From the NCBI GenBank assembly GCA_903844735.1, contig CAIMUX010000022.1, positions 1-64,000 on the forward strand: a stretch of 64,000 bases of DNA, in the 5' to 3' direction. A program made the position numbers and the translations under genes. The notes below the pieces were generated by a model, which was not told the origin of the DNA, searched no databases, and saw only the letters and a list, made by a program, of their open reading frames with translations. This DNA comes from Candidatus Eiseniibacteriota bacterium. GTDB lineage: Bacteria > Eisenbacteria > RBG-16-71-46 > CAIMUX01. Numbering within the stretch: the first letter of the stretch is position 1; each line of letters begins with the position of its first letter. Shown one piece after another: positions 1-64,000 of this stretch.

Positions 1-19
1 CGAAACGAGGAGGTGTAGG

Positions 20-85
20 ATGATTTACGCGATTGGCCTGATCCCGATCCTTATCATGGTTCTCAAGGGCCGCGCCGGTTGGTAA
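20..85 (+). CDS. small hydrophobic peptide, 21 aa
   Basis: A 21-codon frame starts at an ATG preceded by GAGGAGGTG at 7-15. It encodes a basic-tailed, very hydrophobic peptide (MIYAIGLIPILIMVLKGRAG, then W and a stop). The length and hydrophobicity fit a single short membrane helix. The same frame is open to the left edge of the window, so this could instead be the C-terminus of a larger gene entering from the left. A strong hairpin terminator follows at 197-230. I do not recognise the peptide. Confidence 0.35.
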   Translation: MIYAIGLIPILIMVLKGRAGW

Positions 86-196
86 GCCGAGCGACCGCCG
101 GAGCCGGGCCGTCAGGTCCGGCTCCGGCGATCCAACAGAGCGCCTCGTTCGATTCGGCTTTCCTGACCTGTGGAGGCCCGGCTTCGCAACGGCGCA

Positions 197-230
197 AGAA
201 AAGCCCCCGGACTCTTCCGGGGGCTTTTCT
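197..230. terminator. strong bidirectional hairpin terminator
   Basis: A perfect 15-bp inverted repeat (197-211 and 216-230) encloses the tetraloop CTCT. The arm reads AGAAAAGCCCCCGGA, so the GC-rich stem has A-rich flanking on one side and T-rich on the other. This is the classic form of an intrinsic terminator that works in both directions. Apart from it and the repeat at 330-414, I see no gene in 86-613. Confidence 0.8.
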
Positions 231-329
231 GCGGGCTGTCGGCGAATAGGCCTCCCACAGCTTGCTGACGACCTCGTCGCTGGTCTTCTCCTTCTGACTC
301 CTGAATTTCGACGTCTCGTGGCTCGGTGC

Positions 330-414
330 GGCGAGCTGATTCATGGCCTCCAGAGACGGCTCGATGCCCTTCGGCCTGAAGCTCGAGGCCTGAGGTCCGA
401 AGCCCAAAGCCCGT
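330..414. repeat. dispersed modular intergenic repeat, copy 1
   Basis: Positions 331-355 contain GCGAGCTGATTC followed by TGG and TCCAGAG. The same module occurs at about 7408-7432 with only a few differences. Positions 373-414 then break into heptamers: GGCCTGA, AGCTCGA, GGCCTGA, GGTCCGA, AGCCCAA, AGCCCGT. The same heptamer family occurs at 7291-7476, 9695-9722 and 54012-54092. No coding function is visible here. Confidence 0.55.
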
Positions 415-613
415 CGTCTTCGTCTCCTATGCCGAATCAGTCAGTTACGCCCACGGTTGACCCTTCTGCCCTCCTCTTCCTATGATCCCCCGGTGGATTG
501 GGTGCAGCCCCGCCGCGCGCCGTAGGTTGCGGCGACGCCCGTGCGGGGAGCGCGCTCGTGCCGCGGCACGCGTCCGCGACGGGTTCGTCGCACCCGGGGA
601 GGAGATCATCGTT

Positions 614-1543
614 GTGCAGCATCCTGCCGTTCGACGCCGCGGCCGTTTCGCGGACGGACTTGTGCGGTTCCTCGTGCCGGTCGTGCTCGGCCTGGTCCTT
701 TCGGCCATGATCGCGCCCGTCTCTCGCTCCGACGACTCGGAGGCGCTGCTGGCTCGCTTCGAGACGATGGTCCGGTACAACCTGGACAACAGTAAGGTCG
801 TTCCGAGCGCGCAGCTCGACTCGCTGGCCACCGCCTGGACGGCGGCGCCGCTGGGAGATCGGGTCGCCGCCTGGGCTCGCTGGTTCCTGGCGCGGGGCGA
901 TGTACGCTATCTCTACGGTCGCGATCCCGGCGGCTACGTGGCCGAGGGGCGGCTCTGCCAGGACTTCGCGACCGACTGCGTGCTCTTCATGTGTCGCACG
1001 ACGGAGCTTGCCCGCTCCGCGTCCGCCCGGGAGGCGGTGCAGTTCGCGTTCGGGACCCGTTTCTACGGGGCTGCGGTCGAACGCGCGGTGCGGGAAGACG
1101 GGCGCGTCGACTTTGACGACCCGGCGCACCTCGAGTACTCAGAAGAGATGATCCAAAGCGGTGTCTGGGGGGCTGACGTCACTGCGGCGTGCGGCGCTGC
1201 CTTGCGCGATACGGTGGGCTCGTCGCACGCTCCGGCCGACACGGTGCGTTTTCTCCCGACCGCCGGCATCGATTATGCCAAGCTCCAGAACGGCGACATC
1301 GTTTGGTTCATCGGGGACGAGACGGTGTCCGGTGCGATCGAGCAGCGGCGCGAGGGAACGATGATCCATCACCTCGGCATTCTCGCGCGGGACGGGGACC
1401 GGGTGATGCTCATTCACCCCGCGGCGCGTCCGCTGCCCCGTGTCTACGAACGCACCGGCCTCGTGGAGGTTCCGCTTGAGACGTATCTTTCCCGCGTTTC
1501 GCGATTCAAAGGGATTCTGGTGACCCGTCTGCAGGAGTTCTGA
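614..1543 (+). CDS. secreted DUF1460 / amidase-like protein (NlpC/P60-like fold)
   Basis: The 309-aa protein resembles the DUF1460 (PF07313) group of papain-fold cell-wall amidase-like proteins. The likely catalytic Cys is in FATDCVLFM and the likely His in MIHHLGIL, with the usual GDIVWF segment between them. A basic N-terminus and a hydrophobic stretch (FLVPVVLGLVLSAMIA) suggest export, so peptidoglycan peptides are the probable substrate. I chose GTG at 614 because GGGGAGGAG lies 8 bases upstream and it gives a normal signal peptide; an in-frame ATG at 482 would add an Arg-rich leader of 44 residues. The 3' end overlaps the convergent cdaA by 38 bp. The family is fairly sure, the exact bond cleaved is not. 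Confidence 0.75.
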   Translation: MQHPAVRRRGRFADGLVRFLVPVVLGLVLSAMIAPVSRSDDSEALLARFETMVRYNLDNSKVVPSAQLDSLATAWTAAPLGDRVAAWARWFLARGDVRYLYGRDPGGYVAEGRLCQDFATDCVLFMCRTTELARSASAREAVQFAFGTRFYGAAVERAVREDGRVDFDDPAHLEYSEEMIQSGVWGADVTAACGAALRDTVGSSHAPADTVRFLPTAGIDYAKLQNGDIVWFIGDETVSGAIEQRREGTMIHHLGILARDGDRVMLIHPAARPLPRVYERTGLVEVPLETYLSRVSRFKGILVTRLQEF

Positions 1544-2324
1544 GCGGTCGATCCGTCTCACCCTCTTCCCCCTTCCCGCTCGTAGCGTAGCGGGAGAGGA
1601 TCTCTTTGAGCGAATTGGGGTCGATGTTGCGGATGAGGTTGCCCCGCTCGGCCAGCGAGATGGAGCGGGTTTCCTCGGAGACCACGAGGCAGAGGGCGTC
1701 TGTCTCCTCGGTCAGCCCGACCGCGGCCCGGTGACGGGTCCCCAGGTTCCGCTCGAAGTTCGGGTTCTGACTCAATGGGAGGATGCAGCCGGCGGCCAAG
1801 ATCTGGTTGCCGTGCACGATGACCGCGCCGTCGTGGAGCGGTGACGGCGGGGTGAAGATCGTCTCGAGCAACTCCGAGGTCAGGTTGGCGTCGATGATGG
1901 TCCCCGTCTCGGCGACGACGCGCAGGCCGGTGTTCCGCTCAAGGGCGATAATCGCCCCCAGCCCGCGGCGGCTCAAGCTCACGACCGCATCCTCGATCTC
2001 ACTCAAGTGCGATGTCTCGGCCATGCGGAAGATCCGCCGGAACGGACCGCTGTTCCCGATCATCGAGAGTGCCTTGCGCAGCTCGGGCTGGAAAATGATG
2101 AGGGATGCAACCACCCAGACGGTGCGCAGGGACGTGAGAATCCAGTTGAGCGCGTTCAACTGGGCCAACTCGGCGAGCACGTTCAGAAGCAAGATCGTGA
2201 CCAGACCGAAGAACATCTGCGCCGCGCGCGTGCCCCGCACCAACAGGATGACATGATAGAAAAGAAAGGCGACGACGAGGATGTCGAGGACGTCGAGCGC
2301 CATCCGGTACTGGTGAAGATTCAT
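1506..2324 (-). CDS. cdaA: membrane diadenylate cyclase CdaA (c-di-AMP synthase)
   Basis: The 272-aa protein has three N-terminal membrane helices (about residues 11-30, 36-55, 62-78) and a DisA_N cyclase domain. Both signature motifs are present: DGA at 165-167 and RHR at 197-199. The family condenses two ATP into cyclic di-AMP on the cytoplasmic side of the membrane, controlling potassium, osmotic and wall homeostasis. ATG at 2324 is preceded by GGGAGG with 6 bases spacing; an in-frame GTG at 2342 would overlap that site. It is the last gene of the tilS-hpt-ftsH-folP-cdaA cluster and follows folP by 93 bp. A folP-cdaA pairing places a second-messenger enzyme with folate, nucleotide-salvage and proteolysis genes. 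Confidence 0.93.
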   Translation of the reverse strand: MNLHQYRMALDVLDILVVAFLFYHVILLVRGTRAAQMFFGLVTILLLNVLAELAQLNALNWILTSLRTVWVVASLIIFQPELRKALSMIGNSGPFRRIFRMAETSHLSEIEDAVVSLSRRGLGAIIALERNTGLRVVAETGTIIDANLTSELLETIFTPPSPLHDGAVIVHGNQILAAGCILPLSQNPNFERNLGTRHRAAVGLTEETDALCLVVSEETRSISLAERGNLIRNIDPNSLKEILSRYATSGKGEEGETDRPLRTPADGSPESL

Positions 2325-2417
2325 CCCGGGCCTCCCTGCCACGGGCGCCAGTATAGCAGAGCCGCCCGGTGGTGGCGAGCAACCGCTCCGATGCCTGGGA
2401 TTCGTGGGCTTCGGACT

Positions 2418-3395
2418 TCAGGGCGCCCCGCGAAGGATCGCGTCCGCGATGCGCACCGCGCGCACCGTGGCCCGGACATCGTGGACACGGACCACGTGCG
2501 CGCCGGCCAGAGCCGCCGCCACAGCGATCGCCAGAGATCCTTCGAGCCGGTCCTCCACCGGGCTGTCGAGAACCTGACCGATGAGACTCTTGCGCGACGC
2601 TCCGACGAGGAGCGGGTAGCCCGCAGCACCGAGGGCGGGGAGGGCGCGCAAGAGCTTGAAGTTGTGCTCCGCCGTCTTGCCGAAGCCGATGCCCGGGTCG
2701 AGGAGGAGGCGATCCGCAGCGATCCCGACGGCGCGGGCCGCGGTGGCGGCCGCCACCAGCTCTCGGTGCACGTCGGCGACCACGTCCTGGTAAAACGGTG
2801 CTGCCTGCATCGTCCGCGGCTCTCCGCGTAGATGCATGAGGATCACGGCGGCCCCGGTGGATGCGACGGCCCCGGCCATCGCGGGGTCGAAACGGAGGGC
2901 ACTCACGTCGTTGACGATGACCGCTCCTTCATCGAGGGCGCGGCGGGCCACCTCGGCCTTGGTGGTGTCGATGGACACGGGGAGTGCTGGCGCGAGGCGA
3001 TGGGCCGCTCGCAGCGCGGGAAGGACCCGACGCCATTCCTCCTTTGCGTCGACCGGCTCGGCGCCGGGACGGGTCGATTCCCCACCGATGTCGATCCAGT
3101 CGGCACCCTGTGCGGCCATCTCCTCGCACCGCCGGGCGGCACTCTCGGCGTCCGGCCGACGGCCGCCATCCGCGAAGGAATCGGGTGTGCAGTTGAGGAT
3201 TCCGGCGACCACGGTGCGCTCCCCCAGCGAGACCGCGCGGTCGCGGGCACGCAGGAGGAAATGCCGCCGTACCGGAAAGGCCGAATCCATGTCGCCCGGG
3301 CTGCTGTCCGGGAGCGCGCCGCCCGGATCCGCCGGAGAAACGTGCGAGGACCCGGACGACGTGCCCGGGTCCTCGCGTGTCTCGTCGCCCTGCAC
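2418..3395 (-). CDS. folP: dihydropteroate synthase FolP
   Basis: The enzyme joins 6-hydroxymethyl-7,8-dihydropterin diphosphate and p-aminobenzoate to make dihydropteroate in folate synthesis. The TIM-barrel signatures are complete: GILNCTPDSF, DIGGESTRPG, SIDTTKAEVARRAL, NDVSAL, DPGIGFGKT and VGASRKS. At 325 aa it is longer than usual because of a roughly 50-residue, low-complexity N-terminus (Gly/Ser/Pro/Asp rich). The GTG at 3395 lies 8 bp after the ftsH stop and has AGGA upstream. An internal ATG at 3290 would give a normal-length protein but lacks a ribosome-binding site. It is translationally close to ftsH, so the two are probably co-transcribed. Confidence 0.95.
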   Translation of the reverse strand: MQGDETREDPGTSSGSSHVSPADPGGALPDSSPGDMDSAFPVRRHFLLRARDRAVSLGERTVVAGILNCTPDSFADGGRRPDAESAARRCEEMAAQGADWIDIGGESTRPGAEPVDAKEEWRRVLPALRAAHRLAPALPVSIDTTKAEVARRALDEGAVIVNDVSALRFDPAMAGAVASTGAAVILMHLRGEPRTMQAAPFYQDVVADVHRELVAAATAARAVGIAADRLLLDPGIGFGKTAEHNFKLLRALPALGAAGYPLLVGASRKSLIGQVLDSPVEDRLEGSLAIAVAAALAGAHVVRVHDVRATVRAVRIADAILRGAP

Positions 3396-3403
3396 TGGCG
3401 ATC

Positions 3404-5479
3404 CTAAGGAGTAGGGGAGCCGCCGACTGCCGGCGCTTCGTCGGGGGCAGAGGCGGGCATGGCGCCTCCGGTTGCCGCAGCTTCCGCGTCGCTCCCGATA
3501 GCGGCAGTGAGAGCGTCGGCCCCGTCCCCGCTTCCCTCGTCACCGTCGATGATGCGCCCGAGATCGGTGCGGTCGAGAACTTCACGTTCGAGAAGCGCCT
3601 GGGCCACGGAATGCAGCTTCTGCAGGTTCTGCCGGAGTATCCCGAGTGCCCGGTCGTAGGCGCCGTTGGCGAGCCCCTGGACCTCCTCGTCGATGATCTC
3701 AGCGGTGCGTTCACTGTAGTCCCGCTGCTGCGAGATCTCCTTCCCGAGGAAGATCATCTCCTCTTTCTTGCCGAACTTCAGCGGGCCCAGCCGATCGCTC
3801 ATCCCCAGTTCGCAGACCATGGAGCGCGCGATGCCGGTGGCGCGGCGGATGTCGTCGCTGGCCCCGGAGGTGAGACGGTTGAAGATCAGCACTTCCGCCG
3901 CGCGTCCTCCCAGCATGTAGGTCAGCATGGCGTTCAATTGCTCGCGTGACATGCTGTGGCGATCGTTCTCCGGGAGCATGCTGGTGACGCCGAGGGCGCG
4001 TCCGCGCGGGATGATGGTGACCTTGTGGATCGGATCCGCCTCAGGAAGCATCCACCCGACGAGGGCGTGCCCCGCCTCGTGGTAGGCCGTGGTCCGTTTC
4101 TCTTCCTCCGAAAGGATGAGGCTCTTGCGCTCCGGACCCATCATGACCTTGTCTCTGGCCTCCTCGAGATCGTGCATGGTGATCTTCTTGCGGCCCTTGC
4201 GGGCGGCCAGGAGAGCGGCCTCGTTCATCATGTTGGCGAGGTCGGCGCCGGAGAACCCCGGGGTGCCGCGGGCCAAGGTATCGAGGATCACATCCTCGGC
4301 CAGGGGCTTGTTCCGGCTGTGGACCTTCAGGATCCCCTCGCGGCCGCGCGCGTCGGGCTGGTCGACCACGATCTGCCGATCGAAGCGCCCCGGGCGCAGG
4401 AGCGCCGGATCGAGGACATCGGGGCGGTTGGTCGCCGCAATGAGGATCACTCCTTCGTTGCTCTCGAAGCCGTCCATCTCCACGAGGAGTTGGTTCAGCG
4501 TCTGCTCCCGCTCGTCGTGCCCGCCGCCGAGGCCGGCGCCGCGGTGGCGGCCTACGGCGTCGATCTCGTCGATGAAGATGATACAAGGGGCGTTCTTCTT
4601 GCCTTGTTCGAAGAGGTCGCGGACCCTCGAAGCTCCCACTCCCACAAACATCTCCACGAAGTCCGACCCGCTCATGCTGAAGAACGGCACCCCCGCCTCG
4701 CCGGCAACCGCCTTGGCGAGCAGGGTCTTGCCGGTGCCGGGCGGACCGAGGAGAAGTGCCCCCTTCGGAATCCGCCCGCCCAGGACCTGGAACTTCTTGG
4801 GGTCACGGAGGAACTCGATGATCTCCTGCAGCTCCTCCTTGGCCTCATCGGCCCCCGCCACGTCACGGAAGTTGACCTTGATCTGGTTCTCGTTAAGAAT
4901 CCGAGCCTTTGACTTGCCGAACTTGAGCGCGGCCGAGCCGCCCGATTGCATCTGGCGCAGGAAGAACACCCAGATAAACACGACAATCAGCAGAGGGATC
5001 GACCAGGTAAGGAGGATGTTGAGCCAGGGGTTGTTCGCCTGCTTGGACTTGACCACGACGGTGGAGTCGGCTGCGAGAATCTCCTTGGCCAGTTGTGGGT
5101 CCTCGGCCGGGAGGTAAACGCGGAAGCGCTTCTGCTCCGTCGGGCGCGGCGATCCGACACTGATCGCGTGGCGGAACTCGCCGCGTGCCTCGCCGCGGAC
5201 GATTGTGACTTCCTTGATGTTCCTGCGCCGCGCCTGGGTGAGAAAGTCGGAGTAGCTGACATCAGACTGCCCGGTGCCGACGCCGGGCAGGTACTGCACG
5301 AGGAAGAGAGCTATGAGGGCTACGAAGAGCCAGATGGTGAGAACCCGAAACGGTCGGCCGCCGGGGCCGGGCACCAAGGGACGACGCGGCCCGCGCCGAC
5401 CCGGGTCGGGTCCGCTCGGCGGTGGGGGCGGTGGCGGCGGGGTTTCCCGGTCCCGCCCGAGGATCGTGGGGCCGTTCAT
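3404..5479 (-). CDS. ftsH: ATP-dependent membrane zinc metalloprotease FtsH
   Basis: The 691-aa AAA+ protease degrades misfolded membrane proteins and specific regulators at the inner membrane. Two membrane helices (about residues 46-65 and 154-174) flank a periplasmic domain. The AAA module has Walker A GPPGTGKT (245-252), Walker [10 protein letters not shown] and the second region of homology ([20 protein letters not shown]). The M41 zinc site is HEAGH (467-471). The N-terminus carries an unusual run of nine prolines at 14-22, and the C-terminus is a low-complexity Ala/Gly/Pro tail. The ATG overlaps the hpt stop (ATGA), which indicates translational coupling. Confidence 0.97.
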
Positions 5480-5997
5480 GCTTCACCTCGCCGGTCGTGG
5501 CCGGCGCCTTCGGAGTCCGGGTCGAGGACGCAGATGCCGGGTAAACCCCGGAAGCGTTCCCGCCAGTCGAGCCCGTAGCCGACGACGAACTCCCGCCCGA
5601 TGCGGAAGCCCACCTCGTGCACCGGGACGGAGAGGTTGCCATCCTGTGGCAGCACCAACGCACAGTACTCCACTTGCTCCGGGCCGTGGAGCCGGAGAAA
5701 CCGGTCGAGGTACTCGATCTTGGTCCCGCGCGCGCGGATCGCCTCTACCACCACCACCACGCGCCCCCGCACCGGCGAGCGGAGGTCCTGCAGCACCTTC
5801 ACGTCGGTCTGGTCTCTCTGTTGGGTGTCATACCGCGACATCTTCAGGAAGTCGATCTCGTGCGGTACCGCGAAGGCACGGATCAGGTCGGAAAGGAACA
5901 CAAAGCCGCCGTGGAGCATGCAGATGAAGACGGGGCAGCGGTCCCCGTGGCGGTGCCGCAGCGCGAGGCCGATTTCCTCAACGCGGTCCCGGATCAT
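5476..5997 (-). CDS. hpt: hypoxanthine phosphoribosyltransferase-like protein with altered PRPP loop
   Basis: This is an HPRT-family protein (173 aa from the conservative ATG). The purine side is well kept: LHGGFVFLSDLIRAF, IDFLKMSRYDT, FVVGYGLDW and the following RGLPGICVL. The PRPP-binding loop, normally VEDIIDTGKT, here reads VEAIRARGTK (residues 84-93), so the second acidic residue and the aspartate thought to act as general base are both Ala. Catalysis may be lost or changed. Family-like sequence continues in frame upstream of this ATG back to a CTG at 6060 that has AAGGAG 7 bases before it, so the true protein may be 194 aa and overlap tilS by 14 bp. Its stop overlaps the ftsH start. 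The gene keeps the common tilS-hpt-ftsH order. Confidence 0.85.
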   Translation of the reverse strand: MIRDRVEEIGLALRHRHGDRCPVFICMLHGGFVFLSDLIRAFAVPHEIDFLKMSRYDTQQRDQTDVKVLQDLRSPVRGRVVVVVEAIRARGTKIEYLDRFLRLHGPEQVEYCALVLPQDGNLSVPVHEVGFRIGREFVVGYGLDWRERFRGLPGICVLDPDSEGAGHDRRGEA

Positions 5998-6046
5998 GGC
6001 AGGTGGGAAGAGGACCCGCCCCTCCCGATCGCCCAGCTTTACGAGG

Positions 6047-7075
6047 TCACCCGTCTGCAGTGTCGGTCTCCTTCCGGTTATCGAGGCTTGGATGCGCGAG
6101 AATCACCTCCCGGCGGTTCATCGCGGCCCATCGGCCGTGCGGCAAGGCCAGCCGGCCTCCCCGTCCCGATCGCATCCGCCGGTCCAGATCCACCAAAGGG
6201 GATCGCCGGAGGTCGCGGGCGGTGCCGCGGAGCCGGACCAACGCATGTCGAAGCACCTCGACGGATACCGCCGGATGATACGAGGCGAGCCGGGCGCGAT
6301 CAAGGCGGATCCGGTCCGGGGTTTCCTCGATACGTACGGCCCGCCAGGCGCTCTGTACGGCGGCCCCGAGAAACCGGCGCGATTCGCGCAGCACCTCCGC
6401 GGTGGCGGCAAGAACGCGCGCCGCGCCGGGCTCCAGTTCAGCCTCGATCAGGGGCAGAAGGCGGTGGCGGATCCGATTGCGCAGGAAGCGCAGGTCCTGG
6501 TTCGTAAGATCCTCGCGGAAGCCCCAGCCTGAGCGCTCGGACACGTGCCGGAGATCGGCGCGCGGCACCGCCAGAAGGGGGCGGAGCCACGGCGGGCGCG
6601 CCTCGTCCATGGCGGCGAGGCCGCGGAGGCCCGAGCCTCGGAGCAGACGCAGCAGTACCGTTTCCGCTTGGTCGTCCCGGGTGTGGCCGAGAACGATCCA
6701 GGTCGCGCCGCAGCGGTGGGCCAAGCGGCGCAGGCCGGCGCGGCGGATGCGTCGTGCGAGCTCTTCAGGGGACAGGCCGCGCCGCCCGGCTGTCGGCGTG
6801 CGCGCTCGCAGGCTGAGAAACGGCAGGCCGAGGGAATGAGCCAGGTTTCGCACCCACGCCGCGTCGTCCCGGGAGCCCGCGCGGAGCGCGTGATCGATGT
6901 GTCCCACCACGATGCGCCAGTCGCGGGCCGGTGCTTCTGCCAAACAGAGGCGGAGCAGTCCCGTGGAATCGGGACCACCGGAGACCGCGACCAGGAGTGG
7001 CGCCCGGTCCCGGACTCCCGCTCGTCGGATGGAACGGCGGAAACACGCGCGCACCTGGAACTCGATGCGGTCCAA
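6047..7075 (-). CDS. tilS: tRNA(Ile)-lysidine synthetase TilS
   Basis: TilS is an N-type ATP pyrophosphatase that converts C34 of tRNA-Ile(CAU) to lysidine, changing both its codon and its amino-acid identity. The PP-loop SGGPDS is at residues 32-37, followed by VVGHIDHALR, LGHTRDDQAETVLLRLLRGS and the RNRIRHRLLP segment typical of the family. The C-terminal domain is short and divergent. At 342 aa the length is within the normal range. The ATG is 61 bp from a tRNA gene that itself has a CAU anticodon. The downstream hpt frame begins within or just after the tilS stop, so the two genes are likely coupled. Confidence 0.92.
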   Translation of the reverse strand: MDRIEFQVRACFRRSIRRAGVRDRAPLLVAVSGGPDSTGLLRLCLAEAPARDWRIVVGHIDHALRAGSRDDAAWVRNLAHSLGLPFLSLRARTPTAGRRGLSPEELARRIRRAGLRRLAHRCGATWIVLGHTRDDQAETVLLRLLRGSGLRGLAAMDEARPPWLRPLLAVPRADLRHVSERSGWGFREDLTNQDLRFLRNRIRHRLLPLIEAELEPGAARVLAATAEVLRESRRFLGAAVQSAWRAVRIEETPDRIRLDRARLASYHPAVSVEVLRHALVRLRGTARDLRRSPLVDLDRRMRSGRGGRLALPHGRWAAMNRREVILAHPSLDNRKETDTADG

Positions 7076-7135
7076 AGCAGCCTCGGGTTGGGGAAGGATA
7101 CGCCGCGCGACCCGCGGCCGGTGGCAAGAAAGGTG

Positions 7136-7208
7136 TGGCGGCGCACGGATTCGAACCGCGGACCCAGTGATTATGATTCACTTGCTCTACCAACTGAGCT
7201 ACGCCGCC
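7136..7208 (-). tRNA. tRNA with CAU anticodon, probably elongator tRNA-Met
   Basis: The minus strand folds into a full cloverleaf: acceptor GGCGGCG/CGCCGCC, D-arm GCTC/GAGC, anticodon stem AGTGA/TCACT with loop ATCATAA, variable loop GGGTC, and a T-arm with TTCGAAT. The anticodon is CAU. The three G:C pairs of initiator tRNA are absent from the anticodon stem. The acceptor stem has G4-C69 and G5-C68, unlike the C4-G69/C5-G68 pairs of typical tRNA-Ile2, so elongator Met is favoured over the TilS substrate. CCA is not encoded; the discriminator base is A. Confidence 0.9.
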
Positions 7209-7273
7209 ACCCGGCTTGTGAGTCGGGATTGTAGCCGCCGGGACGTGCCCTCTGTCAAGCGGTTCCGGGCTGC

Positions 7274-7476
7274 CTGAGATTCGGAGGAGACAGGCTTTGG
7301 GCTTCAGGCTACCCGCTACAGGCTACACGCTTCAGGTTTCGGGCTTCAGGTTTCAGGAGGACAGACTATGGGCGCGGAGGACAACCCCGAACGGCGCCCG
7401 GCAAGGCGAGCTGATTCGTGGGCTCCAGAGGCTGGCTGGCGCCCTCCGGCTCGCAGCCCGTAGTCCGCAGCCCGAT
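7274..7476. repeat. dispersed modular intergenic repeat with heptamer arrays, copy 2
   Basis: This is the fullest copy of a repeat family. CTGAGATTCGGAGG (about 7275-7288) is followed by ten consecutive heptamers at 7291-7360 (CAGGCTT, TGGGCTT, CAGGCTA, CCCGCTA, CAGGCTA, CACGCTT, CAGGTTT, CGGGCTT, CAGGTTT, CAGGAGG). Then comes the GCGAGCTGATTC...TCCAGAG module at 7408-7432, then heptamers of the opposite orientation (GCTCGCA, GCCCGTA, GTCCGCA, GCCCGAT) up to about 7476. The arrays are therefore inverted around the central module. No coding potential is seen. Confidence 0.6.
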
Positions 7477-7477
7477 T

Positions 7478-7747
7478 CAGTTGCTGGTGTGCACCCTGGC
7501 CGGCTGGGTGAATCGCGGCCGGGAAGACGTGATCGAGTGTCTGCAGGAGGAGAGCCGGGTCCTCCCGGAGCACCCTGGCCGCAGGCGCCTGCTTTTCGCC
7601 GATGCCGGTCGCCGTCGGTTGGCGACCAAGGCCGAGAGGATCAGCCGTCAGATGCTCTCCGGAATCGGGCCGGTTGTAACCCCGGACACGCTGCTCCGTT
7701 GGTACCGGACGCTGTCGGGTCCAATGTCGGGAGAGGCTGGGCGGCGT
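7478..7747 (+). pseudogene. integrase/transposase N-terminal remnant
   Basis: One frame reads LLVCTLAGWVNRGREDVIE, then a Gln/Glu-rich helix, then RRRLATKAERI and IGPVVTPDTLLRWYRTL. This matches the helix-turn-helix N-terminal part of a common rve-type integrase/transposase group (AGWVNR..DVIEYL.EENRVL...RRRLA.K...VTPDTLLRWHR). The rve catalytic domain is missing altogether and no terminal inverted repeats are visible, so this is a decayed insertion-sequence fragment. It abuts the repeat that ends at 7476. Positions 7748-7834 hold nothing I can name. Confidence 0.65.
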
Positions 7748-7834
7748 GCTCACGTACGACTACCGGAGGGCGGCGTGAGGCCGGTTGAGTCTTGGCACCA
7801 TACGGGACGGACTGGTTGCCGGAGTGAGAGTTGT

Positions 7835-8167
7835 TCAGGGCCGCACGAGGCGCTTCAGCAGCAAGTCCTCGAGGTCCCGGCGTCCGTCAACCACTGCCAG
7901 CACATAGACCCGCTTCGCTTCCGCTCGATAAATCAGCCGGTAGGGTTTGACGACCAGCTCCCGCCAGGCGCTCAAACCGAATGACGCGAGTTCAGGAACG
8001 ATGCGCCCCCGCGCGGGATGGACTTCCAAGGCGGCGGCCCGTTCCTGGAGTCGGGTCAGCACCCGGCGGGCATTGCCCGGCGAGTCGGCGGCGATGAAAG
8101 CGATGAGGTCCTCTAGGTCCCGCGCCGCCGTCTCGGTCCAGTGAACCAGCAGCGGTGGTTCACTCAT
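7835..8167 (-). CDS. ParE/RelE-family toxin
   Basis: The 110-aa protein fits the ParE branch of the ParE/RelE fold. An N-terminal helix pair ([31 protein letters not shown]) is followed by a beta-sheet core ([34 protein letters not shown]). ParE toxins poison DNA gyrase, while RelE members cut mRNA; the sequence does not settle the target. The ATG overlaps the 3' end of the Phd-type antitoxin gene by 8 bp, the usual coupled antitoxin-toxin arrangement. Expression is probably from the operator-promoter at 8471-8504. Confidence 0.88.
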
Positions 8168-8447
8168 CGGCGTCGGGCTTCGACATCACGGCTTCGGCGC
8201 GACGGAAGACTTCGCCTTGTTTGACCATGCGGCCCGCAGAGACATCCGCCTCGCCCTGAGCGATGAGCTTCAGCAAGGCCAGCGTGCGTTTCCACTCGTC
8301 GTACTGCTCGACTCCCATGACGACGGCCCTGGCTTCGCCGTTTTGGGTGACGATCATCAACCGGCCGTTCTCGTGCGCCTCGCGCACAACCTCGGCGGCG
8401 TTGTTCTTCAGGTACGTGATCGGCTTGACGCTTTCCTTGAGATTCAT
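8160..8447 (-). CDS. Phd/YefM-family antitoxin
   Basis: The 95-aa protein starts with the Phd/YefM DNA-binding fold: [18 protein letters not shown]-like helix and strand, then [20 protein letters not shown], then [18 protein letters not shown]. The charged C-terminal tail (to DADE) is the probable toxin-neutralising segment. The ATG is preceded by GAGGAGG. It would bind the ParE-like toxin encoded immediately downstream and repress its own promoter, for which a 9-bp inverted repeat is visible at 8471-8496. The pair lies beside insertion-sequence debris, consistent with transfer, though the base composition is not obviously different. Confidence 0.9.
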
Positions 8448-8470
8448 GACGGCCTCCTCGCTCTCACCAG

Positions 8471-8504
8471 GACCGAATGTAGCACGTCATTCGGTCCCAT
8501 GCAA
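8471..8504 (-). promoter_or_regulatory. promoter with inverted-repeat operator for the Phd/ParE pair
   Basis: On the minus strand a -35 TTGCAT (8504-8499) and a -10 TACATT (8481-8476) are separated by exactly 17 bp. A perfect 9-bp inverted repeat, GACCGAATG (8471-8479) and CATTCGGTC (8488-8496) with an 8-bp spacer, overlaps the -10 box. The antitoxin ATG is at 8447, so the site fits autorepression by the antitoxin. Confidence 0.65.
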
Positions 8505-8684
8505 CGTGATCACAAGGGTCCATCCTCCGGCTCGGCCATCGCGGCGCCGGGCGATGACGACCTGCTTGCTCCCTCGGTCCGTCCCGGGCACACTCCGGCT
8601 GCGCCGCCTGTCGTGGGCGGGTGGCCGCCATGGGGCAACGACATGGACACGGGGGCCCGGAACCGTCGCGCGGAGGAACCGAGT

Positions 8685-9101
8685 ATGAAGTCGTATCGCG
8701 AGGAGATCACCCTGAACATCCCCGCCCGCATGGGCTTTCGCAACATCACACCGCAGGTCGAGGCGGCGTTGCGGGAGAGCGGAGTTCAGGAGGGGCTTTG
8801 CTTGGTGAACCCGATGCACATCACCGCCAGCGTCTTCATCAACGACGACGAGCCGGGGCTGCACCACGATTATGCCCGCTGGCTGGAGGAACTCGCTCCC
8901 CACGATCCCGCGCGCTACGAGCACAATCGCACCGGCGAGGACAACGGCGACGCTCACCACAAGCGACAAGTCATGGGGCGCGAGGTCGTGGTGGCGATCA
9001 CCGGCGGCAGGCTCGACTTCGGGCGATGGGAGCAGATCTTTTACGGTGAGTTCGACGGCCGCCGGGCGAAGAGGGTGCTGGTCAAGATCATCGGGGAGTG
9101 A
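8685..9101 (+). CDS. yjbQ: YjbQ / UPF0047 family protein
   Basis: The 138-aa protein matches the compact YjbQ (UPF0047) family in length and sequence. It has [46 protein letters not shown], a conserved [19 protein letters not shown] segment with clustered histidines, and [21 protein letters not shown]. Members have been reported to carry weak thiamin-phosphate-synthase activity, but the physiological role is unclear. The ATG follows CGGAGGAACC with a good Shine-Dalgarno spacing. No operon partner is evident. The following 9102-9436 has no clear gene; a minus-strand frame ending at 9088 (ending [14 protein letters not shown]) looks protein-like but has no start I can defend. Confidence 0.92.
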
Positions 9102-9436
9102 GCTCCCGGATCCTTTGCCCGGTAGAGATGACCTGGACATCCACGATTTCGCCCACGATGCGAAATACCCGGCCACCCTCCACGATTCGGACCATCCTGC
9201 CCTTCGTGCGGCCGGCGTGGCCGAGGGCGATCCGGGCCTCCGGCCCGGAGGCACCTGGAGTCCCCGTTCCGATCCGCGCGGTGAGCCCTTCCGCGCGGCG
9301 CCGTTTCGATCGTCTTCCATCGCTGCGGCGCCGACACGCACCGTTTCCCGATGACGGTCTGCGCGGGGGGACAAATGTTCGCGGGCGTTCCTCGTGAACG
9401 GCGGCGCCTCGGACATCTACGTGGTTTCCGCCCGGA

Positions 9437-9536
9437 CTATCGCACGAGCGTCATTCGTCCCGTGTTCCCGGTATCAGCCGCGTCGAGGCGGTAGAGATAC
9501 ACAGAGATACACCCCGGCGGCCACCTCCGAAGGGGA
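9437..9536 (-). pseudogene. frameshifted C-terminal sorting-domain remnant
   Basis: Read on the minus strand, the last 23 codons give VYLYRLDAADTG then NTGRMTLVR and a stop, the typical end of a FlgD-like/type IX-style sorting domain. Just upstream the frame breaks at a tandem duplication of AGAGATACAC (9493-9502 and 9503-9512, plus-strand reading). Deleting one copy restores a continuous SPSEVAAGVYLYRLDA reading. Nothing recognisable of the domain or its carrier protein remains further upstream. Confidence 0.7.
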
Positions 9537-9666
9537 ATCCGCATGACCAAGTCGCCTGCTATCTTACCAAGGACTTGGCGAATCGTGTCGACCCCGCCGT
9601 GTCCGCTGCGGGGACGGCCCAACCGTCGGAAGGTGTGCCGTTCGGAGATTCCCCCGATCCCGGCGT

Positions 9667-9722
9667 TCTGAGATTCGGAGGGAACGAATACGACCCGAAG
9701 CCGGAAGCCCGAGGCCCGGTCT
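9667..9722. repeat. dispersed modular intergenic repeat, copy 3 (short)
   Basis: The module CTGAGATTCGGAGG seen at about 7275 recurs at about 9668-9681. It is followed by heptamers CCGAAGC (9695), CGGAAGC (9702), CCGAGGC (9709) and CCGGTCT (9716). This copy lacks the central GAGCTGATTC module. It lies just upstream of the promoter at 9732. Confidence 0.5.
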
Positions 9723-9731
9723 CTGCGGTTT

Positions 9732-9760
9732 CTTGACCGGTTCGGGAGGCTTGGCTATAC
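9732..9760 (+). promoter_or_regulatory. sigma-70-type promoter for the outer-membrane barrel gene
   Basis: TTGACC (9732-9737) and TATACT (9755-9760) are separated by 17 bp, close to the vegetative consensus. The next start codon on this strand is the ATG at 9879, leaving a leader of about 110 nt. Confidence 0.65.
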
Positions 9761-9878
9761 TGCCGGGCAGTGCCGGGGGTAGCGATCAAACCCGGCTCCC
9801 GCCCTGGTGGAGTCTTGGCCGGCGGGGGGTGTGGGGGTGGTGATGGGCCGTTCCCATCGTTCCAGAGGAGATGGGCGC

Positions 9879-10652
9879 ATGAGGTGGTCCCTTGGTGTGG
9901 CTGCGGTGGCTGTCGCGGCGGTGCTGGCTGTCGTTGTTCCCGCCCGGGCGCAGGTGCAGCCGGGCGATATCGTCGTCAACGAGGCGCGGAGACCGCGCGC
10001 TGCGGAGTTCCCGTCGCTGGCACGCTTCTCCGGCTACGGCTTCACAGCCGGCACGACGAAAGTGTTCGGCGGCGAGTTGGGGAAGAACACCCAAGCGAAG
10101 CCGATTCTGCAGACAGTTTTCCGCTACCGCTTCAATGACACATGGACCGGTACCGGTGAATTCGCTTTCGGCTGGAACAGCTTCAAGGACCGAGGCGACA
10201 CCGTCGTGACGTTCACGTTCGGAACCCTCGGCGCGGCGCGGAAGATCGGAAGCGCCCTCGGCACCGATCTGCGCGCCACCGGAGGCCTTGGTTTCTACCG
10301 CTGGAACTACAAATACAAGGGGCAAAGCGTCCGCGACAGTGACCGTCTCCTCGCCAATGGAGTCATTCAACCTGGGACGCAGCACTTCTACCGCGGGATC
10401 TCGCCCGGTGGTTATCTCGGACTGGAGGCCGAATACCGGCTGACCCGCCACGTCACCTTGCTGGGGCTTTTGCAGCAGCACTATGTGCTGACCGCGGATA
10501 CCAGCAAGTACAACTTCCTCTTCGACGAGAACCATGCCCTCCTGAACTTGCGGTTTGGCGTCACCTACCACTTCTCGCCCGACGAGGGAATCCTCTGGGA
10601 GGGGAAGAAAGTGAACAAGATCCGCCTCGAGTCGGGGAAGGAAGCGCGCTGA
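9879..10652 (+). CDS. outer-membrane beta-barrel protein
   Basis: The 257-aa protein starts with a clean Sec signal peptide (MRWSLGVAAVAVAAVLAVVV, cleavage after ARA). The mature part alternates short amphipathic strands rich in aromatic residues (GYGFTAGTTKVFGG, TGTGEFAFGWNSF, VVTFTFGTLGAARKI, GLGFYRWNYKYKG, NLRFGVTYHF), as expected for a small barrel of about 8-10 strands. I cannot assign a specific family or ligand. The ATG at 9879 was chosen because AGAGGAG lies 8 bases upstream; an in-frame ATG at 9807 has no such site. It is probably monocistronic, from the promoter at 9732 to the hairpin at 10689. Confidence 0.75.
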   Translation: MRWSLGVAAVAVAAVLAVVVPARAQVQPGDIVVNEARRPRAAEFPSLARFSGYGFTAGTTKVFGGELGKNTQAKPILQTVFRYRFNDTWTGTGEFAFGWNSFKDRGDTVVTFTFGTLGAARKIGSALGTDLRATGGLGFYRWNYKYKGQSVRDSDRLLANGVIQPGTQHFYRGISPGGYLGLEAEYRLTRHVTLLGLLQQHYVLTADTSKYNFLFDENHALLNLRFGVTYHFSPDEGILWEGKKVNKIRLESGKEAR

Positions 10653-10688
10653 GGCGCTGTCCATTGACGGTGGAACGGAATCGCGCGG

Positions 10689-10708
10689 CGGCCGGCTCCT
10701 GCCGGCCG
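10689..10708 (+). terminator. short GC-rich hairpin, possible terminator
   Basis: CGGCCGGC and GCCGGCCG pair perfectly around a TCCT tetraloop, 37 bp after the barrel gene stop. The following bases (TTCGCTT) are only weakly T-rich, so termination strength is uncertain. Confidence 0.4.
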
Positions 10709-10751
10709 TTCGCTTAGGCGCCGGGAGGGAGAGTCCGGTGGTGGAGGAGCG

Positions 10752-12230
10752 ATGACGGACCGCGTGCTCGGCCCGGCCCTGACCTTCGACGACGTCCTGC
10801 TCATTCCCGCGCGTTCGGATGTGCTGCCGTCCGACGTGGATCTCGCCGTGCAGTTGACTCCGCGACTGCGCCTGAACATCCCGCTTCTTTCGGCCGCCAT
10901 GGACACGGTGACCGAAGCCCGCCTCGCGATCGCCCTCGCGCGCGCGGGTGGGATCGGGATCATTCACAAGAATCTCTCCGTCGCTGACCAAGCCGATGAG
11001 GTCGACAAGGTGAAGCGTTCGGAAAGCGGCATGATCGCCGATCCGGTAACGCTGCCGCCGGATCTCCCGGTGAGCGAAGCGCTCAAGGTCATGGAGCGGT
11101 ACCACGTCTCCGGCGTGCCGATCACCCGGGAGGGGAAACTGGTCGGGATCCTCACGAATCGCGACCTTCGTTTCCTCTCCGACCGGAGCGTCATGATCGA
11201 AGCCGTGATGACCAAGGATCGGCTGATCACGGTGCCGGTGGGGACCACGTTGGAGAAGGCCCAGCGGATTCTCCACGAGCACCGGATCGAAAAGCTGCCG
11301 GTGGTCGATGCCGGGGGGATGCTACGCGGCCTCATCACCGTCAAGGACATTCTCAAGAAGATCCAGTATCCGGACGCGTGCGTCGATGACCACGGCCGGC
11401 TGCGCGCGGGGGCGGCGGTGGGGATCGGCGGAGATCTGGACGAGCGCGTGCGCGAGCTGCTGCACCGAGGGGTCGATCTGCTCGTGCTGGACAGCGCCCA
11501 CGGGCACTCCACGCGAGTGATGGCGGCTTTGGCGCGCGTGCGAGTCCTTGCCCCGGGCGTGGATGTTGCGTGCGGCAACGTGGCTACCCCGGAAGCGACC
11601 ACCGAGCTCTGCGAACTGGGAGCGGACCTCGTCAAGGTGGGGATGGGGCCGGGAGCGATCTGCACCACGCGCGTAGTGGCCGGCATCGGCGTGCCCCAGG
11701 TCACCGCCGTTCTCGAGTGCACAGAGGCGGCGGAGAAATTCGGCCGCCGGGTCATTGCCGACGGAGGTGTCCGCTACTCCGGCGACCTCACCAAAGCGAT
11801 TGCGGCCGGGGCCGGAGCGGTGATGATCGGCAGCCTGTTCGCGGGGACAGAGGAGAGTCCGGGCGAGACGGTTCTCTATCAGGGGCGCTCGTACAAGATG
11901 TACCGGGGGATGGGCTCCATCGGCGCCATGCAGCAGGGGAGCCGCGACCGGTACTTCCAGCTTGAAGACGACGGGTCCGAGACCCCGCCCGAGGGGAAAC
12001 TCGTGGCGGAGGGGATCGAGGGGCGCGTTCCCTACAAGGGGAGCCTGGGCGCGGTGGTCTTCCAGTTGGTGGGCGGGCTTCGCTCCGGCATGGGCTACTG
12101 CGGTGTTGGCACGATCGACGCGCTGCGTACCGAGACCCGTTTTCGCCGGGTGACCGAGGCGGGCGTGCGGGAGGGCCACCCGCACGACGTGGTCATCACC
12201 AAGGAAGCGCCGAACTACCGTTTGGGCTAA
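10752..12230 (+). CDS. guaB: inosine-5'-monophosphate dehydrogenase GuaB
   Basis: GuaB oxidises IMP to XMP with NAD, the committed step of GMP synthesis. The 492-aa protein has the complete family layout: N-terminal barrel half ([21 protein letters not shown]), a CBS-domain pair (about residues 95-205), the catalytic Cys304 in [11 protein letters not shown], and [13 protein letters not shown]. The mobile-flap region follows (QGSRDRYFQ). The ATG follows GGTGGAGGAGCG with a normal spacing. The 3' end overlaps the convergent M48 peptidase gene by 4 bp. No partner purine gene is adjacent. Confidence 0.97.
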
Positions 12231-14212
12231 CGGCCCGCCGTCGCCTGAATCCGATCGATTCCCTCGCGGGAGAGACGTGCCGCCCGCGTGCGCGGTGCCA
12301 GCAGCACGAGCGCGTTGTACCCATCGAGCGCCGCCTGGAAGTCCTGCATCGACTCTCGCAGCCGTGCCTCGTAGTACCGCTTCAGGGCCAGGTCCTCCAC
12401 TTTCCCTCGGACCCGTTCTGAGACATCGGCGTCAGGGAACTCCTGCAGAAACCGGCTTCCCAGCTCGAGAGAATCGAGGGCGGCGGTCTGTGCCTCGAGC
12501 CGGGCGGACGCCCATTGCCGCACGCTGTCCGACATCGCGTCGTGCAGGATCTTTCCTGCGGTGCGGAGTTCCTTGGTCTGGGGCAGGACCGCCCGCAGGG
12601 CGCGACGTGCGGCCGCGTCATCGTCGGCGGTACGGGCGAGTGCCAAGGCGGCGGCATCGGCGCGGTCGGTGAGTCGGTAGCGCTCGGCCAACCGCAACCC
12701 GACCACCGGGGCTTCGGGATCGTCGGGGAAGTTGGCCAGGAACAACTCCAGGAAAGGGGTACCGGCGTTGTCGCGGGTCAGAATCTCCTTGAGTTGCTCG
12801 TAGGAATCGCGGCGGCGTTGGTGGAGGGAGTCGCGCTCCGCCCGCAGCCCCGCCAGGAAATCGGAGGCGGCGGAGCGCCGGGAGGCGCGCGCCTGGAGAG
12901 AGTCGTAGTCGGCGATCAGTGGTCCGTAGGCCCGGAGAATCGGCTTGCGCATTCCCATCCGGGCGGCGCGCATGCGAAGCAGATCGTGCTCCACCTCCAG
13001 CGATGACTCACTGCCGAAGGCGGCGCGCAGCGCGGAGCGCTGCACGAAGATGGCTGTCGGCTCGTCGAGCACCGAGCCGGCGAGAATAGATAGGCGCCTG
13101 CCGAGGTCGCGGCGGTACGCCTCCTCCTCCGTGGAGTCGGGCTGCATCGGAATCTCTCCGGCTGCCGCGCGCGCGCGGGCCACGCGGTCGGTGAAATAGG
13201 GATGCGTCCGCCAGTAACCGAACTCCTCGTCCTCGAAGATGCGCCGATGCAGCTCTTCCATCAGCACCAAGCTGCCGCGGGAAGGAAAGCCGGCGCGAAC
13301 CGCCAATCTGCGCCCCCGGTCATCTGCCTCGAATTCGAGGGTACGGCTGTAGCCGCGCTGGAGCAGTTCCCGAAACACGCTGCCGAACAGGCTCGTCCCC
13401 TGGACTGCGGCTTCCTTCCCGGCCAACGATGTTCGCCACTCGCCTGTTTCCGGGTCGCGGTCGTAGCCGCCTGAGTTGTTCGACGAGGGGACCATCACAA
13501 GGGCCGCTATCACGGCAGCGGTCTGCAAGAGCGAAAGGGCGGTGTCGACGCGCCCCGCGCGGGAAAAATGGTTACCGGTGACGTGGGACGCCTCGTGGCC
13601 GAGGAGGTTGGCCAGTGCCTCGTCGGGCAGGTGCAGGTCGGTCATCCCTTTCGTGAGGAAGATAAAGCCGCCGGGCAGAGCGAAGGCGTTGGCGTCGGGG
13701 ACGTCGAGGATATGGAAGGTGAAGAGGATATCCGGCCGGCCTGCCTGGCTGGTCACCGCGTAGCCGAGCCGATTGATCCGGGACAGGAGGGTGTCGTCCT
13801 GGACAAGCCCGAAGTGGAACGCATAGGCGCGGGCAGCCTGCAGGCCGATCTCGAAGCCATCGGGCCAGTCAGGGGCGCCGGGTGGCCGCCGGATCGGCCC
13901 TGGCTCCGGGGCGTCGTCCGGGTTTCGCTGGGGATCGCGGTTGCCTGCGTCGTCTTGATCGCCGAGAAGAGCGTCGGAGAGCCGCGTGGGTGAGGGGGAG
14001 AGATCGAGCGGCGATGCCCGTCCGGCTGAACAGGCCACCGGGGCGGTCACCATAACGGCCATCAAGGCGACCGCGAGCGCAATGCCCGCCGGAAAAAGCA
14101 GGAGGAAGGGCGGCGCCACGGAAGACCGCCTCCGGACCATGGAGCCCGAGGGCCGGTGTTCGACCGCCGGCCGCCGGGTGAAGTGTCCGTTTGTGCCATC
14201 CATGACGCTCAT
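12227..14212 (-). CDS. M48-family zinc metallopeptidase with C-terminal repeat region
   Basis: The 661-aa exported protein has the M48 zinc motif HEASH at residues 206-210 ([16 protein letters not shown]) after the family's [16 protein letters not shown] strand. The third-ligand region is probably [18 protein letters not shown] hydrophobic segment at about 34-58 ends in APVAC, which may be a weak lipobox at Cys61. The C-terminal 250 residues are helical and TPR-like, as in BepA-type periplasmic proteases that police outer-membrane assembly. Between signal and protease lies a low-complexity Asp/Pro/Arg linker. The ATG at 14212 lacks a clear ribosome-binding site, so the start is uncertain; ATG at 14140 is the alternative. 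Confidence 0.85.
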
Positions 14213-14267
14213 TGCGGTAAGAATACCCCGCGGCCCCGGGGAGGTTGCCCGGAATATGTCGGGCCGT

Positions 14268-14309
14268 CCTGTCTCCTGTCTCCTGTCTACTGTCTACTGT
14301 CTACTGTCC
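14268..14309. repeat. heptamer tandem repeat (CCTGTCT/ACTGTCT)n
   Basis: Six head-to-tail heptamers run without interruption: CCTGTCT three times (14268, 14275, 14282), ACTGTCT twice (14289, 14296), and ACTGTCC (14303). The array lies in the 231-bp gap upstream of the M48 gene. Its period matches the other intergenic arrays in this window but its sequence is different. Confidence 0.75.
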
Positions 14310-14443
14310 ACCGAGCCATAACCCTCCCCAAAGAAAGACGAGGCCCCTCCCGCCGTCTCTCGGGACGCCGGATTGGAAACCCCGTCCATCCGTGCAAGGC
14401 CATCCGGGCGCCGGGCTGTCCCCGGCGGACCGAAGCAATCGCC

Positions 14444-15238
14444 TCAGGATTCCGGCACTTCGAAGCGGAAGTCGGGCTGCAGTGAACGGATCTCTTCCTG
14501 GAGCTTGCTCATGCGGGTGCGCAGGTCGCCCCCGCGGGTCCGCTTCCACTCCAGGTAGAGGTCGAGCAACTCGTCCTGTTTTCCCTTGATCGAGTCCTCC
14601 CGGGCCGACTCGTTGACGACGCGTTCGAGGTGGTAGATCTCTCCGCGGCTAAGCGAGCGGACCAGGTTGAGGTACTCGCCGCGCATGTGGGCGAGAACCC
14701 GCAGGTACTTGTCGAAGCCCACGCTCAGCTTCTCCAGTACGTCGGTCACGGCCGCGTTTCGTCCGTGGATCTGCTGGCTGTACGAATAGGCGAAGCGGTA
14801 GTAGCTGCGGCCGCGCCCGAGGTCGGCCGCCTCCACCGGACGTGAGTCCCCCCGCGGTGGGCCGGGAATCGATTCCGCCGGACCCGCGCAGGCGGCGGGG
14901 TTATCGAAGATCCCAAGGCTGACGAGGAGGAAATCGGCGTTGGTCTTGTACAAGGTGTACTTCAGCCGGGCGTCCCGGGACTCACCGAGTCGCCGGAAGA
15001 CCTCGGTGTCGTACTTCGAAAGGAAGGACCGGGCGCGCTCCACATAGCCGGGGTTGATGAACGAATTGAGGAGGTGCGCGATGTAGACGTTCACGTCTTC
15101 GTCGTAGTAGTCCTTGTTTGAGACCAGTCCCGTCTCCATTCGGCTGTAGAGCAGGCACTTCATCATGAAGAGGTAGGTGGGGCGGAGTTCCCGCCCGGAG
15201 GTGGGGAGTTCCAGATACTGCTCGCGTGTGACCGTCAT
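14444..15238 (-). CDS. uncharacterised cytoplasmic protein, 264 aa
   Basis: I do not recognise a family. The protein has no signal peptide or membrane segment. The N-terminal part (YLFMMKCLLYSRMETGLV, DVNVYIAHLLNSFINPGY) and the rest are helical and rich in charged and aromatic residues. A run from about 180 to the end (EYLNLVRSLSRGEIYHLERVV, LLDLYLEWKRTR, MSKLQEEIRSLQ) looks like coiled coil. A Pro/Gly-rich insertion sits near residue 120-135. It stands alone between an M48 gene and a signalling operon on the opposite strand. The reading frame has normal high-GC codon use and is likely real. Confidence 0.6.
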   Translation of the reverse strand: MTVTREQYLELPTSGRELRPTYLFMMKCLLYSRMETGLVSNKDYYDEDVNVYIAHLLNSFINPGYVERARSFLSKYDTEVFRRLGESRDARLKYTLYKTNADFLLVSLGIFDNPAACAGPAESIPGPPRGDSRPVEAADLGRGRSYYRFAYSYSQQIHGRNAAVTDVLEKLSVGFDKYLRVLAHMRGEYLNLVRSLSRGEIYHLERVVNESAREDSIKGKQDELLDLYLEWKRTRGGDLRTRMSKLQEEIRSLQPDFRFEVPES

Positions 15239-15511
15239 GCTGCCCCCGCCGCTCTCGTCCCTCGGAAATGCATCGCCGTCATTGACGGAGACGCCCGTGT
15301 CGTGCTACACTTACAGGTGTAACGATGGAGTCGCGGCAATGCGTGTGCCACCCGTACGCCGGTCGATGTCGGTGCCCGCATCTTCCGGTGCCATCGCCTC
15401 CGGCGGCTCCGGGTCCAGGTCCGGGATGGCTCCGGTCCCGGTTTTTGCTCGTGCGGGGCGCACGACCCAGCCGCTTCGGCGGTGCAACCTGCGGATGGAC
15501 GGAGGCGCGCA

Positions 15512-16501
15512 GTGGAAGAACCGAGGACTCGATACGAGGGTTGGCGAGGCGGCGGGCCGCGATGGCGGGCCGTGGTCCTGGTCCTGCTCCCTCCCGTCTT
15601 CCTCTGTGCGGCCTACTTCCTGTTCGAGGAGCTTGTGCTCCGTCCGGTGCTGCGTTCCGACCTGCCGCTCTGCCTGGCCTTGCGTTTGGGGGGCGCCGCC
15701 CTGGCGTTCATCTCACTGATCTTTGCGGCGGCCTGTGGGTATCTCCTGGCCGAGCATTTCCTGCGTCCGCTGCGACTCATCCTCCGCCTGGCCGAGAGCG
15801 GCGAGGTGCAGCCCGAGCGGGTGGACTCGCTGCATCAGCGGGGGCGCGAGTATGCAGACCTCCACCGTCTCCTGCGCGTCTTGGTGAATCAGAACAAGGC
15901 AGGGGCCCGGGCCATGGAGGAACTCGATCAGTTGCGGGCGGCGCTGGCCCGTTTCCGCGAGGAGTTCTCCCGCACCGGTCTTCACGGAATCCCACCCGAG
16001 GTGACCGCGATGGGGCCGGTACGTGAGGTCGCCGTTCATGTCCAGGCCAAGCGAAACCACCTCCTCTCGTTCTTCCGCGACTTGCGCGAACGGGTAGGAC
16101 GGGTCCGCCTGGAAGTGGAGCAACTGAGCGCCTGCCTTGAGTTGCAGGATGATGGCAAGGATGTCGGCGAGGGCATGGCGGTCGCCGCGGTGAACGTGGG
16201 TGCCTCGCTGGACCGTTTGCGGCAAATCGGAACGGTGTTGGCCCTGGAATCCGCGCGGGCGGGCGGGCAGCCCGCGCGGCGAGCGGCGGACATGCTTGAC
16301 CGCTTCCATGCCGGGTTGGGCGAGCTCGAGGTGACCATCAAGGCGCTGCCGACTGCCGTGCGCGGCAACGGTGATCGGCGGGCGGCAGCGCCCGATTCGA
16401 CGGCGGCCTCGGATCGGATGGAGTTGCGGGAGCGGTGGCGATCGCTGCTGGATGGGATCGAGTCGATTGAGCGGCGGCTTGAGGAGGTAGAGGAGCGATG
16501 A
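15512..16501 (+). CDS. membrane protein with HAMP-like and coiled-coil regions
   Basis: The 329-aa protein has two hydrophobic helices at roughly residues 20-38 and 54-80, separated by a very short loop. A HAMP-like segment (FLRPLRLILRLAESGEVQPERV) and long cytoplasmic coiled coils (AMEELDQLRAALARFREEF, LEVEQLSACLELQDD, ending SIERRLEEVEER) follow. It has no extracellular sensor and no methyl-accepting or kinase signature. It resembles a stripped chemoreceptor-like scaffold. GTG at 15512 was chosen because GGAGG lies 6 bases upstream; an in-frame GTG at 15482 has none. The stop overlaps the next start (ATGA), so it is coupled to the CheW-like gene. Confidence 0.7.
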   Translation: MEEPRTRYEGWRGGGPRWRAVVLVLLPPVFLCAAYFLFEELVLRPVLRSDLPLCLALRLGGAALAFISLIFAAACGYLLAEHFLRPLRLILRLAESGEVQPERVDSLHQRGREYADLHRLLRVLVNQNKAGARAMEELDQLRAALARFREEFSRTGLHGIPPEVTAMGPVREVAVHVQAKRNHLLSFFRDLRERVGRVRLEVEQLSACLELQDDGKDVGEGMAVAAVNVGASLDRLRQIGTVLALESARAGGQPARRAADMLDRFHAGLGELEVTIKALPTAVRGNGDRRAAAPDSTAASDRMELRERWRSLLDGIESIERRLEEVEER

Positions 16502-17835
16502 ACGGCCCCAAACCGGCCCGGCCCGCGCGGCTCGCCTGGGAAGATCAGGCGGCCATGATGGCGCCCCTTCTGCGCGGCTGGGCCCTCCTGCGGGAGCGGG
16601 AGGGCGAACTACTCCGGCGGATGGCCGAGTTTCTGGAGCAGTCGTCCTGCGGCCGGGGTGCGGTCGATTCGGCGATGGATGCCGATGTGGAGACGGGCGC
16701 GCCACAGAGAGATCTTCCAGATGACCCCATGGTCCATCCCGCGGACGATCCCGAATGGATCGACCGGACGATTGAGGCGGTCCTGGCCGGCGCTTTCTCC
16801 CAGGAGTCCGAGCCGGAGGCGGCCGAGCTTCCGGCTGTGGACCTGCTGCTCCTGCGCAGCGGTGACACGTGGGTGGGTATGCCTTGGGATCGTGTCACCC
16901 GTCTAGGTTTGAGCGACGACGCTCAGTTGGCGCCGCCGTGCGTTCCTCTCTCTCTTCGCGAAATTCTCGGGCTCGGAAGAATGGGGGCCGGTCGTGACGA
17001 CGCGGCCGAACCCTATGGCCTGACGTGGGAGACCGCCGGCGGGCCGCGCTCGCTCTGCTGCGAAGTGCTTGGGGGCGTGCTGGTCGCCTCGGCCGCGGCG
17101 GCACGGGAGGTCGATCTCGTCTGGCTGCCCGACGACTCGGAGGCGGGTGGTCGACTGCTGCCTCTGGTTGAGTTCTTTGCCTCGCTCGGACGCGATGGCG
17201 ATCAGGATGTCGAAGTGCCTGACCTCGATCTCGATGACACGGATCGTGCGAGCAGTCCTTCGCAGGCGACGGCGGACCCTGTGTTTGCGGAATCTCCGCC
17301 TGCGCCGGCTCTTTCTCCCCCCATCACGGATGTTGCTCACGACGCGGGTTTGAACCCGCTCGCCGCAGATCCTTGGGAAACCGGGCCGCCCCGGCACTCT
17401 GAGCCGGACCACGGCGGCTCTCCCGGCGGCACGCGCCCCCTGCCGTGTCCCCGGGGGGGGGCGCGCTCGGCCCTGGTCTCCGTCCGGTATCTGCCGGCCA
17501 GGGTGGCCATCGCCCGCGCCCTTCGGTCCCACGGTTGGTTGGTGCTCGAAGCCGCCGATGCCGGGGAGTTGCCCGCCATGCTTCAGCGGGCCCATCACGC
17601 CGTCGTTTTCACTGAGGCGCCGGAACGGCCCGAACCGGGGTGGGCCAAGGGATTGGCTTCCGCCCAGGAGGACGGGACCCGGGTCATCGGCGTCGCCTCC
17701 CGTCTCCGAGGAGTCGCCGGAGACCCGTGGGCGAACCTGGGACCGATACCGCACCTGCTGTATCCATTCCAGGAGGCGGAGCTGGATAGACTTATCGAAC
17801 TGCCCGTACAGCCCGTACAGCCCGAGCGCCGGTAG
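16498..17835 (+). CDS. CheW-like domain protein with degenerate C-terminal receiver
   Basis: The 445-aa protein has three parts. The first 110 residues are helical and acidic. A CheW-like domain follows (VDLLLLRSGDTWVGMPWDRVTRL to VLVASAAAAREVDLVWLP). After a disordered Asp/Pro/Ser linker of about 100 residues comes a receiver-like fold (RSALVSVRYLPARVAIARALRSHGWLVLEA) that lacks the phospho-accepting Asp and acidic pocket. The family role would be scaffolding between a sensor and a kinase, but no CheA is encoded nearby. It may instead link the membrane protein upstream to the regulator downstream. A 272-bp gap without visible genes separates it from the next gene. Confidence 0.65.
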   Translation: MNGPKPARPARLAWEDQAAMMAPLLRGWALLREREGELLRRMAEFLEQSSCGRGAVDSAMDADVETGAPQRDLPDDPMVHPADDPEWIDRTIEAVLAGAFSQESEPEAAELPAVDLLLLRSGDTWVGMPWDRVTRLGLSDDAQLAPPCVPLSLREILGLGRMGAGRDDAAEPYGLTWETAGGPRSLCCEVLGGVLVASAAAAREVDLVWLPDDSEAGGRLLPLVEFFASLGRDGDQDVEVPDLDLDDTDRASSPSQATADPVFAESPPAPALSPPITDVAHDAGLNPLAADPWETGPPRHSEPDHGGSPGGTRPLPCPRGGARSALVSVRYLPARVAIARALRSHGWLVLEAADAGELPAMLQRAHHAVVFTEAPERPEPGWAKGLASAQEDGTRVIGVASRLRGVAGDPWANLGPIPHLLYPFQEAELDRLIELPVQPVQPERR

Positions 17836-18107
17836 GCACGAACCTCGCCTTCCTCCTCGCTCCTTGATCTCGCCCGCCACACCCATGAGAGTGGCCCTTT
17901 CGTGACGATGATGGGCTCCGGGGTTCTCCCGGGCCCGCGGGGTTCGTCCGACGGGGCCCCGCACCTCCCATGGTTTCGGCCCGCTTCGGGTGCCATCGAT
18001 CTCCCTCCCGATTTCGTGCGTCTCCCGGGTTCAGTTCCCGCTGCCGGCGGCCGAAACCATTTCTGTGTGACCGCTTGCCGGGCCGGATCGTCGGCCGGGA
18101 GAGATGC

Positions 18108-19673
18108 ATGCAGGAAGAAGCCCAGGCGAAACAAGAGACCATCCTCGTGGCGGACAACGACGCGCGCGTCGTTGAGCTTCTGCAGATCACGCTGTCGGGA
18201 CGCGGTTACCAGGTCCTGGTGGCCCACGATGGCGCGACCGCGCTGGGTCTCCTGCAGGAGCGACGTCCCGATCTGGTCGTCTTGGACACGCGGCTTCCGA
18301 TGAAGAGCGGCTACGCGGTTCTCGACACCGTGCGGAGGGACGAGGCGCTGAGTCACACGCCGGTCATTCTCATCTCGACCGACGCGGCCACCGAGAGCCG
18401 GCTGCAGGGGCTGCGCCTCGGCGCCGACGACTACCTAGTCAAGCCGTTTTCTCCGCGCGAGCTGATCATCCGCATCCGTCGCATCCTCGACCGGATGCAG
18501 GATCGCAATCTCCTCCTCCTCCGCAACGAAGTGTTGGAGGAAGAGGTCCGCCGCCATCGCGCGACGCTCCTGGCCATGCGAAACGAAATGGGCGATTCGT
18601 TGAACCGGATGGGCACGATGGTGGGCCAGGTGATCGAGCTCAGTCGCTATCGCTCCATCGACGAGATTCTCGATCGTTTCGTGGTGACGACGGCCGCCAA
18701 TCTCGACTACCGGCAGGTAGCCCTGCTGATTGCCGATCCCGACGGAAACTTCGCTCCTCGCACGTGGCGTGGAGTGTCCGATCCGGCGATCCGAAGCCTC
18801 ATCGTGCGCGTCGATGGGGCGGTGGCGCGTCTTTGCGCGGCGACGCGGCGGCCGGTGCGCACCGACGAGCTGGCCGAACTGCCGGAAGCCCATGAGGAAG
18901 TGCTGAGCCTCTCGGCGGCGGGGCTCACGCTCCTTGTGCCGGCCTTGGGGGATGATCGCCTTTTCGGGATCTTAGCCCTGGGCGAGCGCGGATCGGGGCC
19001 GGCGCTCGGCCGTTTCGACTCCAAGCTGTTGGAGATTCTCGGCCGCTCTATCGTCGCCGCGCTGCAAAACGCCGAGTCATTTGAGCGGGCGCAGCGGAGT
19101 TTCCTCGAGACGACGGCCGGGCTCATCGGCAACATTGAGGAGCGGTACCCGTGCATGGAGGGGCATTCCGAGCGGGTCACCCTCCTGTCGGTGAAGTTAG
19201 GGCAGGCGCTCGGGCTCGACGGTGAGGTGCTGCAGTCGCTTCGGTTCGGTGCTCTCCTCCACGACCTCGGGCAACTGGAGCAGTACCGCGAACTGCTGGA
19301 TCGCACCGTGATCCTGAGCCCTTCCGACCGAGTGCTGCATCGCCGTCGCACGGCGGAGCAGACGGTCCAGCTTCTCGGTCCCGGCGGGCAGGGCGCGGTT
19401 GGCGCGGTGGTGCGGCACCACCAGGAGTACTGGGACGGAACCGGCCTGCCGGATGGCTTACGCGGGACCGAGATTCCGCTGGGGGCGCGCATCGTGGCTT
19501 TGGCCAACGCCTGGGATGCGCTGATCCATGACCGTCCGCACCGGCCCGCCTATGGGCCGGAATCGGCGTTGCGGATCATCCGTGATCGGGCCGGACGGCA
19601 ATTCGATCCCGGATTGACGGACCTTCTGGCCCGGTTGATGGACAGGGTTCCGGCCGGGGTGCTCGTCCCGTGA
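18108..19673 (+). CDS. REC-GAF-HD-GYP response regulator (probable c-di-GMP phosphodiesterase)
   Basis: The 521-aa protein has an N-terminal receiver with an acidic pocket (D16/D18), phospho-acceptor Asp60 (VVLDTRLP) and Lys112 (VKPF). A helical linker, a GAF-like domain (about 180-325) and a C-terminal HD-GYP domain follow. The HD pair is in GALLHDLGQ (385-386) and the downstream His pair in HHQEYWDGTGLPDG (437-450), so the GYP triad reads GLP. HD-GYP enzymes hydrolyse c-di-GMP. ATG at 18108 follows GGGAGAG; a longer frame from 17970 adds an unrelated leader. The gene lies between the CheW-like and CheD-like genes, suggesting that phosphorylation is tied to c-di-GMP turnover. Confidence 0.88.
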   Translation: MQEEAQAKQETILVADNDARVVELLQITLSGRGYQVLVAHDGATALGLLQERRPDLVVLDTRLPMKSGYAVLDTVRRDEALSHTPVILISTDAATESRLQGLRLGADDYLVKPFSPRELIIRIRRILDRMQDRNLLLLRNEVLEEEVRRHRATLLAMRNEMGDSLNRMGTMVGQVIELSRYRSIDEILDRFVVTTAANLDYRQVALLIADPDGNFAPRTWRGVSDPAIRSLIVRVDGAVARLCAATRRPVRTDELAELPEAHEEVLSLSAAGLTLLVPALGDDRLFGILALGERGSGPALGRFDSKLLEILGRSIVAALQNAESFERAQRSFLETTAGLIGNIEERYPCMEGHSERVTLLSVKLGQALGLDGEVLQSLRFGALLHDLGQLEQYRELLDRTVILSPSDRVLHRRRTAEQTVQLLGPGGQGAVGAVVRHHQEYWDGTGLPDGLRGTEIPLGARIVALANAWDALIHDRPHRPAYGPESALRIIRDRAGRQFDPGLTDLLARLMDRVPAGVLVP

Positions 19674-19710
19674 AGCGGGTCGACGACCGACCGGAGACGG
19701 AGGACCGGCA

Positions 19711-20190
19711 TTGGTGGTAGAGGTGGGACACATGATCTTGGTGGGGCTGGGTGAGATGTACCTCACGCAGGGTGATGGAAGAGTGCTGGTGGCGCGCTGT
19801 CTCGGCTCGAGCGCGGCGGTGGCCGTCCACGACCCACAGACCGGGGTGGCCGGACTCCTGCACTGGATGCTGCCCGCGTCCAGCATCGACCCATCCAGAG
19901 CTGAACGGAACCCCTACCTCTTCATCGACACGGGTCTGCCGCGGTTCCTTGATTCGGCGGTGAAGCGGGGCGCGCGCCGAGCCGAACTCACCGCCTGTCT
20001 CGCGGGCGGGGCCGCACTGCCCGATGGTGGCGAGTATGACGTCGGGAGTCGGAACCGCGACGAGGCGCTGAAGATCCTGGCGCGGGAGGGCCTTGTGATT
20101 CGACAGGAGGAAACCGGTGGCACGGTCGTGCGCGAGTTGAGTCTGGAGATGGGGCCCGGCCAGTTCGCCGTGCGCAGCCTGAACCTGTAG
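19711..20190 (+). CDS. cheD: CheD-like protein lacking the catalytic cysteine
   Basis: CheD deamidates receptor glutamines using a Cys-His-Thr triad. This 159-aa protein has the fold signature LGSSAAVAVHDPQTGVAGLL, then HWMLP, but the invariant Cys of LGSC is Ser34. His51 is retained. The rest matches CheD: FIDTGLPRFLDSAVKRGARRAEL, AGGAAL and the EETGGTVVRELSLE end. It may therefore act as a binding partner or decoy rather than as a deamidase; Cys30, four residues earlier, is unlikely to substitute. TTG at 19711 follows GGAGG with a 7-base spacing. No chemoreceptor or CheC is encoded here. Confidence 0.85.
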   Translation: MVVEVGHMILVGLGEMYLTQGDGRVLVARCLGSSAAVAVHDPQTGVAGLLHWMLPASSIDPSRAERNPYLFIDTGLPRFLDSAVKRGARRAELTACLAGGAALPDGGEYDVGSRNRDEALKILAREGLVIRQEETGGTVVRELSLEMGPGQFAVRSLNL

Positions 20191-20206
20191 GAGAATGGGA
20201 GGAGCG

Positions 20207-21049
20207 ATGCTGGAGCACGAGACGATCCTGGCCGGGTTGAAGAACCTGCCGGCGGCCCCGCTGGTACTGGTCCGGATCCTCATGATCATGGATGATCCCA
20301 AGACGGGCTCGAACGAGCTGATCGAGGCGGTCGAGCTCGACCCGGGTGTGACCGCGAATGTCTTGCGCATGTGCAACTCCACGTACTACGCGGGCACGCG
20401 GCAGCTCTCCACGCTGCAAGAGGCGGTCCACCGTCTCGGCATGCGGACCATCCAACAGATGGTGACGATGCGGGAGAGCGAGTCGTTGCTGGGCGGAGCA
20501 CATGAGGGGTATGGCCTGGCAGCGGGAGATCTCTGGAGGCACTCCGTCTCCACCGCCCTGGCCTGCCGGCTGCTCGCGCACCGTGTGGGCTACCCTCGTG
20601 TCTCTGTCGCTTTCACCGGCGGCCTTCTCCACGACCTCGGGAAGATCGTCCTCGACGTCTTCCTGCGGAAGCGCTACCAGGAAGTGCGTGCCCGGGTGGA
20701 GCAGGGCGCAACCTTCCAGGATGCCGAGCGGGAGGTGTTCGGCGTCGAGCACGCCGATCTCGGGGCGCGCATTGCCGAGAAGTGGGGTTTCCCGGAGTCA
20801 CTGATGCGGGCCATGCGCTACCATCACCAGCCCGAGGAGGCGGACGGCGATAACGACCTCTGTGCCCTCGTCCATCTCGGGGACTCCCTTTCGCACTGGC
20901 TCGGCGTCGGGTTGGGCCGCCCCGGCCTGGCGAACCGGTTTGCCGCGTCGGCCGTGCGCATGTTCTCGCTCCAGCCGGAGGATCTCGATCGGATCCTCAT
21001 CGAGCTGGTGGAGAAGTTCGAGGAGACGGAGCAGAGCCTGGCGGCGTGA
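20207..21049 (+). CDS. HDOD-domain signalling protein
   Basis: The 280-aa protein is almost entirely an HDOD domain, a HD-superfamily output module common in bacterial signalling. Characteristic segments are LPAAPLVLVRILMIMDDP, IEAVELDPGVTANVLRMCNS, LQEAVHRLGMRTIQQMV, FTGGLLHDLGKIVLD and MRAMRYHHQPEEAD. HDOD proteins usually lack enzymatic activity and act through protein contacts, often in motility or c-di-GMP circuits. ATG at 20207 follows GGGAGGAGCG; the in-frame GTG at 20195 does not. It is the last gene of the operon-like series that starts at 15512 and follows cheD by 16 bp. Confidence 0.85.
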   Translation: MLEHETILAGLKNLPAAPLVLVRILMIMDDPKTGSNELIEAVELDPGVTANVLRMCNSTYYAGTRQLSTLQEAVHRLGMRTIQQMVTMRESESLLGGAHEGYGLAAGDLWRHSVSTALACRLLAHRVGYPRVSVAFTGGLLHDLGKIVLDVFLRKRYQEVRARVEQGATFQDAEREVFGVEHADLGARIAEKWGFPESLMRAMRYHHQPEEADGDNDLCALVHLGDSLSHWLGVGLGRPGLANRFAASAVRMFSLQPEDLDRILIELVEKFEETEQSLAA

Positions 21050-21076
21050 AGGGATGAGCGACACGGGCCGGGTCGA

Positions 21077-24000
21077 TCATCCCCGAATCGCGACAGTCGC
21101 CGGAAGCTCGCGGATCACGATGCGTCCGGCTTCGTCCATGTGAGCCGGTCGGCCGTTGACCGTGGCCCGAGATGGCCGCTCTCGGTGTTTCGGAACCTGA
21201 GGCTCCGAGGTCCGAGGCAGTGCGACCACGATGCCTCCGGATGGGATGCGGAGCCCTTCCTCGATCGTCATGGTGACGGCCATTCCGGCATGTGATGCGT
21301 TCCGGTCCGAAGGCACTCGGTCCGTCCCGCCGCCCCCCCGGCCATCGGTGCCGGCGGCCTCAGCCGTGTAACTCAGCCGCCCATACGGCGTCGCCAGGTT
21401 CCTCACTTGCACACCACCCTCGGCGATCAGCCAGTCGAACGGCACTCCCGCCGCAAGCACGAGCGTGCTGTCCTCCTCCCGATCGTAGGCGAGCAGGTCG
21501 AGGGCCGAGCGCACGAAGTCGGAGCCGCACCAGGTGTGCGGAAGGTCGCCGATGAAACGCTGTGCCGTCGAGTCGCTCCAAACGACTTCGGCCCACTGCC
21601 TCCACGCGGGAGGTGAACGGTGATCGAGGAAGAAGGCGAGCAGGTCCTGAGCGCGGTCTCGCCAACCCAGCCTGACGAACGCCCCGATGTTGCGCATCTC
21701 GTAAGGGGTGAACGCCTCCCAGGGTTTGCCGTCACGGCGTTCGCGGAAGAACTCCCAGTACTTTTCGAAGGTGCGCTCCAGGGCCCCCGGCGGGGTGATT
21801 CCCGTCGCGGCACAGGGGGAGAAGGCGATCGTGGTCGAGGTGGCGTCGAAGTCGCCCAGATCCGCGCAGCCAGGGACGTAGTCGATGTTGTGTGCGCGCA
21901 AGGCCGCGGTCAGGGAGGCCCGCAAGTCGGCCGTGAACTCGTCGCGGTCGCGCGCCAGACGGTCGGCGTCCGAAGTCAGCCCCAACTCCCGGGCAAGAAA
22001 CGCGGCGTCCCGCAATCCGCGCAGCGCGAAGAAATCGTCCCAGTACGAATGCATCGGCTTGGCCGAGTATCCTTCGTGGCTGATCGAGGGAGGGAGCAAT
22101 CCGAGGAACTGCTCCTGTCCGGGCTGACGCCACTCGTCCGTGCGCCGTTGCGCGCGAAGGGTGTCGATGTAGGCCGCCGCTCTCGCCACGGCCGGCCAGA
22201 CGCGCCGCGCAGTCTCGCGGTCGCCGGTGTAACGGTAGTATTCCGCAGCGAGGTAGATCATCTCCCCGTGACTGTCGTGCTCGGGGACCGGATCCGCGCC
22301 TCGGTGATCGATACAGCAGGGAACCTTGCCGTCGGGATACTGGAAGCCGACGAACCAGAGAAGGAAATCGCGCACGATCTCGGCCTTACCGAGCCGCAGG
22401 AGCGCGGTGGAAGTCAAAGCGCCATCCCGGATCCAGGATCTGTCATAGGAGCGGGAGCCCGGCTGGATCGCCGCCCCGTCGCGGTTGATCAGGATCCAGG
22501 CGAGTTGCGCGCGGATGGAGGCCGCGATCTCTCGGCCCCGTGGCGTGGGGAGCACGATTTGTACAGAATCAACATCCCGGCGCCAGGCGGCCTGTACTGC
22601 ACGCTGGGCAGCGTCCGGTGAGGTGGTGACGTTCGCCTCCCGCGGCGGGCCCTGAAGCGGGACCTGCGCGGCGATCTCACGCTCCTCGCCGGGGTCCAGT
22701 TCCAGTCGATAGGCGATGGCTCCTGACGCCCTTTCGAAGGGGTCTTGCACGCTCTGCGCCTCGGGGACGCGATCGTAGCGCAGGAAATCGGCGGTGAGGT
22801 CGCCCTGGTCGAAGGACAGGGCGCCGAAACCGGACGGGGTGGTCAGAAGGAGAAGGCCCTGCCCGGGTTTGTTGCCGACCCCGGACGAAGCGGCCGGGGA
22901 AACCAAGGCCCGACCGGGTTGATCGGCCGACTCGTCTCTTCGGGCTGCGTTGACCAGAACGGTCCGCCCTTCGCGCCGAATGCTGGAGATCGGTGCGAAG
23001 CCTCCCGGCATGTTCAAGAACTGCGCGGGCGGGTTGACTTGGAACGGGCGCAGCGCGAGGTACAGCGTGGCGGATCGCGACGTCGTCCCCACATTGCGGA
23101 CGAGGTAGCGGGCGACAATCGCGCTGTCGGTGGCAAAGGCCGTCACGCACAGCCGAAGATCCTTCTCTTGCTTGTCCGGGCTGAGGATCGGCGGATCGCC
23201 CTCGATCGCCCGCCGATGATCCTCCTCTCGCCCCTCCGCGAGGGGAATCGGCAGATCCCCGTCGAGCAAACTGGGGCGGAACCGCAGCTCGTTCCAGGTG
23301 AGGAGCCGGCCTGCGGCGTAAAGGAACGGCTCGATGGACCAGCACGCCTTGCCCGCTTCCAGCCGGCCGTCCGTGTCGAAGAGGCCTTCGTGGACGTTGC
23401 CGTTGCCCGGGCCGACCAGTGTCCATTGCACCGGTTCTCCGAGGATGCCGCGGGGGTACAGCCCGCGCGGGGCCTCGCGGGCGAGTTGGCGGAAGAACGC
23501 TTCGGGGGACGCTCCCCACTCCAACGGCATCACCGTGAGTTCCCGAAGCTCGACGCCTTGAGACTCTCCGCCTCGATCCTCCTGGATACGGATGAACCGC
23601 GCCTCCGATTCCGGCAGAGGCAGCGGATCCCGTGCGCCGTTCGAGCCGCGCACCGTGCGGGCCGTGCGCCATTCGGTGCCCTCCAGTGAAATCTCAACGT
23701 CGTAGTTCTGTGGATGACGACCCCGCCCCCAATCAAGAACGAGGCCCCCGAACTCCCGCTCGACCCCCAGATCGACAGTGAGAGCGGGGGACCTGTCTGT
23801 GGGTGCGCTCCGCCATGCGGTGAGGGTGTCGCCGTCGATGGCGGCGCTCGGCGAGCCGTCCTCGGGCGAAGCCGCGGAAAGGCCGGAGGCGGCTGTGGGC
23901 GCGGATGTCGAGGCGATGACGGGTGGGTGCGTCGCGGCCCCGACGGGTGCGTGTGTCGTCGTCGCCGCCGACGCGGATGACGACGCTGTGGCGGTCGGCG

Positions 24001-24706
24001 GCGGCAAGATCGCTCCGGGAGGTGGCAACTCCCGGAGCTCCAGGTCATCGATCCAGATCGTCCCCTCGCCGCCCGTCGCCGCGGTGACCACGATCTCCAG
24101 AGACGCGACCCTGCTGATGTCGCCGCCTCCCGCTGGACCCCAGGCGAAAGCGATCTGCCGCTTCTTGATCGTGACCTGCTCCCACGCTTCGGGCCAGCGG
24201 AGGTCCCGGTGAACATTCCACCAGACGTTCTCTCCGCTCGCATCGATGAGCTTGAATTCGAGCGTGTTCACCGGGGCGCGGCCGCGCAGCCGGAAGCTGA
24301 AGGCGTAGTTCGCGGGCAGAGCGAGATCGAGTTTCCGGCGTGCGATCGCCCAGCCTCCACCGGAGAAGCGGAAGTCGAGGCGCATAACGTTGCCGTGTGG
24401 TCCGGTTTCGGGAGCGAGGGTCATCTCCACGCCCGCGGCCGGGTGGGCGGTCCACGCGGCAAGGCCGTTGTCGAAGTTGTCGAGGACGGTCGAGGTCGAG
24501 GCTGCCACGACGGAACCGGCAAACATTCCTAGCCCGACGGTGGCCGCCGCCAGGCCGTGGATGATCAGAGGATGCCCCGCGTGCCGGCCGGCCGTACGAT
24601 TCGTTTCATGGGTCGTCTCGACGCTCGGAGTGACGAGCCGCCATAGATTCTTGCTCCAACGGATAGCGGCACTTCGACCTCGATCGATGTGGATGGAACG
24701 AATCAT
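21077..24706 (-). CDS. large secreted F5/8C-domain, six-hairpin glycosidase-like protein
   Basis: The 1209-aa exported protein begins with an unusually long N-region before a hydrophobic stretch (GLAAATVGLGMFAGSVVAAS). A carbohydrate-binding-like beta-sandwich (DNFDNGLAAWTAHP to GTIWIDDLELREL) follows, then an Ala/Thr/Pro linker. Next comes a discoidin/F5-8C-like domain (AIDGDTLTAWRS, LTVDLGVEREFGGLVLDWG), a beta-rich domain, and a helical-barrel region of the six-hairpin glycosidase type. The barrel has acidic candidates in SYDRSWIRDGA and PEHDSHGEMIYLAAEYYRYTGD. Relatives are annotated as glycogen-debranching-like or unknown; the substrate is open. ATG at 24706 has GGAGG 4 bases upstream; ATG at 24736 is the alternative. 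It lies about 13 kb from the glucan locus. Confidence 0.75.
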   Translation of the reverse strand: MIRSIHIDRGRSAAIRWSKNLWRLVTPSVETTHETNRTAGRHAGHPLIIHGLAAATVGLGMFAGSVVAASTSTVLDNFDNGLAAWTAHPAAGVEMTLAPETGPHGNVMRLDFRFSGGGWAIARRKLDLALPANYAFSFRLRGRAPVNTLEFKLIDASGENVWWNVHRDLRWPEAWEQVTIKKRQIAFAWGPAGGGDISRVASLEIVVTAATGGEGTIWIDDLELRELPPPGAILPPPTATASSSASAATTTHAPVGAATHPPVIASTSAPTAASGLSAASPEDGSPSAAIDGDTLTAWRSAPTDRSPALTVDLGVEREFGGLVLDWGRGRHPQNYDVEISLEGTEWRTARTVRGSNGARDPLPLPESEARFIRIQEDRGGESQGVELRELTVMPLEWGASPEAFFRQLAREAPRGLYPRGILGEPVQWTLVGPGNGNVHEGLFDTDGRLEAGKACWSIEPFLYAAGRLLTWNELRFRPSLLDGDLPIPLAEGREEDHRRAIEGDPPILSPDKQEKDLRLCVTAFATDSAIVARYLVRNVGTTSRSATLYLALRPFQVNPPAQFLNMPGGFAPISSIRREGRTVLVNAARRDESADQPGRALVSPAASSGVGNKPGQGLLLLTTPSGFGALSFDQGDLTADFLRYDRVPEAQSVQDPFERASGAIAYRLELDPGEEREIAAQVPLQGPPREANVTTSPDAAQRAVQAAWRRDVDSVQIVLPTPRGREIAASIRAQLAWILINRDGAAIQPGSRSYDRSWIRDGALTSTALLRLGKAEIVRDFLLWFVGFQYPDGKVPCCIDHRGADPVPEHDSHGEMIYLAAEYYRYTGDRETARRVWPAVARAAAYIDTLRAQRRTDEWRQPGQEQFLGLLPPSISHEGYSAKPMHSYWDDFFALRGLRDAAFLARELGLTSDADRLARDRDEFTADLRASLTAALRAHNIDYVPGCADLGDFDATSTTIAFSPCAATGITPPGALERTFEKYWEFFRERRDGKPWEAFTPYEMRNIGAFVRLGWRDRAQDLLAFFLDHRSPPAWRQWAEVVWSDSTAQRFIGDLPHTWCGSDFVRSALDLLAYDREEDSTLVLAAGVPFDWLIAEGGVQVRNLATPYGRLSYTAEAAGTDGRGGGGTDRVPSDRNASHAGMAVTMTIEEGLRIPSGGIVVALPRTSEPQVPKHRERPSRATVNGRPAHMDEAGRIVIRELPATVAIRG

Positions 24707-24966
24707 GGCGCCTCCGATCGTCTGAGCCCGACTCACATTCTATCCGGGACGCACGCTGAGATCTATGCACGGCATCCCGGCCCTGATCGGGGCACCGGTA
24801 GCCGCGACCGCCGGTAGGTGGTGCGTCCCACCATCAAGGAGATGTTCGATGAGATCCGAGAATGACCGCCACCGCGATCAGTGCTAGCATGCCCACGGTT
24901 CAAGAGCGTCGCCGACGCTCGTTCTTGGGTCCACGTCCCCGAGCCGGCACCTGACGGGAGGTCATG

Positions 24967-26751
24967 ATGGCTGCCAACGACATGGCGCGCAGGAATCTCA
25001 TTGCGCAGTGGGCATTCGACACCCGCCCGATCCTCGGTCGTTTCCATCTATGGCTGGAGGACGTTGAGGTGGAGTGGATCAGCGGCGAGGGGCTCCGAGA
25101 GTTGCGCGACGTGATTTCGTTCGTGGGCGGGGGCATGGAGCGCCTGTTCACCATGACCGCCGGCGTGTCCGCGTTGGGTACCCGGCTCTTCGGCCGCTAT
25201 GGCGAGGGCGCCGGGCTCGACAAGCAAGGACTGAACCGCGTCAAGAAAGACGCCGACGCGATTTCCGCCTACCTGATGAGCGAGTGTCTCTGGTACCTGA
25301 CCCGCACCCTGCCCGAGAACCATGCGGTCATGGTGTGCCTCGGCGAGGGGCTGATGCCGAAGGCCGGCGAGACGCCGGAGATGGGCGCCAACCCGATGCT
25401 CGGCTTCGGCCGCATATATGCCCGGCCGGAGGTCGCCAAGTTCCTCGACCGCCAGGTGCGGAAGCTGATCAACAACCAGTACACATGGAGCGAATTCCAG
25501 TCCCGCATCGATCTGGCCGGCATCACGATCTGGGGGACTGCGATCGACACGCTGGAGAACACCAGCCGTTTCGCGTTAGGAGCGCCCACCGGCCCGCTGG
25601 CCGTGCTGCACGTTTTCGATCAACCGCTGTCGGTCACCAAGCCCTACGAGGGCTATATGGGCAACCTGATCCTGCCGCGAGAGGTTGCACGAGCTGCGGC
25701 CGGTGACTCGTTGCTGATTGATTTCCACACGCCGCGTGCCCTGGTCATGCAGGCGTGCCGCAAGGCCTGGCCCGATCTCGAGCCGCAGAACATCCACGTG
25801 TGGACCCTCGGCGGCAAGAGCCGCGTTGAGCGCATCGGCGAGCTGTGGGCCGAGTGGAAAGCCGTCGGCGCCCATGTGGCCGAGGATGGATGGATCCTGC
25901 CCACCGGCCGCGCCCTGTTCAACGACTCGGGCACCTACTCGCCGACACAGATTGTCCGTGCGTGGCTGGACGAGCAGGGGGTGCGCCATCTATTCCTTGT
26001 GGACGGTTATGCCGCCTCGGCGGAGGCGATGCAGGCGGCCAGCTTGGCACCGATTTTGGACCTCGACGTCTTCCTGGCCGTCTTCAGCTCCACCTTCAAG
26101 TTGCCATTTCGCCGGGAAGGCGAGGTCATGCAGCTCGATCCCCGCGATGAGGAGTTCGTGCCCAAGCTGGAGCGCATCCTCGGTGCGCCCGTGGACGCCG
26201 CGACCGAACAGACCTACCGGGGCTACATCCGCGACGTCATCGACGCCAACATCCCGCTCAACAAGCGATTTCTGATGGCCGACGACTTCCTGCCCCGCAA
26301 GCGCTGGGACGTCATGGCACTCAGTGGTTTCATGCTCGACGATCCCTACGTCGGCGGGCCCGGCGTCGAGAAGATCGACGATGACACGTACAAGGTGACA
26401 GTCAGGCTCTCCACGCCGCGGGGGATCAAGCAGGTCACGCTCACACTGCGCTTCATGGAGCCGCCTGCTGTCCGCCGGCTGGTCTGTAATCCTCTGCTGA
26501 ATCGCTTTCTGCGTGGGGAGGACCACCGGGAGCGGCCGGTGAAGATCTCCGACTCCGGCCGGATTCGTAACGAACTGCAGACCCTCTGCTCGGATGCGCT
26601 CGATCACTTCGGAGAATCCGGCGTGCGGGTTCACTTCGACCGCATCCCACCCGACGTGATCGTGCCGGCGGACCAGGAGCGCCTGCGCGAGATCCTGTAC
26701 TGGTACAAGAAGCACCATCCGCTGTGGTTCAGTTGGTTGGAGTTGGCGTAG
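24967..26751 (+). CDS. uncharacterised protein, 594 aa
   Basis: I do not recognise this family. There is no signal peptide or membrane helix. The first third is mixed alpha/beta (AFDTRPILGRFHLWLEDVEV, RKLINNQYTWSEFQSRIDLAG). The middle (HTPRALVMQACRKAWPDL, HVWTLGG, then GTYSPTQIVRAWLDEQGV, HLFLVDGYAASAEAMQAA) alternates strands and helices like a Rossmann-type or phosphoryl-transfer fold. The last third (IDDDTYKVTVRLSTPRGIKQ, KKHHPLWFSWLEL) is beta-rich then helical. ATG at 24967 lies 5 bases after GGGAGG; another ATG at 24964 is too close to it. Codon use is typical for the window. It is a single gene, divergent from the glycosidase-like gene. Confidence 0.7.
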   Translation: MAANDMARRNLIAQWAFDTRPILGRFHLWLEDVEVEWISGEGLRELRDVISFVGGGMERLFTMTAGVSALGTRLFGRYGEGAGLDKQGLNRVKKDADAISAYLMSECLWYLTRTLPENHAVMVCLGEGLMPKAGETPEMGANPMLGFGRIYARPEVAKFLDRQVRKLINNQYTWSEFQSRIDLAGITIWGTAIDTLENTSRFALGAPTGPLAVLHVFDQPLSVTKPYEGYMGNLILPREVARAAAGDSLLIDFHTPRALVMQACRKAWPDLEPQNIHVWTLGGKSRVERIGELWAEWKAVGAHVAEDGWILPTGRALFNDSGTYSPTQIVRAWLDEQGVRHLFLVDGYAASAEAMQAASLAPILDLDVFLAVFSSTFKLPFRREGEVMQLDPRDEEFVPKLERILGAPVDAATEQTYRGYIRDVIDANIPLNKRFLMADDFLPRKRWDVMALSGFMLDDPYVGGPGVEKIDDDTYKVTVRLSTPRGIKQVTLTLRFMEPPAVRRLVCNPLLNRFLRGEDHRERPVKISDSGRIRNELQTLCSDALDHFGESGVRVHFDRIPPDVIVPADQERLREILYWYKKHHPLWFSWLELA

Positions 26752-26948
26752 GTCGGCGTCACCTGTCTACCTGAGTAGTTGCCGCGGACGCACGATTCCT
26801 CCAACGGATGCTGTCCGATTCCGTCTGGTACAAAGGGGGGAGGATTGCTATCTGACAATGCCTGCCGGGCTCTCGGGATCCTGGTGGGACGTTCCGGATC
26901 CAGGCCTACGGTTCTCGGATGAACCAGCAGACGTGGGGAATGGAGATC

Positions 26949-27170
26949 ATGAAGCGCAGATTTACAGCCATCATCGAACGAGAAGATGACGGGTACGTGG
27001 CGCTTTGCCCGGAGCTCGACATCGCCAGCCAGGGCAGCACCATCGAGCAGGCGAGCGACAATCTCCGGGAGGCGTTGGAGCTGTTTTTCGAGTCGGCCTC
27101 GCCGGAGGAGATCGAAGAGCGCCTTCGGGGTGAGATCTTCGTGACGCAACTTGAGGTGGTGGTTGGGTAG
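26949..27170 (+). CDS. hicB: HicB-family antitoxin
   Basis: The 73-aa protein is a short HicB-type antitoxin with the partly degraded RNase-H-like fold: RRFTAIIEREDDGYVALCPELDIASQGSTI, then EQASDNLREALELFFESAS. It would bind and block the HicA ribonuclease encoded just downstream, whose start overlaps it by 8 bp. The ATG at 26949 matches the usual HicB N-terminus (MKRRFTA); in-frame ATGs at 26940 and 26919 have weaker context. The antitoxin-first order is the less common hicBA arrangement but well known. It opens a cluster of toxin-antitoxin genes and remnants that runs to 29 kb. Confidence 0.88.
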   Translation: MKRRFTAIIEREDDGYVALCPELDIASQGSTIEQASDNLREALELFFESASPEEIEERLRGEIFVTQLEVVVG

Positions 27171-27384
27171 GCTTCGCAGACTCTCCGGGGACGAGGTTTG
27201 CGCCATCCTCTTCCGACATGGATTCATCGAGGTGCGACGCCAGGGTAGTCATATCGTGATGCAACTCCGCAGCGAGGGAGGGACGGTGACCGTTCCTGTT
27301 CCGGGGCACGCGGAACTGCGGACGGGCACCCTTCTCGCCATCATCAGGCAGTCCGGCATACCGCGCTCTGCGTTTGAGGCGTAG
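27163..27384 (+). CDS. hicA: HicA-family mRNA interferase toxin
   Basis: The 73-aa protein is a typical HicA (YcfA-like) toxin with a double-stranded-RNA-binding-like fold. It shows LRRLSGDEVCAILFRHGF, EVRRQGSHIVMQ and TVTVPVPGHAELRTGTLLAIIRQSG. The conserved catalytic His is in RRQGSHIVM. HicA cleaves mRNA independently of ribosomes. TTG at 27163 was chosen because GAGGTGG precedes it and it gives the usual MGRLRRLSG beginning; a TTG at 27151 would add four residues. It overlaps hicB and is presumably repressed with it. Confidence 0.9.
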   Translation: MGRLRRLSGDEVCAILFRHGFIEVRRQGSHIVMQLRSEGGTVTVPVPGHAELRTGTLLAIIRQSGIPRSAFEA

Positions 27385-27472
27385 TCGGCTACCTGCGCGT
27401 CGGGCAGTGGTGCAGTATCCGAAAACGGCTTGCCGCCAAGTGGGTTGCGCGCAGACAGGGACTACGCACACC

Positions 27473-27529
27473 CACATCGTAGACGGTGATCCGCGTACCT
27501 TTGATGCATGCGCTTTCGCGTCCAACGTG
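27473..27529 (-). pseudogene. DUF433 fragment
   Basis: A minus-strand frame reads HVGRESACIKGTRITVYDV, the hallmark N-terminal segment of DUF433 proteins (G.PCIKGTRI.V..VL), which are small DNA-binding antitoxin-like proteins. The sequence after it does not continue as the family's helix-turn-helix, and no start codon with a ribosome-binding site is present. I read it as a degraded antitoxin gene inside the toxin-antitoxin scar region. Confidence 0.45.
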
Positions 27530-27700
27530 CTTGAACCCACAGACCTGGGTCTCCTCGCCAGACCTTGTGCACAAGTGACTTTCACTTTCTTGGAGCCTGC
27601 CGGGGCAGGTGCACGAGAAGAGCCGGGTTTCCGTTGCCCGCGCTCACGGCCAGCCCGGCGTCTTCTCACGGGGATGGGGGGCGTCACTCTGGTGGTGGCG

Positions 27701-27739
27701 GGTCTTGGCGCCGGGGAGATCGTCCGGGGCGCCCGCACC
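27701..27739. repeat. 39-bp dispersed repeat, copy A
   Basis: The 39 bp beginning GGTCTTGGCGCCGGGGAGAT recur at 29458-29496 with one mismatch. Both copies can be read in the same sense as AGLGAGEIVRG followed by RT, and weaker similarity extends on either side. The repeats flank about 1.7 kb that holds the DUF4143 remnant and the PIN/antitoxin pair. Confidence 0.7.
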
Positions 27740-27839
27740 ATGTGCGCAAGGAAGCGGCGAGGTAGCCCGGGGTTCGGGGGCTGAAGGGATGCGCGCCGGA
27801 AACGCCCGTCCTTCCGATGGTCAGGCCGTCGGAGCAGGA

Positions 27840-28139
27840 TCAAGTCGCCGGGTGGTCAGAACCACTCCCCCCCCACAGCCTCCGGCAGAACGATTCGGCC
27901 GGGAGAATCCAGATGCCGTCCTCGGTCCGCCGCTTTTTTGCTTCCAGGCACACCACGACGCGGGTGTTTACCTCCGGGTGGTCCTCCTGCAAGTGCCTAA
28001 GACCCCTCAAGTGATCGCCCGTAATCTTGCGGGCGGACTTCGCTTCCAGGTGGCTCTTAGCAGCGAGGACTTCCCCGTTTGGCGGGGACCCCGGAGAAAG
28101 AAAGTCTCGGTGGAGGTTAGCGGTAGGCCGAGCTTTCAT
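27840..28139 (-). pseudogene. C-terminal remnant of a DUF4143-type AAA ATPase
   Basis: The minus-strand frame carries KSHLEAKSARKITGDHLRGL, then RHLQEDHPEVNTRVVVCLEA, then RRTEDGIWILPAESFCRRLW. This is the characteristic C-terminus of the AAA-ATPase/DUF4143 family, in which a nuclease-like KSARKI segment is followed by an RRTEDGI motif. The N-terminal ATPase with its Walker motifs is absent: upstream sequence is unrelated. Such proteins are frequent in mobile or defence-type islands. It ends with a natural stop at 27840. Confidence 0.7.
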
Positions 28140-28281
28140 GTGAACATGTGGTTCGATCTATCATGATATTCGGAAGTACGTCCTCAGATATCGCGGCTAC
28201 AGACATTTTGCGAGCGCGTTTCCGGGGCCATGGAGATCCTCCCGGCCGAGTACCTCGATCGCCTGGACACCGGCACTGGGG

Positions 28282-28427
28282 CATGTGGCTGCGCGCTGGG
28301 GGAACGCGCTGCCTCGGTTCGCCAGTGACATCCTCGCGGAGCAGGGGATCGAGCACGCCGCCACGGGGCTGGCGGCTGCCTGGGCGCGCACCCCGTGCAG
28401 GTCTACGTCGACCTTAACCTGTCCTGA
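28282..28427 (+). pseudogene. frameshifted protein C-terminus, family unknown
   Basis: One frame reads HVAARWGNALPRFASDILAE, then GIEHAATGLAAAWARTP. After a single-base shift near 28393 it continues as VQVYVDLNLS and a stop. The two segments together look like a real C-terminal alpha/beta ending, and the shift suggests decay. I do not recognise the family and no start is visible. Confidence 0.3.
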
Positions 28428-28598
28428 GTAGCGCGCCGCCCGCCGGGCTTTTCTTCCTTCCAGGATGTCCAGCCGTTCCGGCATCGCGAGTCCCTTGGAT
28501 TTCGGTCGCTCTCCGTGGATGTGGTCGGGAGAGTCTGCCCGGAGGCTGCTCCCCCCCGGCTTGTCCGAACCCGCTAGTCACGCGCGGATGCTTCCCCC

Positions 28599-28632
28599 TG
28601 GACAGGGGGAGCGGAGACACGTACAATTGTAC
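28599..28632 (+). promoter_or_regulatory. promoter with palindromic operator upstream of a toxin-antitoxin remnant
   Basis: TGGACA (28599-28604) and TACAAT (28622-28627) are 17 bp apart. The -10 box lies inside the perfect 12-bp palindrome GTACAATTGTAC (28621-28632). The PIN-like start codon follows at 28650. A palindrome across the -10 is the expected form of an autoregulated toxin-antitoxin operator. Confidence 0.65.
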
Positions 28633-28649
28633 CGATGAGGGAGGGGTGC

Positions 28650-28776
28650 ATGGAGATTGCGATAGACACCTCGGTGATGTGCCCTGCGGCAACGCTGCGG
28701 ACTTCTGGCCCTGGATCAAGGGCTCTTGCGTGCCGCCCGGGCGGCGGGAGTTCGCACAGTGGAGGTTGGAGAATGA
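28650..28776 (+). pseudogene. PIN-domain (VapC-like) toxin with internal deletion
   Basis: ATG at 28650, with GAGGGAGGGG upstream, starts MEIAIDTSV, the first strand of a PIN domain with its metal-binding Asp. About ten codons later the reading must change frame to continue as LLALDQGLLRAARAAGVRTV, then EVGE and a stop at 28776, which is a typical PIN C-terminus with its Asp. The 80-100 residues between, including the middle catalytic acids, are gone. The stop overlaps the antitoxin start (ATGA), so the original operon junction survives. Confidence 0.7.
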
Positions 28777-28994
28777 AGGTCTTCACATACGCAGAGGCCC
28801 GCCAGGGGCTCGCGGCACTTCTCGATCGGGCGCTTCGTGAAGGCTCGGTGCGGATCCGGCGAAAGGACGGAGAGGTCTTCGTCCTGCTTCCAGAGACAAG
28901 CCGTCGATCTCCTCTAGATGTTCCAGGTCTGGATCTTCATTTGACTCGCGACGAAATCGTCGGGTTTGTCCGAGCAGGGCGGCGCAAGGCCTGA
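28773..28994 (+). CDS. Phd-type antitoxin, orphaned
   Basis: The 73-aa protein is a short prevent-host-death-type antitoxin: MKVFTYAEARQGLAALLDRA, then GSVRIRRKDGEVFVLLPE, then SPLDVPGLDLHLTRDEIVGF. The ATG at 28773 follows GGAGG (28761-28765) and overlaps the stop of the deleted PIN-toxin gene. With that toxin gone the antitoxin is an orphan. It may persist because it still binds the palindrome at 28621, or because it protects against a related toxin elsewhere. The frame is intact, with codon use like its neighbours. Confidence 0.8.
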   Translation: MKVFTYAEARQGLAALLDRALREGSVRIRRKDGEVFVLLPETSRRSPLDVPGLDLHLTRDEIVGFVRAGRRKA

Positions 28995-29886
28995 TACCAG
29001 TCCATGCGCTGGTCGCCTCGAACCTAGAACCGGTAGGTGATATGGGCTGGCCGGCCACTCCGTTCGCCCCTGGACCGGCGAGCACCCGCGGCGTCACGCC
29101 CTACCGCATAATCCCGTCAAAGCCCCCCGGCCGACCGTCGTGCTGTGCGCCCGCAGCGGTGCCGGAGTGACGACCGGTGGCGGCCGCCGCGAGCCCGAGA
29201 GCGTCTAACGAGGCAGAAGTAAGGTCACCGCCCGGAGTTCTGACGACTCGACGGAGCCCTGAACCCACCGGACTGTCTCCTGGCAGGATGTCCGTCCGTT
29301 GTGGCACAGTGCCCTCTGCCTAGATAGACCTTTCAGGCGTGCGCCGATCTGCTCCATTTGTGGGAGGCAACCGAGTCTTGGGTTGTCCTTCCGGGCAGTC
29401 GCCCGCGGCCGCACTCTGGGGGAAGATCTCGCGGGGAGCGTAACGCCGACGGTGGCTGGTCTTGGCGCCGGGGAGATCGTCCGGGGCACCCGCACCTGTG
29501 CCCAAAAACCGTGAAGAAAGGGCACACGTGTGCCGTTCGGTCACACCTGTCGCCCTCCCTCGGGGAGTCGTTGCGGGAGTGTGCGCCACTCTGACGACCC
29601 CGTCCGCCGCTCATGTCCCTACCAGACAAGTTCCACAAATCGAACCGGTTACCCCTCGCCATCGCGCTCCGGTAGACACACCGTCACCGCAAACCACCAC
29701 GACCCGGACCGACTTGGCACGCTGATCGCTAGAGCCTGGGCATGCGAACCAATCGAAGGCCAAAGCCGGGACGGGAGGACGCGGTCCAGCGCCGTGCTCC
29801 CCAGGATGCCCCAGGCGCTCTCTCGGATCCGCGCGATGCGTTTCCCGCGCTCGGCGCTCTGCATCCCGAATCCCTGCCTGCACCGG
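28995..29886. other. gene-poor stretch, no coding gene recognised
   Basis: No frame in this stretch has both a plausible start and recognisable protein character. It contains the second copy of the 39-bp repeat (29458-29496) and leads into the 42-bp minisatellite. The short open frames here are mutual shadows produced by high GC content. Confidence 0.5.
29458..29496. repeat. 39-bp dispersed repeat, copy B
   Basis: This differs from copy A at 27701-27739 at one position. The local translation is AGLGAGEIVRG followed by TRTCAQKP and a stop, so the repeat may be the shared 3' end of a vanished gene family or a mobile-element terminus. Confidence 0.7.
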
Positions 29887-30192
29887 CCATGCCGCCGCCT
29901 GTGCATCCAGAACCCAAGCGTGGACTCGCCATGCACCCGCCCGTGCGTCGGCGCCCCAAGCGTGCGTTGCCCGTGCACCCGCCTGTGCATCGGCACCCCA
30001 AGCGTGCGTTGCCCGTGCGCACGCCTGTGCATCGGCGCCCCGAGCGTGCGTTGCCCATGCACCCGTCTGTGCATCGTCACCCCAAGCGTGCGTTGCCCAT
30101 GCACCCGCCTGTGGACGCGCAACGCAAGCATGAGTTGTCTATGCACACGCCTGTGCACCCGCAATGCAAGCGTGAGTCGCCCGCGCACACGA
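29887..30192. repeat. 42-bp minisatellite, seven copies plus a partial
   Basis: Units start at 29887, 29929, 29971, 30013, 30055, 30097 and 30139, with a 12-bp partial copy at 30181. A typical unit begins CCGTGCACCCGCCTGTGCAT and ends in AAGCGTGCGTTGC; the central units are nearly identical and the outer ones diverge. Because 42 is a multiple of three, every frame repeats a 14-residue peptide and several frames stay open on both strands. No ribosome-binding site or plausible N-terminus precedes any of them. There are no unique spacers, so this is not a CRISPR. Confidence 0.85.
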
Positions 30193-30352
30193 TGTTCGGG
30201 GGGGCGGTCCCGGCCGGCCTGCCTGGTCCCCCGAGATCCCACAGGAGCGGAGGACCGGCCCGGGTGGGCTGACGAGTCTGCAACTCTTGAGTGTCCAACC
30301 GGATCCGACGGTGAGGCCGTCCTCGGGTCCAGAATCATGGCGGAGGTTACCG

Positions 30353-31108
30353 ATGCGACTCCCGAATTGCCACTTGAGTGCCGAGACGTTGCTGGACGTT
30401 CACAGCACGTACCACCTCGCTCGGCTGAAGGGCGATCCCGACTGCGAGGAACTGGAGAGCCTTTTTGCTCCGGCGCACGACAGCCTGCAGACGACCATCT
30501 GCGAGTACCGGGCGGCCCGGCTCGCGGCGATGACGGCCACGGCGTTTCGCGACGGGCAGGAGGCGGCGCTCGACGATGCGGTCCGCGACTTCTCCCTGCT
30601 CGTGCTCGGCAAGGTTCACAACGTTCGCACGTCGCCGGTCTTCGTCGGCTACTTCCCCGGTGGCACGACCGAGATCACCAGGGCCTCGCGGGAAGCGAAG
30701 CTGACCCTCGTCGGCTCGATTCTGGTCAAGCTCGCCGCCGAAACTGACCCTGGCATTCAGGCGTTCGAGGGGACGCTGCGAGCCGCCCACGAAGGGATGC
30801 GTGCCGCCGTCCAGGCTCACCACGAAGCCCTCGACACGAAGGCTCACCGCCGGAGCGTCGCCCGGGCCGAGGTGGTTCGCTGGCGGGGCGCCTATCGTCG
30901 CAGTCACAAGGACCTCGATCGGAAGTTCTACCAGCACCCGCCGAGGGTCGAGTCCTACTTCCAGAAGCCGAGGAACGGGAAACGAGAGGATGGAAGCGGT
31001 GAGGACGCGTTAGCCGCGGAGCAACCGGCGGCTGGCGCGGTGAGGGGGACCTACCCCCAATCTATCGTGCCGGCCGGCACCGCGCTGCCGCAGCAGGGGC
31101 CGGCGTGA
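30353..31108 (+). CDS. uncharacterised helical protein, 251 aa
   Basis: I do not recognise a family. The protein has no signal peptide or membrane segment and is predicted mainly helical: AETLLDVHSTYHLARLKGDP, SLQTTICEYRAARLAAMTAT, AALDDAVRDFSLLVLGKV, then a conserved-looking VGYFPGGTTEI loop and a basic second half (AHRRSVARAEVVRWRGAYRR). The C-terminal 40 residues are low complexity. ATG at 30353 follows GGAGG with 6 bases spacing; a longer frame from 30287 has none. It lies beside the minisatellite at the edge of the toxin-antitoxin scar and may be a mobile or lineage-specific gene. Confidence 0.6.
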   Translation: MRLPNCHLSAETLLDVHSTYHLARLKGDPDCEELESLFAPAHDSLQTTICEYRAARLAAMTATAFRDGQEAALDDAVRDFSLLVLGKVHNVRTSPVFVGYFPGGTTEITRASREAKLTLVGSILVKLAAETDPGIQAFEGTLRAAHEGMRAAVQAHHEALDTKAHRRSVARAEVVRWRGAYRRSHKDLDRKFYQHPPRVESYFQKPRNGKREDGSGEDALAAEQPAAGAVRGTYPQSIVPAGTALPQQGPA

Positions 31109-31129
31109 CCGGGCTTCAGCCGGCGGCGC

Positions 31130-32830
31130 TCACGGCACCGCGATGGTGATGCCGGTTACGTCCGCCCGGTCGCGGATCTCGACCGCCGTCGCCTGGTCCC
31201 ACGCGGAAGTCCCGGGGTACCAGGTGACGCCGGTCGGCGAGTCGGATGGACAGTCGCCGCAACCCGTGTACCCACTCGCTTCGGCGAGCGGTTGCACCCC
31301 GATCTTGTACCGGCCGTCGCCGAGCCCCCGGGCCGTGAAGTCGCCCGCTTCCTCCATCCAAAGAGTCGTGCCGAGGCACGTCCGGGTGTCGGCATCCCAG
31401 ACCTGGACCAGCTCGCGCTGCGGATCTCGGCCGCCGGGGAAACGCACCCGCCCCGAGATGCTCCCTCCCTCTTCCAGCGTCACGCCAAGCTGGACGACTT
31501 CGCCCTGCCGCGACAGTGTCACGGGCGTGGCCGACTCCAGAGTGTGTCCCTGGTCGAACCACTGGGACCGCCAGTTGCAGCCCAGCGGGGGGTACGGGTC
31601 GATGCGGATCGCGTACGTGCCCGGTGACAGATTGGGGAACCGCACGAGATGCGACATGATGAGCACGTAGGCGTTGGAGCCGACAATGCGCCCCCCGGGC
31701 TCCATCACTGTGATCCGGACTCCGTTCGGGTTGGGCAAGGCAAAGCCACCGAGCGAAAGCAGGATCCCGCTTTCCTCCAAGTCGGCCCCGGAAGTCTCCG
31801 TTCCCGGCACCAGGTCGAATTCCGTGGCCTCGCGAAGGGTGCGGCCACCGATCCAGCGGGCAACACCGTAGATCTGTACACATCCCACGATCACGTCGTT
31901 GGACGGATCCTCGATGGGGACTCGTACCATCACCCTGACCTTCCTCGGGAGATAGCTGGCGACGGAATAGGATCCGTCCGCAGCGACGGTACGGGACAGC
32001 AGGAGCGTGGAATCCGCATCGTAGAGGCTGATCTCCGGCCGGTATGACCCCATCGCCTGCCAGCTTCCGAATACGCGCCCGCTGAGACGCGCCGGAGACT
32101 GCGCCAGCGGAAGGTCGGGAATCGCGGCCTGGTCTGCTACGACGATGACGGTGTCGGGCCATGACTCATCGAGCAGTGGGGGAAGTCCCCACTCTTCCGC
32201 CATGACCCGCAGACGCACCGTATAGCGGCCGGGAAGGGAACTCGTGAACGCGCAGACCGCTGCGTTCTCCTGCCATCCTGCCTCGCAGGCGTACGGGTAT
32301 TGGCGCTCACCCTGGAGCTCGAAGGTCGCGCGTTTGCCCGCCAGGGAAGCGGGAACCAGTGCCCGCAGGTCGACACGACCGAAGCGGAAGTCGGCCTGGA
32401 TCGCTTCACCGGCGGTGGTGACCCGAAGCGTCTCGGCGAGGGCCGCGTCGGACCGGAGACCGTCTCCGGAGTAGTAGGCATCCATGCTTTCGCTGAACGA
32501 CCTGTCCGCCGGGCCGGTCTCCCAGCAGTTGAGCAGGTACGCTCCGGGCGGAACCTCCAGTCGAAACCGGCCGCCCGCGTCCGTGATTCCCTCGATACTC
32601 CGGTACAGCGTCGAGCCAGGCGCGTATCCCCACGCCCGCACCGCGGCCGTCAGCGGACCTCCCGCGCCCAGCACCTGCCCCTCGATGATGCCCGTCCGGC
32701 AGCAGGGAGCACACGGCGTTTCGTGCCCGGAGTCGGTGCATCCGGCCAGCAGCGTGGTCAGCAGGACTGCCCACCGAAGATCGCCGCCGGTTCCGCGACG
32801 GCCGCGACGACGGCTCCCCTGTGGACTCAT
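31130..32830 (-). CDS. lipoprotein with carboxypeptidase-regulatory-like repeats, paralogue 1
   Basis: The 566-aa protein has a lipoprotein signal (lipobox LLAGC at about residues 27-31) followed by a Cys-rich segment (CAPCC). The remainder is a string of beta-sandwich modules of the carboxypeptidase-regulatory/transthyretin type: IIEGQVLGAGGPLTAAVRAW then DAGGRFRLEVPPGAYLL near the N-terminus, ARLSGRVFGSWQAMG in the middle, and GSISGRVRFPGG then GDGRYKIGVQP near the C-terminus. ATG at 32830 follows GAGGAGAGG. It should be anchored to a membrane and may bind carbohydrate or protein. It is a tandem paralogue of the next gene upstream, with which it shares layout and several motifs. Confidence 0.8.
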   Translation of the reverse strand: MSPQGSRRRGRRGTGGDLRWAVLLTTLLAGCTDSGHETPCAPCCRTGIIEGQVLGAGGPLTAAVRAWGYAPGSTLYRSIEGITDAGGRFRLEVPPGAYLLNCWETGPADRSFSESMDAYYSGDGLRSDAALAETLRVTTAGEAIQADFRFGRVDLRALVPASLAGKRATFELQGERQYPYACEAGWQENAAVCAFTSSLPGRYTVRLRVMAEEWGLPPLLDESWPDTVIVVADQAAIPDLPLAQSPARLSGRVFGSWQAMGSYRPEISLYDADSTLLLSRTVAADGSYSVASYLPRKVRVMVRVPIEDPSNDVIVGCVQIYGVARWIGGRTLREATEFDLVPGTETSGADLEESGILLSLGGFALPNPNGVRITVMEPGGRIVGSNAYVLIMSHLVRFPNLSPGTYAIRIDPYPPLGCNWRSQWFDQGHTLESATPVTLSRQGEVVQLGVTLEEGGSISGRVRFPGGRDPQRELVQVWDADTRTCLGTTLWMEEAGDFTARGLGDGRYKIGVQPLAEASGYTGCGDCPSDSPTGVTWYPGTSAWDQATAVEIRDRADVTGITIAVP

Positions 32831-32914
32831 TCAACCTCTCCTCGTCGAGACCGCTTCGGCCCCCACTCCGATCCGGGGTTCCGGCTGGAAGAGTGCCATC
32901 ACCAGGGAACCGTG

Positions 32915-34555
32915 CTAGTCCGGCAACCGCCAGTTCAGACCGTCCACTTCCCCGTGGTCCAGGGTCGAGATCACACGGGCGGAGCTCGGGTCCGACGTGC
33001 CAGGGTACCACCAGAGGGGCGTCTGCAGGTTGTTGTAGTGCCGTGCAACACCGATTCGATACTCGCCGTCTGCGAGCCCCGCGATGGCGAATTCCCCCGT
33101 CGACCCGTCGCTAAACGCGAAGGCCCTGGCCTCGTCGGGACCGCTCAGCGGCACGGCCACGATGCTCGCCTGCACGGGCGCGCCGGAACGGTCCCGAACC
33201 TCGCCCCGGATGCGCCCGCCCTCCTGGAGTCGAACCGTGACCATTGCCATCTCGCCCTGGCCGGTCAGCGTGATCGGGCTGGCCTCGGCCAGGCTCGGCT
33301 TCCGATCGAACCACTGCGGAGCCCAGGTCGATCCGCTGCTCTCGTGTTCAACCCGGAGGAAGTATACACCGTCCGTCAGCCCGACGATCGGGGCGACGTC
33401 GCCTCTCATGTGATACCTGTCCGCGACCAGGTTCCCGGTCGAATTGAACAGCCGAAACCTCGCGATCGTCTCCGGACCCAGGCCGTCGCCTTCCAGAAGG
33501 CAGAGGATTCCGCTGTCGCGCAACGAGACGTCCGGGAACTCCCGGCCGGCCGCGAGGTCGAAGACGCGGGCCGAGGCGAAGTCGTTGCCGCCGATCCACC
33601 GCTCCGTCTCTCCGTAATCCACCAAGAGGCGCACGGGGGCGAGGACGAAGAAGCACAGAGAGAACCTGCCATCCTGGCCGACGCGGGCCCCGGCGACGTA
33701 TCCCCGGCCGGACTCCAGGGGCGCGTCGAGTGCGATCACCTGCGGGGGGGAGACGACCGTCTGCCAACTGCCCGTGATCGAGCCCGAAATCCACGCGGCC
33801 GGGGGCAGGGTCACCTCCTCCGCCGCCGGAATCCCTGTGTCCACCCGGATCCTCCCTGCGGCTTGCTGGTCGAGGGCGCCAGGCAGCCAGATCGTCTGCA
33901 TGGTGGCCCCTCCCAGTCGCGCCGCGTAGGTCCCGACGGGGAGCAGGGGAAAGTGGTACCGGACTGCTCCCTCCGCGACGCTCGCGCTTACGCTGCTCGT
34001 GTATCCGGTGGCGCCGCCGGTCAGCCCGGAGATCCTGCAGTCGAGCGTCGCTCCTTCACGGCTGTCGGGCGTGTGAACCAAGAGGTCCAGCGCTCCTCCG
34101 GCCATCACCTTCTCGACCGGCTCGCGCCGCAATTCGAAGGTGTCGGCGTCGGTGTACCGGGAGGCAAGACCATCGGCTGAGTACCTGAAGTGAAAGAACG
34201 GGCCCGGGGTGTCGTAGGGGCTGGAGACTTCCAGCGTGTAGCGACCCGGCGGCACGTCGATGCGGAACCTGCCATCGGCATCCGTTTCGCCTTGGACGAC
34301 CGACCCCGCCGCGCTGCCGGAGCTATCGCCCCGCACGCACTTGGCGCTGACCCGCGCGGCCACCGGCTTGCCTCCGCCCAGGACCCGGCCGCCGATGCTT
34401 CCCCAGGGGCAGGTGGTGCAGGTCGGGCAGGTCGGATCCCGCGGATCCTCCCGGTCGCACCCGGCGCCGACCGCAACAATGAGGCAGAACAGGCCGGCGA
34501 TCCCCGCCTGGGTCCTTCCGCCGCGTGTCCACCGCGGAAATGTGGGCCGTCTCAC
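32915..34555 (-). CDS. lipoprotein with carboxypeptidase-regulatory-like repeats, paralogue 2
   Basis: The 546-aa protein matches its downstream neighbour in plan: a lipoprotein signal ending AVGAGC, a Cys motif (CPTCTTC), GSIGGRVLGGGKPVAARVSA then DADGRFRIDVPPGRYTLEVS, a middle SGSITGSWQTV module and GRIRGEVRDRSG near the C-terminus, ending with a WYPGTSDPSSARVI segment. Both share FRYSADGL/YYSGDGL, WIGG, ESGILLSL/DSGILCLL and QWFD. GTG at 34555 has GGGAGG 6 bases upstream. An 84-bp gap separates the two, so they are probably co-transcribed. They adjoin the ABC transporter genes and could be surface components of the same locus. Confidence 0.8.
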   Translation of the reverse strand: MRRPTFPRWTRGGRTQAGIAGLFCLIVAVGAGCDREDPRDPTCPTCTTCPWGSIGGRVLGGGKPVAARVSAKCVRGDSSGSAAGSVVQGETDADGRFRIDVPPGRYTLEVSSPYDTPGPFFHFRYSADGLASRYTDADTFELRREPVEKVMAGGALDLLVHTPDSREGATLDCRISGLTGGATGYTSSVSASVAEGAVRYHFPLLPVGTYAARLGGATMQTIWLPGALDQQAAGRIRVDTGIPAAEEVTLPPAAWISGSITGSWQTVVSPPQVIALDAPLESGRGYVAGARVGQDGRFSLCFFVLAPVRLLVDYGETERWIGGNDFASARVFDLAAGREFPDVSLRDSGILCLLEGDGLGPETIARFRLFNSTGNLVADRYHMRGDVAPIVGLTDGVYFLRVEHESSGSTWAPQWFDRKPSLAEASPITLTGQGEMAMVTVRLQEGGRIRGEVRDRSGAPVQASIVAVPLSGPDEARAFAFSDGSTGEFAIAGLADGEYRIGVARHYNNLQTPLWWYPGTSDPSSARVISTLDHGEVDGLNWRLPD

Positions 34556-34621
34556 AACGATCCTCCCTGATCTCGCCGTCCGAAAGGCGAGCCGATGGTC
34601 CTCACTGTCCGTGAAACCTTG

Positions 34622-35533
34622 TTACTGCTTCACACTCCCCGCCATGATCCCCCGCACATACGCCCGCTGAAACATCAGGAAGACCAGTAGTGCTGGCAAG
34701 ACCGTCAGCACCGACCCGGCCATCATCAGTTCCGTGTCCTGCACATGCTCACCGGTGAGGTTGGCGAGAGCTACCGGCAGCGTGTACTTCCCCCCGTCGC
34801 TCAGGATAATGAGCGGCCAGAGAAAGTCGTTCCACGCCGACAAAAACGTGAACGCTGCGAGCGTCACCAGAATCGGCTTGATGACCGGCACAACCACCCG
34901 CAGGAAGAGCTGAAACTCGCCCGCGCCGTCGACCCGCGCGGCGTCGAGCAGTTCGTCGGGAACGCCCAGCACGTACTGGCGGATCAGGAAGATCCCCAGC
35001 ACGCTGGCGAGGAACGGCACCAGCACGCCGACATAGGTGTTCACGAACCCCATCTGGCGCAGCAGAAGAAAGAGCGGCAGCATCCCGACCTGCCCGGGCA
35101 CGACCAGCGCCAGCGTCAGCAGCCGGAAGATCTTGTCGCGGCCGCCGAAACGCAGCTTGGCGAACGCGTATCCCGCCATGCCGTTGAACGTCACCGACAG
35201 GAGCGTGGCGAGGATGGAAACGAAGGCGCTGTTCAGGAAGTTGCGCGCCAGGTGCGTGCGCGTGAAGAGGTCGACATAGTGGGTGAGCGTCGGCTGACTC
35301 GGCAGGAACCGCGGCGGGAACGAGTTTGCCTCGCCGGTCGGCATGAAGGACGCCGCGACCATCCAGCCTAGCGGCGTCAGCGTGAGCACGGCGCCGAGAA
35401 TGAGCGCGGCGTGGAGTAAGACCGAGGGGAGAGCCCTCTTCATCCTGGCCGATCCCTTCATCGTGGCCGACCTCTTCGCCGCATCCGGCGCATTCACTCT
35501 GTCCGTCCTGTTCGATGCGTCCGTGCTCTTCAT
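34622..35533 (-). CDS. carbohydrate ABC transporter permease, MalG type (CUT1)
   Basis: The 303-aa protein has six membrane helices starting at PSVLLHAALILGAVLTLTPL. The EAA-loop, which docks the ATPase, reads VPDELLDAARVDGAGEFQLFLRV, close to the CUT1 EAA consensus. The N-terminus before the first helix is a repetitive, charged tail (residues 1-31). ATG at 35533 overlaps the stop of the partner permease gene (ATGA). It would form the inner-membrane channel with the gene product upstream and the binding protein encoded before that. The ATPase is not in this unit; a candidate is at 52910. Confidence 0.92.
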   Translation of the reverse strand: MKSTDASNRTDRVNAPDAAKRSATMKGSARMKRALPSVLLHAALILGAVLTLTPLGWMVAASFMPTGEANSFPPRFLPSQPTLTHYVDLFTRTHLARNFLNSAFVSILATLLSVTFNGMAGYAFAKLRFGGRDKIFRLLTLALVVPGQVGMLPLFLLLRQMGFVNTYVGVLVPFLASVLGIFLIRQYVLGVPDELLDAARVDGAGEFQLFLRVVVPVIKPILVTLAAFTFLSAWNDFLWPLIILSDGGKYTLPVALANLTGEHVQDTELMMAGSVLTVLPALLVFLMFQRAYVRGIMAGSVKQ

Positions 35534-36423
35534 TGCGCCCGCCCCCTCTGCAGCCGCAACTGCAGCAGCGTCCCGACGAGCGTGGCCAGGAGCAACACGA
35601 CCGCCAGCGTCGAGGCGATACCCATGCGCCACCAGCGGAAGCCTTCCTGGTACATCAAGAGAACCAGCGTGGTCGTGCTCTTGAGCGGCCCCCCTTGGGT
35701 CATGATGTACGGCTCGGCGAAGAGCTGGAAGAAGCCGATCATCGTCGTCACGCTGACGAAGAGGAATGTCGGCGCGAGCCCCGGAAGGGTCACGTGGACG
35801 AACCGCTTCCACGCCCCGGCCCCGTCGATCCCCGCCGCTTCGTAGAGGTCCTGGGAGATCGCCTGCAGGCCGGCGACAAAGATGAGCATGTTGTATCCGA
35901 AGTTCTTCCAGATCGAGAGGAGGATGATCGCGGGCATCGCCCAGTGGGGGTTGCCAAGCCAGTCGATCGGGGCGATCCCGATCCAACCCATGACGTAGTT
36001 CAACAGTCCGTACTTGGGGTGATACAGGTAGCGCCAGACGATCGCGACCGCGACGAGTGTCGTGACCACCGGGGCGAAGTAGATCGTTCGGAAGAGCCCC
36101 CGCAGGCGCACCATCCGTGCGTTGAGCAAGAGCGCGGCGCCGAGCGAGGTGAGCACGGAAAGCGGGCCGCCGACGATCACGTAGTACAGCGTATTGCGCA
36201 GAGCGGTCAGGAAATCGGGGTCGTGCAGGACCTGTTGGAAGTTGCGCAGGCCCACGAAGCGGGCGTTTGACGTCGAGCCGATGGCGTAGATGTCGAAGTC
36301 CGTGAGTGCCAGCAGCAGGCCCGCCAGCACGGGCAGGAAGAACAAGATCGCGATGAGCGCCAACGCCGGGCCGACGAACACCCAGGCGGCGCGAGATTGC
36401 TGTCGGCTGGCGGCGGGTGTCAT
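35530..36423 (-). CDS. carbohydrate ABC transporter permease, MalF type (CUT1)
   Basis: The 297-aa protein has six membrane helices (first: AWVFVGPALALIAILFFLPV) and the CUT1 EAA-loop ISQDLYEAAGIDGAGAWKRF. The periplasmic loops are short, as in UgpA/MsmF-type permeases rather than in enteric MalF. ATG at 36423 overlaps the stop of the binding-protein gene (ATGA), and its own stop overlaps the next permease start, so the three genes are translationally coupled. Substrate is not set by this sequence; the GH144-like gene upstream points to glucan oligosaccharides. Confidence 0.92.
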   Translation of the reverse strand: MTPAASRQQSRAAWVFVGPALALIAILFFLPVLAGLLLALTDFDIYAIGSTSNARFVGLRNFQQVLHDPDFLTALRNTLYYVIVGGPLSVLTSLGAALLLNARMVRLRGLFRTIYFAPVVTTLVAVAIVWRYLYHPKYGLLNYVMGWIGIAPIDWLGNPHWAMPAIILLSIWKNFGYNMLIFVAGLQAISQDLYEAAGIDGAGAWKRFVHVTLPGLAPTFLFVSVTTMIGFFQLFAEPYIMTQGGPLKSTTTLVLLMYQEGFRWWRMGIASTLAVVLLLATLVGTLLQLRLQRGRAQ

Positions 36424-37967
36424 GGCCGCTCCGTGATGACGGCGCGGGTTCGGTTCTTCTCCATCATCCATCTCCGTTTGGCCAGAATCTGCTCCGCGTC
36501 GCGGTCGAGCAGTGCGAGTGCCGAGTCCGGCAGCACGGCTCCTCGCACCGCCAGCTCAACCCGCTCTTGCACGCGGGTGGCGATCAGTTCCCACTCGGGG
36601 ATTTTCGGCGTTGGGGTGACGTTCTGCAATTGGCGCCCGAATGCCGCCAGGTTCCGATCCGCGGTGAGCCGAGGATCTGCCCAGGCCTCCGTCCTCGCCG
36701 GGAGATCACCCGTGAGCTCAAAGAACCGCAGCTGCACGTCCGGCCGCGAAAGGTATGTCACCAGCCTCCATGCGGCTTCCTGGTGCTTCGACTCCCGGAA
36801 GAGCACCAGGCTGGAGCCACCTGCCGTGGACACACCGGGAACGCCCGGTACGGGACCCGGCAGCGGCGCCGTACCCCAGGCGTCCTGCAACTCGGGGGGA
36901 AGCCGGCGGCGGAACTCCCCGAGATTCCAGGGACCGGTGATGTGCATGGCGAAATAGCCGCGAGCGAACTCCTGGTACATGTTGGCGATTTCGTTGTTCG
37001 AGACCGGTGGCGCCAGTCCGTCCCGATAGAGCCCGAGAAGAAAGTCGAACGCCCGCCGAAACTCCGCGCCGCGGAACGCCCCGCGGGTGGCGTCGTCCGC
37101 CAGCAGGGGAGAGCCGGCCTGCAGGCCGAGGACGACGGGTGCGAGCCACTCGTTGATCGGCAGGAAGATGGCGTACCGATCCGGGCCGCCGCGCCGACGG
37201 ATCGCCTGCATCGCCGTACGCCAGTCGTCCCAGCTTGCCGGGATCGAGTCATACCCCGCGGCCGCCAGGATATCCTTCCGATAGAAGAGCACGCGCGTGT
37301 CGACGTACCAGGGGATGCCGTAGCAGACGTTGTCGATGACGTTGGTTCGCCAGATGCCGCGGAAAAACCCGGTGGAGTCGAGCGCGGTTGCGCCCGAGGC
37401 CGACGCGGTTGAGGCCGACGCGGTCGAGGCCGACACGGCGAGCCGGGGTGGGAGCGGCTGTAGCGCGCGCATGGCGGCGAATTCCGATACCCAGGTGTTC
37501 CCCAGTTGTGCCAGATCCGGGGTCGACCGGCCGACGAAGGCGGTGAGCAGCTTCTCGTGCGCCGCCGACCAGGGGAGTTGCTGGACATCCACGCGGATGT
37601 CGGGGTTCTCCGCCTCGAAATCACGGATCAGCTCCGTGACGACCTCGCCTTCGCGTCCCATAGCCCAGAAGCGCAGCACATCCGGACCGGACGATCGGGC
37701 ACAGCCGGTCGTGAGACACACGACGGCGAGGACGACGAAGACGGCGAAGACGGCCAGGACGGGGAGGATGGCCGATGCGGCAATTTCGGGCGACGGCGTG
37801 GTTCTGCGAGAACTCCTGACCGAGTCAAGCACCCGCGACCTCCCGATCGAACCGAACACCCGCGACTTCCCGATCGAACCGATCACCTGAAGCCACTCCG
37901 CCGAACTGACCACCCGAGAATGCCTGGCTGGACCGTTCACCGCCTGACCTCGATCGAGTCGAGCCAT
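36420..37967 (-). CDS. extracellular solute-binding lipoprotein of a sugar ABC transporter
   Basis: The family-1 solute-binding fold is clear: LRFWAMGREGEVVTELIRDF, then DIRVDVQQLPWSAAHEKLLT, SWDDWRTAMQAIR and FAMHITGPWNLGEFRR. The lipobox is LTTGC with Cys at about residue 89, so the signal helix is internal to the long frame and the first 60 residues are doubtful. That region is partly built from the 27-bp repeats at 37831-37884. Another small repeat (SASTASASTASASG) interrupts the mature domain at about 180. From the chosen start the gene overlaps the GH144-like gene upstream by 31 bp. It would capture oligosaccharides for the two permeases that follow. Confidence 0.88.
   Translation of the reverse strand: MARLDRGQAVNGPARHSRVVSSAEWLQVIGSIGKSRVFGSIGRSRVLDSVRSSRRTTPSPEIAASAILPVLAVFAVFVVLAVVCLTTGCARSSGPDVLRFWAMGREGEVVTELIRDFEAENPDIRVDVQQLPWSAAHEKLLTAFVGRSTPDLAQLGNTWVSEFAAMRALQPLPPRLAVSASTASASTASASGATALDSTGFFRGIWRTNVIDNVCYGIPWYVDTRVLFYRKDILAAAGYDSIPASWDDWRTAMQAIRRRGGPDRYAIFLPINEWLAPVVLGLQAGSPLLADDATRGAFRGAEFRRAFDFLLGLYRDGLAPPVSNNEIANMYQEFARGYFAMHITGPWNLGEFRRRLPPELQDAWGTAPLPGPVPGVPGVSTAGGSSLVLFRESKHQEAAWRLVTYLSRPDVQLRFFELTGDLPARTEAWADPRLTADRNLAAFGRQLQNVTPTPKIPEWELIATRVQERVELAVRGAVLPDSALALLDRDAEQILAKRRWMMEKNRTRAVITERP
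37831..37884. repeat. 27-bp direct repeat inside the binding-protein N-terminus
   Basis: Two adjacent 27-bp units (37831-37857 and 37858-37884) begin ACCCGCGAC and contain TCCCGATCGAACCGA; they differ at about three positions. A more degenerate third unit may follow. They encode SIGRSRVLD-like and SIGKSRVFG-like peptides ahead of the signal helix. Confidence 0.7.
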
Positions 37968-39544
37968 CCGCCGGTGAACCCCGCCGCGCGGAGACCGCGG
38001 ACCATATGTTTGCTCTTCCGCATGGTCTTCCAGACGAGCCCCGTGCGGTGATTCTCGACCATGATGAGGATCGCACCCTGGTCGATGCCAAGGTAGTCGG
38101 TGTCGAACCAGCCCAGTTCAGGGTCGACCACGCCGTGCTGTACGGGGACGGCGGCGCGGAAGGTGGGGTTGAACGCGTCGAGGAAGCCATAGGTCGAGAA
38201 GAGCCGCTCTCCGTAGGTTGCCCGCATGTGCATCAGTGCGGGGATCGCCAGTTCCGGCGCGAAGGGGACGGATGCGCCGGCTGCGGTCGGTGCGATCGTG
38301 CCGTCGTCCTGCACCTCCGTGAACGACGCTCCGCGGGCCCAATAGGTGTGGAACTGCCGCGTCCGCTCGTCGATCACCAACTCCTGCTCCACCGGGCCAT
38401 CGCAGGCGGAGAGCCCCCACGTGAGAGGCCCGTAGTCCCGCCATCCAGCCGGGTTGGCGATCGCGTACGACCTCTGGGCGATGACAGCCCGCCGCGTGTT
38501 TTCGAAGTAGTCGATGCCGCGCCCTCGCATATACTCGTCTTGGATGCCACGGAAGTCGACCCAGCAGTGCGTGTACTGGTGTCCGAACATCGGGGCGAAG
38601 CCGAGGTGGGCTTGACCCTGGAACTCGCCCCAGCGATAGCCTGCCAGCCACGCCGACCACGCGTCCCCCTGCATAGGGTGCGTCGGCGACGACAGCGCGA
38701 CGAGGTAGGTGATCATCGCCTCGTTGTAGCCGCGCCAGTCGTAGGGGAGGTGCCCGGCCTCAGGGTCCCAGCCGTGTCCGATGGTCGGCGGGCGGACCTG
38801 CGCCCAGGTCCAGTCGGCCCGGGCGTACAGTGTGTCCACGAGCGCGCGGAGTTCCGTCTCTCCCGGTGTCTGTTGGTCAAAAAAGGACTGGCAGAAGAGC
38901 GCCCCAGCCAGGAGCAGGGCCGTGTCGACGGTGGATAGCTCGACGTCCCGGAATCTCAGCCCGGTTTCCGCGTCGAGGAAGTGGTAGTAGAAGCCGTGGA
39001 AGCCCGCGGCGCCCGAGGCCGAGGAGTCTTGCGGCGCGTCGCGGAAGAACCGCAGCGTCGTCACGACCCGTTCTTCGGCCTGATTCCGCGTGATCCATCC
39101 GTGCTCGACGCCGATCGGATAGGCCGTGAGCGCGAAACCCGTGGCGCTGACGCTCATGAACGAACGGGTCGGCCACCGGTCCGGCATCAGGCCCGTGCGC
39201 GGATCGGATCGCTCCCAAAAGAAACGGAAGGTGCGTTCCTGGAGGGTGTCGAGGAACGCCTCGCGTCCCGGCAGGAAGTCCATTCGGAGGGAATCCGCCG
39301 GGGAGTCGGCGGAACGCGAGCCTCGGCCCGGCGCCCCCCCGGAGAGAGCCTCGTCCCATTCTTGGGGCCCCCCGGCGCCGGCAGTGTCCCTTTTGGGGAG
39401 GCTCCCGGTGCCGTCCGCCCCCCCGTTGGGGGGTGGCGCGCACCCCGCAGCGAGCAGAGCAGCGCAAAGCAGCCATATTCCAAGGGCCGGGAGCGGCCCC
39501 CGAATGGCATCGGCCCTGGTGGTCAGGTCGTGTCGAGCATGCAT
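37937..39544 (-). CDS. GH144-like (PF10091) glucanase lipoprotein
   Basis: The 535-aa protein is a lipoprotein (LLAAGC, Cys35) with a low-complexity linker followed by the glycoamylase-like domain PF10091, the domain of GH144 endo-beta-1,2-glucanases. Matching landmarks are RTFRFFWERSDP, GFHGFYYHFLDAETG, ELSTVDTALLLAGAL, RGYNEAMITYLVALSSPTHP, GHQYTHCWVDFRGIQD, DYFENTRRAVIAQRSYA, WGLSACDGP, GTIAPTAAGASVPFAPE and TDYLGIDQGAILIMVENHRTG. Anchored at the cell surface or in the periplasm, it would cut glucan for the ABC transporter encoded directly downstream. ATG at 39544 gives a normal lipoprotein signal; ATG at 39577 is possible. It is divergent from lacI. Confidence 0.85.
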   Translation of the reverse strand: MHARHDLTTRADAIRGPLPALGIWLLCAALLAAGCAPPPNGGADGTGSLPKRDTAGAGGPQEWDEALSGGAPGRGSRSADSPADSLRMDFLPGREAFLDTLQERTFRFFWERSDPRTGLMPDRWPTRSFMSVSATGFALTAYPIGVEHGWITRNQAEERVVTTLRFFRDAPQDSSASGAAGFHGFYYHFLDAETGLRFRDVELSTVDTALLLAGALFCQSFFDQQTPGETELRALVDTLYARADWTWAQVRPPTIGHGWDPEAGHLPYDWRGYNEAMITYLVALSSPTHPMQGDAWSAWLAGYRWGEFQGQAHLGFAPMFGHQYTHCWVDFRGIQDEYMRGRGIDYFENTRRAVIAQRSYAIANPAGWRDYGPLTWGLSACDGPVEQELVIDERTRQFHTYWARGASFTEVQDDGTIAPTAAGASVPFAPELAIPALMHMRATYGERLFSTYGFLDAFNPTFRAAVPVQHGVVDPELGWFDTDYLGIDQGAILIMVENHRTGLVWKTMRKSKHMVRGLRAAGFTGGWLDSIEVRR

Positions 39545-39672
39545 CCGAGACCCCCGTGAGCTTTTTGTCCACGGCATCCATCAGGATGGACCGCGGAACG
39601 GACCGGCACCGAGTGTGCACCCGAGAGCGGCGCGGCTGGCGAGCCTTTTCCTGATCTCATCATTTCCGCCCC

Positions 39673-39715
39673 TTGACAATACCTCCTGTATCTGGGATGA
39701 TGTAACCGTTTTCTC
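39673..39715 (+). promoter_or_regulatory. lacI promoter and LacI/GalR-type operator
   Basis: TTGACA (39673-39678) and GATGAT (39696-39701) are 17 bp apart. Overlapping the -10, ATGTAACCGTTTTCTC at 39700-39715 matches 10 of the 12 fixed positions of the GalR/LacI-family pattern GTGnAAnCGnTTnCAC, centred on CG. It lies in the divergent gap between the GH144-like/ABC unit and lacI, so one site could control both directions. Confidence 0.6.
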
Positions 39716-39788
39716 AGGCCTTTCGTGGATTGTCGAAGATCTCTTTCGGCGGATCCTTGGCGGCCCCAACATGCTGTAGGAGTTGAAA

Positions 39789-40916
39789 TTGGCCACGATT
39801 CGAGATGTCGCCCGCGCTGCCGGAGTCAGTATCGCAACGGTGTCACGCGTCTACGCGGATAGTCCCGCGGTGAGCGAAGAATCCACTCGCCGCGTGCTGT
39901 CGGCCGGGGCTCGCCTGGACTATTGGCCGAACGCGGCTGCCCGCAGCCTGACCACGAGTCGGACCGGCGCCTTGGGTGTCCTGCTGCCGGACATCCACGG
40001 CGAGTTCTTCTCCGAGGTCATTCGCGGGATCGACCAGGCAGCCTGCACTGAGAGTTTCCAGGTCATCGTTTCCGGTTCGCATGCGCACGCCGACGCGCTG
40101 GTCTCGATGGGACGCTCGCTCCGCGGCCGGGTTGACGGGCTCATTGTCATGGCCCCTGACGAGGCCTGCACCCCGGCGATCGCACAGCTCGCGCGCAGCT
40201 TCCCGATCGTGCTGTTGAACTGCTCCGCAAGTTGCGATTCGTGTGATTCGATTTCCATCGCGAATTTCGAGGGCGCGCACACCCTCGTGCGCCACCTGCT
40301 TTCGCTCGGGCACCGACGGATCGCGATCATCCTGGGTCCGGCCGGCAACGTCGACGCGGAGGACCGGCGTCAGGGATATCGGGCGGCTCTGCGCGAGGCC
40401 GGCATCGAGCCCGACTCCGCACTGGAGTTTGCCGGTGACTTTTCGGAAAGTTCAGGCTATGTGGCGGCGGATGCGTTGCTGCGTCACGCGTCGGGCGTTG
40501 ATGCTGTTTTCGCGACGAACGACTGCATGGCGATCGGCCTTCTGAGTGCGCTCCAGGATCGGGGTACCCATGTTCCGACCGATGTGGCGCTGGCGGGTTT
40601 CGATGACATCGCAGTCGCCCGCTACCTCAATCCGCCGCTGACCACCGTGAGGGTGGATGCGTTCCAGTTGGGGCAGCGTGCCGTTTCCCTCTGGCTGGCC
40701 CATCGTCAGGACCGGTCCGTCGAGCGTGGGCCGGTGCGGGAGGTGTTGCCCGTGAGACTTGTCGTCCGAGGTTCGTGCGGTTGGCGGCCTTCCGCCGGGG
40801 TGGGCAAGGCCGACAGTCTGCGCGAGCGAGCGGTCCCCGCGCGCTCGCGGGCCGGGGTGGTTCCCTTCGGGGCGGCGGGCGACCAGCCGCTGTCTTCGGG
40901 GATGCCGGCCCCGTGA
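39789..40916 (+). CDS. LacI-family transcriptional regulator
   Basis: The 375-aa protein has the LacI helix-turn-helix and hinge (ATIRDVARAAGVSIATVSRV, AGARLDYWPNAAARSLTTSR) and a periplasmic-binding-protein-like effector domain (GALGVLLPDIHGEFFSEVIR, DGLIVMAPDE, HRRIAIILGPAG, DAVFATNDCMAIGLLSAL, VALAGFDDIAVARYLNPPLTT). The final 40 residues are an unusual low-complexity tail. TTG at 39789 lies 6 bases after TAGGAG; a TTG at 39783 is adjacent to that site and too close. It probably represses both divergent units through the operator at 39700 and responds to a sugar released from the imported oligosaccharide. Confidence 0.93.
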   Translation: MATIRDVARAAGVSIATVSRVYADSPAVSEESTRRVLSAGARLDYWPNAAARSLTTSRTGALGVLLPDIHGEFFSEVIRGIDQAACTESFQVIVSGSHAHADALVSMGRSLRGRVDGLIVMAPDEACTPAIAQLARSFPIVLLNCSASCDSCDSISIANFEGAHTLVRHLLSLGHRRIAIILGPAGNVDAEDRRQGYRAALREAGIEPDSALEFAGDFSESSGYVAADALLRHASGVDAVFATNDCMAIGLLSALQDRGTHVPTDVALAGFDDIAVARYLNPPLTTVRVDAFQLGQRAVSLWLAHRQDRSVERGPVREVLPVRLVVRGSCGWRPSAGVGKADSLRERAVPARSRAGVVPFGAAGDQPLSSGMPAP

Positions 40917-40971
40917 GATTCCAAACGTTGATGGATGGTCTGGTACCTACAACGAGGAGGAGGATACGGTG

Positions 40972-42879
40972 ATGAGAGCCTTATTGATGGCTGTAGGGGT
41001 GCTGCTCCTGTGCGCGGTCGCGACCCTGCCGGCGTCGGCGATCGATCGGCCGGATGCCCTCTGGGCACGTAACACCACCAGTTATGCCCCGCTTGTCTTG
41101 GACGGCGTGCTCAACGAGTTTGCCTGGACCAAGGCGGAGTCTCTGACGGTGGTCTTCGGCCGGGATGGCGGTATTCCCGGAAGCGGCTGGAAACTCGAGT
41201 CCGGGATGACGACGCCGAACGACTCGCTGAAGGCCACGCTCAAATTCCTGGTAAGCGGCGACGATCTCTACCTCGGCGCCAAGATCAAGGACCGCTTCGT
41301 CGGTGGTTCGGCCACCTGGCAGCGATTCGACGGCCTCCTGATGGGGCTGAAGAACCACGCGGATCCGGGTGCCCCGAAACCTCCGACCGAGTATTTCTAC
41401 AGTTGGTGGTACCCCGAGTTGCTCGACCCTCAACCGGCGGGGCAGCCTCCCGCCTTCGCCGGCCGCTGGGCGGAGTATCCTGCCGGATCGCCGCGTACCC
41501 CGGAGCAGATCGAAAATTGGGACGCGCGCACCGTGGTGAATGGCACGTCGAATTCCGATGCGGTGTTCGACGACGGCTATACCGTCGAGATGCGCTTCAA
41601 GCTGTCCGTCGAGGGCTACAAACCGGAGCGCACGGAGGGGGACATCATCGAGTGGAATATCGCGATCTACGACTGTGACGGCTTCTGGCCGATCAACCAG
41701 GCCTATTTCAGTTCCACCCGGACCTGGCTGCAGTCCCCATGGGGAAATGCAGCCTGGTACAACGAGTTGCGCATCTGGACGAGACCGGACGTGACCGTCT
41801 ATTCGGCGACACTTCCCGCGATCGATCCCGAGGTCGTGATCTTGAACGCCGCGTCACACCCGGCGCCGACGATCGACGGTGTGTTGAACGAGACGGCCTG
41901 GGGTGCGGCCTTCCCGAAGTTCGACATCCGCTGGGACGATACTGCGCTGCGGGAAACCTATCCAGATGTCGGCCGCTGGCGGTCCGGGCAGTTTGAGTGG
42001 TTCGCCGCCGTTCCCCCGGACACGCTCCTGCCCCCGGTGCTTGATCCCGCGGACGCGACGGTCAGCATGTTCTTCAAGGGGACCAAGCTCTATCTCGGGT
42101 TCGACGTGCGTGACCAGATCGTGCAGTACCATCCGAACATCAACCGTTGGGACGGTTTCATCGTCACGATCAACGATCGAGTCGAGCGCAGCCCGGATAA
42201 CACTCTGCTGGGACACCGTCTGGCGTGGCAAATCGGTCCCACGGGACAGGCGTTGCCGTCGGACTACCTTCTGACGATGGTCAACGCAGGCACGGCACAG
42301 ATCGCCGCGACCCTCAAGCCGGGCACGGACGTCGACACGACCGACGCGAACATCGACACCGGCTACTACGGCGAGATATCGATCGACTTGACCGCCCTCG
42401 GTTACCCGCCCGATCTCGGTGACGGTGCTCTTTTCATTGGGGTGAACCTGCTCGACGGAGACTCCTTCGTTCCGGTGAGCAAGAATTACGGTACACGGAC
42501 CTGGTGGTACCGCGAGTACGAAGGGGAGTGCTGCCCGGCCGTGGCGTACCTCGATCCGACCTTCGTCAACGCGGTCGAGCCGGATTTCGGCGCCGGTGAC
42601 GACACGCGAGTCCTGCGGAGCCATCCGAACCCGGGGGCCAAGACCACGATCGAGTACGCGCTTGCCCAGGGTGGGGCGGTTTCGTTAGAGGTCTACGATG
42701 TGCAGGGGCGTCTCGTCGAGCGCCGGTCCCTCGGCGTGCGGCCCGCGGGAAGCGGGCAGGTCGAGTTCGACGGCGCGGGCCGTGCCGCGGGGATGTACCT
42801 CTATCATGTCCAGGTGGCCGATCCGACAACCGGTGCCCTTCGCCCGGTGGGTAGCGGCCGCATGATCATTCTCGAGTAG
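40972..42879 (+). CDS. secreted protein with two CBM9-like domains and a C-terminal sorting domain
   Basis: The 635-aa protein starts with a signal peptide (MRALLMAVGVLLLCAVATLP, cleavage near ASA). Two carbohydrate-binding CBM9-like domains follow, each beginning with the typical phrase: PLVLDGVLNEFAWTKAESL (about 40) and PTIDGVLNETAWGAAFPKF (about 298). Both contain DDLYLGAKIKD/TKLYLGFDVRDQ-type strands. The C-terminal 85 residues are a FlgD-like/type IX-type sorting domain (SHPNPGAKTTIEYALAQGG, EVYDVQGRLVERRSL, GRAAGMYLYHVQV). It is probably displayed on the cell surface to bind glucan. ATG at 40972 follows AGGAGGAGG. It begins 55 bp after lacI. Confidence 0.8.
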   Translation: MRALLMAVGVLLLCAVATLPASAIDRPDALWARNTTSYAPLVLDGVLNEFAWTKAESLTVVFGRDGGIPGSGWKLESGMTTPNDSLKATLKFLVSGDDLYLGAKIKDRFVGGSATWQRFDGLLMGLKNHADPGAPKPPTEYFYSWWYPELLDPQPAGQPPAFAGRWAEYPAGSPRTPEQIENWDARTVVNGTSNSDAVFDDGYTVEMRFKLSVEGYKPERTEGDIIEWNIAIYDCDGFWPINQAYFSSTRTWLQSPWGNAAWYNELRIWTRPDVTVYSATLPAIDPEVVILNAASHPAPTIDGVLNETAWGAAFPKFDIRWDDTALRETYPDVGRWRSGQFEWFAAVPPDTLLPPVLDPADATVSMFFKGTKLYLGFDVRDQIVQYHPNINRWDGFIVTINDRVERSPDNTLLGHRLAWQIGPTGQALPSDYLLTMVNAGTAQIAATLKPGTDVDTTDANIDTGYYGEISIDLTALGYPPDLGDGALFIGVNLLDGDSFVPVSKNYGTRTWWYREYEGECCPAVAYLDPTFVNAVEPDFGAGDDTRVLRSHPNPGAKTTIEYALAQGGAVSLEVYDVQGRLVERRSLGVRPAGSGQVEFDGAGRAAGMYLYHVQVADPTTGALRPVGSGRMIILE

Positions 42880-42898
42880 CAGACGGCGCAGGATGCCG

Positions 42899-42928
42899 CG
42901 GGAGCGCCGGGTCCGACCGGTGCTCCCG
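42899..42928. promoter_or_regulatory. intergenic hairpin between surface-protein genes
   Basis: CGGGAGCGCCGG (42899-42910) pairs with CCGGTGCTCCCG (42917-42928) over 12 bp with one G-U, around a 6-base loop. There is no T-run after it. It lies between the CBM9-like gene and the TonB receptor gene and could trim expression of the downstream genes or stabilise an mRNA end. Confidence 0.5.
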
Positions 42929-42945
42929 GACGGGAGATTTGCAGA

Positions 42946-45669
42946 ATGCACAGCGGAGACGAAGGGAGGTTCCCACAGCGCGCCGGACGGGCGCGTCGGG
43001 GGGGGCACGTACCCGCGGCCGGGGCCGCCGTGGCTGCCGTGGCTGCCGTGGCAGCTCCTGTTCTGGCGCTCCTGTTGGCGCTGTGCCTCCCCTTCCCCGC
43101 TCACGCCGGCACGACGGGCAAGCTGTCCGGGCGGATCGCAGACGCCGGCGCGAAGCCGGTCACCTTCGCGGCCGTGATGATTGTGGGGACTCGCCTGGGG
43201 AGCAACACGGATGCCGAAGGACGGTACAACATCATCAACGTCCCCCCGGGTGTCTATGATCTTACGGTTAACCACCTTGCCTACAAGCAGGTCACGTTGA
43301 AGGACGTGCTGGTGACCGTGGACAACACGACCTGGCAAGACGTCACGCTGGAATCTTCTGTGCAGAATATCGGCGAGGTTGTCATCCAGGCGGAGCGTCC
43401 GCTGATTGATGTCCGGGTGACCAGCGCGCGCGCCACCGTGACCGCCGAACAGATCAAGCAGCTCCCGGTTCAGGAGCTGCAGGAAGTCGTGAATCTCCAG
43501 GCTGGAGTGGTCAACGGGCACTTTCGGGGAGGGCGGCTGGGCGAGGTGCAGTACCAGGTCGACGGGGTCAGCGTGAATGACCCCTACACCAACAAGTCAT
43601 CCTTGAGCATCGATCGATCGCTCCTGCAGGAAGTGCAGGTCATCAGCGGGGTCTTCGACGCCGAGTACGGTCAGGCGATGAGCGGTGTGGTCAACGCCGT
43701 GCTGAAGGAGGGAACGGACAGCCTTCAGTGGAATGCCGAGCTCTACGGCGGCGGCTTCTACTTCCCCGATGCGACCCGGCGTCCCGTGGCGCATGATGAC
43801 CGGGTGCAGCTCACGGGCACGCGTAGCGCGCAGGCCAGCGTCAGCGGACCGCTGCCGGTGCCTCGGACCACGTTCCTGTTGAGCGGGCGGCGCAACGTCT
43901 GGGCCGACTACGTCCGGGGGCAGGCCCTCGACCCGAATGAGCCGATCCGGCCCGACAGCTCATTGAATCTTGTCGGTCCCCGCAGCCCCATCGGCTACTC
44001 GCGGGAGTGGTCCGGTCTGGTCAAGATCACCAACCATTCGCTTTCCGGGATCAAGGTCAGCTACCAGGCGATCGTGAACCAGCGCGAGGGACGCAGTTCG
44101 AACTATGCCTGGATCTACAACCCGAATGGATTATCCAAGCAACGGCAGGTTTCCATCGTGCACGGTCTGGACTGGACTCACTCGCTGGGTGGCAGCACGT
44201 TCTACAATCTGAGTGTCCGTGAGAACTACGTTGACTACCGGGACATGCTCCACGAGAGTTTCCGGGACTCGGCCTACGACGCCGCGGGCACCCCGGTTAC
44301 CAACCCCCTGATAGCGAGCGGATCGCTGATCGTCAAGGGGGCGGAACTGACCCGCTTCATCCAGAAGACGGACGTTGCCATGGTCAAAGGCTCCTTCACG
44401 AGCCAGATCACGCGCGACCAGATGATCAAGTGCGGGGCGGACTTGCAGTGGCCCAACGTCACCTTCGGGAACCCCGGGTACCTTCGGGAGGTGGGCGGTG
44501 TGCTGACCCGCAACGACAACGAACCCCCTGATTTTCCCGCGCCGAAGCGTTACCGGCCGACGATCGCGGCCGCCTACGGGCAGTCGCAGCTTGAGTGGAA
44601 CGACTTCACAGTCCGCACCGGACTGCGCCTCGAGTACTTCCACGCGCACGCCTCGTTGCCGAGCGACCTGGCCAACCCAGCCAATTCCATTCAGGGCGCG
44701 CCTGCTTCGCTTCCGGTCGCGGTCAAGGGCAAGACGGTCGTGTCGCCACGGGTGGCGATGGCCTACCCGATCACGGAGCGGGCCGGCATCCATTTTGCGT
44801 ACGGGCACTTCACCCAGTACCCATCCCTGAGTGACATCTTCTCGAACGCCGATTACGCCAAGCTCTACTCGCTGCAGGCGAACGCGTCGGGCATCCCGGT
44901 CATGGGCAACCCGGACATCGGTGCGGAGCGAACCGTCCAGTACGAGCTGGGCTACAAACAGATGGTGACCAAGGATCTCGGCGCCTCTTTGAACCTCTTC
45001 TACAAGGACATCCGGGATCTGCTCGGCGTTGAGTTTATCACCACGTACAATCTGGCGCAGTATGGCAGGCTGACGAACGTCGATTTCGGCGACGTCATCG
45101 GCTTCACCGTTTCGGTCGACCAGCGGAAGTTCGGACGATTCGGCTCCACGCTCGACTACACGTGGCAGCACGCGCAGGGGAACTCCAGCGATCCGAAGGA
45201 GACGGCGAGGCGGGCCGAGGCCGGAGAAGACCCGCGCCCGCGGCTCATCCCTCTGGGCTGGGACCAGCGCCACACGCTGAACCTGACCCTGCGGTTCGAC
45301 GACCCGGGAGCTTTTTCCGCGAGCGGAATCGTGCGGGTGGCCGGCGGCCAACCATACACGCCGATTCTGGACGCCGGTTTCGGGTACGGCATGAACACGA
45401 ATTCCGGGCGGAAGCCCGCATCTCTTCTGGTCGATCTCCGAGGCGAGCGGTTCGTGCGCGTGGCGGGAAAGCGCGGGAGTCTCTTCTGCCGGGTCTTCAA
45501 CCTGTTCGATACGCGATCGGTGAACGGGTTCGTGTTCGAAAGCACGGGCAGTGCGGACTATTCCAGGTTCCCTGACACCGTTCCGGACGTGAACACGCTC
45601 AGCGATCCGACCCGGTATGCCGCGCCGCGCCGGGTGGAGATCGGATTCACCGTGGACTCTGTATGGTGA
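42946..45669 (+). CDS. TonB-dependent outer-membrane receptor with regulatory-like N-terminal domain
   Basis: The 907-aa protein has a long signal region (AAVAAVAAPVLALLLALCLP, cleavage after HAG). A carboxypeptidase-regulatory-like domain (KLSGRIADAGAKPVTFAAVM, NTDAEGRYNIINVPPGVYDL) precedes a plug (TAEQIKQLPVQELQEVV, YQVDGVSVNDPYTNKSSLS, GVFDAEYGQAMSGVVN). The rest is a 22-strand-type barrel ending with a short beta-signal at the C-terminus. This is the SusC-like architecture, but no SusD gene is adjacent. It would move glucan fragments across the outer membrane with TonB energy. The last codons overlap a GTG-led frame that becomes the next gene. Confidence 0.9.
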   Translation: MHSGDEGRFPQRAGRARRGGHVPAAGAAVAAVAAVAAPVLALLLALCLPFPAHAGTTGKLSGRIADAGAKPVTFAAVMIVGTRLGSNTDAEGRYNIINVPPGVYDLTVNHLAYKQVTLKDVLVTVDNTTWQDVTLESSVQNIGEVVIQAERPLIDVRVTSARATVTAEQIKQLPVQELQEVVNLQAGVVNGHFRGGRLGEVQYQVDGVSVNDPYTNKSSLSIDRSLLQEVQVISGVFDAEYGQAMSGVVNAVLKEGTDSLQWNAELYGGGFYFPDATRRPVAHDDRVQLTGTRSAQASVSGPLPVPRTTFLLSGRRNVWADYVRGQALDPNEPIRPDSSLNLVGPRSPIGYSREWSGLVKITNHSLSGIKVSYQAIVNQREGRSSNYAWIYNPNGLSKQRQVSIVHGLDWTHSLGGSTFYNLSVRENYVDYRDMLHESFRDSAYDAAGTPVTNPLIASGSLIVKGAELTRFIQKTDVAMVKGSFTSQITRDQMIKCGADLQWPNVTFGNPGYLREVGGVLTRNDNEPPDFPAPKRYRPTIAAAYGQSQLEWNDFTVRTGLRLEYFHAHASLPSDLANPANSIQGAPASLPVAVKGKTVVSPRVAMAYPITERAGIHFAYGHFTQYPSLSDIFSNADYAKLYSLQANASGIPVMGNPDIGAERTVQYELGYKQMVTKDLGASLNLFYKDIRDLLGVEFITTYNLAQYGRLTNVDFGDVIGFTVSVDQRKFGRFGSTLDYTWQHAQGNSSDPKETARRAEAGEDPRPRLIPLGWDQRHTLNLTLRFDDPGAFSASGIVRVAGGQPYTPILDAGFGYGMNTNSGRKPASLLVDLRGERFVRVAGKRGSLFCRVFNLFDTRSVNGFVFESTGSADYSRFPDTVPDVNTLSDPTRYAAPRRVEIGFTVDSVW

Positions 45670-45683
45670 AGGGGAGGCCCTAC

Positions 45684-48600
45684 GTGAGGAAGGGATCACT
45701 TAGGATGAAGTGGCGTTGCCGCGTCGGCCGGACCGCGGGGTGGATTTCGGCTCACCCGGCGATTCCGGCCATGCTCGCGACGGTCGCGGTGGTGGCGGTC
45801 ACGGTCACAACCATGGCGGTCGCCCAGATTGTGACGCCCGTGCCGTTCGACGATCGGGGGCGCCTCGATGCGGAGCGCACGGGCACCCACGACGCGGCCA
45901 ACCTCCGCACGGAGTTCTCGAACTTCGGCATGGTCGGCGGCTACCCGGATGACCCGGGAAATGTCGACCTGAGCACCTTCCACTCGGTCGAGGTGCCGAA
46001 GGGCGGCGGGATGAACTACAGCGACGGGATCACTCCCTTCGTGATGGCCAAGATCCCGACGCGGAGCGACCCGCTCACGTATCTCTATGTCATGGAGACC
46101 GGCTTCCGTGAGCGCCAGACCATGAGTCCGAGCCACAATCGAGTCATGCGGTTCGAGCCTCGTCCCGGTTACTTCCAGTCCGATCCCGGCCTCAACATCG
46201 CGGATTCCCCCGCGATGAGCCACGATGACCGCACCTGGCCGCGATCCTGGCCCGACCGCCTGCTCGATCCGGACGACCCGGGTTGGAAGGGTAAGTGGAA
46301 CGGGTACTTCGGCAAGCGACCGGCGGCGGACCAGGAAAGCTACACGGTGATGGACGACCAGTACTACGACGGGTGGGATTTCCGGCCTGATAACCGCGAC
46401 TCCACCAGGTACGGTCTCGGGTTGCGCGTCGAGGTGCGCGGCTTCCAATGGTCGAACCCGCAGGCCGGGAATGTGGTCTTCTGGCACTACGATATCACGA
46501 ACGAGGGGACGACCGACTACAACGACAACATCATCTTCGGGCTGTACATGGACTCAGGTGTGGGCGGCTCCGCGCTTTCGTGCGACAACATCTATGAGTC
46601 GGACGACGACAACGCATACTTCAACCGGCGCTTCGGCGATCAGGTCATCAATCTGGTCTACACGTGGGACAACGGCGGGCACGGGCGTGACCTGTCCGGG
46701 AATTGCGCCCGAACCGGCTACCTCGGCTATGCCTACCTCGAGACACCGGGGAATTCCACCGACCGGATCGACAACGACGAGGACGGGATTACCGATGAGT
46801 TGCGCGACGGCGGTCCGGGGGAAAGGATCGTCGGGCAGGACGCGATCCGGGCCGAGGTCGGTCGCCGATATAACCTGACGCGCTTCGTCGCGACCTACGG
46901 TCCGCTGGAAAAACGCCCGGCTTACCGCGTGGGGGTCTGGTGGACCGGGGACGAGGACCTCGACTGGAACGCCGAGTTCCACGACACCGGCGCGGACGGG
47001 GTCTTCGAAACCGGCGATACCGGCGAGCGGGACGGGACACCAACGGCCGGGGAGCCTTACGTCGATCGGACCGACGTGCACGAATCGGATCAGATCGGAC
47101 TCACCGGCTTCAAATTCAACCGCATCAAGCCCGGCCAGGGTAACCCGAGCCCGGTGATCGACGACATCGTTTTCTATGACAACCCGGCACGTCCCGGCCC
47201 GAAGCAGCTTTACGAGAGGTTCACGAGTCCCGACTCGGCCACCCGCTTCGACGCCCCGCTGGCGAACAACTACAACATCGGGTTCCTTTTCGCTTCGGGA
47301 CCGTTCCGGCTGCCGGCGGGGAAGACGGAACGCTTCTCTCTGGCCCTGGCCTATGGAGGAGACTTAGACGAACTGCGCCGCACCGTGCAGACCGTGCAAC
47401 TGATTTACAACGCGAACTACCAGTTCGCGGAGCCGCCGCCGATGCCGACGGTCACGGCCGACGCGGGTGACGGTTTTGTCCGCCTCTCCTGGGACGACAT
47501 CGCCGAGCGCGGCCGCGACCCGGTGACCGGAGAGAACGACTTCGAGGGGTACCGCATTTACCGGGCAACCGATCCCGACTTTCGCGATCCGCGAGTCATC
47601 ATGACGGGGACCGGCTCGAACCTCTTCGGCAACGGCCGGCCGATCGCTCAGTTCGACGTAGTGAACGGGCGCCGCGGGTACTCCGAACGGGTCGAAGAGG
47701 GTGTTGCTTACTACCTGGGCGCCGACACCGGGATCAAGCACACCTGGACCGACAGCACGGTGACCAACGGGCAACTGTATTACTACGCGGTGACCTCGTA
47801 TGACTACGGCCCCAAGGCCGCGGCGAACGCAGCGACCGCGGATTCCATGACCTTCTACCCGTCCGAGAACTCCATCTCGGTGTCGAAGACGCTGCGGGGC
47901 GGGGTGATCCTGCCTCGCAACGTGGCGGCGGTGCGTCCGGAGCCGAAGGTGCTCGGCTACTCCCCGGCGGATACGAAGGCGGCGGCCCACGTCTCCGGTG
48001 AGGGGATCGGGACGGTCGACATCCATGTGGTGAACTCCAACCTGGTCCCGGACGACCATGTCTTCGCCGTCACGTTCCAGCCGGGCGGTCCGGACAGCCT
48101 GCGCGCCTCCTCCTACACACTTCGGGACACTACGGCGAACATCACATTGTTCACTACGGGGCGGGATCTGCGGGGTGAAGGTATCGGACCGGTCGGGTCC
48201 GGACTTCTGCCGATCGTGTACACCCTGCCGCGTGTCGAAGTGGACGTCGACAATTCCGGCTTTTCCACCGAGAGCGGCACCGACGCGCAGCTCGGCGTGA
48301 ACTACCAGGAGGCCCTGCCGAACAATTTCCGACGGCCGGGGTACCCGGACGACGTCACGATCCGCTTCTACGACACAGTGCAGGACACCTCGCTTGCGGC
48401 GATCGGCCTTCCCGCTGTGCCGGTGAAGTTCAAGATTCTTGCGCACGGGGATACCGGTGATCGGCAGATGGATCTGCGTTTCTACGATGTCGACCCGGAT
48501 GGCCGCAACGGCCCGCTGAGTCCGAACGGGATTCTCGACCGAAAGGGCGAGTACATCGAGATGATGACGTACGCCACGGCGCGGCCGACGACGCCGCGGG

Positions 48601-49067
48601 CCACGTGGCAGTTCCAGCTTGCGGATACGTCGATGATCCCTCCCGGCGAGGGGGACGAGTTCCGGTTGATCCTGCGCCGGCCTTTCGGCGTCGACGATGT
48701 GTACATCTTGCGCAGCCGGGGGCAGCGGACCGACCTCGACGAGGCCGCCAAGAACGCGTTTCAGCCGTACGTTGTGCCGAACCCGTATGTCGGGGCCGCC
48801 GCTTTCGAGCCGGAGCGTTTCGCGGTGTCGGGGCGCGGGGATCGGCGGATCGAGTTCCGCGGATTGCCACAGGATTGCATGATTCGGATCTATTCTGTGC
48901 GGGGCGATCTGGTGCAGAGACTGGAGCACAACGGTTCGAATGACGGATTCGTGGCCTGGAATCTGCGGACCAAGGACAACCTGGACGTGGCGCCGGGACT
49001 CTACGTTTTTCACGTCGACGGCGGTACGCTCGGTACCCGGATCGGCAAGTTCTCCATCATCAAGTAG
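45684..49067 (+). CDS. large secreted protein with FN3-like and C-terminal sorting domains
   Basis: The 1127-aa exported protein has a basic leader and a hydrophobic helix (AMLATVAVVAVTVTTMAVAQ). The first 560 residues are beta-rich, with YDITNEGTTDYNDNIIFGLY and a Ca-binding-like DRIDNDEDGITDEL segment. A fibronectin-III-like domain follows (PTVTADAGDGFVRLSWDDIA, GYRIYRATDPDF, WTDSTVTNGQLYYYAVTSYD). The C-terminus is a sorting domain (PYVVPNPYVGAA, RIYSVRGDLVQRLEHNG, NLDVAPGLYVFHV). Similar proteins are usually encoded next to TonB receptors and PorV proteins in this kind of genome, with unknown role. GTG at 45684 has GGGGAGG 6 bases upstream; ATG at 45663 overlaps the previous gene. The next gene starts 13 bp later. 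Confidence 0.8.
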   Translation: MRKGSLRMKWRCRVGRTAGWISAHPAIPAMLATVAVVAVTVTTMAVAQIVTPVPFDDRGRLDAERTGTHDAANLRTEFSNFGMVGGYPDDPGNVDLSTFHSVEVPKGGGMNYSDGITPFVMAKIPTRSDPLTYLYVMETGFRERQTMSPSHNRVMRFEPRPGYFQSDPGLNIADSPAMSHDDRTWPRSWPDRLLDPDDPGWKGKWNGYFGKRPAADQESYTVMDDQYYDGWDFRPDNRDSTRYGLGLRVEVRGFQWSNPQAGNVVFWHYDITNEGTTDYNDNIIFGLYMDSGVGGSALSCDNIYESDDDNAYFNRRFGDQVINLVYTWDNGGHGRDLSGNCARTGYLGYAYLETPGNSTDRIDNDEDGITDELRDGGPGERIVGQDAIRAEVGRRYNLTRFVATYGPLEKRPAYRVGVWWTGDEDLDWNAEFHDTGADGVFETGDTGERDGTPTAGEPYVDRTDVHESDQIGLTGFKFNRIKPGQGNPSPVIDDIVFYDNPARPGPKQLYERFTSPDSATRFDAPLANNYNIGFLFASGPFRLPAGKTERFSLALAYGGDLDELRRTVQTVQLIYNANYQFAEPPPMPTVTADAGDGFVRLSWDDIAERGRDPVTGENDFEGYRIYRATDPDFRDPRVIMTGTGSNLFGNGRPIAQFDVVNGRRGYSERVEEGVAYYLGADTGIKHTWTDSTVTNGQLYYYAVTSYDYGPKAAANAATADSMTFYPSENSISVSKTLRGGVILPRNVAAVRPEPKVLGYSPADTKAAAHVSGEGIGTVDIHVVNSNLVPDDHVFAVTFQPGGPDSLRASSYTLRDTTANITLFTTGRDLRGEGIGPVGSGLLPIVYTLPRVEVDVDNSGFSTESGTDAQLGVNYQEALPNNFRRPGYPDDVTIRFYDTVQDTSLAAIGLPAVPVKFKILAHGDTGDRQMDLRFYDVDPDGRNGPLSPNGILDRKGEYIEMMTYATARPTTPRATWQFQLADTSMIPPGEGDEFRLILRRPFGVDDVYILRSRGQRTDLDEAAKNAFQPYVVPNPYVGAAAFEPERFAVSGRGDRRIEFRGLPQDCMIRIYSVRGDLVQRLEHNGSNDGFVAWNLRTKDNLDVAPGLYVFHVDGGTLGTRIGKFSIIK

Positions 49068-49080
49068 GCGGAGCAGAGCC

Positions 49081-50091
49081 ATGAGAAACGGAAACTGGCT
49101 ACTCCTGGTTCTTCTGCCGCTGGCGGTGTCGAATGCGCACGGCCAGAGCAAGACAGGTACCGCTGTCGGTGAGTTCACGCTCATCGAGCCGAGTGCCAGG
49201 ATCGCCGCGCTGGGGAACGCGGGCGTGGCGGTCAACGACGGCCTGCAGAGTGTTTACTATAATCCTGCCGCCATCAGCGCGTTCCGGCGCCCGAGCATGC
49301 AGTTCACCCACAGCGAGTGGCTGGCGGGCATCAAGTACGATTACGTGGCGACGGCGATCCCGTTGTACTGGGGAGCGCTTTTCGCGAGCGTGACGGCCCT
49401 GAACTCGGGCGACATCGAGGTCCGCACGGTCGGCCAGCCTCTGGGCACCGGCGAGCGCTACCGTGTCTCCGACGTGGCCCTTGGCGTCGGTTTCGGCCGG
49501 ACCATCACGGACCGTTTCTCCGCGGGCGTGCAGGCCAACTACCTTTCGGAGTCGATCTGGCACAGCAGCCTCCACACCTTCACCGTCAATGTCGGCACCG
49601 TCTACCGGCTGACGGACAGCGGGTTGCAGCTTGGCTCCAGCATCAGCAATTTCGGAGCCCAGGGGCGATTCCGGGGCCGCGATCTGGCCATTCAGTACGA
49701 CAACGACCCCGGGATCCACGGCGACAACAGCGCGTTGCCCGGGGAGCGTGCAACCGACGATTTCCCCGTGCCGGTGGTCTTTCGGCTGGGCTTAAGCTAT
49801 CCGCGATCCCTCGGCGGGAACGCCGGCACGCTGCGCTTCCTGGTCGATGCGCTCCATTCCTCGTCGAACACGGAGAGCGTGAGCGGCGGCATTGAGTGGC
49901 AGTGGCGCCGACTGTTGGCCTTGCGGAGCGGGTACCAGAACTTGGGTCAACAGGATCGCGAAACCGGGCTCACTGCGGGGTTGGGCTTAAGCGGTTCGCT
50001 GGGGGGGCAGACGTTCGATTTCGATTATGCCTGGGCGGACCAAGGGCGACTGGAGACGTCGCATCGGTTCACTTTCGTTCTGGACTTCTAG
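49081..50091 (+). CDS. PorV/PorQ-family outer-membrane protein
   Basis: The 336-aa protein has a signal peptide (MRNGNWLLLVLLPLAVSNAH) and the PorV/PorQ (UPF0164) opening: GEFTLIEPSARIAALGNAGV, AVNDGLQSVYYNPAAIS. Alternating strands follow to the C-terminal aromatic (HRFTFVLDF), as in outer-membrane barrels of the FadL superfamily. In the type IX system PorV carries sorting-domain cargo across or along the outer membrane. Neighbouring genes on both sides encode sorting-domain proteins, which supports a comparable shuttle role here. ATG at 49081 follows GGCGGAGCAGAG. It is tightly spaced to the upstream gene, so probably in one operon. Confidence 0.85.
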   Translation: MRNGNWLLLVLLPLAVSNAHGQSKTGTAVGEFTLIEPSARIAALGNAGVAVNDGLQSVYYNPAAISAFRRPSMQFTHSEWLAGIKYDYVATAIPLYWGALFASVTALNSGDIEVRTVGQPLGTGERYRVSDVALGVGFGRTITDRFSAGVQANYLSESIWHSSLHTFTVNVGTVYRLTDSGLQLGSSISNFGAQGRFRGRDLAIQYDNDPGIHGDNSALPGERATDDFPVPVVFRLGLSYPRSLGGNAGTLRFLVDALHSSSNTESVSGGIEWQWRRLLALRSGYQNLGQQDRETGLTAGLGLSGSLGGQTFDFDYAWADQGRLETSHRFTFVLDF

Positions 50092-50140
50092 ACGATTCCG
50101 AAACCGGAGACACGACATGCATCACAGAGGAGACACCGAC

Positions 50141-51748
50141 ATGAGATCCGGATGGCGTAGCGGCGGACCCGGTGAGTATGCGGGGGGCTTGGTGCTTGCG
50201 TTGCTGCTTTGCCTTCCCGCGACGCGGGCCGATGCCCTTAGCAACGAGGCCCTGATGGACACCCTTCAGGTGACGTCCTTTCGGTACTTTTGGGAGCAGA
50301 CGAACCCGGCCAATGGCCTGACCAGGGACCGCAGCGCGGTGGGCTCCCCGGCCAGCATTGCGGCGGTCGGCTTCGGTCTTTCGGCGATCTGCACCGGCAT
50401 TGACCGTGGTTGGGTCTCCCGTGAGACGGGGCGCGCCCGCGTCCGCACCACCCTGAACACGTTCTGGACCGGCCCCCAGGGGACCGGAGCGACGGGATAT
50501 ATAGGCTATCAGGGGCTCTTCTACCACTTCCTCGACATGTCGACCGCCAAGCGCACCTGGGACTGCGAGGTTTCCACCATCGACACAGCCCTGTTGATGG
50601 CCGGGATTCTGGACTGTCGGCAGTACTTCAACACCGTTGACACGCTGGATGTCGCGGTGCGAGCCCTCGCGGATTCAATCTACCGGCGGGCCGACTGGAA
50701 CTTCTTTCGCAACTCCAACCCAGGCATTCTCATGGGCTGGAAGCCGGGGACGGGGTTCAGCGGGTTCGGCCAGTGGATCGGGTACAACGAGGCGATGATC
50801 CTCTATATTCTGGCCCTCGGTTCCCCGACGCACCCGGTGCCGACCACGGCGTGGAATACCTGGACGAGCGGCTACCGTTGGCAGACCTACTACGGCTACA
50901 CCTATGTGAATTTCCCGCCGCTCTTCGGGCACCACTATTCGCACTGTTGGATCGACTTCCGTTCCATCAAGGACGCCTACATGCGCACCCAGGGGATCAC
51001 GTACTTCGAGAACTCGCGCCGGGCGACCCTGGCGCAGCGGGCGTACTGCACGGCCAATCCGGGCGGGTTCGTCGGTTACGGCGCCGACCTCTGGGGGCTC
51101 ACCGCGAGTGATGGTCCCGAGGGGTACAACGCCCGCGGCGCGCCCCCGGCGCAGAACGACAACGGTACGATCACGCCGACGGCGCCCGGGGGTTCGGTTC
51201 CGTTCGCGCCGACCGAAGCGCTGGCGTGCCTGCAGACAATGTGGGAGAATCACCGCGCGCAACTTTGGGGGATCTACGGGTTCAAGGACGCGTTTAACCT
51301 GACCCAGAACTGGTGGGGGACCGACTATCTCGGGATCGACGAGGGGCCGATCATTCTCGGGATCGAAAACTACCGGACCGGCGCGCCCTGGAGCCGGTTC
51401 ATGCAGGACGCCGACGTCCAGGTAGGGCTCGGCCGCGCCGGTTTCCTCCTGGATACGGTAGGTATCGAAGGGCCGGGCGTGAGCAACGCCTCGGCGCTCC
51501 TGACGGCCTCGCCGAATCCGTTCCGCGAGTCGATGGAGATCCGCTTCCGCGTACCCTCTCCGGGGGTGGTGCGCCTGCTGTTGCATGATGTCACGGGTCG
51601 CCAGGTGGCCCGGCTCGCCGATGGGACACGCCCGGCCGGTGAGTATTCCGTCACGCTGGAAGGCGCGGGCCTCGCCAGCGGTGTCTACTACTACACCCTG
51701 ACCCTAAGGGACCGAACGATCCGGAAGCAGTGCGTGCTGATCCGGTGA
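50141..51748 (+). CDS. GH144-like (PF10091) secreted glucanase with C-terminal sorting domain
   Basis: The 535-aa protein is a paralogue of the lipoprotein at 37937, with the same PF10091 landmarks: TSFRYFWEQTNPANGLT, GYQGLFYHFLDM, EVSTIDTALLMAGIL, IGYNEAMILYILALGSPTHP, GHHYSHCWIDFRSIKD, TYFENSRRATLAQRAYC, GLTASDGPEGYNARG, TDYLGIDEGPIILGIENYRT. Unlike that paralogue it has a cleavable signal and ends in a sorting domain (TASPNPFRESMEIRFRVPSP, HDVTGRQVARLADG, ASGVYYYTLTL). It should act outside the cell or at its surface, giving oligosaccharides to the TonB receptor. ATG at 50141 follows AGAGGAG; ATG at 50117 is a close alternative. Confidence 0.87.
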   Translation: MRSGWRSGGPGEYAGGLVLALLLCLPATRADALSNEALMDTLQVTSFRYFWEQTNPANGLTRDRSAVGSPASIAAVGFGLSAICTGIDRGWVSRETGRARVRTTLNTFWTGPQGTGATGYIGYQGLFYHFLDMSTAKRTWDCEVSTIDTALLMAGILDCRQYFNTVDTLDVAVRALADSIYRRADWNFFRNSNPGILMGWKPGTGFSGFGQWIGYNEAMILYILALGSPTHPVPTTAWNTWTSGYRWQTYYGYTYVNFPPLFGHHYSHCWIDFRSIKDAYMRTQGITYFENSRRATLAQRAYCTANPGGFVGYGADLWGLTASDGPEGYNARGAPPAQNDNGTITPTAPGGSVPFAPTEALACLQTMWENHRAQLWGIYGFKDAFNLTQNWWGTDYLGIDEGPIILGIENYRTGAPWSRFMQDADVQVGLGRAGFLLDTVGIEGPGVSNASALLTASPNPFRESMEIRFRVPSPGVVRLLLHDVTGRQVARLADGTRPAGEYSVTLEGAGLASGVYYYTLTLRDRTIRKQCVLIR

Positions 51749-52003
51749 AAGGAGGTGAACCAACGGAGTCGACGGTAGGAAGACCGTCGCGCCCCCCGAC
51801 GATGGCGCCGGAAAAGGGGAGGGGCTTCAGGCCCTCATCCGGGGTGCGGGATTCCAGGAACAGACCTACGTGCTAATGAGTTACTCGTCGGGCCGGCTTC
51901 CGTGCCGCCCAACCAGTGGCCGGAAGGGCCGGGCCGAAAGAAGCCCGGGACGAGTCCGGCGCCGACAAGAAAACAACAGCCCTGACAACGGAGGAACTGA
52001 GTG
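51749..52003 (+). other. leader region with an unused full-length Shine-Dalgarno sequence
   Basis: Just at and after the GH144-like stop lies GAAAGGAGGTGA (about 51747-51758), complementary to almost the whole anti-Shine-Dalgarno of 16S rRNA. No start codon at the right distance opens more than a seven-codon frame. Further on, GCCGGCTTCCG and CGGAAGGGCCGGGCC can pair imperfectly. The region may be a structured 5' leader of the secreted-protein gene at 52004. I could not match it to a riboswitch class I know. Confidence 0.35.
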
Positions 52004-52813
52004 ATGATGAGCAAGAATCGCATGATCCTGGGCCTGGTGGCCCTGGCGGTCGTTCTGAGCGCCACGGCCGCGATGGCCGTCACGCCGGCCGTGAACAGCA
52101 CGGTCCTGATCCCGCGCGTGTGGAATGACTGTCCCTTTTCGGTCCTGACCACGGCAAACAACTACCCGTCGCAGATCTTCTTCGACGACAACAAGGGTGA
52201 CTGCGGCGCGTGGGCCAACCTGCATGTCTGGCGTTACTCGATTGATGGGGCCACCGCCGCCATCTTCCCGAACGCCAGTTGCTTCCGCAGCGCGGCCGAT
52301 CTTGTGATCTCCGGCGTGAACGATGCCGAAGCCGGTCTGCAGATCCGTCCGTGGTGGAGTGAGGCCGACGGCCGCTTCAACGTCCGTTCGACCGACGGCG
52401 AGATCGCTTGCTTCGGTGGCCGGCTCCCGTTCTACAGCTTCAGCGATGTCCTGGGCTTCAACGTGCGCTACGTCAAGGGCACCCCGATTCACCTCGAGGT
52501 GATCTACCAGGCTAACGGCCTTAGCGAGGCCAGCCCGGCCACGATCCAGTACCTCCTGACCTACAACAGCCTCAGCTACGCCAGCCCCGTCCTTCCGTTT
52601 GACGAGGGCAACCCGCTTGAGACGTACGGTACTTGGGGGATGCTGGATGGCGCGCAGGTCGGTGGCTACGCCCAGGTCTTCCTGGGTGGCTTGGTCAATG
52701 AGGCGGTTCGCGCCGAGTGGACGAACATCGTGTTCGAGGATCTGTGCCCGCCGCCGCCGTCGCCCGTCGAGAAGACCACCTGGGGCCAGATCAAGGCCAG
52801 CTACAGGAACTAA
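52004..52813 (+). CDS. secreted protein of unknown function, 269 aa
   Basis: The protein has a textbook signal peptide (SKNRMILGLVALAVVLSATA, cleavage after AMA). The mature part is beta-rich, has five or six cysteines, and looks like a jelly-roll or other beta-sandwich: STVLIPRVWNDCPFSVLTTA, LQIRPWWSEADGRFNVRS, GRLPFYSFSDVLGFNV, PIHLEVIYQANGL, AEWTNIVFEDLCPPPPS. There is no sorting domain. ATG at 52004 lies 9 bases after GGAGG; GTG at 52001 and ATG at 52007 are also possible. A strong hairpin follows at 52854. Placed between a glucanase and an ABC ATPase gene, it may be a small glucan-binding protein. Confidence 0.72.
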   Translation: MMSKNRMILGLVALAVVLSATAAMAVTPAVNSTVLIPRVWNDCPFSVLTTANNYPSQIFFDDNKGDCGAWANLHVWRYSIDGATAAIFPNASCFRSAADLVISGVNDAEAGLQIRPWWSEADGRFNVRSTDGEIACFGGRLPFYSFSDVLGFNVRYVKGTPIHLEVIYQANGLSEASPATIQYLLTYNSLSYASPVLPFDEGNPLETYGTWGMLDGAQVGGYAQVFLGGLVNEAVRAEWTNIVFEDLCPPPPSPVEKTTWGQIKASYRN

Positions 52814-52853
52814 CTTCGTGACCCCATGGCCGGACCACGTGCCGGTCTGAGTG

Positions 52854-52885
52854 GCGCGGCCGTCTCCCCTCGGAGATGGCCGCGC
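52854..52885 (+). terminator. strong hairpin before the ABC ATPase gene
   Basis: GCGCGGCCGTCTCC (52854-52867) pairs with GGAGATGGCCGCGC (52872-52885) over 14 bp with one G-U, around the loop CCTC. The following TTGCT is only weakly T-rich. It lies 40 bp after the secreted-protein stop and could end that transcript or reduce read-through into the ATPase gene. Confidence 0.55.
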
Positions 52886-52909
52886 TTGCTCCATGCCAAG
52901 GGAGGATCC

Positions 52910-53998
52910 ATGGCAACCTTGCGTCTCGAGGGAATCGAGAAGGTATTTCCGGGCGGGCAGAAGGCGGTGACCGGTGTGGACCTCGAGGTCTCGACCGGGG
53001 AACTGGTCGTGTTGCTCGGCCCCTCCGGCTGTGGAAAGAGCACGCTGCTGCGCATCGTGGCGGGCATAGAGACGCCGAGCGCCGGACGCGTCTTTGTCGA
53101 CGGAACCGACATTACCGATGTCCCTCCGCAGAAGCGGGATGTCGCCATGGTTTTTCAGAGCTACGCGCTCTATCCCCATATGACCGTGCGCGAGAACCTC
53201 GGGTTCGGGCTTAGGATGCGCGGGACACCGGCGCCGGAGCTCAAGGCTCGGGTGAACGAGGTGGCCGAGAGCTTGGGGTTGGCACCGCTCCTCGATCGCA
53301 AGCCGTTCCAGCTTTCCGGTGGGCAGCGCCAGCGCGTCGCCCTCGGTCGGGCCATCGCGCGTCGGGCAAAAGTGTTCCTGCTCGACGAGCCGCTGTCGAA
53401 TCTCGACGCGCAACTACGCGTCAGCACCCGCGCGGAGCTCTCTCGCCTGCACCGGGTGCTGCCCGCTCCCATGCTCTACGTGACGCACGACCAGGAAGAG
53501 GCCATGACCCTCGGTGACCGCGTCGTGGTCATGTCCGCGGGTCGGATCCTCCAGGTCGCAAAGCCGATGGAGGTCTACGAGCGGCCGGCGACACGATTCG
53601 TGGCCTCGTTTGTGGGCTCGCCGCGGATGAACTTCCTCCCTGCGACGATGGTCGGGCCAGTGGCCGGCCGCCTGCCGGGCGGCGGGAACGCTGTCCTGGC
53701 CGCCGGGAGCGCCGTCGTGGCCGGCGAAAACGTCGTCGTGGGAGTCCGCCCGGAAGATCTGCTGCTTGTGGCCCCGGGGGACGGCGATCTGGTTGCCCGC
53801 ATCGACCTGGTCGAAGCGCTGGGCCGTGAGTCGCTCGTCCATCTTGTCCTCGATCCGGCCCGGGAGGATGGGCCGCTCTCGGTCCTGGCGCTTGCTCCCG
53901 GGGGGTTCCAGGCCGAGGCCGGTGAGAGAGTCGGGCTTTGTGTGCGGCCGGGGAAGGCCCACTACTTCGACGCCCGCTCGGAGGAGAGGATCGGCTAA
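52910..53998 (+). CDS. sugar ABC transporter ATPase, MsmX/UgpC/MalK type
   Basis: The 362-aa protein is a complete CUT1 ATPase: Walker A GPSGCGKST, Q-loop VFQSYALYPHM, signature LSGGQRQRVALGRAIA, Walker B VFLLDEPLSNLDA, and the switch His in YVTHDQEEAMTLGDR. The C-terminal regulatory TOBE-like region is present (VVGVRPEDLLLV). ATPases of this type serve several sugar importers. It is the only ATPase gene in the locus and the permease unit at 34622-37967 has none, so it is the probable energy source for that importer. ATG at 52910 follows GGGAGG (52900-52905). Confidence 0.94.
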   Translation: MATLRLEGIEKVFPGGQKAVTGVDLEVSTGELVVLLGPSGCGKSTLLRIVAGIETPSAGRVFVDGTDITDVPPQKRDVAMVFQSYALYPHMTVRENLGFGLRMRGTPAPELKARVNEVAESLGLAPLLDRKPFQLSGGQRQRVALGRAIARRAKVFLLDEPLSNLDAQLRVSTRAELSRLHRVLPAPMLYVTHDQEEAMTLGDRVVVMSAGRILQVAKPMEVYERPATRFVASFVGSPRMNFLPATMVGPVAGRLPGGGNAVLAAGSAVVAGENVVVGVRPEDLLLVAPGDGDLVARIDLVEALGRESLVHLVLDPAREDGPLSVLALAPGGFQAEAGERVGLCVRPGKAHYFDARSEERIG

Positions 53999-54005
53999 GT
54001 TCAGG

Positions 54006-54092
54006 GTCGGGCTTCAGACTTCAGACTTCAGACTTCAGACTTCGGGCTGCGGGTCCAGAGGTCTGGAGCCCGAGGCCCGAAGCCTCCGTGTT
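54006..54092. repeat. dispersed modular intergenic repeat with heptamers, copy 4
   Basis: Four perfect CTTCAGA heptamers (54012-54039) are followed by CTTCGGG and CTGCGGG, then TCCAGAGGTCTGGAG, then inverted-orientation heptamers CCGAGGC and CCGAAGC. CTTCGGGC and GCCCGAAG form inverted arms around the centre. It lies directly after the ABC ATPase gene stop. Confidence 0.65.
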
Positions 54093-54174
54093 TCACCCCC
54101 TCCTTCCCGCCTTTGACCCGGGACTTCGGATCGCGTAGAATGTTGCCGCGGACCAGGAGCCGAAGGAGGGAACC

Positions 54175-55569
54175 ATGGACGAGACCAAAGGAGCGGTCCC
54201 GGCGGGCGCCAGCGCGATGCCGGCGAAGCCGGACGCCTGGGTGACGGGAGTACGTCCCGAGTTTGAGGACTGCCTGCGGCAACTGGTGGAGATTCCCACG
54301 GTGAGCAGCGACCCGGCGCGAAAGTCCGAGATGCGCCGCGGGGCCGAATTCGCCGCCGACATGCTGCGCCACTTCGGGGCCGAGGCCCGCATCGTCAACA
54401 CGGAGGGGCACCCCGCGGTCGTGGGCGAGTTCCGCGCCGAGGGGGCTCTGCGCACGATCACGGTCTATAACCACCTCGATGTCCAGCCGGCCACGCCTTC
54501 CGAGTGGACGCATCCGCCGTTCACCTATTATGCCGAGGACGGTCGCTACTACGCCCGCGGCGCCACCGACGACAAGGGACCGGCCTTGGTGGCGCTCTTC
54601 GCCGCGCGCCGGGTCCGCTCTTGCGGCCTGCCGCTTAACATCCGTTTTCTCTGGGAGATGGAGGAGGAGATCGGCAGTCCGAACTTCGAGCCGCTGGTCC
54701 GCCACCACAAGGACGAGTTGCACACCGATTCCGTGCTCGTCTCCGACACCATTTGGGCGGCCAAGGGGCGCCCTTGCGTGGACTATGGCCTGCGCGGTCT
54801 GCTGGGTTTCGTGCTCCGCTTGAAGACGGGGACGAAGGACATTCACTCCGGGCTTGCGGGGGGTGGCGCGCGCAACCCGTTTGCCGAATTGGTCGACCTC
54901 ATCAACCAGATGTATGATTCGCGCACCGGCAAAGTACGGATCCCCGGCTTCTACGATGAGGTGCAGAAGCCCACCAAGGCCGAGATGGAGAATTTCCTGG
55001 CCAGCGGGTTCGCCGTGCCGAAGTTCAAGGCCGCGCACGGCCTCAAGAGCCTGAGGTCCAATGATCCGGCTACCCTGATGAAGAGTCTTTGGACCCAGCC
55101 AACCTTCGAGATCCACGGCTTCGCCGGCGGCTATTCCGGCCCGGCGATCAAGACCATCATCCCGCCGATGGCTGAGGTGAAGCTCAGCATGCGCCTTGTT
55201 CCGAACCAGGATCCGAAGCGGATCCTCACCCTGCTGCGAAAGTTCATCCACGAGGTGGCCCCGGAGGTCGAGGTCGAGCCGCACGGTTTTCTCGAGCCGT
55301 ATCTCGGGCCCTCCACCGGGCCGTATGCCGAAGCCGCCACCGAGGCGATCAAGTACGGGTTCGGCCGCAAGCCGGCCTTCATTCGCGAGGGAGGCTCCAT
55401 CGGCGCGGTGGTGAGCATGGCGCGGGTGCTCAAGGCGCCGGTGCTGCTGATGGGGCTGTCACTGCCGGAGCACTCGTATCACGGTCCCGACGAGCACTTC
55501 GATTGGGGCCAGGCTTCGGGTGGGATGAAAGCATTCGGGCGTTATTTCGAGCGCGTGGCGGAGATCTGA
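54175..55569 (+). CDS. M20-family dipeptidase/carboxypeptidase
   Basis: The 464-aa cytoplasmic enzyme belongs to the M20 di-zinc peptidases that include carnosinase-like dipeptidases. The metal-binding landmarks are in place: YNHLDVQP (His and Asp), YYARGATDDKGP (bridging Asp), and FLWEMEEEIGS (catalytic Glu and ligand). A lid/dimerisation domain is marked by DIHSGLAGGGARNPFAELV, and the last ligand His is in LPEHSYHGPDEHFDW. It probably releases amino acids from dipeptides. ATG at 54175 follows GAAGGAGGGAACC. No partner is adjacent, but two more peptidase genes lie within 8 kb. Confidence 0.92.
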   Translation: MDETKGAVPAGASAMPAKPDAWVTGVRPEFEDCLRQLVEIPTVSSDPARKSEMRRGAEFAADMLRHFGAEARIVNTEGHPAVVGEFRAEGALRTITVYNHLDVQPATPSEWTHPPFTYYAEDGRYYARGATDDKGPALVALFAARRVRSCGLPLNIRFLWEMEEEIGSPNFEPLVRHHKDELHTDSVLVSDTIWAAKGRPCVDYGLRGLLGFVLRLKTGTKDIHSGLAGGGARNPFAELVDLINQMYDSRTGKVRIPGFYDEVQKPTKAEMENFLASGFAVPKFKAAHGLKSLRSNDPATLMKSLWTQPTFEIHGFAGGYSGPAIKTIIPPMAEVKLSMRLVPNQDPKRILTLLRKFIHEVAPEVEVEPHGFLEPYLGPSTGPYAEAATEAIKYGFGRKPAFIREGGSIGAVVSMARVLKAPVLLMGLSLPEHSYHGPDEHFDWGQASGGMKAFGRYFERVAEI

Positions 55570-55696
55570 CGACAGGCCGGTCCAGAATTTCCGGGTAGGG
55601 ACTGCTGCTCGTGCTCGGCCACGGTTGCGAAAGCGATCTGCGCCGCGCCCCCCGTTAGGCCAAGGCCGGTACTGTTTGCGGGAGGGACAGGCGGCA

Positions 55697-57775
55697 TTGA
55701 GGGGAACTCGCACGGGAACGAAGGAGCCTTCCGGGGCCGGGGCTCCTCGGCCGGTGCGAAGTGCGAGGACCGCAGGGGAGTCTCTTCGTAACCTGGAATC
55801 CGTGGCCCCTGGCCGCATCCCGGTCTTCCTCGTTCTTTTGACCGCCCTCGCCTTCTTGCTGCGACTGGCCCACGTGCTCGCCAGTCGGCAGAATCCGTTT
55901 TTCGACTTCCTCCGAGCGGACAGCGGCGCGTATGACCGCTGGGGACAGAGGATCGCCGCCGGGGAGTGGATCGGTCGCGGCATCTTCTATCAGGATCCGC
56001 TCTACCCCTACTTCCTCGGTGGCTTCTACGCTTGTTTCGGGCGCCATCTGGCCGCGCTCCTTGTGGTCCAATCGCTCCTCGGCTCACTCAACGTGCTGCT
56101 GCTCTGGGGAATCGCTTCGCGCGTCTGGGGATCGCGGGTCGGGATCGTGGCAGCGATTCTGGCGGCGCTCTATGCGCCCTTCTGGTTCTACGACGGGCTG
56201 GTGCTCAAGACATTCCTGGAGGTCCTGCTGCTCAACGCGGCCCTTCTGGCCCTGATTGTCTCTGCCGAAGCCGGAAACAGGAACAGCGCGGTGCGTCGGG
56301 GCCTGCTCGCGGGGGTTCTTCTGGGGCTGGGAGCACTTGCCCGAGCAAACTACCTGGTCTTAGTTCCTCTTCTGCTCTGGTGGCTGATCTACCTTGCGCC
56401 CAGCCGGACGGGCGGAAAGAACCGTGAGGGCGGAAGAACGTCGCGACTCACTCCGTCCTCGGCTCCGCCTGCCGCCGGGCTGGGTCTGCTTCTCGGTTTG
56501 GCTGTGGTTCTGCTTCCGGTTCTCGTGCGCAATCTTGCGGTCGGCCACGACTGGGTCTTGACCACATCTCAGGCCGGCCAGAACTTCTACACGGGGAACA
56601 ATTCCGAGAATGTTCGTGGCACGTATGTCCAGCCATCCTTCGTCCGGCCTGATCCCCAACACGAGCAGGAGGACTTCCTTCGGGAGGCGGATAGACGCGC
56701 CGGGCGTCCCCTTTCGCCGTCCGAGGCCTCACGCTTCTGGTTCCGGCAGGGACTCGACTACGTTGCGGCCCACCCCGGCAGAACCCTGGCGCTGGACCTG
56801 AAGAAGCTCGGCCTGCTGTTGCACCGCTATGAAGTGCCTGATAACGAGGACATTCAGTTCTGGAGCCGCTACTCGCCGTGGCTGCGCTTCAACCCTCTGC
56901 GATTCGGAGTGCTGGGTCCGCTGGCCCTGATAGGGCTGGTCCTGGGCTGGTCGCGGCGGCGACAACTTTCCCTTCTTTACCTGGTCCTGGGCGGGTACCT
57001 GCTCTCGGTCACCCTCTTCTTTGTTCTGGGCCGGTACCGGATGCCGGCCGTCTCGTTCCTGCTCGTCTTTGCCGCGGGGGCGGTGGTGGAAGTGGTCGGG
57101 GCAGTCAGGCGGTCCGATCGCGGGAAGCTCCTCCTGGCCATGGCCGCGCTGCTTCCGGCGCTTTTCATTGTCCACCATCGGGAAGCGGAGGAACGGGGGC
57201 CCATGACCCCGGAAGCGTATACCAATCTGGGCGGGGCCTATCTGGAGGCCGGCCGTCTTCCGGAGGCTCTGGCGGCCCAGCGGCAGGCGGTCTTGTTGGC
57301 CCCGGATTGGGCTGATGCGCGCTACAACCTCGGCATCACCTTGTACAAGACAGGGGATCATGACGCGGCCCTAGGGGAATTCCGCAACACAGTCCGTTTG
57401 TTCCGAGACTATGAGGAAGCCTGGTTCTACCTCGGCCTTCTGCTCAAGGAAAAGGGCAGGTTGGAGGAATCGGCGGACACTCTGCGCCAAGCGCTGAACC
57501 TAGAGCCCGGCAATGCCCTCTATCTGTTCACCCTGGCCAGGGTTCTGGGGGAGATGGAGAGGAAGGACGAAACGAAAGCACTTCTGCAGAGGCTATACAA
57601 AGTCAACGATCCACAGTACTCGGCCGACGGACGGATTGTCGAAGCTCACTTGCGCGCCGGCGAGGGTGACACGTCGGGTGCGGTGAAGAACCTCCGCGAG
57701 TATCTGCGCCTTAGCCCGAGCGGCCTGATGCGACCACAGGTCGAGACCTTACTGCGCAAGTGGGAAGGCGGCTAG
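55697..57775 (+). CDS. membrane glycosyltransferase (GT39/PMT-like) with C-terminal TPRs
   Basis: The 692-aa protein has about ten hydrophobic helices, starting with IPVFLVLLTALAFLLRLAHV. A GT39-like first loop follows (DSGAYDRWGQRIAAGEWIG, FYQDPLYPYFLGGFYACFG), with an acidic catalytic candidate in the RADSGAYD segment. The luminal part includes QNFYTGNNSENVRGTYVQP. From about residue 510 three or four TPRs are clear (PEAYTNLGGAYLEAGRLPEA, ADARYNLGITLYKTGDHDAA, EEAWFYLGLLLKEKGRLEES). It would transfer a sugar from a polyprenyl-phosphate donor to a protein or lipid outside the membrane. TTG at 55697 follows GGAGGG by 10 bases; a TTG at 55625 gives a longer basic leader. Confidence 0.8.
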   Translation: MRGTRTGTKEPSGAGAPRPVRSARTAGESLRNLESVAPGRIPVFLVLLTALAFLLRLAHVLASRQNPFFDFLRADSGAYDRWGQRIAAGEWIGRGIFYQDPLYPYFLGGFYACFGRHLAALLVVQSLLGSLNVLLLWGIASRVWGSRVGIVAAILAALYAPFWFYDGLVLKTFLEVLLLNAALLALIVSAEAGNRNSAVRRGLLAGVLLGLGALARANYLVLVPLLLWWLIYLAPSRTGGKNREGGRTSRLTPSSAPPAAGLGLLLGLAVVLLPVLVRNLAVGHDWVLTTSQAGQNFYTGNNSENVRGTYVQPSFVRPDPQHEQEDFLREADRRAGRPLSPSEASRFWFRQGLDYVAAHPGRTLALDLKKLGLLLHRYEVPDNEDIQFWSRYSPWLRFNPLRFGVLGPLALIGLVLGWSRRRQLSLLYLVLGGYLLSVTLFFVLGRYRMPAVSFLLVFAAGAVVEVVGAVRRSDRGKLLLAMAALLPALFIVHHREAEERGPMTPEAYTNLGGAYLEAGRLPEALAAQRQAVLLAPDWADARYNLGITLYKTGDHDAALGEFRNTVRLFRDYEEAWFYLGLLLKEKGRLEESADTLRQALNLEPGNALYLFTLARVLGEMERKDETKALLQRLYKVNDPQYSADGRIVEAHLRAGEGDTSGAVKNLREYLRLSPSGLMRPQVETLLRKWEGG

Positions 57776-57785
57776 CCGGACGAGC

Positions 57786-58997
57786 CTACGGAGTCAGCAC
57801 CATCTTTCCTGTGCCCGCCCCGGCCGTTGTCCTGATCCTGGCCACGTAGACGCCGGAAGGAAGTCGCAGGTCGGCGTCCCCGCGACCATCCCAGTCGGCC
57901 GCATGGTTGCCGGCCGTCTGCCATCCACCGGGGAGGCGACGCACCAGCGAGCCGGATGCGTCGAAGATCTCTATGGTGACTGCCGTGGCGCCGGGTAACT
58001 CATAGCAGATCCGCAGTTGCCCCCGGCTGGGATTCGGGACAGCCGTGGGACCGATGTCTCTTGCGTGCTGAGATCCGTCTACGATGCCGGCGATGGGATC
58101 GCCAAGAGGCCGGAGAGCGAGGCTGTGGAGACAGCCGCCCCCCACAGCCGTGAAGCCCGCGTTGGGCTCCGGCACCCGGCATTGACCGTCGTCGTCGTAT
58201 CCCCAGCTCACGATCGAGCCGTCGGCCTTTAGGCCGAGGCTGTGCCAGTGCCCGGCCGCGATCGCGATGAAGGCGGTATTGGGTGCCGGCACGTCGCACT
58301 CGCCGAAGTCGTTCACCCCCCAGGCCGCGATGGATCCGTCGAGCTTCAGTCCCAGGCTGTGTTCGGCGCTCGCGGTAATGGCCACGAAGCCGGTATTCGG
58401 CTCCGGCACGTTACATTCGCCATAGTCGTTGATCCCCCAGGCCACAACCGAGCCGTCGGTTTTCAGGCCGAGGCTGTGGAAAGTGCCGGCCGCGATCGCC
58501 GTGAAGTCGGCGTTGGGTGTCGGCACGTCGCACTGGCCGAAGGGATTGTCTCCCCAAGCCGCAATGGATCCGTCGATTCTCAGACCCAGACTGTGATTCC
58601 AGCCCGCGGCGATCTTCGTGAAACCGGTGTTGGGCTCCGGCACGTTGCATTGGCCTAGGGCGTTGTTCCCCCATGCGACGACCGTTCCGTCGGTCTTCAA
58701 CGCGAGATTGTGCTCTCCTCCCGCCACAATCGCCACGTAGCCGGCATTGGGCCGTGGCGCGTCGCCCTGACCGTAGTCGTTGGCGCCCCAGGCCGTGATC
58801 GATCCGTCGGCCTTCAATCCGAGGCTGTGATAGCCGCCTCCCGCGACCGCCGTGAAGTCGCGATTGGGCTCCGGTACACAGCACTGGCCGTAGTCGTTGT
58901 GTCCCCAGGCCACGATCGCTCCGCTGTCGCCGTGCGCCGGCACGCTTCCCCGGGAGAGCAAAATCACGCACCCAAGGAACAAGGACTTCCGTTTCAT
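57786..58997 (-). CDS. secreted RCC1-like seven-bladed propeller with sorting domain
   Basis: After a signal peptide (KRKSLFLGCVILLSRGSVPA) the 403-aa protein is built of seven RCC1-like repeats of 39 residues (117 bp), each centred on [IV].AWG..D.GQC.VPEPN and HSLGLK.DGS. RCC1-type repeats of this number close into a seven-bladed beta-propeller, a typical binding platform. The C-terminus is a FlgD-like sorting domain (VPNPSRGQLRICYELPGA, EIFDASGSLVRRLPGG, PSGVYVARI). ATG at 58997 lies 6 bases after GGGGGATG. It is convergent with the glycosyltransferase gene. The binding partner is unknown. The nearly identical repeats suggest recent internal duplication. Confidence 0.85.
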   Translation of the reverse strand: MKRKSLFLGCVILLSRGSVPAHGDSGAIVAWGHNDYGQCCVPEPNRDFTAVAGGGYHSLGLKADGSITAWGANDYGQGDAPRPNAGYVAIVAGGEHNLALKTDGTVVAWGNNALGQCNVPEPNTGFTKIAAGWNHSLGLRIDGSIAAWGDNPFGQCDVPTPNADFTAIAAGTFHSLGLKTDGSVVAWGINDYGECNVPEPNTGFVAITASAEHSLGLKLDGSIAAWGVNDFGECDVPAPNTAFIAIAAGHWHSLGLKADGSIVSWGYDDDGQCRVPEPNAGFTAVGGGCLHSLALRPLGDPIAGIVDGSQHARDIGPTAVPNPSRGQLRICYELPGATAVTIEIFDASGSLVRRLPGGWQTAGNHAADWDGRGDADLRLPSGVYVARIRTTAGAGTGKMVLTP

Positions 58998-59219
58998 GTC
59001 GCATCCCCCGGTATCTCTGTCGATCCGATCCTGCCGTTCGCTGGAGGCAGGGACGGTTTCTCGACACGTCAGTACTCGGGGAGCAAATACGGGGCCACGG
59101 CGGGCCCGGACGTACTCCGGGTTTCCGCCGCGACGGCCTTCGGGGGATTTCGGTGGTGGGGCTTCACGATCGTTGCGACCGGGGTCGCCCTCATGGCCGG
59201 GGTCGATCTCGTCAGTCGG

Positions 59220-60323
59220 CTAGCCGAGCCACTTCCCGTCTTTCAGGATCGGCTTTCCGTCGCCGTAGACGACGAACCCCTTTCGCGTGTCGCAGACCAT
59301 GTCCCAGTGAACCGCCGACTTGTTCTTGCCGCCCGACTCGGGCAGGGAGGCGCCCAGCGCTATGTGCATGGTTCCGCCGATCTTCTCGTCGAAGAGCGTG
59401 TTGCGGGTGAACTGCCGGATCCCGTAGTTGGTGCCGAAGGCGAGCTCGCCCACGAAGCGGGCACCGGCATCGCTGTCGAGCGTGGCTTGCAGATACTCCT
59501 CGCCCTTGTCGGCGCGCGCTTCGACGGCCTTGCCCCGCTTGAAGACCAGGCTGACGTTCTCCACCTCCTTCCCGCCGTAAACAGCGGGGAAGGTGTAGCG
59601 GATGTGCCCCTGTGCCGAGTTCTCGACCGGGCCGGTGAAAATCTCGCCGTCCGGGAAGTTCTCGCGACCATCGCAGTTGACCCACGTGCGGCCGGCCACG
59701 GAGAAGGAGAGGTCGGTGTCGAGTCCGACGATGCGAATGGTCTTGAGCTTGCCGAGGAACGCCGCCATCTTCGCCTGCCGAACCGAGACCTTCTTCCATT
59801 CGGCGATCGGGTCCTTCTTGTCGATCAGCCCGGCGCCGTAGACGAAATCCTCGTACTCGGTTTGTGCCATCTCCGCATCCTGGGCCGCCGAAGGCGTAGG
59901 GAACTGGGTGCCGCACCAGTGCAGGGAACCCGCGGCGATCCGGGCCAGCATCTTGTCGAAGATCGGTCGGCCGGCCGTGCGCTGAATGACGAGGCGCTTG
60001 GGGTCGACGTTGGTCATTTCCTTGGTGTTCGAGCCGCCCCAGACGGTGAGGATAGCGTCGAGCTTCTCCGTCTCGAGCCGGGCGGTAGGCGAGATGAAGC
60101 GGAGCTGCTCGTCGCTTGCATGCTTCATCGCCAGATAGCCGAGTCCCGGCAGGGATGGCCGCACCATCGGGAAGCCGCCGGCTTTCAGCACCTCAACACA
60201 CGTTGCCGTGAGCAGCGGCGCCGCCTCGATAGCACCGTCAATCCTGACCCACATCCCCTTTTCGACCCCGAGGCTGTAGTTGACCAGCACCTGGGCGAGC
60301 TTCTGCACGCGTGTGTCCGCCAT
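59220..60323 (-). CDS. M29-family aminopeptidase (AmpS/PepS-like)
   Basis: The 367-aa protein matches the M29 metallo-aminopeptidases, broad-specificity cytoplasmic enzymes. The family landmarks are visible: VNYSLGVEKGMWVRIDG near the N-terminus, NCDGRENFPDGEIFTGPVE (with Glu and Asp ligands), GEEYLQATLDSDAGARFVGE, FDEKIGGTMHIALGAS and VHWDMVCD. ATG at 60323 lies after AAGGAGG; a frame running to 60638 adds a basic, non-conserved leader. The 358-bp gap to pepT (60324-60681) holds no gene that I can recognise. Confidence 0.92.
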   Translation of the reverse strand: MADTRVQKLAQVLVNYSLGVEKGMWVRIDGAIEAAPLLTATCVEVLKAGGFPMVRPSLPGLGYLAMKHASDEQLRFISPTARLETEKLDAILTVWGGSNTKEMTNVDPKRLVIQRTAGRPIFDKMLARIAAGSLHWCGTQFPTPSAAQDAEMAQTEYEDFVYGAGLIDKKDPIAEWKKVSVRQAKMAAFLGKLKTIRIVGLDTDLSFSVAGRTWVNCDGRENFPDGEIFTGPVENSAQGHIRYTFPAVYGGKEVENVSLVFKRGKAVEARADKGEEYLQATLDSDAGARFVGELAFGTNYGIRQFTRNTLFDEKIGGTMHIALGASLPESGGKNKSAVHWDMVCDTRKGFVVYGDGKPILKDGKWLG

Positions 60324-60681
60324 CCGAACCCTCCTTGAACTGTGAACCGGTCTTTCGGTCGACGGATCTGTCGTCGACCGGATCCTGGCCTCCGTTTCGT
60401 TGACGACGCCGGGCGTACCCGGGCACCGCTGCGAGCCAGCATAGCCGGTCTTGAGGAAGAGATCGAGGATCGCTATCGTGCGTCCATCGAGCGGGGAGCA
60501 CCGGGCGGGGAATGGAGCAGGAGCGTCGGCGAGACCAGAGCTCAGGCAGGGGACGAAGCGCCGGCGGGCACACGAGTCTCCGGTGCGCGAAGCAGCCCTG
60601 CACCCGCCGAGGTCGTGGCGATTGCAGGGCCGGATCATCCGGCGCTCTAACCCCGTGCACCGGATCCGGTCACCCCGGAAC

Positions 60682-61935
60682 TTACGGGCGCTCTTCCCAA
60701 ACGCAAGCGATGTTGACGATGACCTCGACAGCCTTCTCCATATCCTGGAGGGAGATCCACTCGAGCCGCGAATGGAAGTTGTGCTCGCCGGCGAAGATGT
60801 TGGGGGTGGGAAGGCCCATGAAAGACAGCCGGGAGCCGTCGGTGCCGCCGCGGATCGCGCCGTCCACAGGTTCCAGGCCCGCGCGCCGGATCGCCGCGCG
60901 CGCGTGCTCCACCACCTTAGGGTGCTTGTCCAGCACCTGCTTCATGTTGCGGTACGACTCGACGACCTCGAACGTGACCGATGAGCCCGGCCACGACGCC
61001 ACTGTCTCCCGGGCCAGGAACTCAAGGACGTGTTCCTTCTCCTTGAGGCGAGCGGTGGCAAAGTCGCGGATCAGGAACTTGACCGAGGTCTTCTCCACCG
61101 AGGCGTCCACCACGTACGGGTGTACGAACCCCTCCCGATCCGCCGTGGTCTCGGGCGACATCCAGGTCCGGGGAAGGAGGCTGATGAAGTCCGACGCCAC
61201 CTTGATCGAATTGACCATCCGGTCCAGGGCGAAGCCGGGGTGCGTGTTGAAACCGTGGAAGGTCAGGGTCATCGCGTCCGCCGAGAACGTCTCGGCCTCG
61301 ACGTGACCGCGCGTCTCGCCATCGATCGTGTACGCGCAATAGGCGCCGAACTTCTTCACGCTGAAATGCTTCGTGCCGCCTCCGACCTCCTCGTCGGGCG
61401 TGAAGGCGATGCGGATCTTGCCGTGCTTGAGGCTCGGGTTCTTCACGAGGTACTCGGCCGCCGCCACGATCTCGGCCACGCCCGCCTTGTTGTCGGCGCC
61501 CAGAAGCGTCGTGCCCGAGGCGGTAATGATGTCGTTGCCCACCTGGTCCCGCAGGTGCGGGTTGTCCGCGAGGCGCAAAACGGCCGTCGGGTCATCGGGG
61601 AGCACGATGTCCCGGCCCTTCCACTTGCGGTGGATGATCGGCTTGACGTCGGTGCCGGAAGCCTCGGGCGAGGTATCCACGTGGGCGATGAAGCCGATCA
61701 CGGGCACGCTTCGCTTGCGGGTCGTGGCCGGGATTGTGGCGAAGACGTAGCCGTGTTTGTCGCGCACCACGTCATCGAGCCCGATCTCCTTCAGTTCCTC
61801 GGCGAGCTTGTCCAGGAGTACGAGCTGCCCGGGCGTGCTCGGATAGGTCGGCGAATTCTCGTCGGCCCGGGTATCGTAGGTGACGTAGCGCAGGAAGCGC
61901 TCGAGGACGCTGGACTTGATCGCGGCGTTGGCCAT
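60682..61935 (-). CDS. pepT: tripeptide aminopeptidase PepT (M20B)
   Basis: The 417-aa enzyme removes N-terminal residues from tripeptides. The PepT signatures are complete: RFLRYVTYDTRADENSPTYP, FIAHVDTSPEASGTDVKP (His/Asp ligands), TTLLGADNKAGVAEI (bridging Asp), FTPDEEVGGGT (catalytic Glu and Glu ligand), YTIDGE, FHGFNTHPGFA, RGGTDGSRLSFMGLPTPN and AGEHNFHSRLEW. ATG at 61935 follows CAGGAGG; the longer frame to 62016 has no support. Together with the M20 and M29 genes nearby it suggests strong peptide salvage, perhaps with amino acids as a main nutrient. Confidence 0.95.
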   Translation of the reverse strand: MANAAIKSSVLERFLRYVTYDTRADENSPTYPSTPGQLVLLDKLAEELKEIGLDDVVRDKHGYVFATIPATTRKRSVPVIGFIAHVDTSPEASGTDVKPIIHRKWKGRDIVLPDDPTAVLRLADNPHLRDQVGNDIITASGTTLLGADNKAGVAEIVAAAEYLVKNPSLKHGKIRIAFTPDEEVGGGTKHFSVKKFGAYCAYTIDGETRGHVEAETFSADAMTLTFHGFNTHPGFALDRMVNSIKVASDFISLLPRTWMSPETTADREGFVHPYVVDASVEKTSVKFLIRDFATARLKEKEHVLEFLARETVASWPGSSVTFEVVESYRNMKQVLDKHPKVVEHARAAIRRAGLEPVDGAIRGGTDGSRLSFMGLPTPNIFAGEHNFHSRLEWISLQDMEKAVEVIVNIACVWEERP

Positions 61936-62230
61936 GGGGCGCCTCCTGTGGTGATCGACCCGGTCTGTCTCCGTTGTGGACGAGGCGAGCGTAAACGGCG
62001 CGGTCGTGTGGGGCAAGAGTCACCCATCGCTTGGCCACCGGATGGCCGTGGGGATGGCCGTTGGGATGCACACTGGATGGTCGTCGGGGCCGGCCAACGG
62101 ATGGCCGCCGGATATTCACCGGGTCCCTCGCCGCACCCGTTAGCTCCTGTCCCGGTACATGGCGGGATGCTAAGATGCTCAAACGGAAGCAGCGTTTGGG
62201 GACTCGACACTGGAACTGGGAGGTGTCCGC

Positions 62231-62716
62231 ATGTACACGAAAGAGGCGCTCCTGGACCTTCACGACCGCGGCCATCGGAGCTTGCGGAAGCTGCTGACCC
62301 ACTGCGCACAGCTCTCCGCCGAGTCCCTGGACCACAAGCTCGAGGGATTCGGCTACCCGACGGTGCGTCTGCAACTCCACCACGTGATCGGCGCCGAGGA
62401 GTACTGGATCGGAGTGCTGCAGGGGAAGATCCTGGCGGAGGACAACGACGCCGATTTCCCGACGGTCGCCACCCTGGAAGCGTATCGCGAGCGGGTGGCA
62501 GGCGCGACCTGTGCGTACCTCGAGACCGCTCCGGCAGCCGAGCTGAACACGGCGCGGGAGATGGTCACGTGGCAGGGAGCGACGCGTCGGCTTGTCCCGG
62601 CGCTCGTCGTTCTTCGTCCGATCACCCATCTCTACCAGCACCAGGGTCAGGTGCTGGCGATGTGTCGCTTGCTCGGGATGCCCGGCCCGGATGGACTGGA
62701 TTTCCCGCTCGACTAG
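62231..62716 (+). CDS. DinB-family metalloprotein
   Basis: The 161-aa protein fits the DinB/YfiT four-helix bundle group. The first metal-ligand His is in the LQLHHVIGAEEYW segment, and a second pair is in LRPITHLYQHQGQV. Helices 1 and 3 read ALLDLHDRGHRSLRKLLTHC and ATLEAYRERVAGATCAYLE. Many members are thiol-dependent S-transferases (mycothiol or bacillithiol), others are unknown. ATG at 62231 follows GGGAGG. It stands between the convergent pepT gene and the MBL-fold gene, with no sign of an operon. Confidence 0.85.
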   Translation: MYTKEALLDLHDRGHRSLRKLLTHCAQLSAESLDHKLEGFGYPTVRLQLHHVIGAEEYWIGVLQGKILAEDNDADFPTVATLEAYRERVAGATCAYLETAPAAELNTAREMVTWQGATRRLVPALVVLRPITHLYQHQGQVLAMCRLLGMPGPDGLDFPLD

Positions 62717-62846
62717 CGTTTCCCGACGTCGGCTACCCGAGCCGCGTGCCAGGGATGACTCCGCTGGGGCGTAGGAAGGAGCAATCAGGCTGCGCAGTCA
62801 AGCGACGGACGTCCGGGGCCATCGGCGGAAACGCCTGCCCGGCATC

Positions 62847-64000
62847 ATGAAGCGGTCCCTGGCTCTTGTTCCGGGGCTGCTGGTCCTCGCGCTCGCAGCT
62901 TTCGGCAGGCCCGACGCGCCGGACGTTCCGGATATCCCCTACACGGTGACGCGCTTGAGCAAACGGGTGGTCGTCCTGGACTGCCAGGATGTCAACGTGA
63001 CCGCGATCGCGGCGAAGTCGGGCCTGATCGTGATCGACACGAACCGTTCTCCAGCCGTCATGCAGCGTCTTCGCCGCGTGATCGAAGAAGAGTTCGGAAG
63101 AAAGGATTTCATCTATCTTGTCAACACCCACGGCGATCCGGATCACTCCTCCGGCAACCCGGTGTTCCCATCCGTCCCTCTGATTGCGCATCGGGACTAT
63201 GCGGCGTTCATTACCCACGGCAAGGCACTCGCGCTACGCAATCGGTGGAGCCGGAGATCCAGGCTGGAAGACGCGCAAGCCAAGCTTACGGGGATGAACC
63301 CACAGAGCCCGAAGGCGGAGTCACTCCGCGTGAGAATCGCGACTCTGGAGTTGATGAGCGCAGATCTTCACGACGGGCGGTCAGCGAGAGTACCGACGGT
63401 CACCTTCAAAGACAGTCTGCATCTGGATCTTGGCGATCTGACCCTGGAGCTGCGCTTCTGCGGCGAGGCGCATACGAACCACGACCTGGTTGTCTATGTT
63501 CCGGAGGAGAAACTCCTTCTGGCCGGGGACCTGATCTGTTCTCCATGGAGTCCGTGCTTCTCGATCAACGCCATGGCCGATGTTCCGAGGCTCGTGCGCG
63601 AGCTGGAACGGCTGCTGCAGCAGGAGGCGGGGATCGAGACGGTCGTGCCGGGACACGGAAAGGTCCTCACGCGGGCTGACCTGTCGACCTTCTGCCGGAC
63701 CCTCGCGGAGCGATATGGCGAGGTCAGAATCGAAAGCTCCGCCGCTCGCATCGTGAGTCAGACGATCGAAAGCGAGGGAATGCAGGCCGCGCTGCAGCGA
63801 TGCCCTTGGCCTGCCCGGGGCGGCCAGGGGACGCTCGATTGGTCCGTGTGGGAGTTCGGTACGTTGGGCGTCCGGCTGATGCGCAGGGGGAAGGTCGATG
63901 AGGCGATTGGCGTCCTGCAACTCGCCATCCGCGCGCAGCCCCAGTCGGCATACCTTTACGATTGTCTCGGAGATGCCTGTCTGGAAAACGACGACCGCGC
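62847..64000 (+). CDS. secreted metallo-beta-lactamase-fold protein with TPRs (partial, cut by window end)
   Basis: The frame runs open from ATG 62847 to the window end, so the protein is at least 384 aa. It starts with a short signal peptide (MKRSLALVPGLLVLALAAFG). The MBL metal motif reads NTHGDPDHSSGN, a HxDxDH variant of HxHxDH. Later ligands are in FCGEAHTNHDLVVYVPEEKL, LLAGDLI and VVPGHGKV. A helical insertion (RNRWSRRSRLEDAQAKLTG) interrupts the fold. From about residue 345 a TPR unit begins (GVRLMRRGKVDEAIGVLQLA). It probably hydrolyses a small exported substrate; the reaction is not known. No clear ribosome-binding site precedes the ATG. Confidence 0.82.
   Translation, partial: MKRSLALVPGLLVLALAAFGRPDAPDVPDIPYTVTRLSKRVVVLDCQDVNVTAIAAKSGLIVIDTNRSPAVMQRLRRVIEEEFGRKDFIYLVNTHGDPDHSSGNPVFPSVPLIAHRDYAAFITHGKALALRNRWSRRSRLEDAQAKLTGMNPQSPKAESLRVRIATLELMSADLHDGRSARVPTVTFKDSLHLDLGDLTLELRFCGEAHTNHDLVVYVPEEKLLLAGDLICSPWSPCFSINAMADVPRLVRELERLLQQEAGIETVVPGHGKVLTRADLSTFCRTLAERYGEVRIESSAARIVSQTIESEGMQAALQRCPWPARGGQGTLDWSVWEFGTLGVRLMRRGKVDEAIGVLQLAIRAQPQSAYLYDCLGDACLENDDR

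Follow-up and report, generated by a model that had tools for sequence, protein, structure and literature searches.

In the usual understanding, chemosensory arrays serve to control the autophosphorylation of the kinase CheA. What, then, can chemosensory-like genes do when the kinase is missing from among them? This question is raised by a locus of Candidatus Eiseniibacteriota bacterium, studied here within a window that comprises the first 64,000 nucleotides of contig CAIMUX010000022.1 (GCA_903844735.1). A first-pass annotation had described the locus as a chemosensory scaffold that has been repurposed, has a receptor-like membrane protein and lacks a linked kinase, and this description is borne out by homology to MCP and CheA that we traced through relatives. 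On balance, we lean towards the view that a three-gene core of the locus represents an eroded chemosensory complex, which lost its kinase and was kept as a non-catalytic scaffold around a phosphorylatable response regulator. Sequence comparison gives good support to the descent from MCP and CheA, to the absence of kinase motifs, to the loss of catalytic residues from the HD-GYP and CheD proteins and to the retention of the core at one locus. Titles and abstracts retrieved from the open-access literature describe neither a kinase-less chemosensory unit nor chemotaxis genes of Eisenbacteria, which is weak evidence of novelty.

Gene content of the locus

Five ORFs, all on the plus strand, occupy positions 15482-21049 (Table 1), as had been annotated, and Pfam confirmed REC, GAF and HD-GYP (HD_5) domains in the third protein, CheD in the fourth and HDOD in the fifth. 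The genes of the membrane and middle proteins overlap by 4 bases, and the CheD and HDOD genes are separated by 4 bases. The ORF of the regulator opens at 17970, the ATG at 18108 being the likelier start; with this start, a gap of about 270 bases lies between the second and the third gene. Such an operon structure is compatible with the scaffold that we favour. A sigma-70-like site upstream of the first gene counts for little (one match, 0.5 expected). On the 130-kb contig, profiles of CheA, CheW (Pfam model), CheR and MCP had no match, in agreement with the earlier statement that CheA, CheR and MCP are not linked to these genes. Further downstream, the window encodes a 595-aa protein (24964-26751, plus strand) with no significant match in Pfam or NCBIfam.

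Table 1. Genes and domains of the locus, in window coordinates.
Feature	Position	Strand	Basis
Divergent neighbour, 264 aa, family unknown	14444..15238	-	Locus marker across the phylum
Membrane protein, two TM, HAMP-like segment and coiled coil	15482..16501	+	ORF; profile chain to MCP
Middle protein, CheW/P5 plus receiver	16498..17835	+	AlphaFold2 model and fold match
P5/CheW-like domain of middle protein, residues 111-219	16828..17154	+	Match to CheA P5 4jpb_A
Dead receiver domain of middle protein, residues 323-435	17464..17802	+	PhoB receiver profile match
REC-GAF-HD-GYP response regulator, degenerate phosphodiesterase site	18108..19673	+	Pfam; residue table
CheD family protein without catalytic Cys and Thr	19711..20190	+	Pfam CheD, E 2.7e-19; alignment
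HDOD domain protein	20195..21049	+	Pfam HDOD, E 7.7e-54

Descent of the membrane and middle proteins

The membrane protein has no significant Pfam match. Read from its sequence, it possesses two hydrophobic stretches resembling membrane helices, between which some 13 residues of loop stand in place of a periplasmic sensor domain, and a HAMP-like segment followed by a coiled coil. The conserved tip of the cytoplasmic signalling hairpin (PF00015) is absent, and the protein is therefore not classed as an MCP in its own right. A PDB profile search returned coiled-coil matches only, which were discounted as unspecific. Its relatives nonetheless identify the protein as MCP-derived. In profile-profile alignments, each E-value being that of a single hhalign comparison, the short form found in the window matches the long form of family f10 (E 9.9e-16), and the long form matches the MCP of families f7 and f9 (E 9.5e-22). 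The f7 and f9 membrane proteins exceed the PF00015 (MCPsignal) cut-off, except for that of G019, which falls narrowly below it, and the f10 protein matches PF00015 weakly. The part held in common by the MCP-like proteins of f7 and f9 and the window protein is thus the transmembrane and coiled-coil region; membrane proteins of the module differ from MCPs by having no periplasmic sensor domain, and the window form has in addition lost the tip.

The middle protein likewise has no significant Pfam match. An AlphaFold2 model, which rests on 16 sequences, predicts a helix at the N terminus, then a P5/CheW-like domain (pLDDT about 90) and, after a disordered proline-rich and acidic linker, a receiver-like domain (residues 323-435). 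Residues 111-219 adopt the two-subdomain SH3-like beta fold of CheA P5 and CheW; the best structural match is the CheA P5 domain 4jpb_A (Z 10.3, 98 residues, rmsd 2.7), followed by that of 1b3q (Z 9.8) and by CheW proteins (Z 8.0-9.4), and since matches within one Z unit count as tied, a closer relation to CheA P5 than to CheW is only mildly favoured. In PDB profile searches with the middle proteins, receivers were the only credible matches, and a profile of the relatives matched PhoB receivers over the receiver region (E = 8.8e-4). Alignments show that this receiver is dead, the acidic pocket, the phospho-Asp and the Lys all being missing, so that the first-pass description of a CheW-like protein with a dead receiver holds. 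Neither a dimerisation domain nor ATP-binding N and G boxes are present, and the protein does not qualify as a CheA kinase.

CheV is a CheW fused to a receiver, and the middle protein resembles it in the order of a CheW-like domain and a receiver. In this comparison, which was made with the general description of CheV, assignment to CheV was rejected: a CheV receiver can be phosphorylated, that of the window protein cannot, the nearest fold is CheA P5, and the relatives indicate descent from CheA.

Direct profile matches to CheA are not significant for the window-type middle protein (E 0.24) or for that of f10 (E 0.18). Therefore, the link to CheA goes through the fold and through f7, and it is on the fold and the relatives that the proposed CheA descent of the window protein rests. 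Profile-profile comparison connects its P5 part with f7 (E 9.8e-5) and its receiver with f10 (E 6.7e-10). The f7 genes are arranged in the order CheW, MCP, shrunken CheA and HD-GYP, and a profile built from 14 genuine CheAs of the same phylum aligns over P3-P4-P5 with the f7 middle protein (E 3.6e-10), the latter being devoid of the ATP-site N and G boxes. In f9 the order is CheW, MCP, CheW and REC-GAF-HD-GYP; the middle gene encodes a CheW-sized protein that matches both CheA P5 (E 8e-8) and the f7 remnant (E 1.4e-9), and the CheW gene upstream of the MCP is a second one. The f10 middle protein is about 600 residues long, and its model comprises, besides P5 and a receiver, an alpha/beta domain and a helical domain at the N terminus. 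Its fold resembles CheA P3-P5 (Foldseek E 6.5e-11 to 6s1k_A, the top eight matches all being CheA); the VIA-align list for this long form was filled by receivers and was uninformative on the CheA part. Compared with CheA, including hybrid CheA with a receiver, the f7 protein aligns over P3-P4-P5, the f10 form has a CheA-like fold with a receiver end, and the window protein retains only the P5/CheW-like domain and the dead receiver.

A bolder reading takes f7 and f9 as the key: an ancestral, kinase-less working unit in which a tip-bearing MCP, together with CheW proteins and the remnant of CheA, would signal by direct contact to an intact REC-GAF-HD-GYP phosphodiesterase, in genomes without CheA, the window locus being a later version whose output has become non-catalytic as well. 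CheA was not detected in the f9 genomes, one of which is a single contig, and the HD-GYP site is complete in all sampled proteins of f7, f9 and f11. We regard this reading as possible but less likely than not.

The core in Eisenbacteria and the absence of CheA

The membrane protein, the CheW/P5-plus-receiver protein and the REC-GAF-HD-GYP regulator form a core. It exists in several forms, one or other of which is present in 40 of 47 Eisenbacteria genomes, a count made up of 32 genomes found with the membrane-protein profile at E < 1e-15 and eight f7 loci of the more MCP-like form that were read directly; the other seven may lack the core or be incomplete. At nearly every locus of sufficient length the core lies divergent from the neighbour gene (Table 1), L076 being an exception, and most of these loci also have guaB nearby. 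The neighbour protein is 48-74% identical across Eisenbacteria and has no significant match in Pfam, NCBIfam or PDB sequences. Its profile found 21 loci among 84,980 species, all labelled Candidatus Eisenbacteria or unnamed bacterium, and it is apparently a phylum-specific protein and a good marker gene. Conservation of the whole gene order, which the first-pass annotation had proposed to look for, applies to the core and not to all five genes. The five-gene operon was rejected as a conserved unit, since the locus of G002 and G003 has neither CheD nor HDOD and that of G005 is followed by HDOD only; for the five-gene order, the annotation's own grounds for refutation (an order not conserved) are thus borne out.

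With a profile of the CheA dimerisation domain, CheA was found in 19 of the 47 genomes. No match was obtained in 24 of the 40 genomes that carry the core; half of this group are 90% complete or better, and one member, G021, consists of one contig. As the genomes are draft assemblies, the absence is firm only as a pattern. CheW and MCP profiles found only proteins of the module, or nothing, in the same 24 genomes. The genome of the window has three CheA as well as complete che operons, all of them encoded on other contigs (C6, C73, C79, C64, C121). Complete che operons with CheA close to the genes in relatives had been named in the first-pass annotation as evidence against it; the comparison does not bear this objection out, the che operons of the window genome lying on other contigs and 24 of the 40 carriers having no CheA at all. 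Phosphorylation of the regulator by an unlinked kinase is possible, and in the 24 genomes CheA is excluded as that kinase.

The CheD and HDOD genes are best regarded, from their distribution, as additions to the core from che-type operons. In G001, G008 and G009, CheD and HDOD are paired within che-type operons, and within the module CheD was seen in the window genome only. The window HDOD and the HDOD located behind the f4 module are sisters (support 96/89), and these two are nearest to CheD-linked HDODs (91/90); HDOD may therefore have joined the module before the split of f1 and f4. In the window CheD, the catalytic Cys is replaced by Ser (GSC to GSS) and the Thr by Ala, with the His kept, and it does not qualify as a CheD deamidase; we take these three residues to be the active site, as is generally assumed for the family. 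All three are present in the che-operon CheD of the same genome (L041). A pair is also found in G004, where profiles of CheA, CheW, MCP and CheR were all without a match and where CheD again has no Cys.

These observations bear on the proposal that the genes are an auxiliary arm of ordinary chemotaxis, in which a CheA encoded on another contig phosphorylates the regulator and CheD and HDOD belong to the same network. The three CheA of the window genome and the che-type setting of CheD-HDOD pairs in relatives are in line with it, but the 24 core genomes without CheA argue against a general dependence of the core on the kinase, and the window membrane protein has lost the very tip that binds CheA and CheW. 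We consider this proposal doubtful.

Two minor observations were made on the way. In G004 (L056:7474-9331, contig C112), the Cys-less CheD adjoins, besides HDOD, a short protein that by eye is CheX/CheC-like. Three CheW proteins have a split CheW domain (L164:3047-4012 in G000:C80, L165:2987-4069 in G000:C95 and L166:2307-3695 in G034:C143), interrupted near profile position 65 by about 120 additional residues; these contain the motif C-x-F-G-x-W-Y, PH and IH, which resembles that of the CZB zinc-binding domain.

Output domains and possible function

The receiver of the regulator retains the phospho-Asp, Ser and Lys, and the protein is accordingly counted as a response regulator. The first-pass annotation had called this receiver intact, which is true of these three residues but not of the second acidic pocket residue, an Asn in the window protein and D in most relatives. 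The HD-GYP domain tells a different story; its degenerate site, like the missing catalytic Cys of CheD, had gone unnoticed in the first-pass annotation. In PmGH numbering, H189, H221, D222 and H276 are kept, and five residues are replaced (D183Y, K225Q, H250R, H277Q and D305N), the state of D183 having been read by spacing from a printed alignment. Alanine at H189, H221, D222, H250, H276, H277, D183 or K225 abolishes the activity of PmGH, and mutants of D305 and E185 retain weak activity (PMC4159591). Since four of the five replaced residues (D183, K225, H250 and H277) are essential in this solved enzyme, the window protein is very probably not a phosphodiesterase. An inactive HD-GYP protein, Bd1817, is already known (PMC4159591). 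The protein thus shares the REC-GAF-HD-GYP order and the four kept residues with the REC-containing HD-GYP phosphodiesterases RpfG and TM0186 (with PmGH as reference) and differs from them at the five replaced positions. Its motif reads GLP, and GYP in f7, f9, f11 and G002, a genome of the same family as the window; GYP substitutions alone did not abolish PmGH activity (PMC4159591).

Loss of the site is not confined to the window. Of the eight f1-f4 proteins sampled, none retains H250 or D305 and only one retains H277, and in f10 the whole site is lost and the HD domain eroded. On the tree built from the neighbour protein and GuaB, families f1-f4 group together in a single clade (99.8/100) to which f10 does not belong, and the active site has therefore probably disappeared on two or more occasions.

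Since the HD-GYP domain, CheD and the CheA part have all lost active-site residues, and this in several lineages, the locus might be seen as a decaying relic without present function, and the altered CheD and the Asn in the acidic pocket of the regulator could indeed be decay. The conservation of the core disfavours mere decay: ORFs, gene order and locus are kept across deeply diverged families, and the receiver residues of the regulator are kept in nearly all members, unlike the catalytic ones. A relic is therefore improbable. The claim made in the first-pass annotation, that a receptor-like protein and a CheW-like scaffold control c-di-GMP breakdown by an HD-GYP protein phosphorylated by an unlinked kinase, is highly improbable for the window genome, for although the receiver keeps its phospho-Asp, Ser and Lys and the model is reasonable in f7, f9 and f11 with their complete sites, residues required for catalysis are replaced in the window, key ligands are lost throughout the f1-f4 sample, and the domain is eroded in f10.

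Without kinase, phosphodiesterase and deamidase, binding and phosphorylation of the regulator are the steps that are left, and it is for this reason that we favour a scaffold that presents the regulator to a partner. The function that we infer for the core is as follows. The ancestor would have combined a receptor, CheA/CheW and a response regulator with HD-GYP output, and the kinase would have been lost early in the phylum; in the f1-f4 lineage, to which the window genome belongs, the receptor tip and the HD-GYP active site would have been lost as well. The three core proteins would form a membrane-bound, non-catalytic scaffold, in which the response regulator would be kept in position by the coiled coil of the membrane protein together with the P5/CheW domain. 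The regulator might read the phosphate on its receiver, supplied by another histidine kinase or by acetyl phosphate, as well as a ligand in its GAF domain, and potentially acts through the dead HD-GYP domain by protein contact or ligand binding. CheD and HDOD would have been added in the window genome as further binding proteins.

As the core is kept without the kinase part of CheA, and even in genomes without any other CheA, its components either can signal without a phosphorelay or serve another purpose. This question becomes testable through the gradation from intact output in f7 and f9 to dead output in f1-f4 and f10. It also follows that an HD-GYP domain adjoining chemotaxis genes is no evidence of c-di-GMP turnover. 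In f7, several loci encode an extra protein between the CheA remnant and the HD-GYP regulator; in G027 (L173:10101-11915), this protein is a STAS-GAF-HD-GYP.
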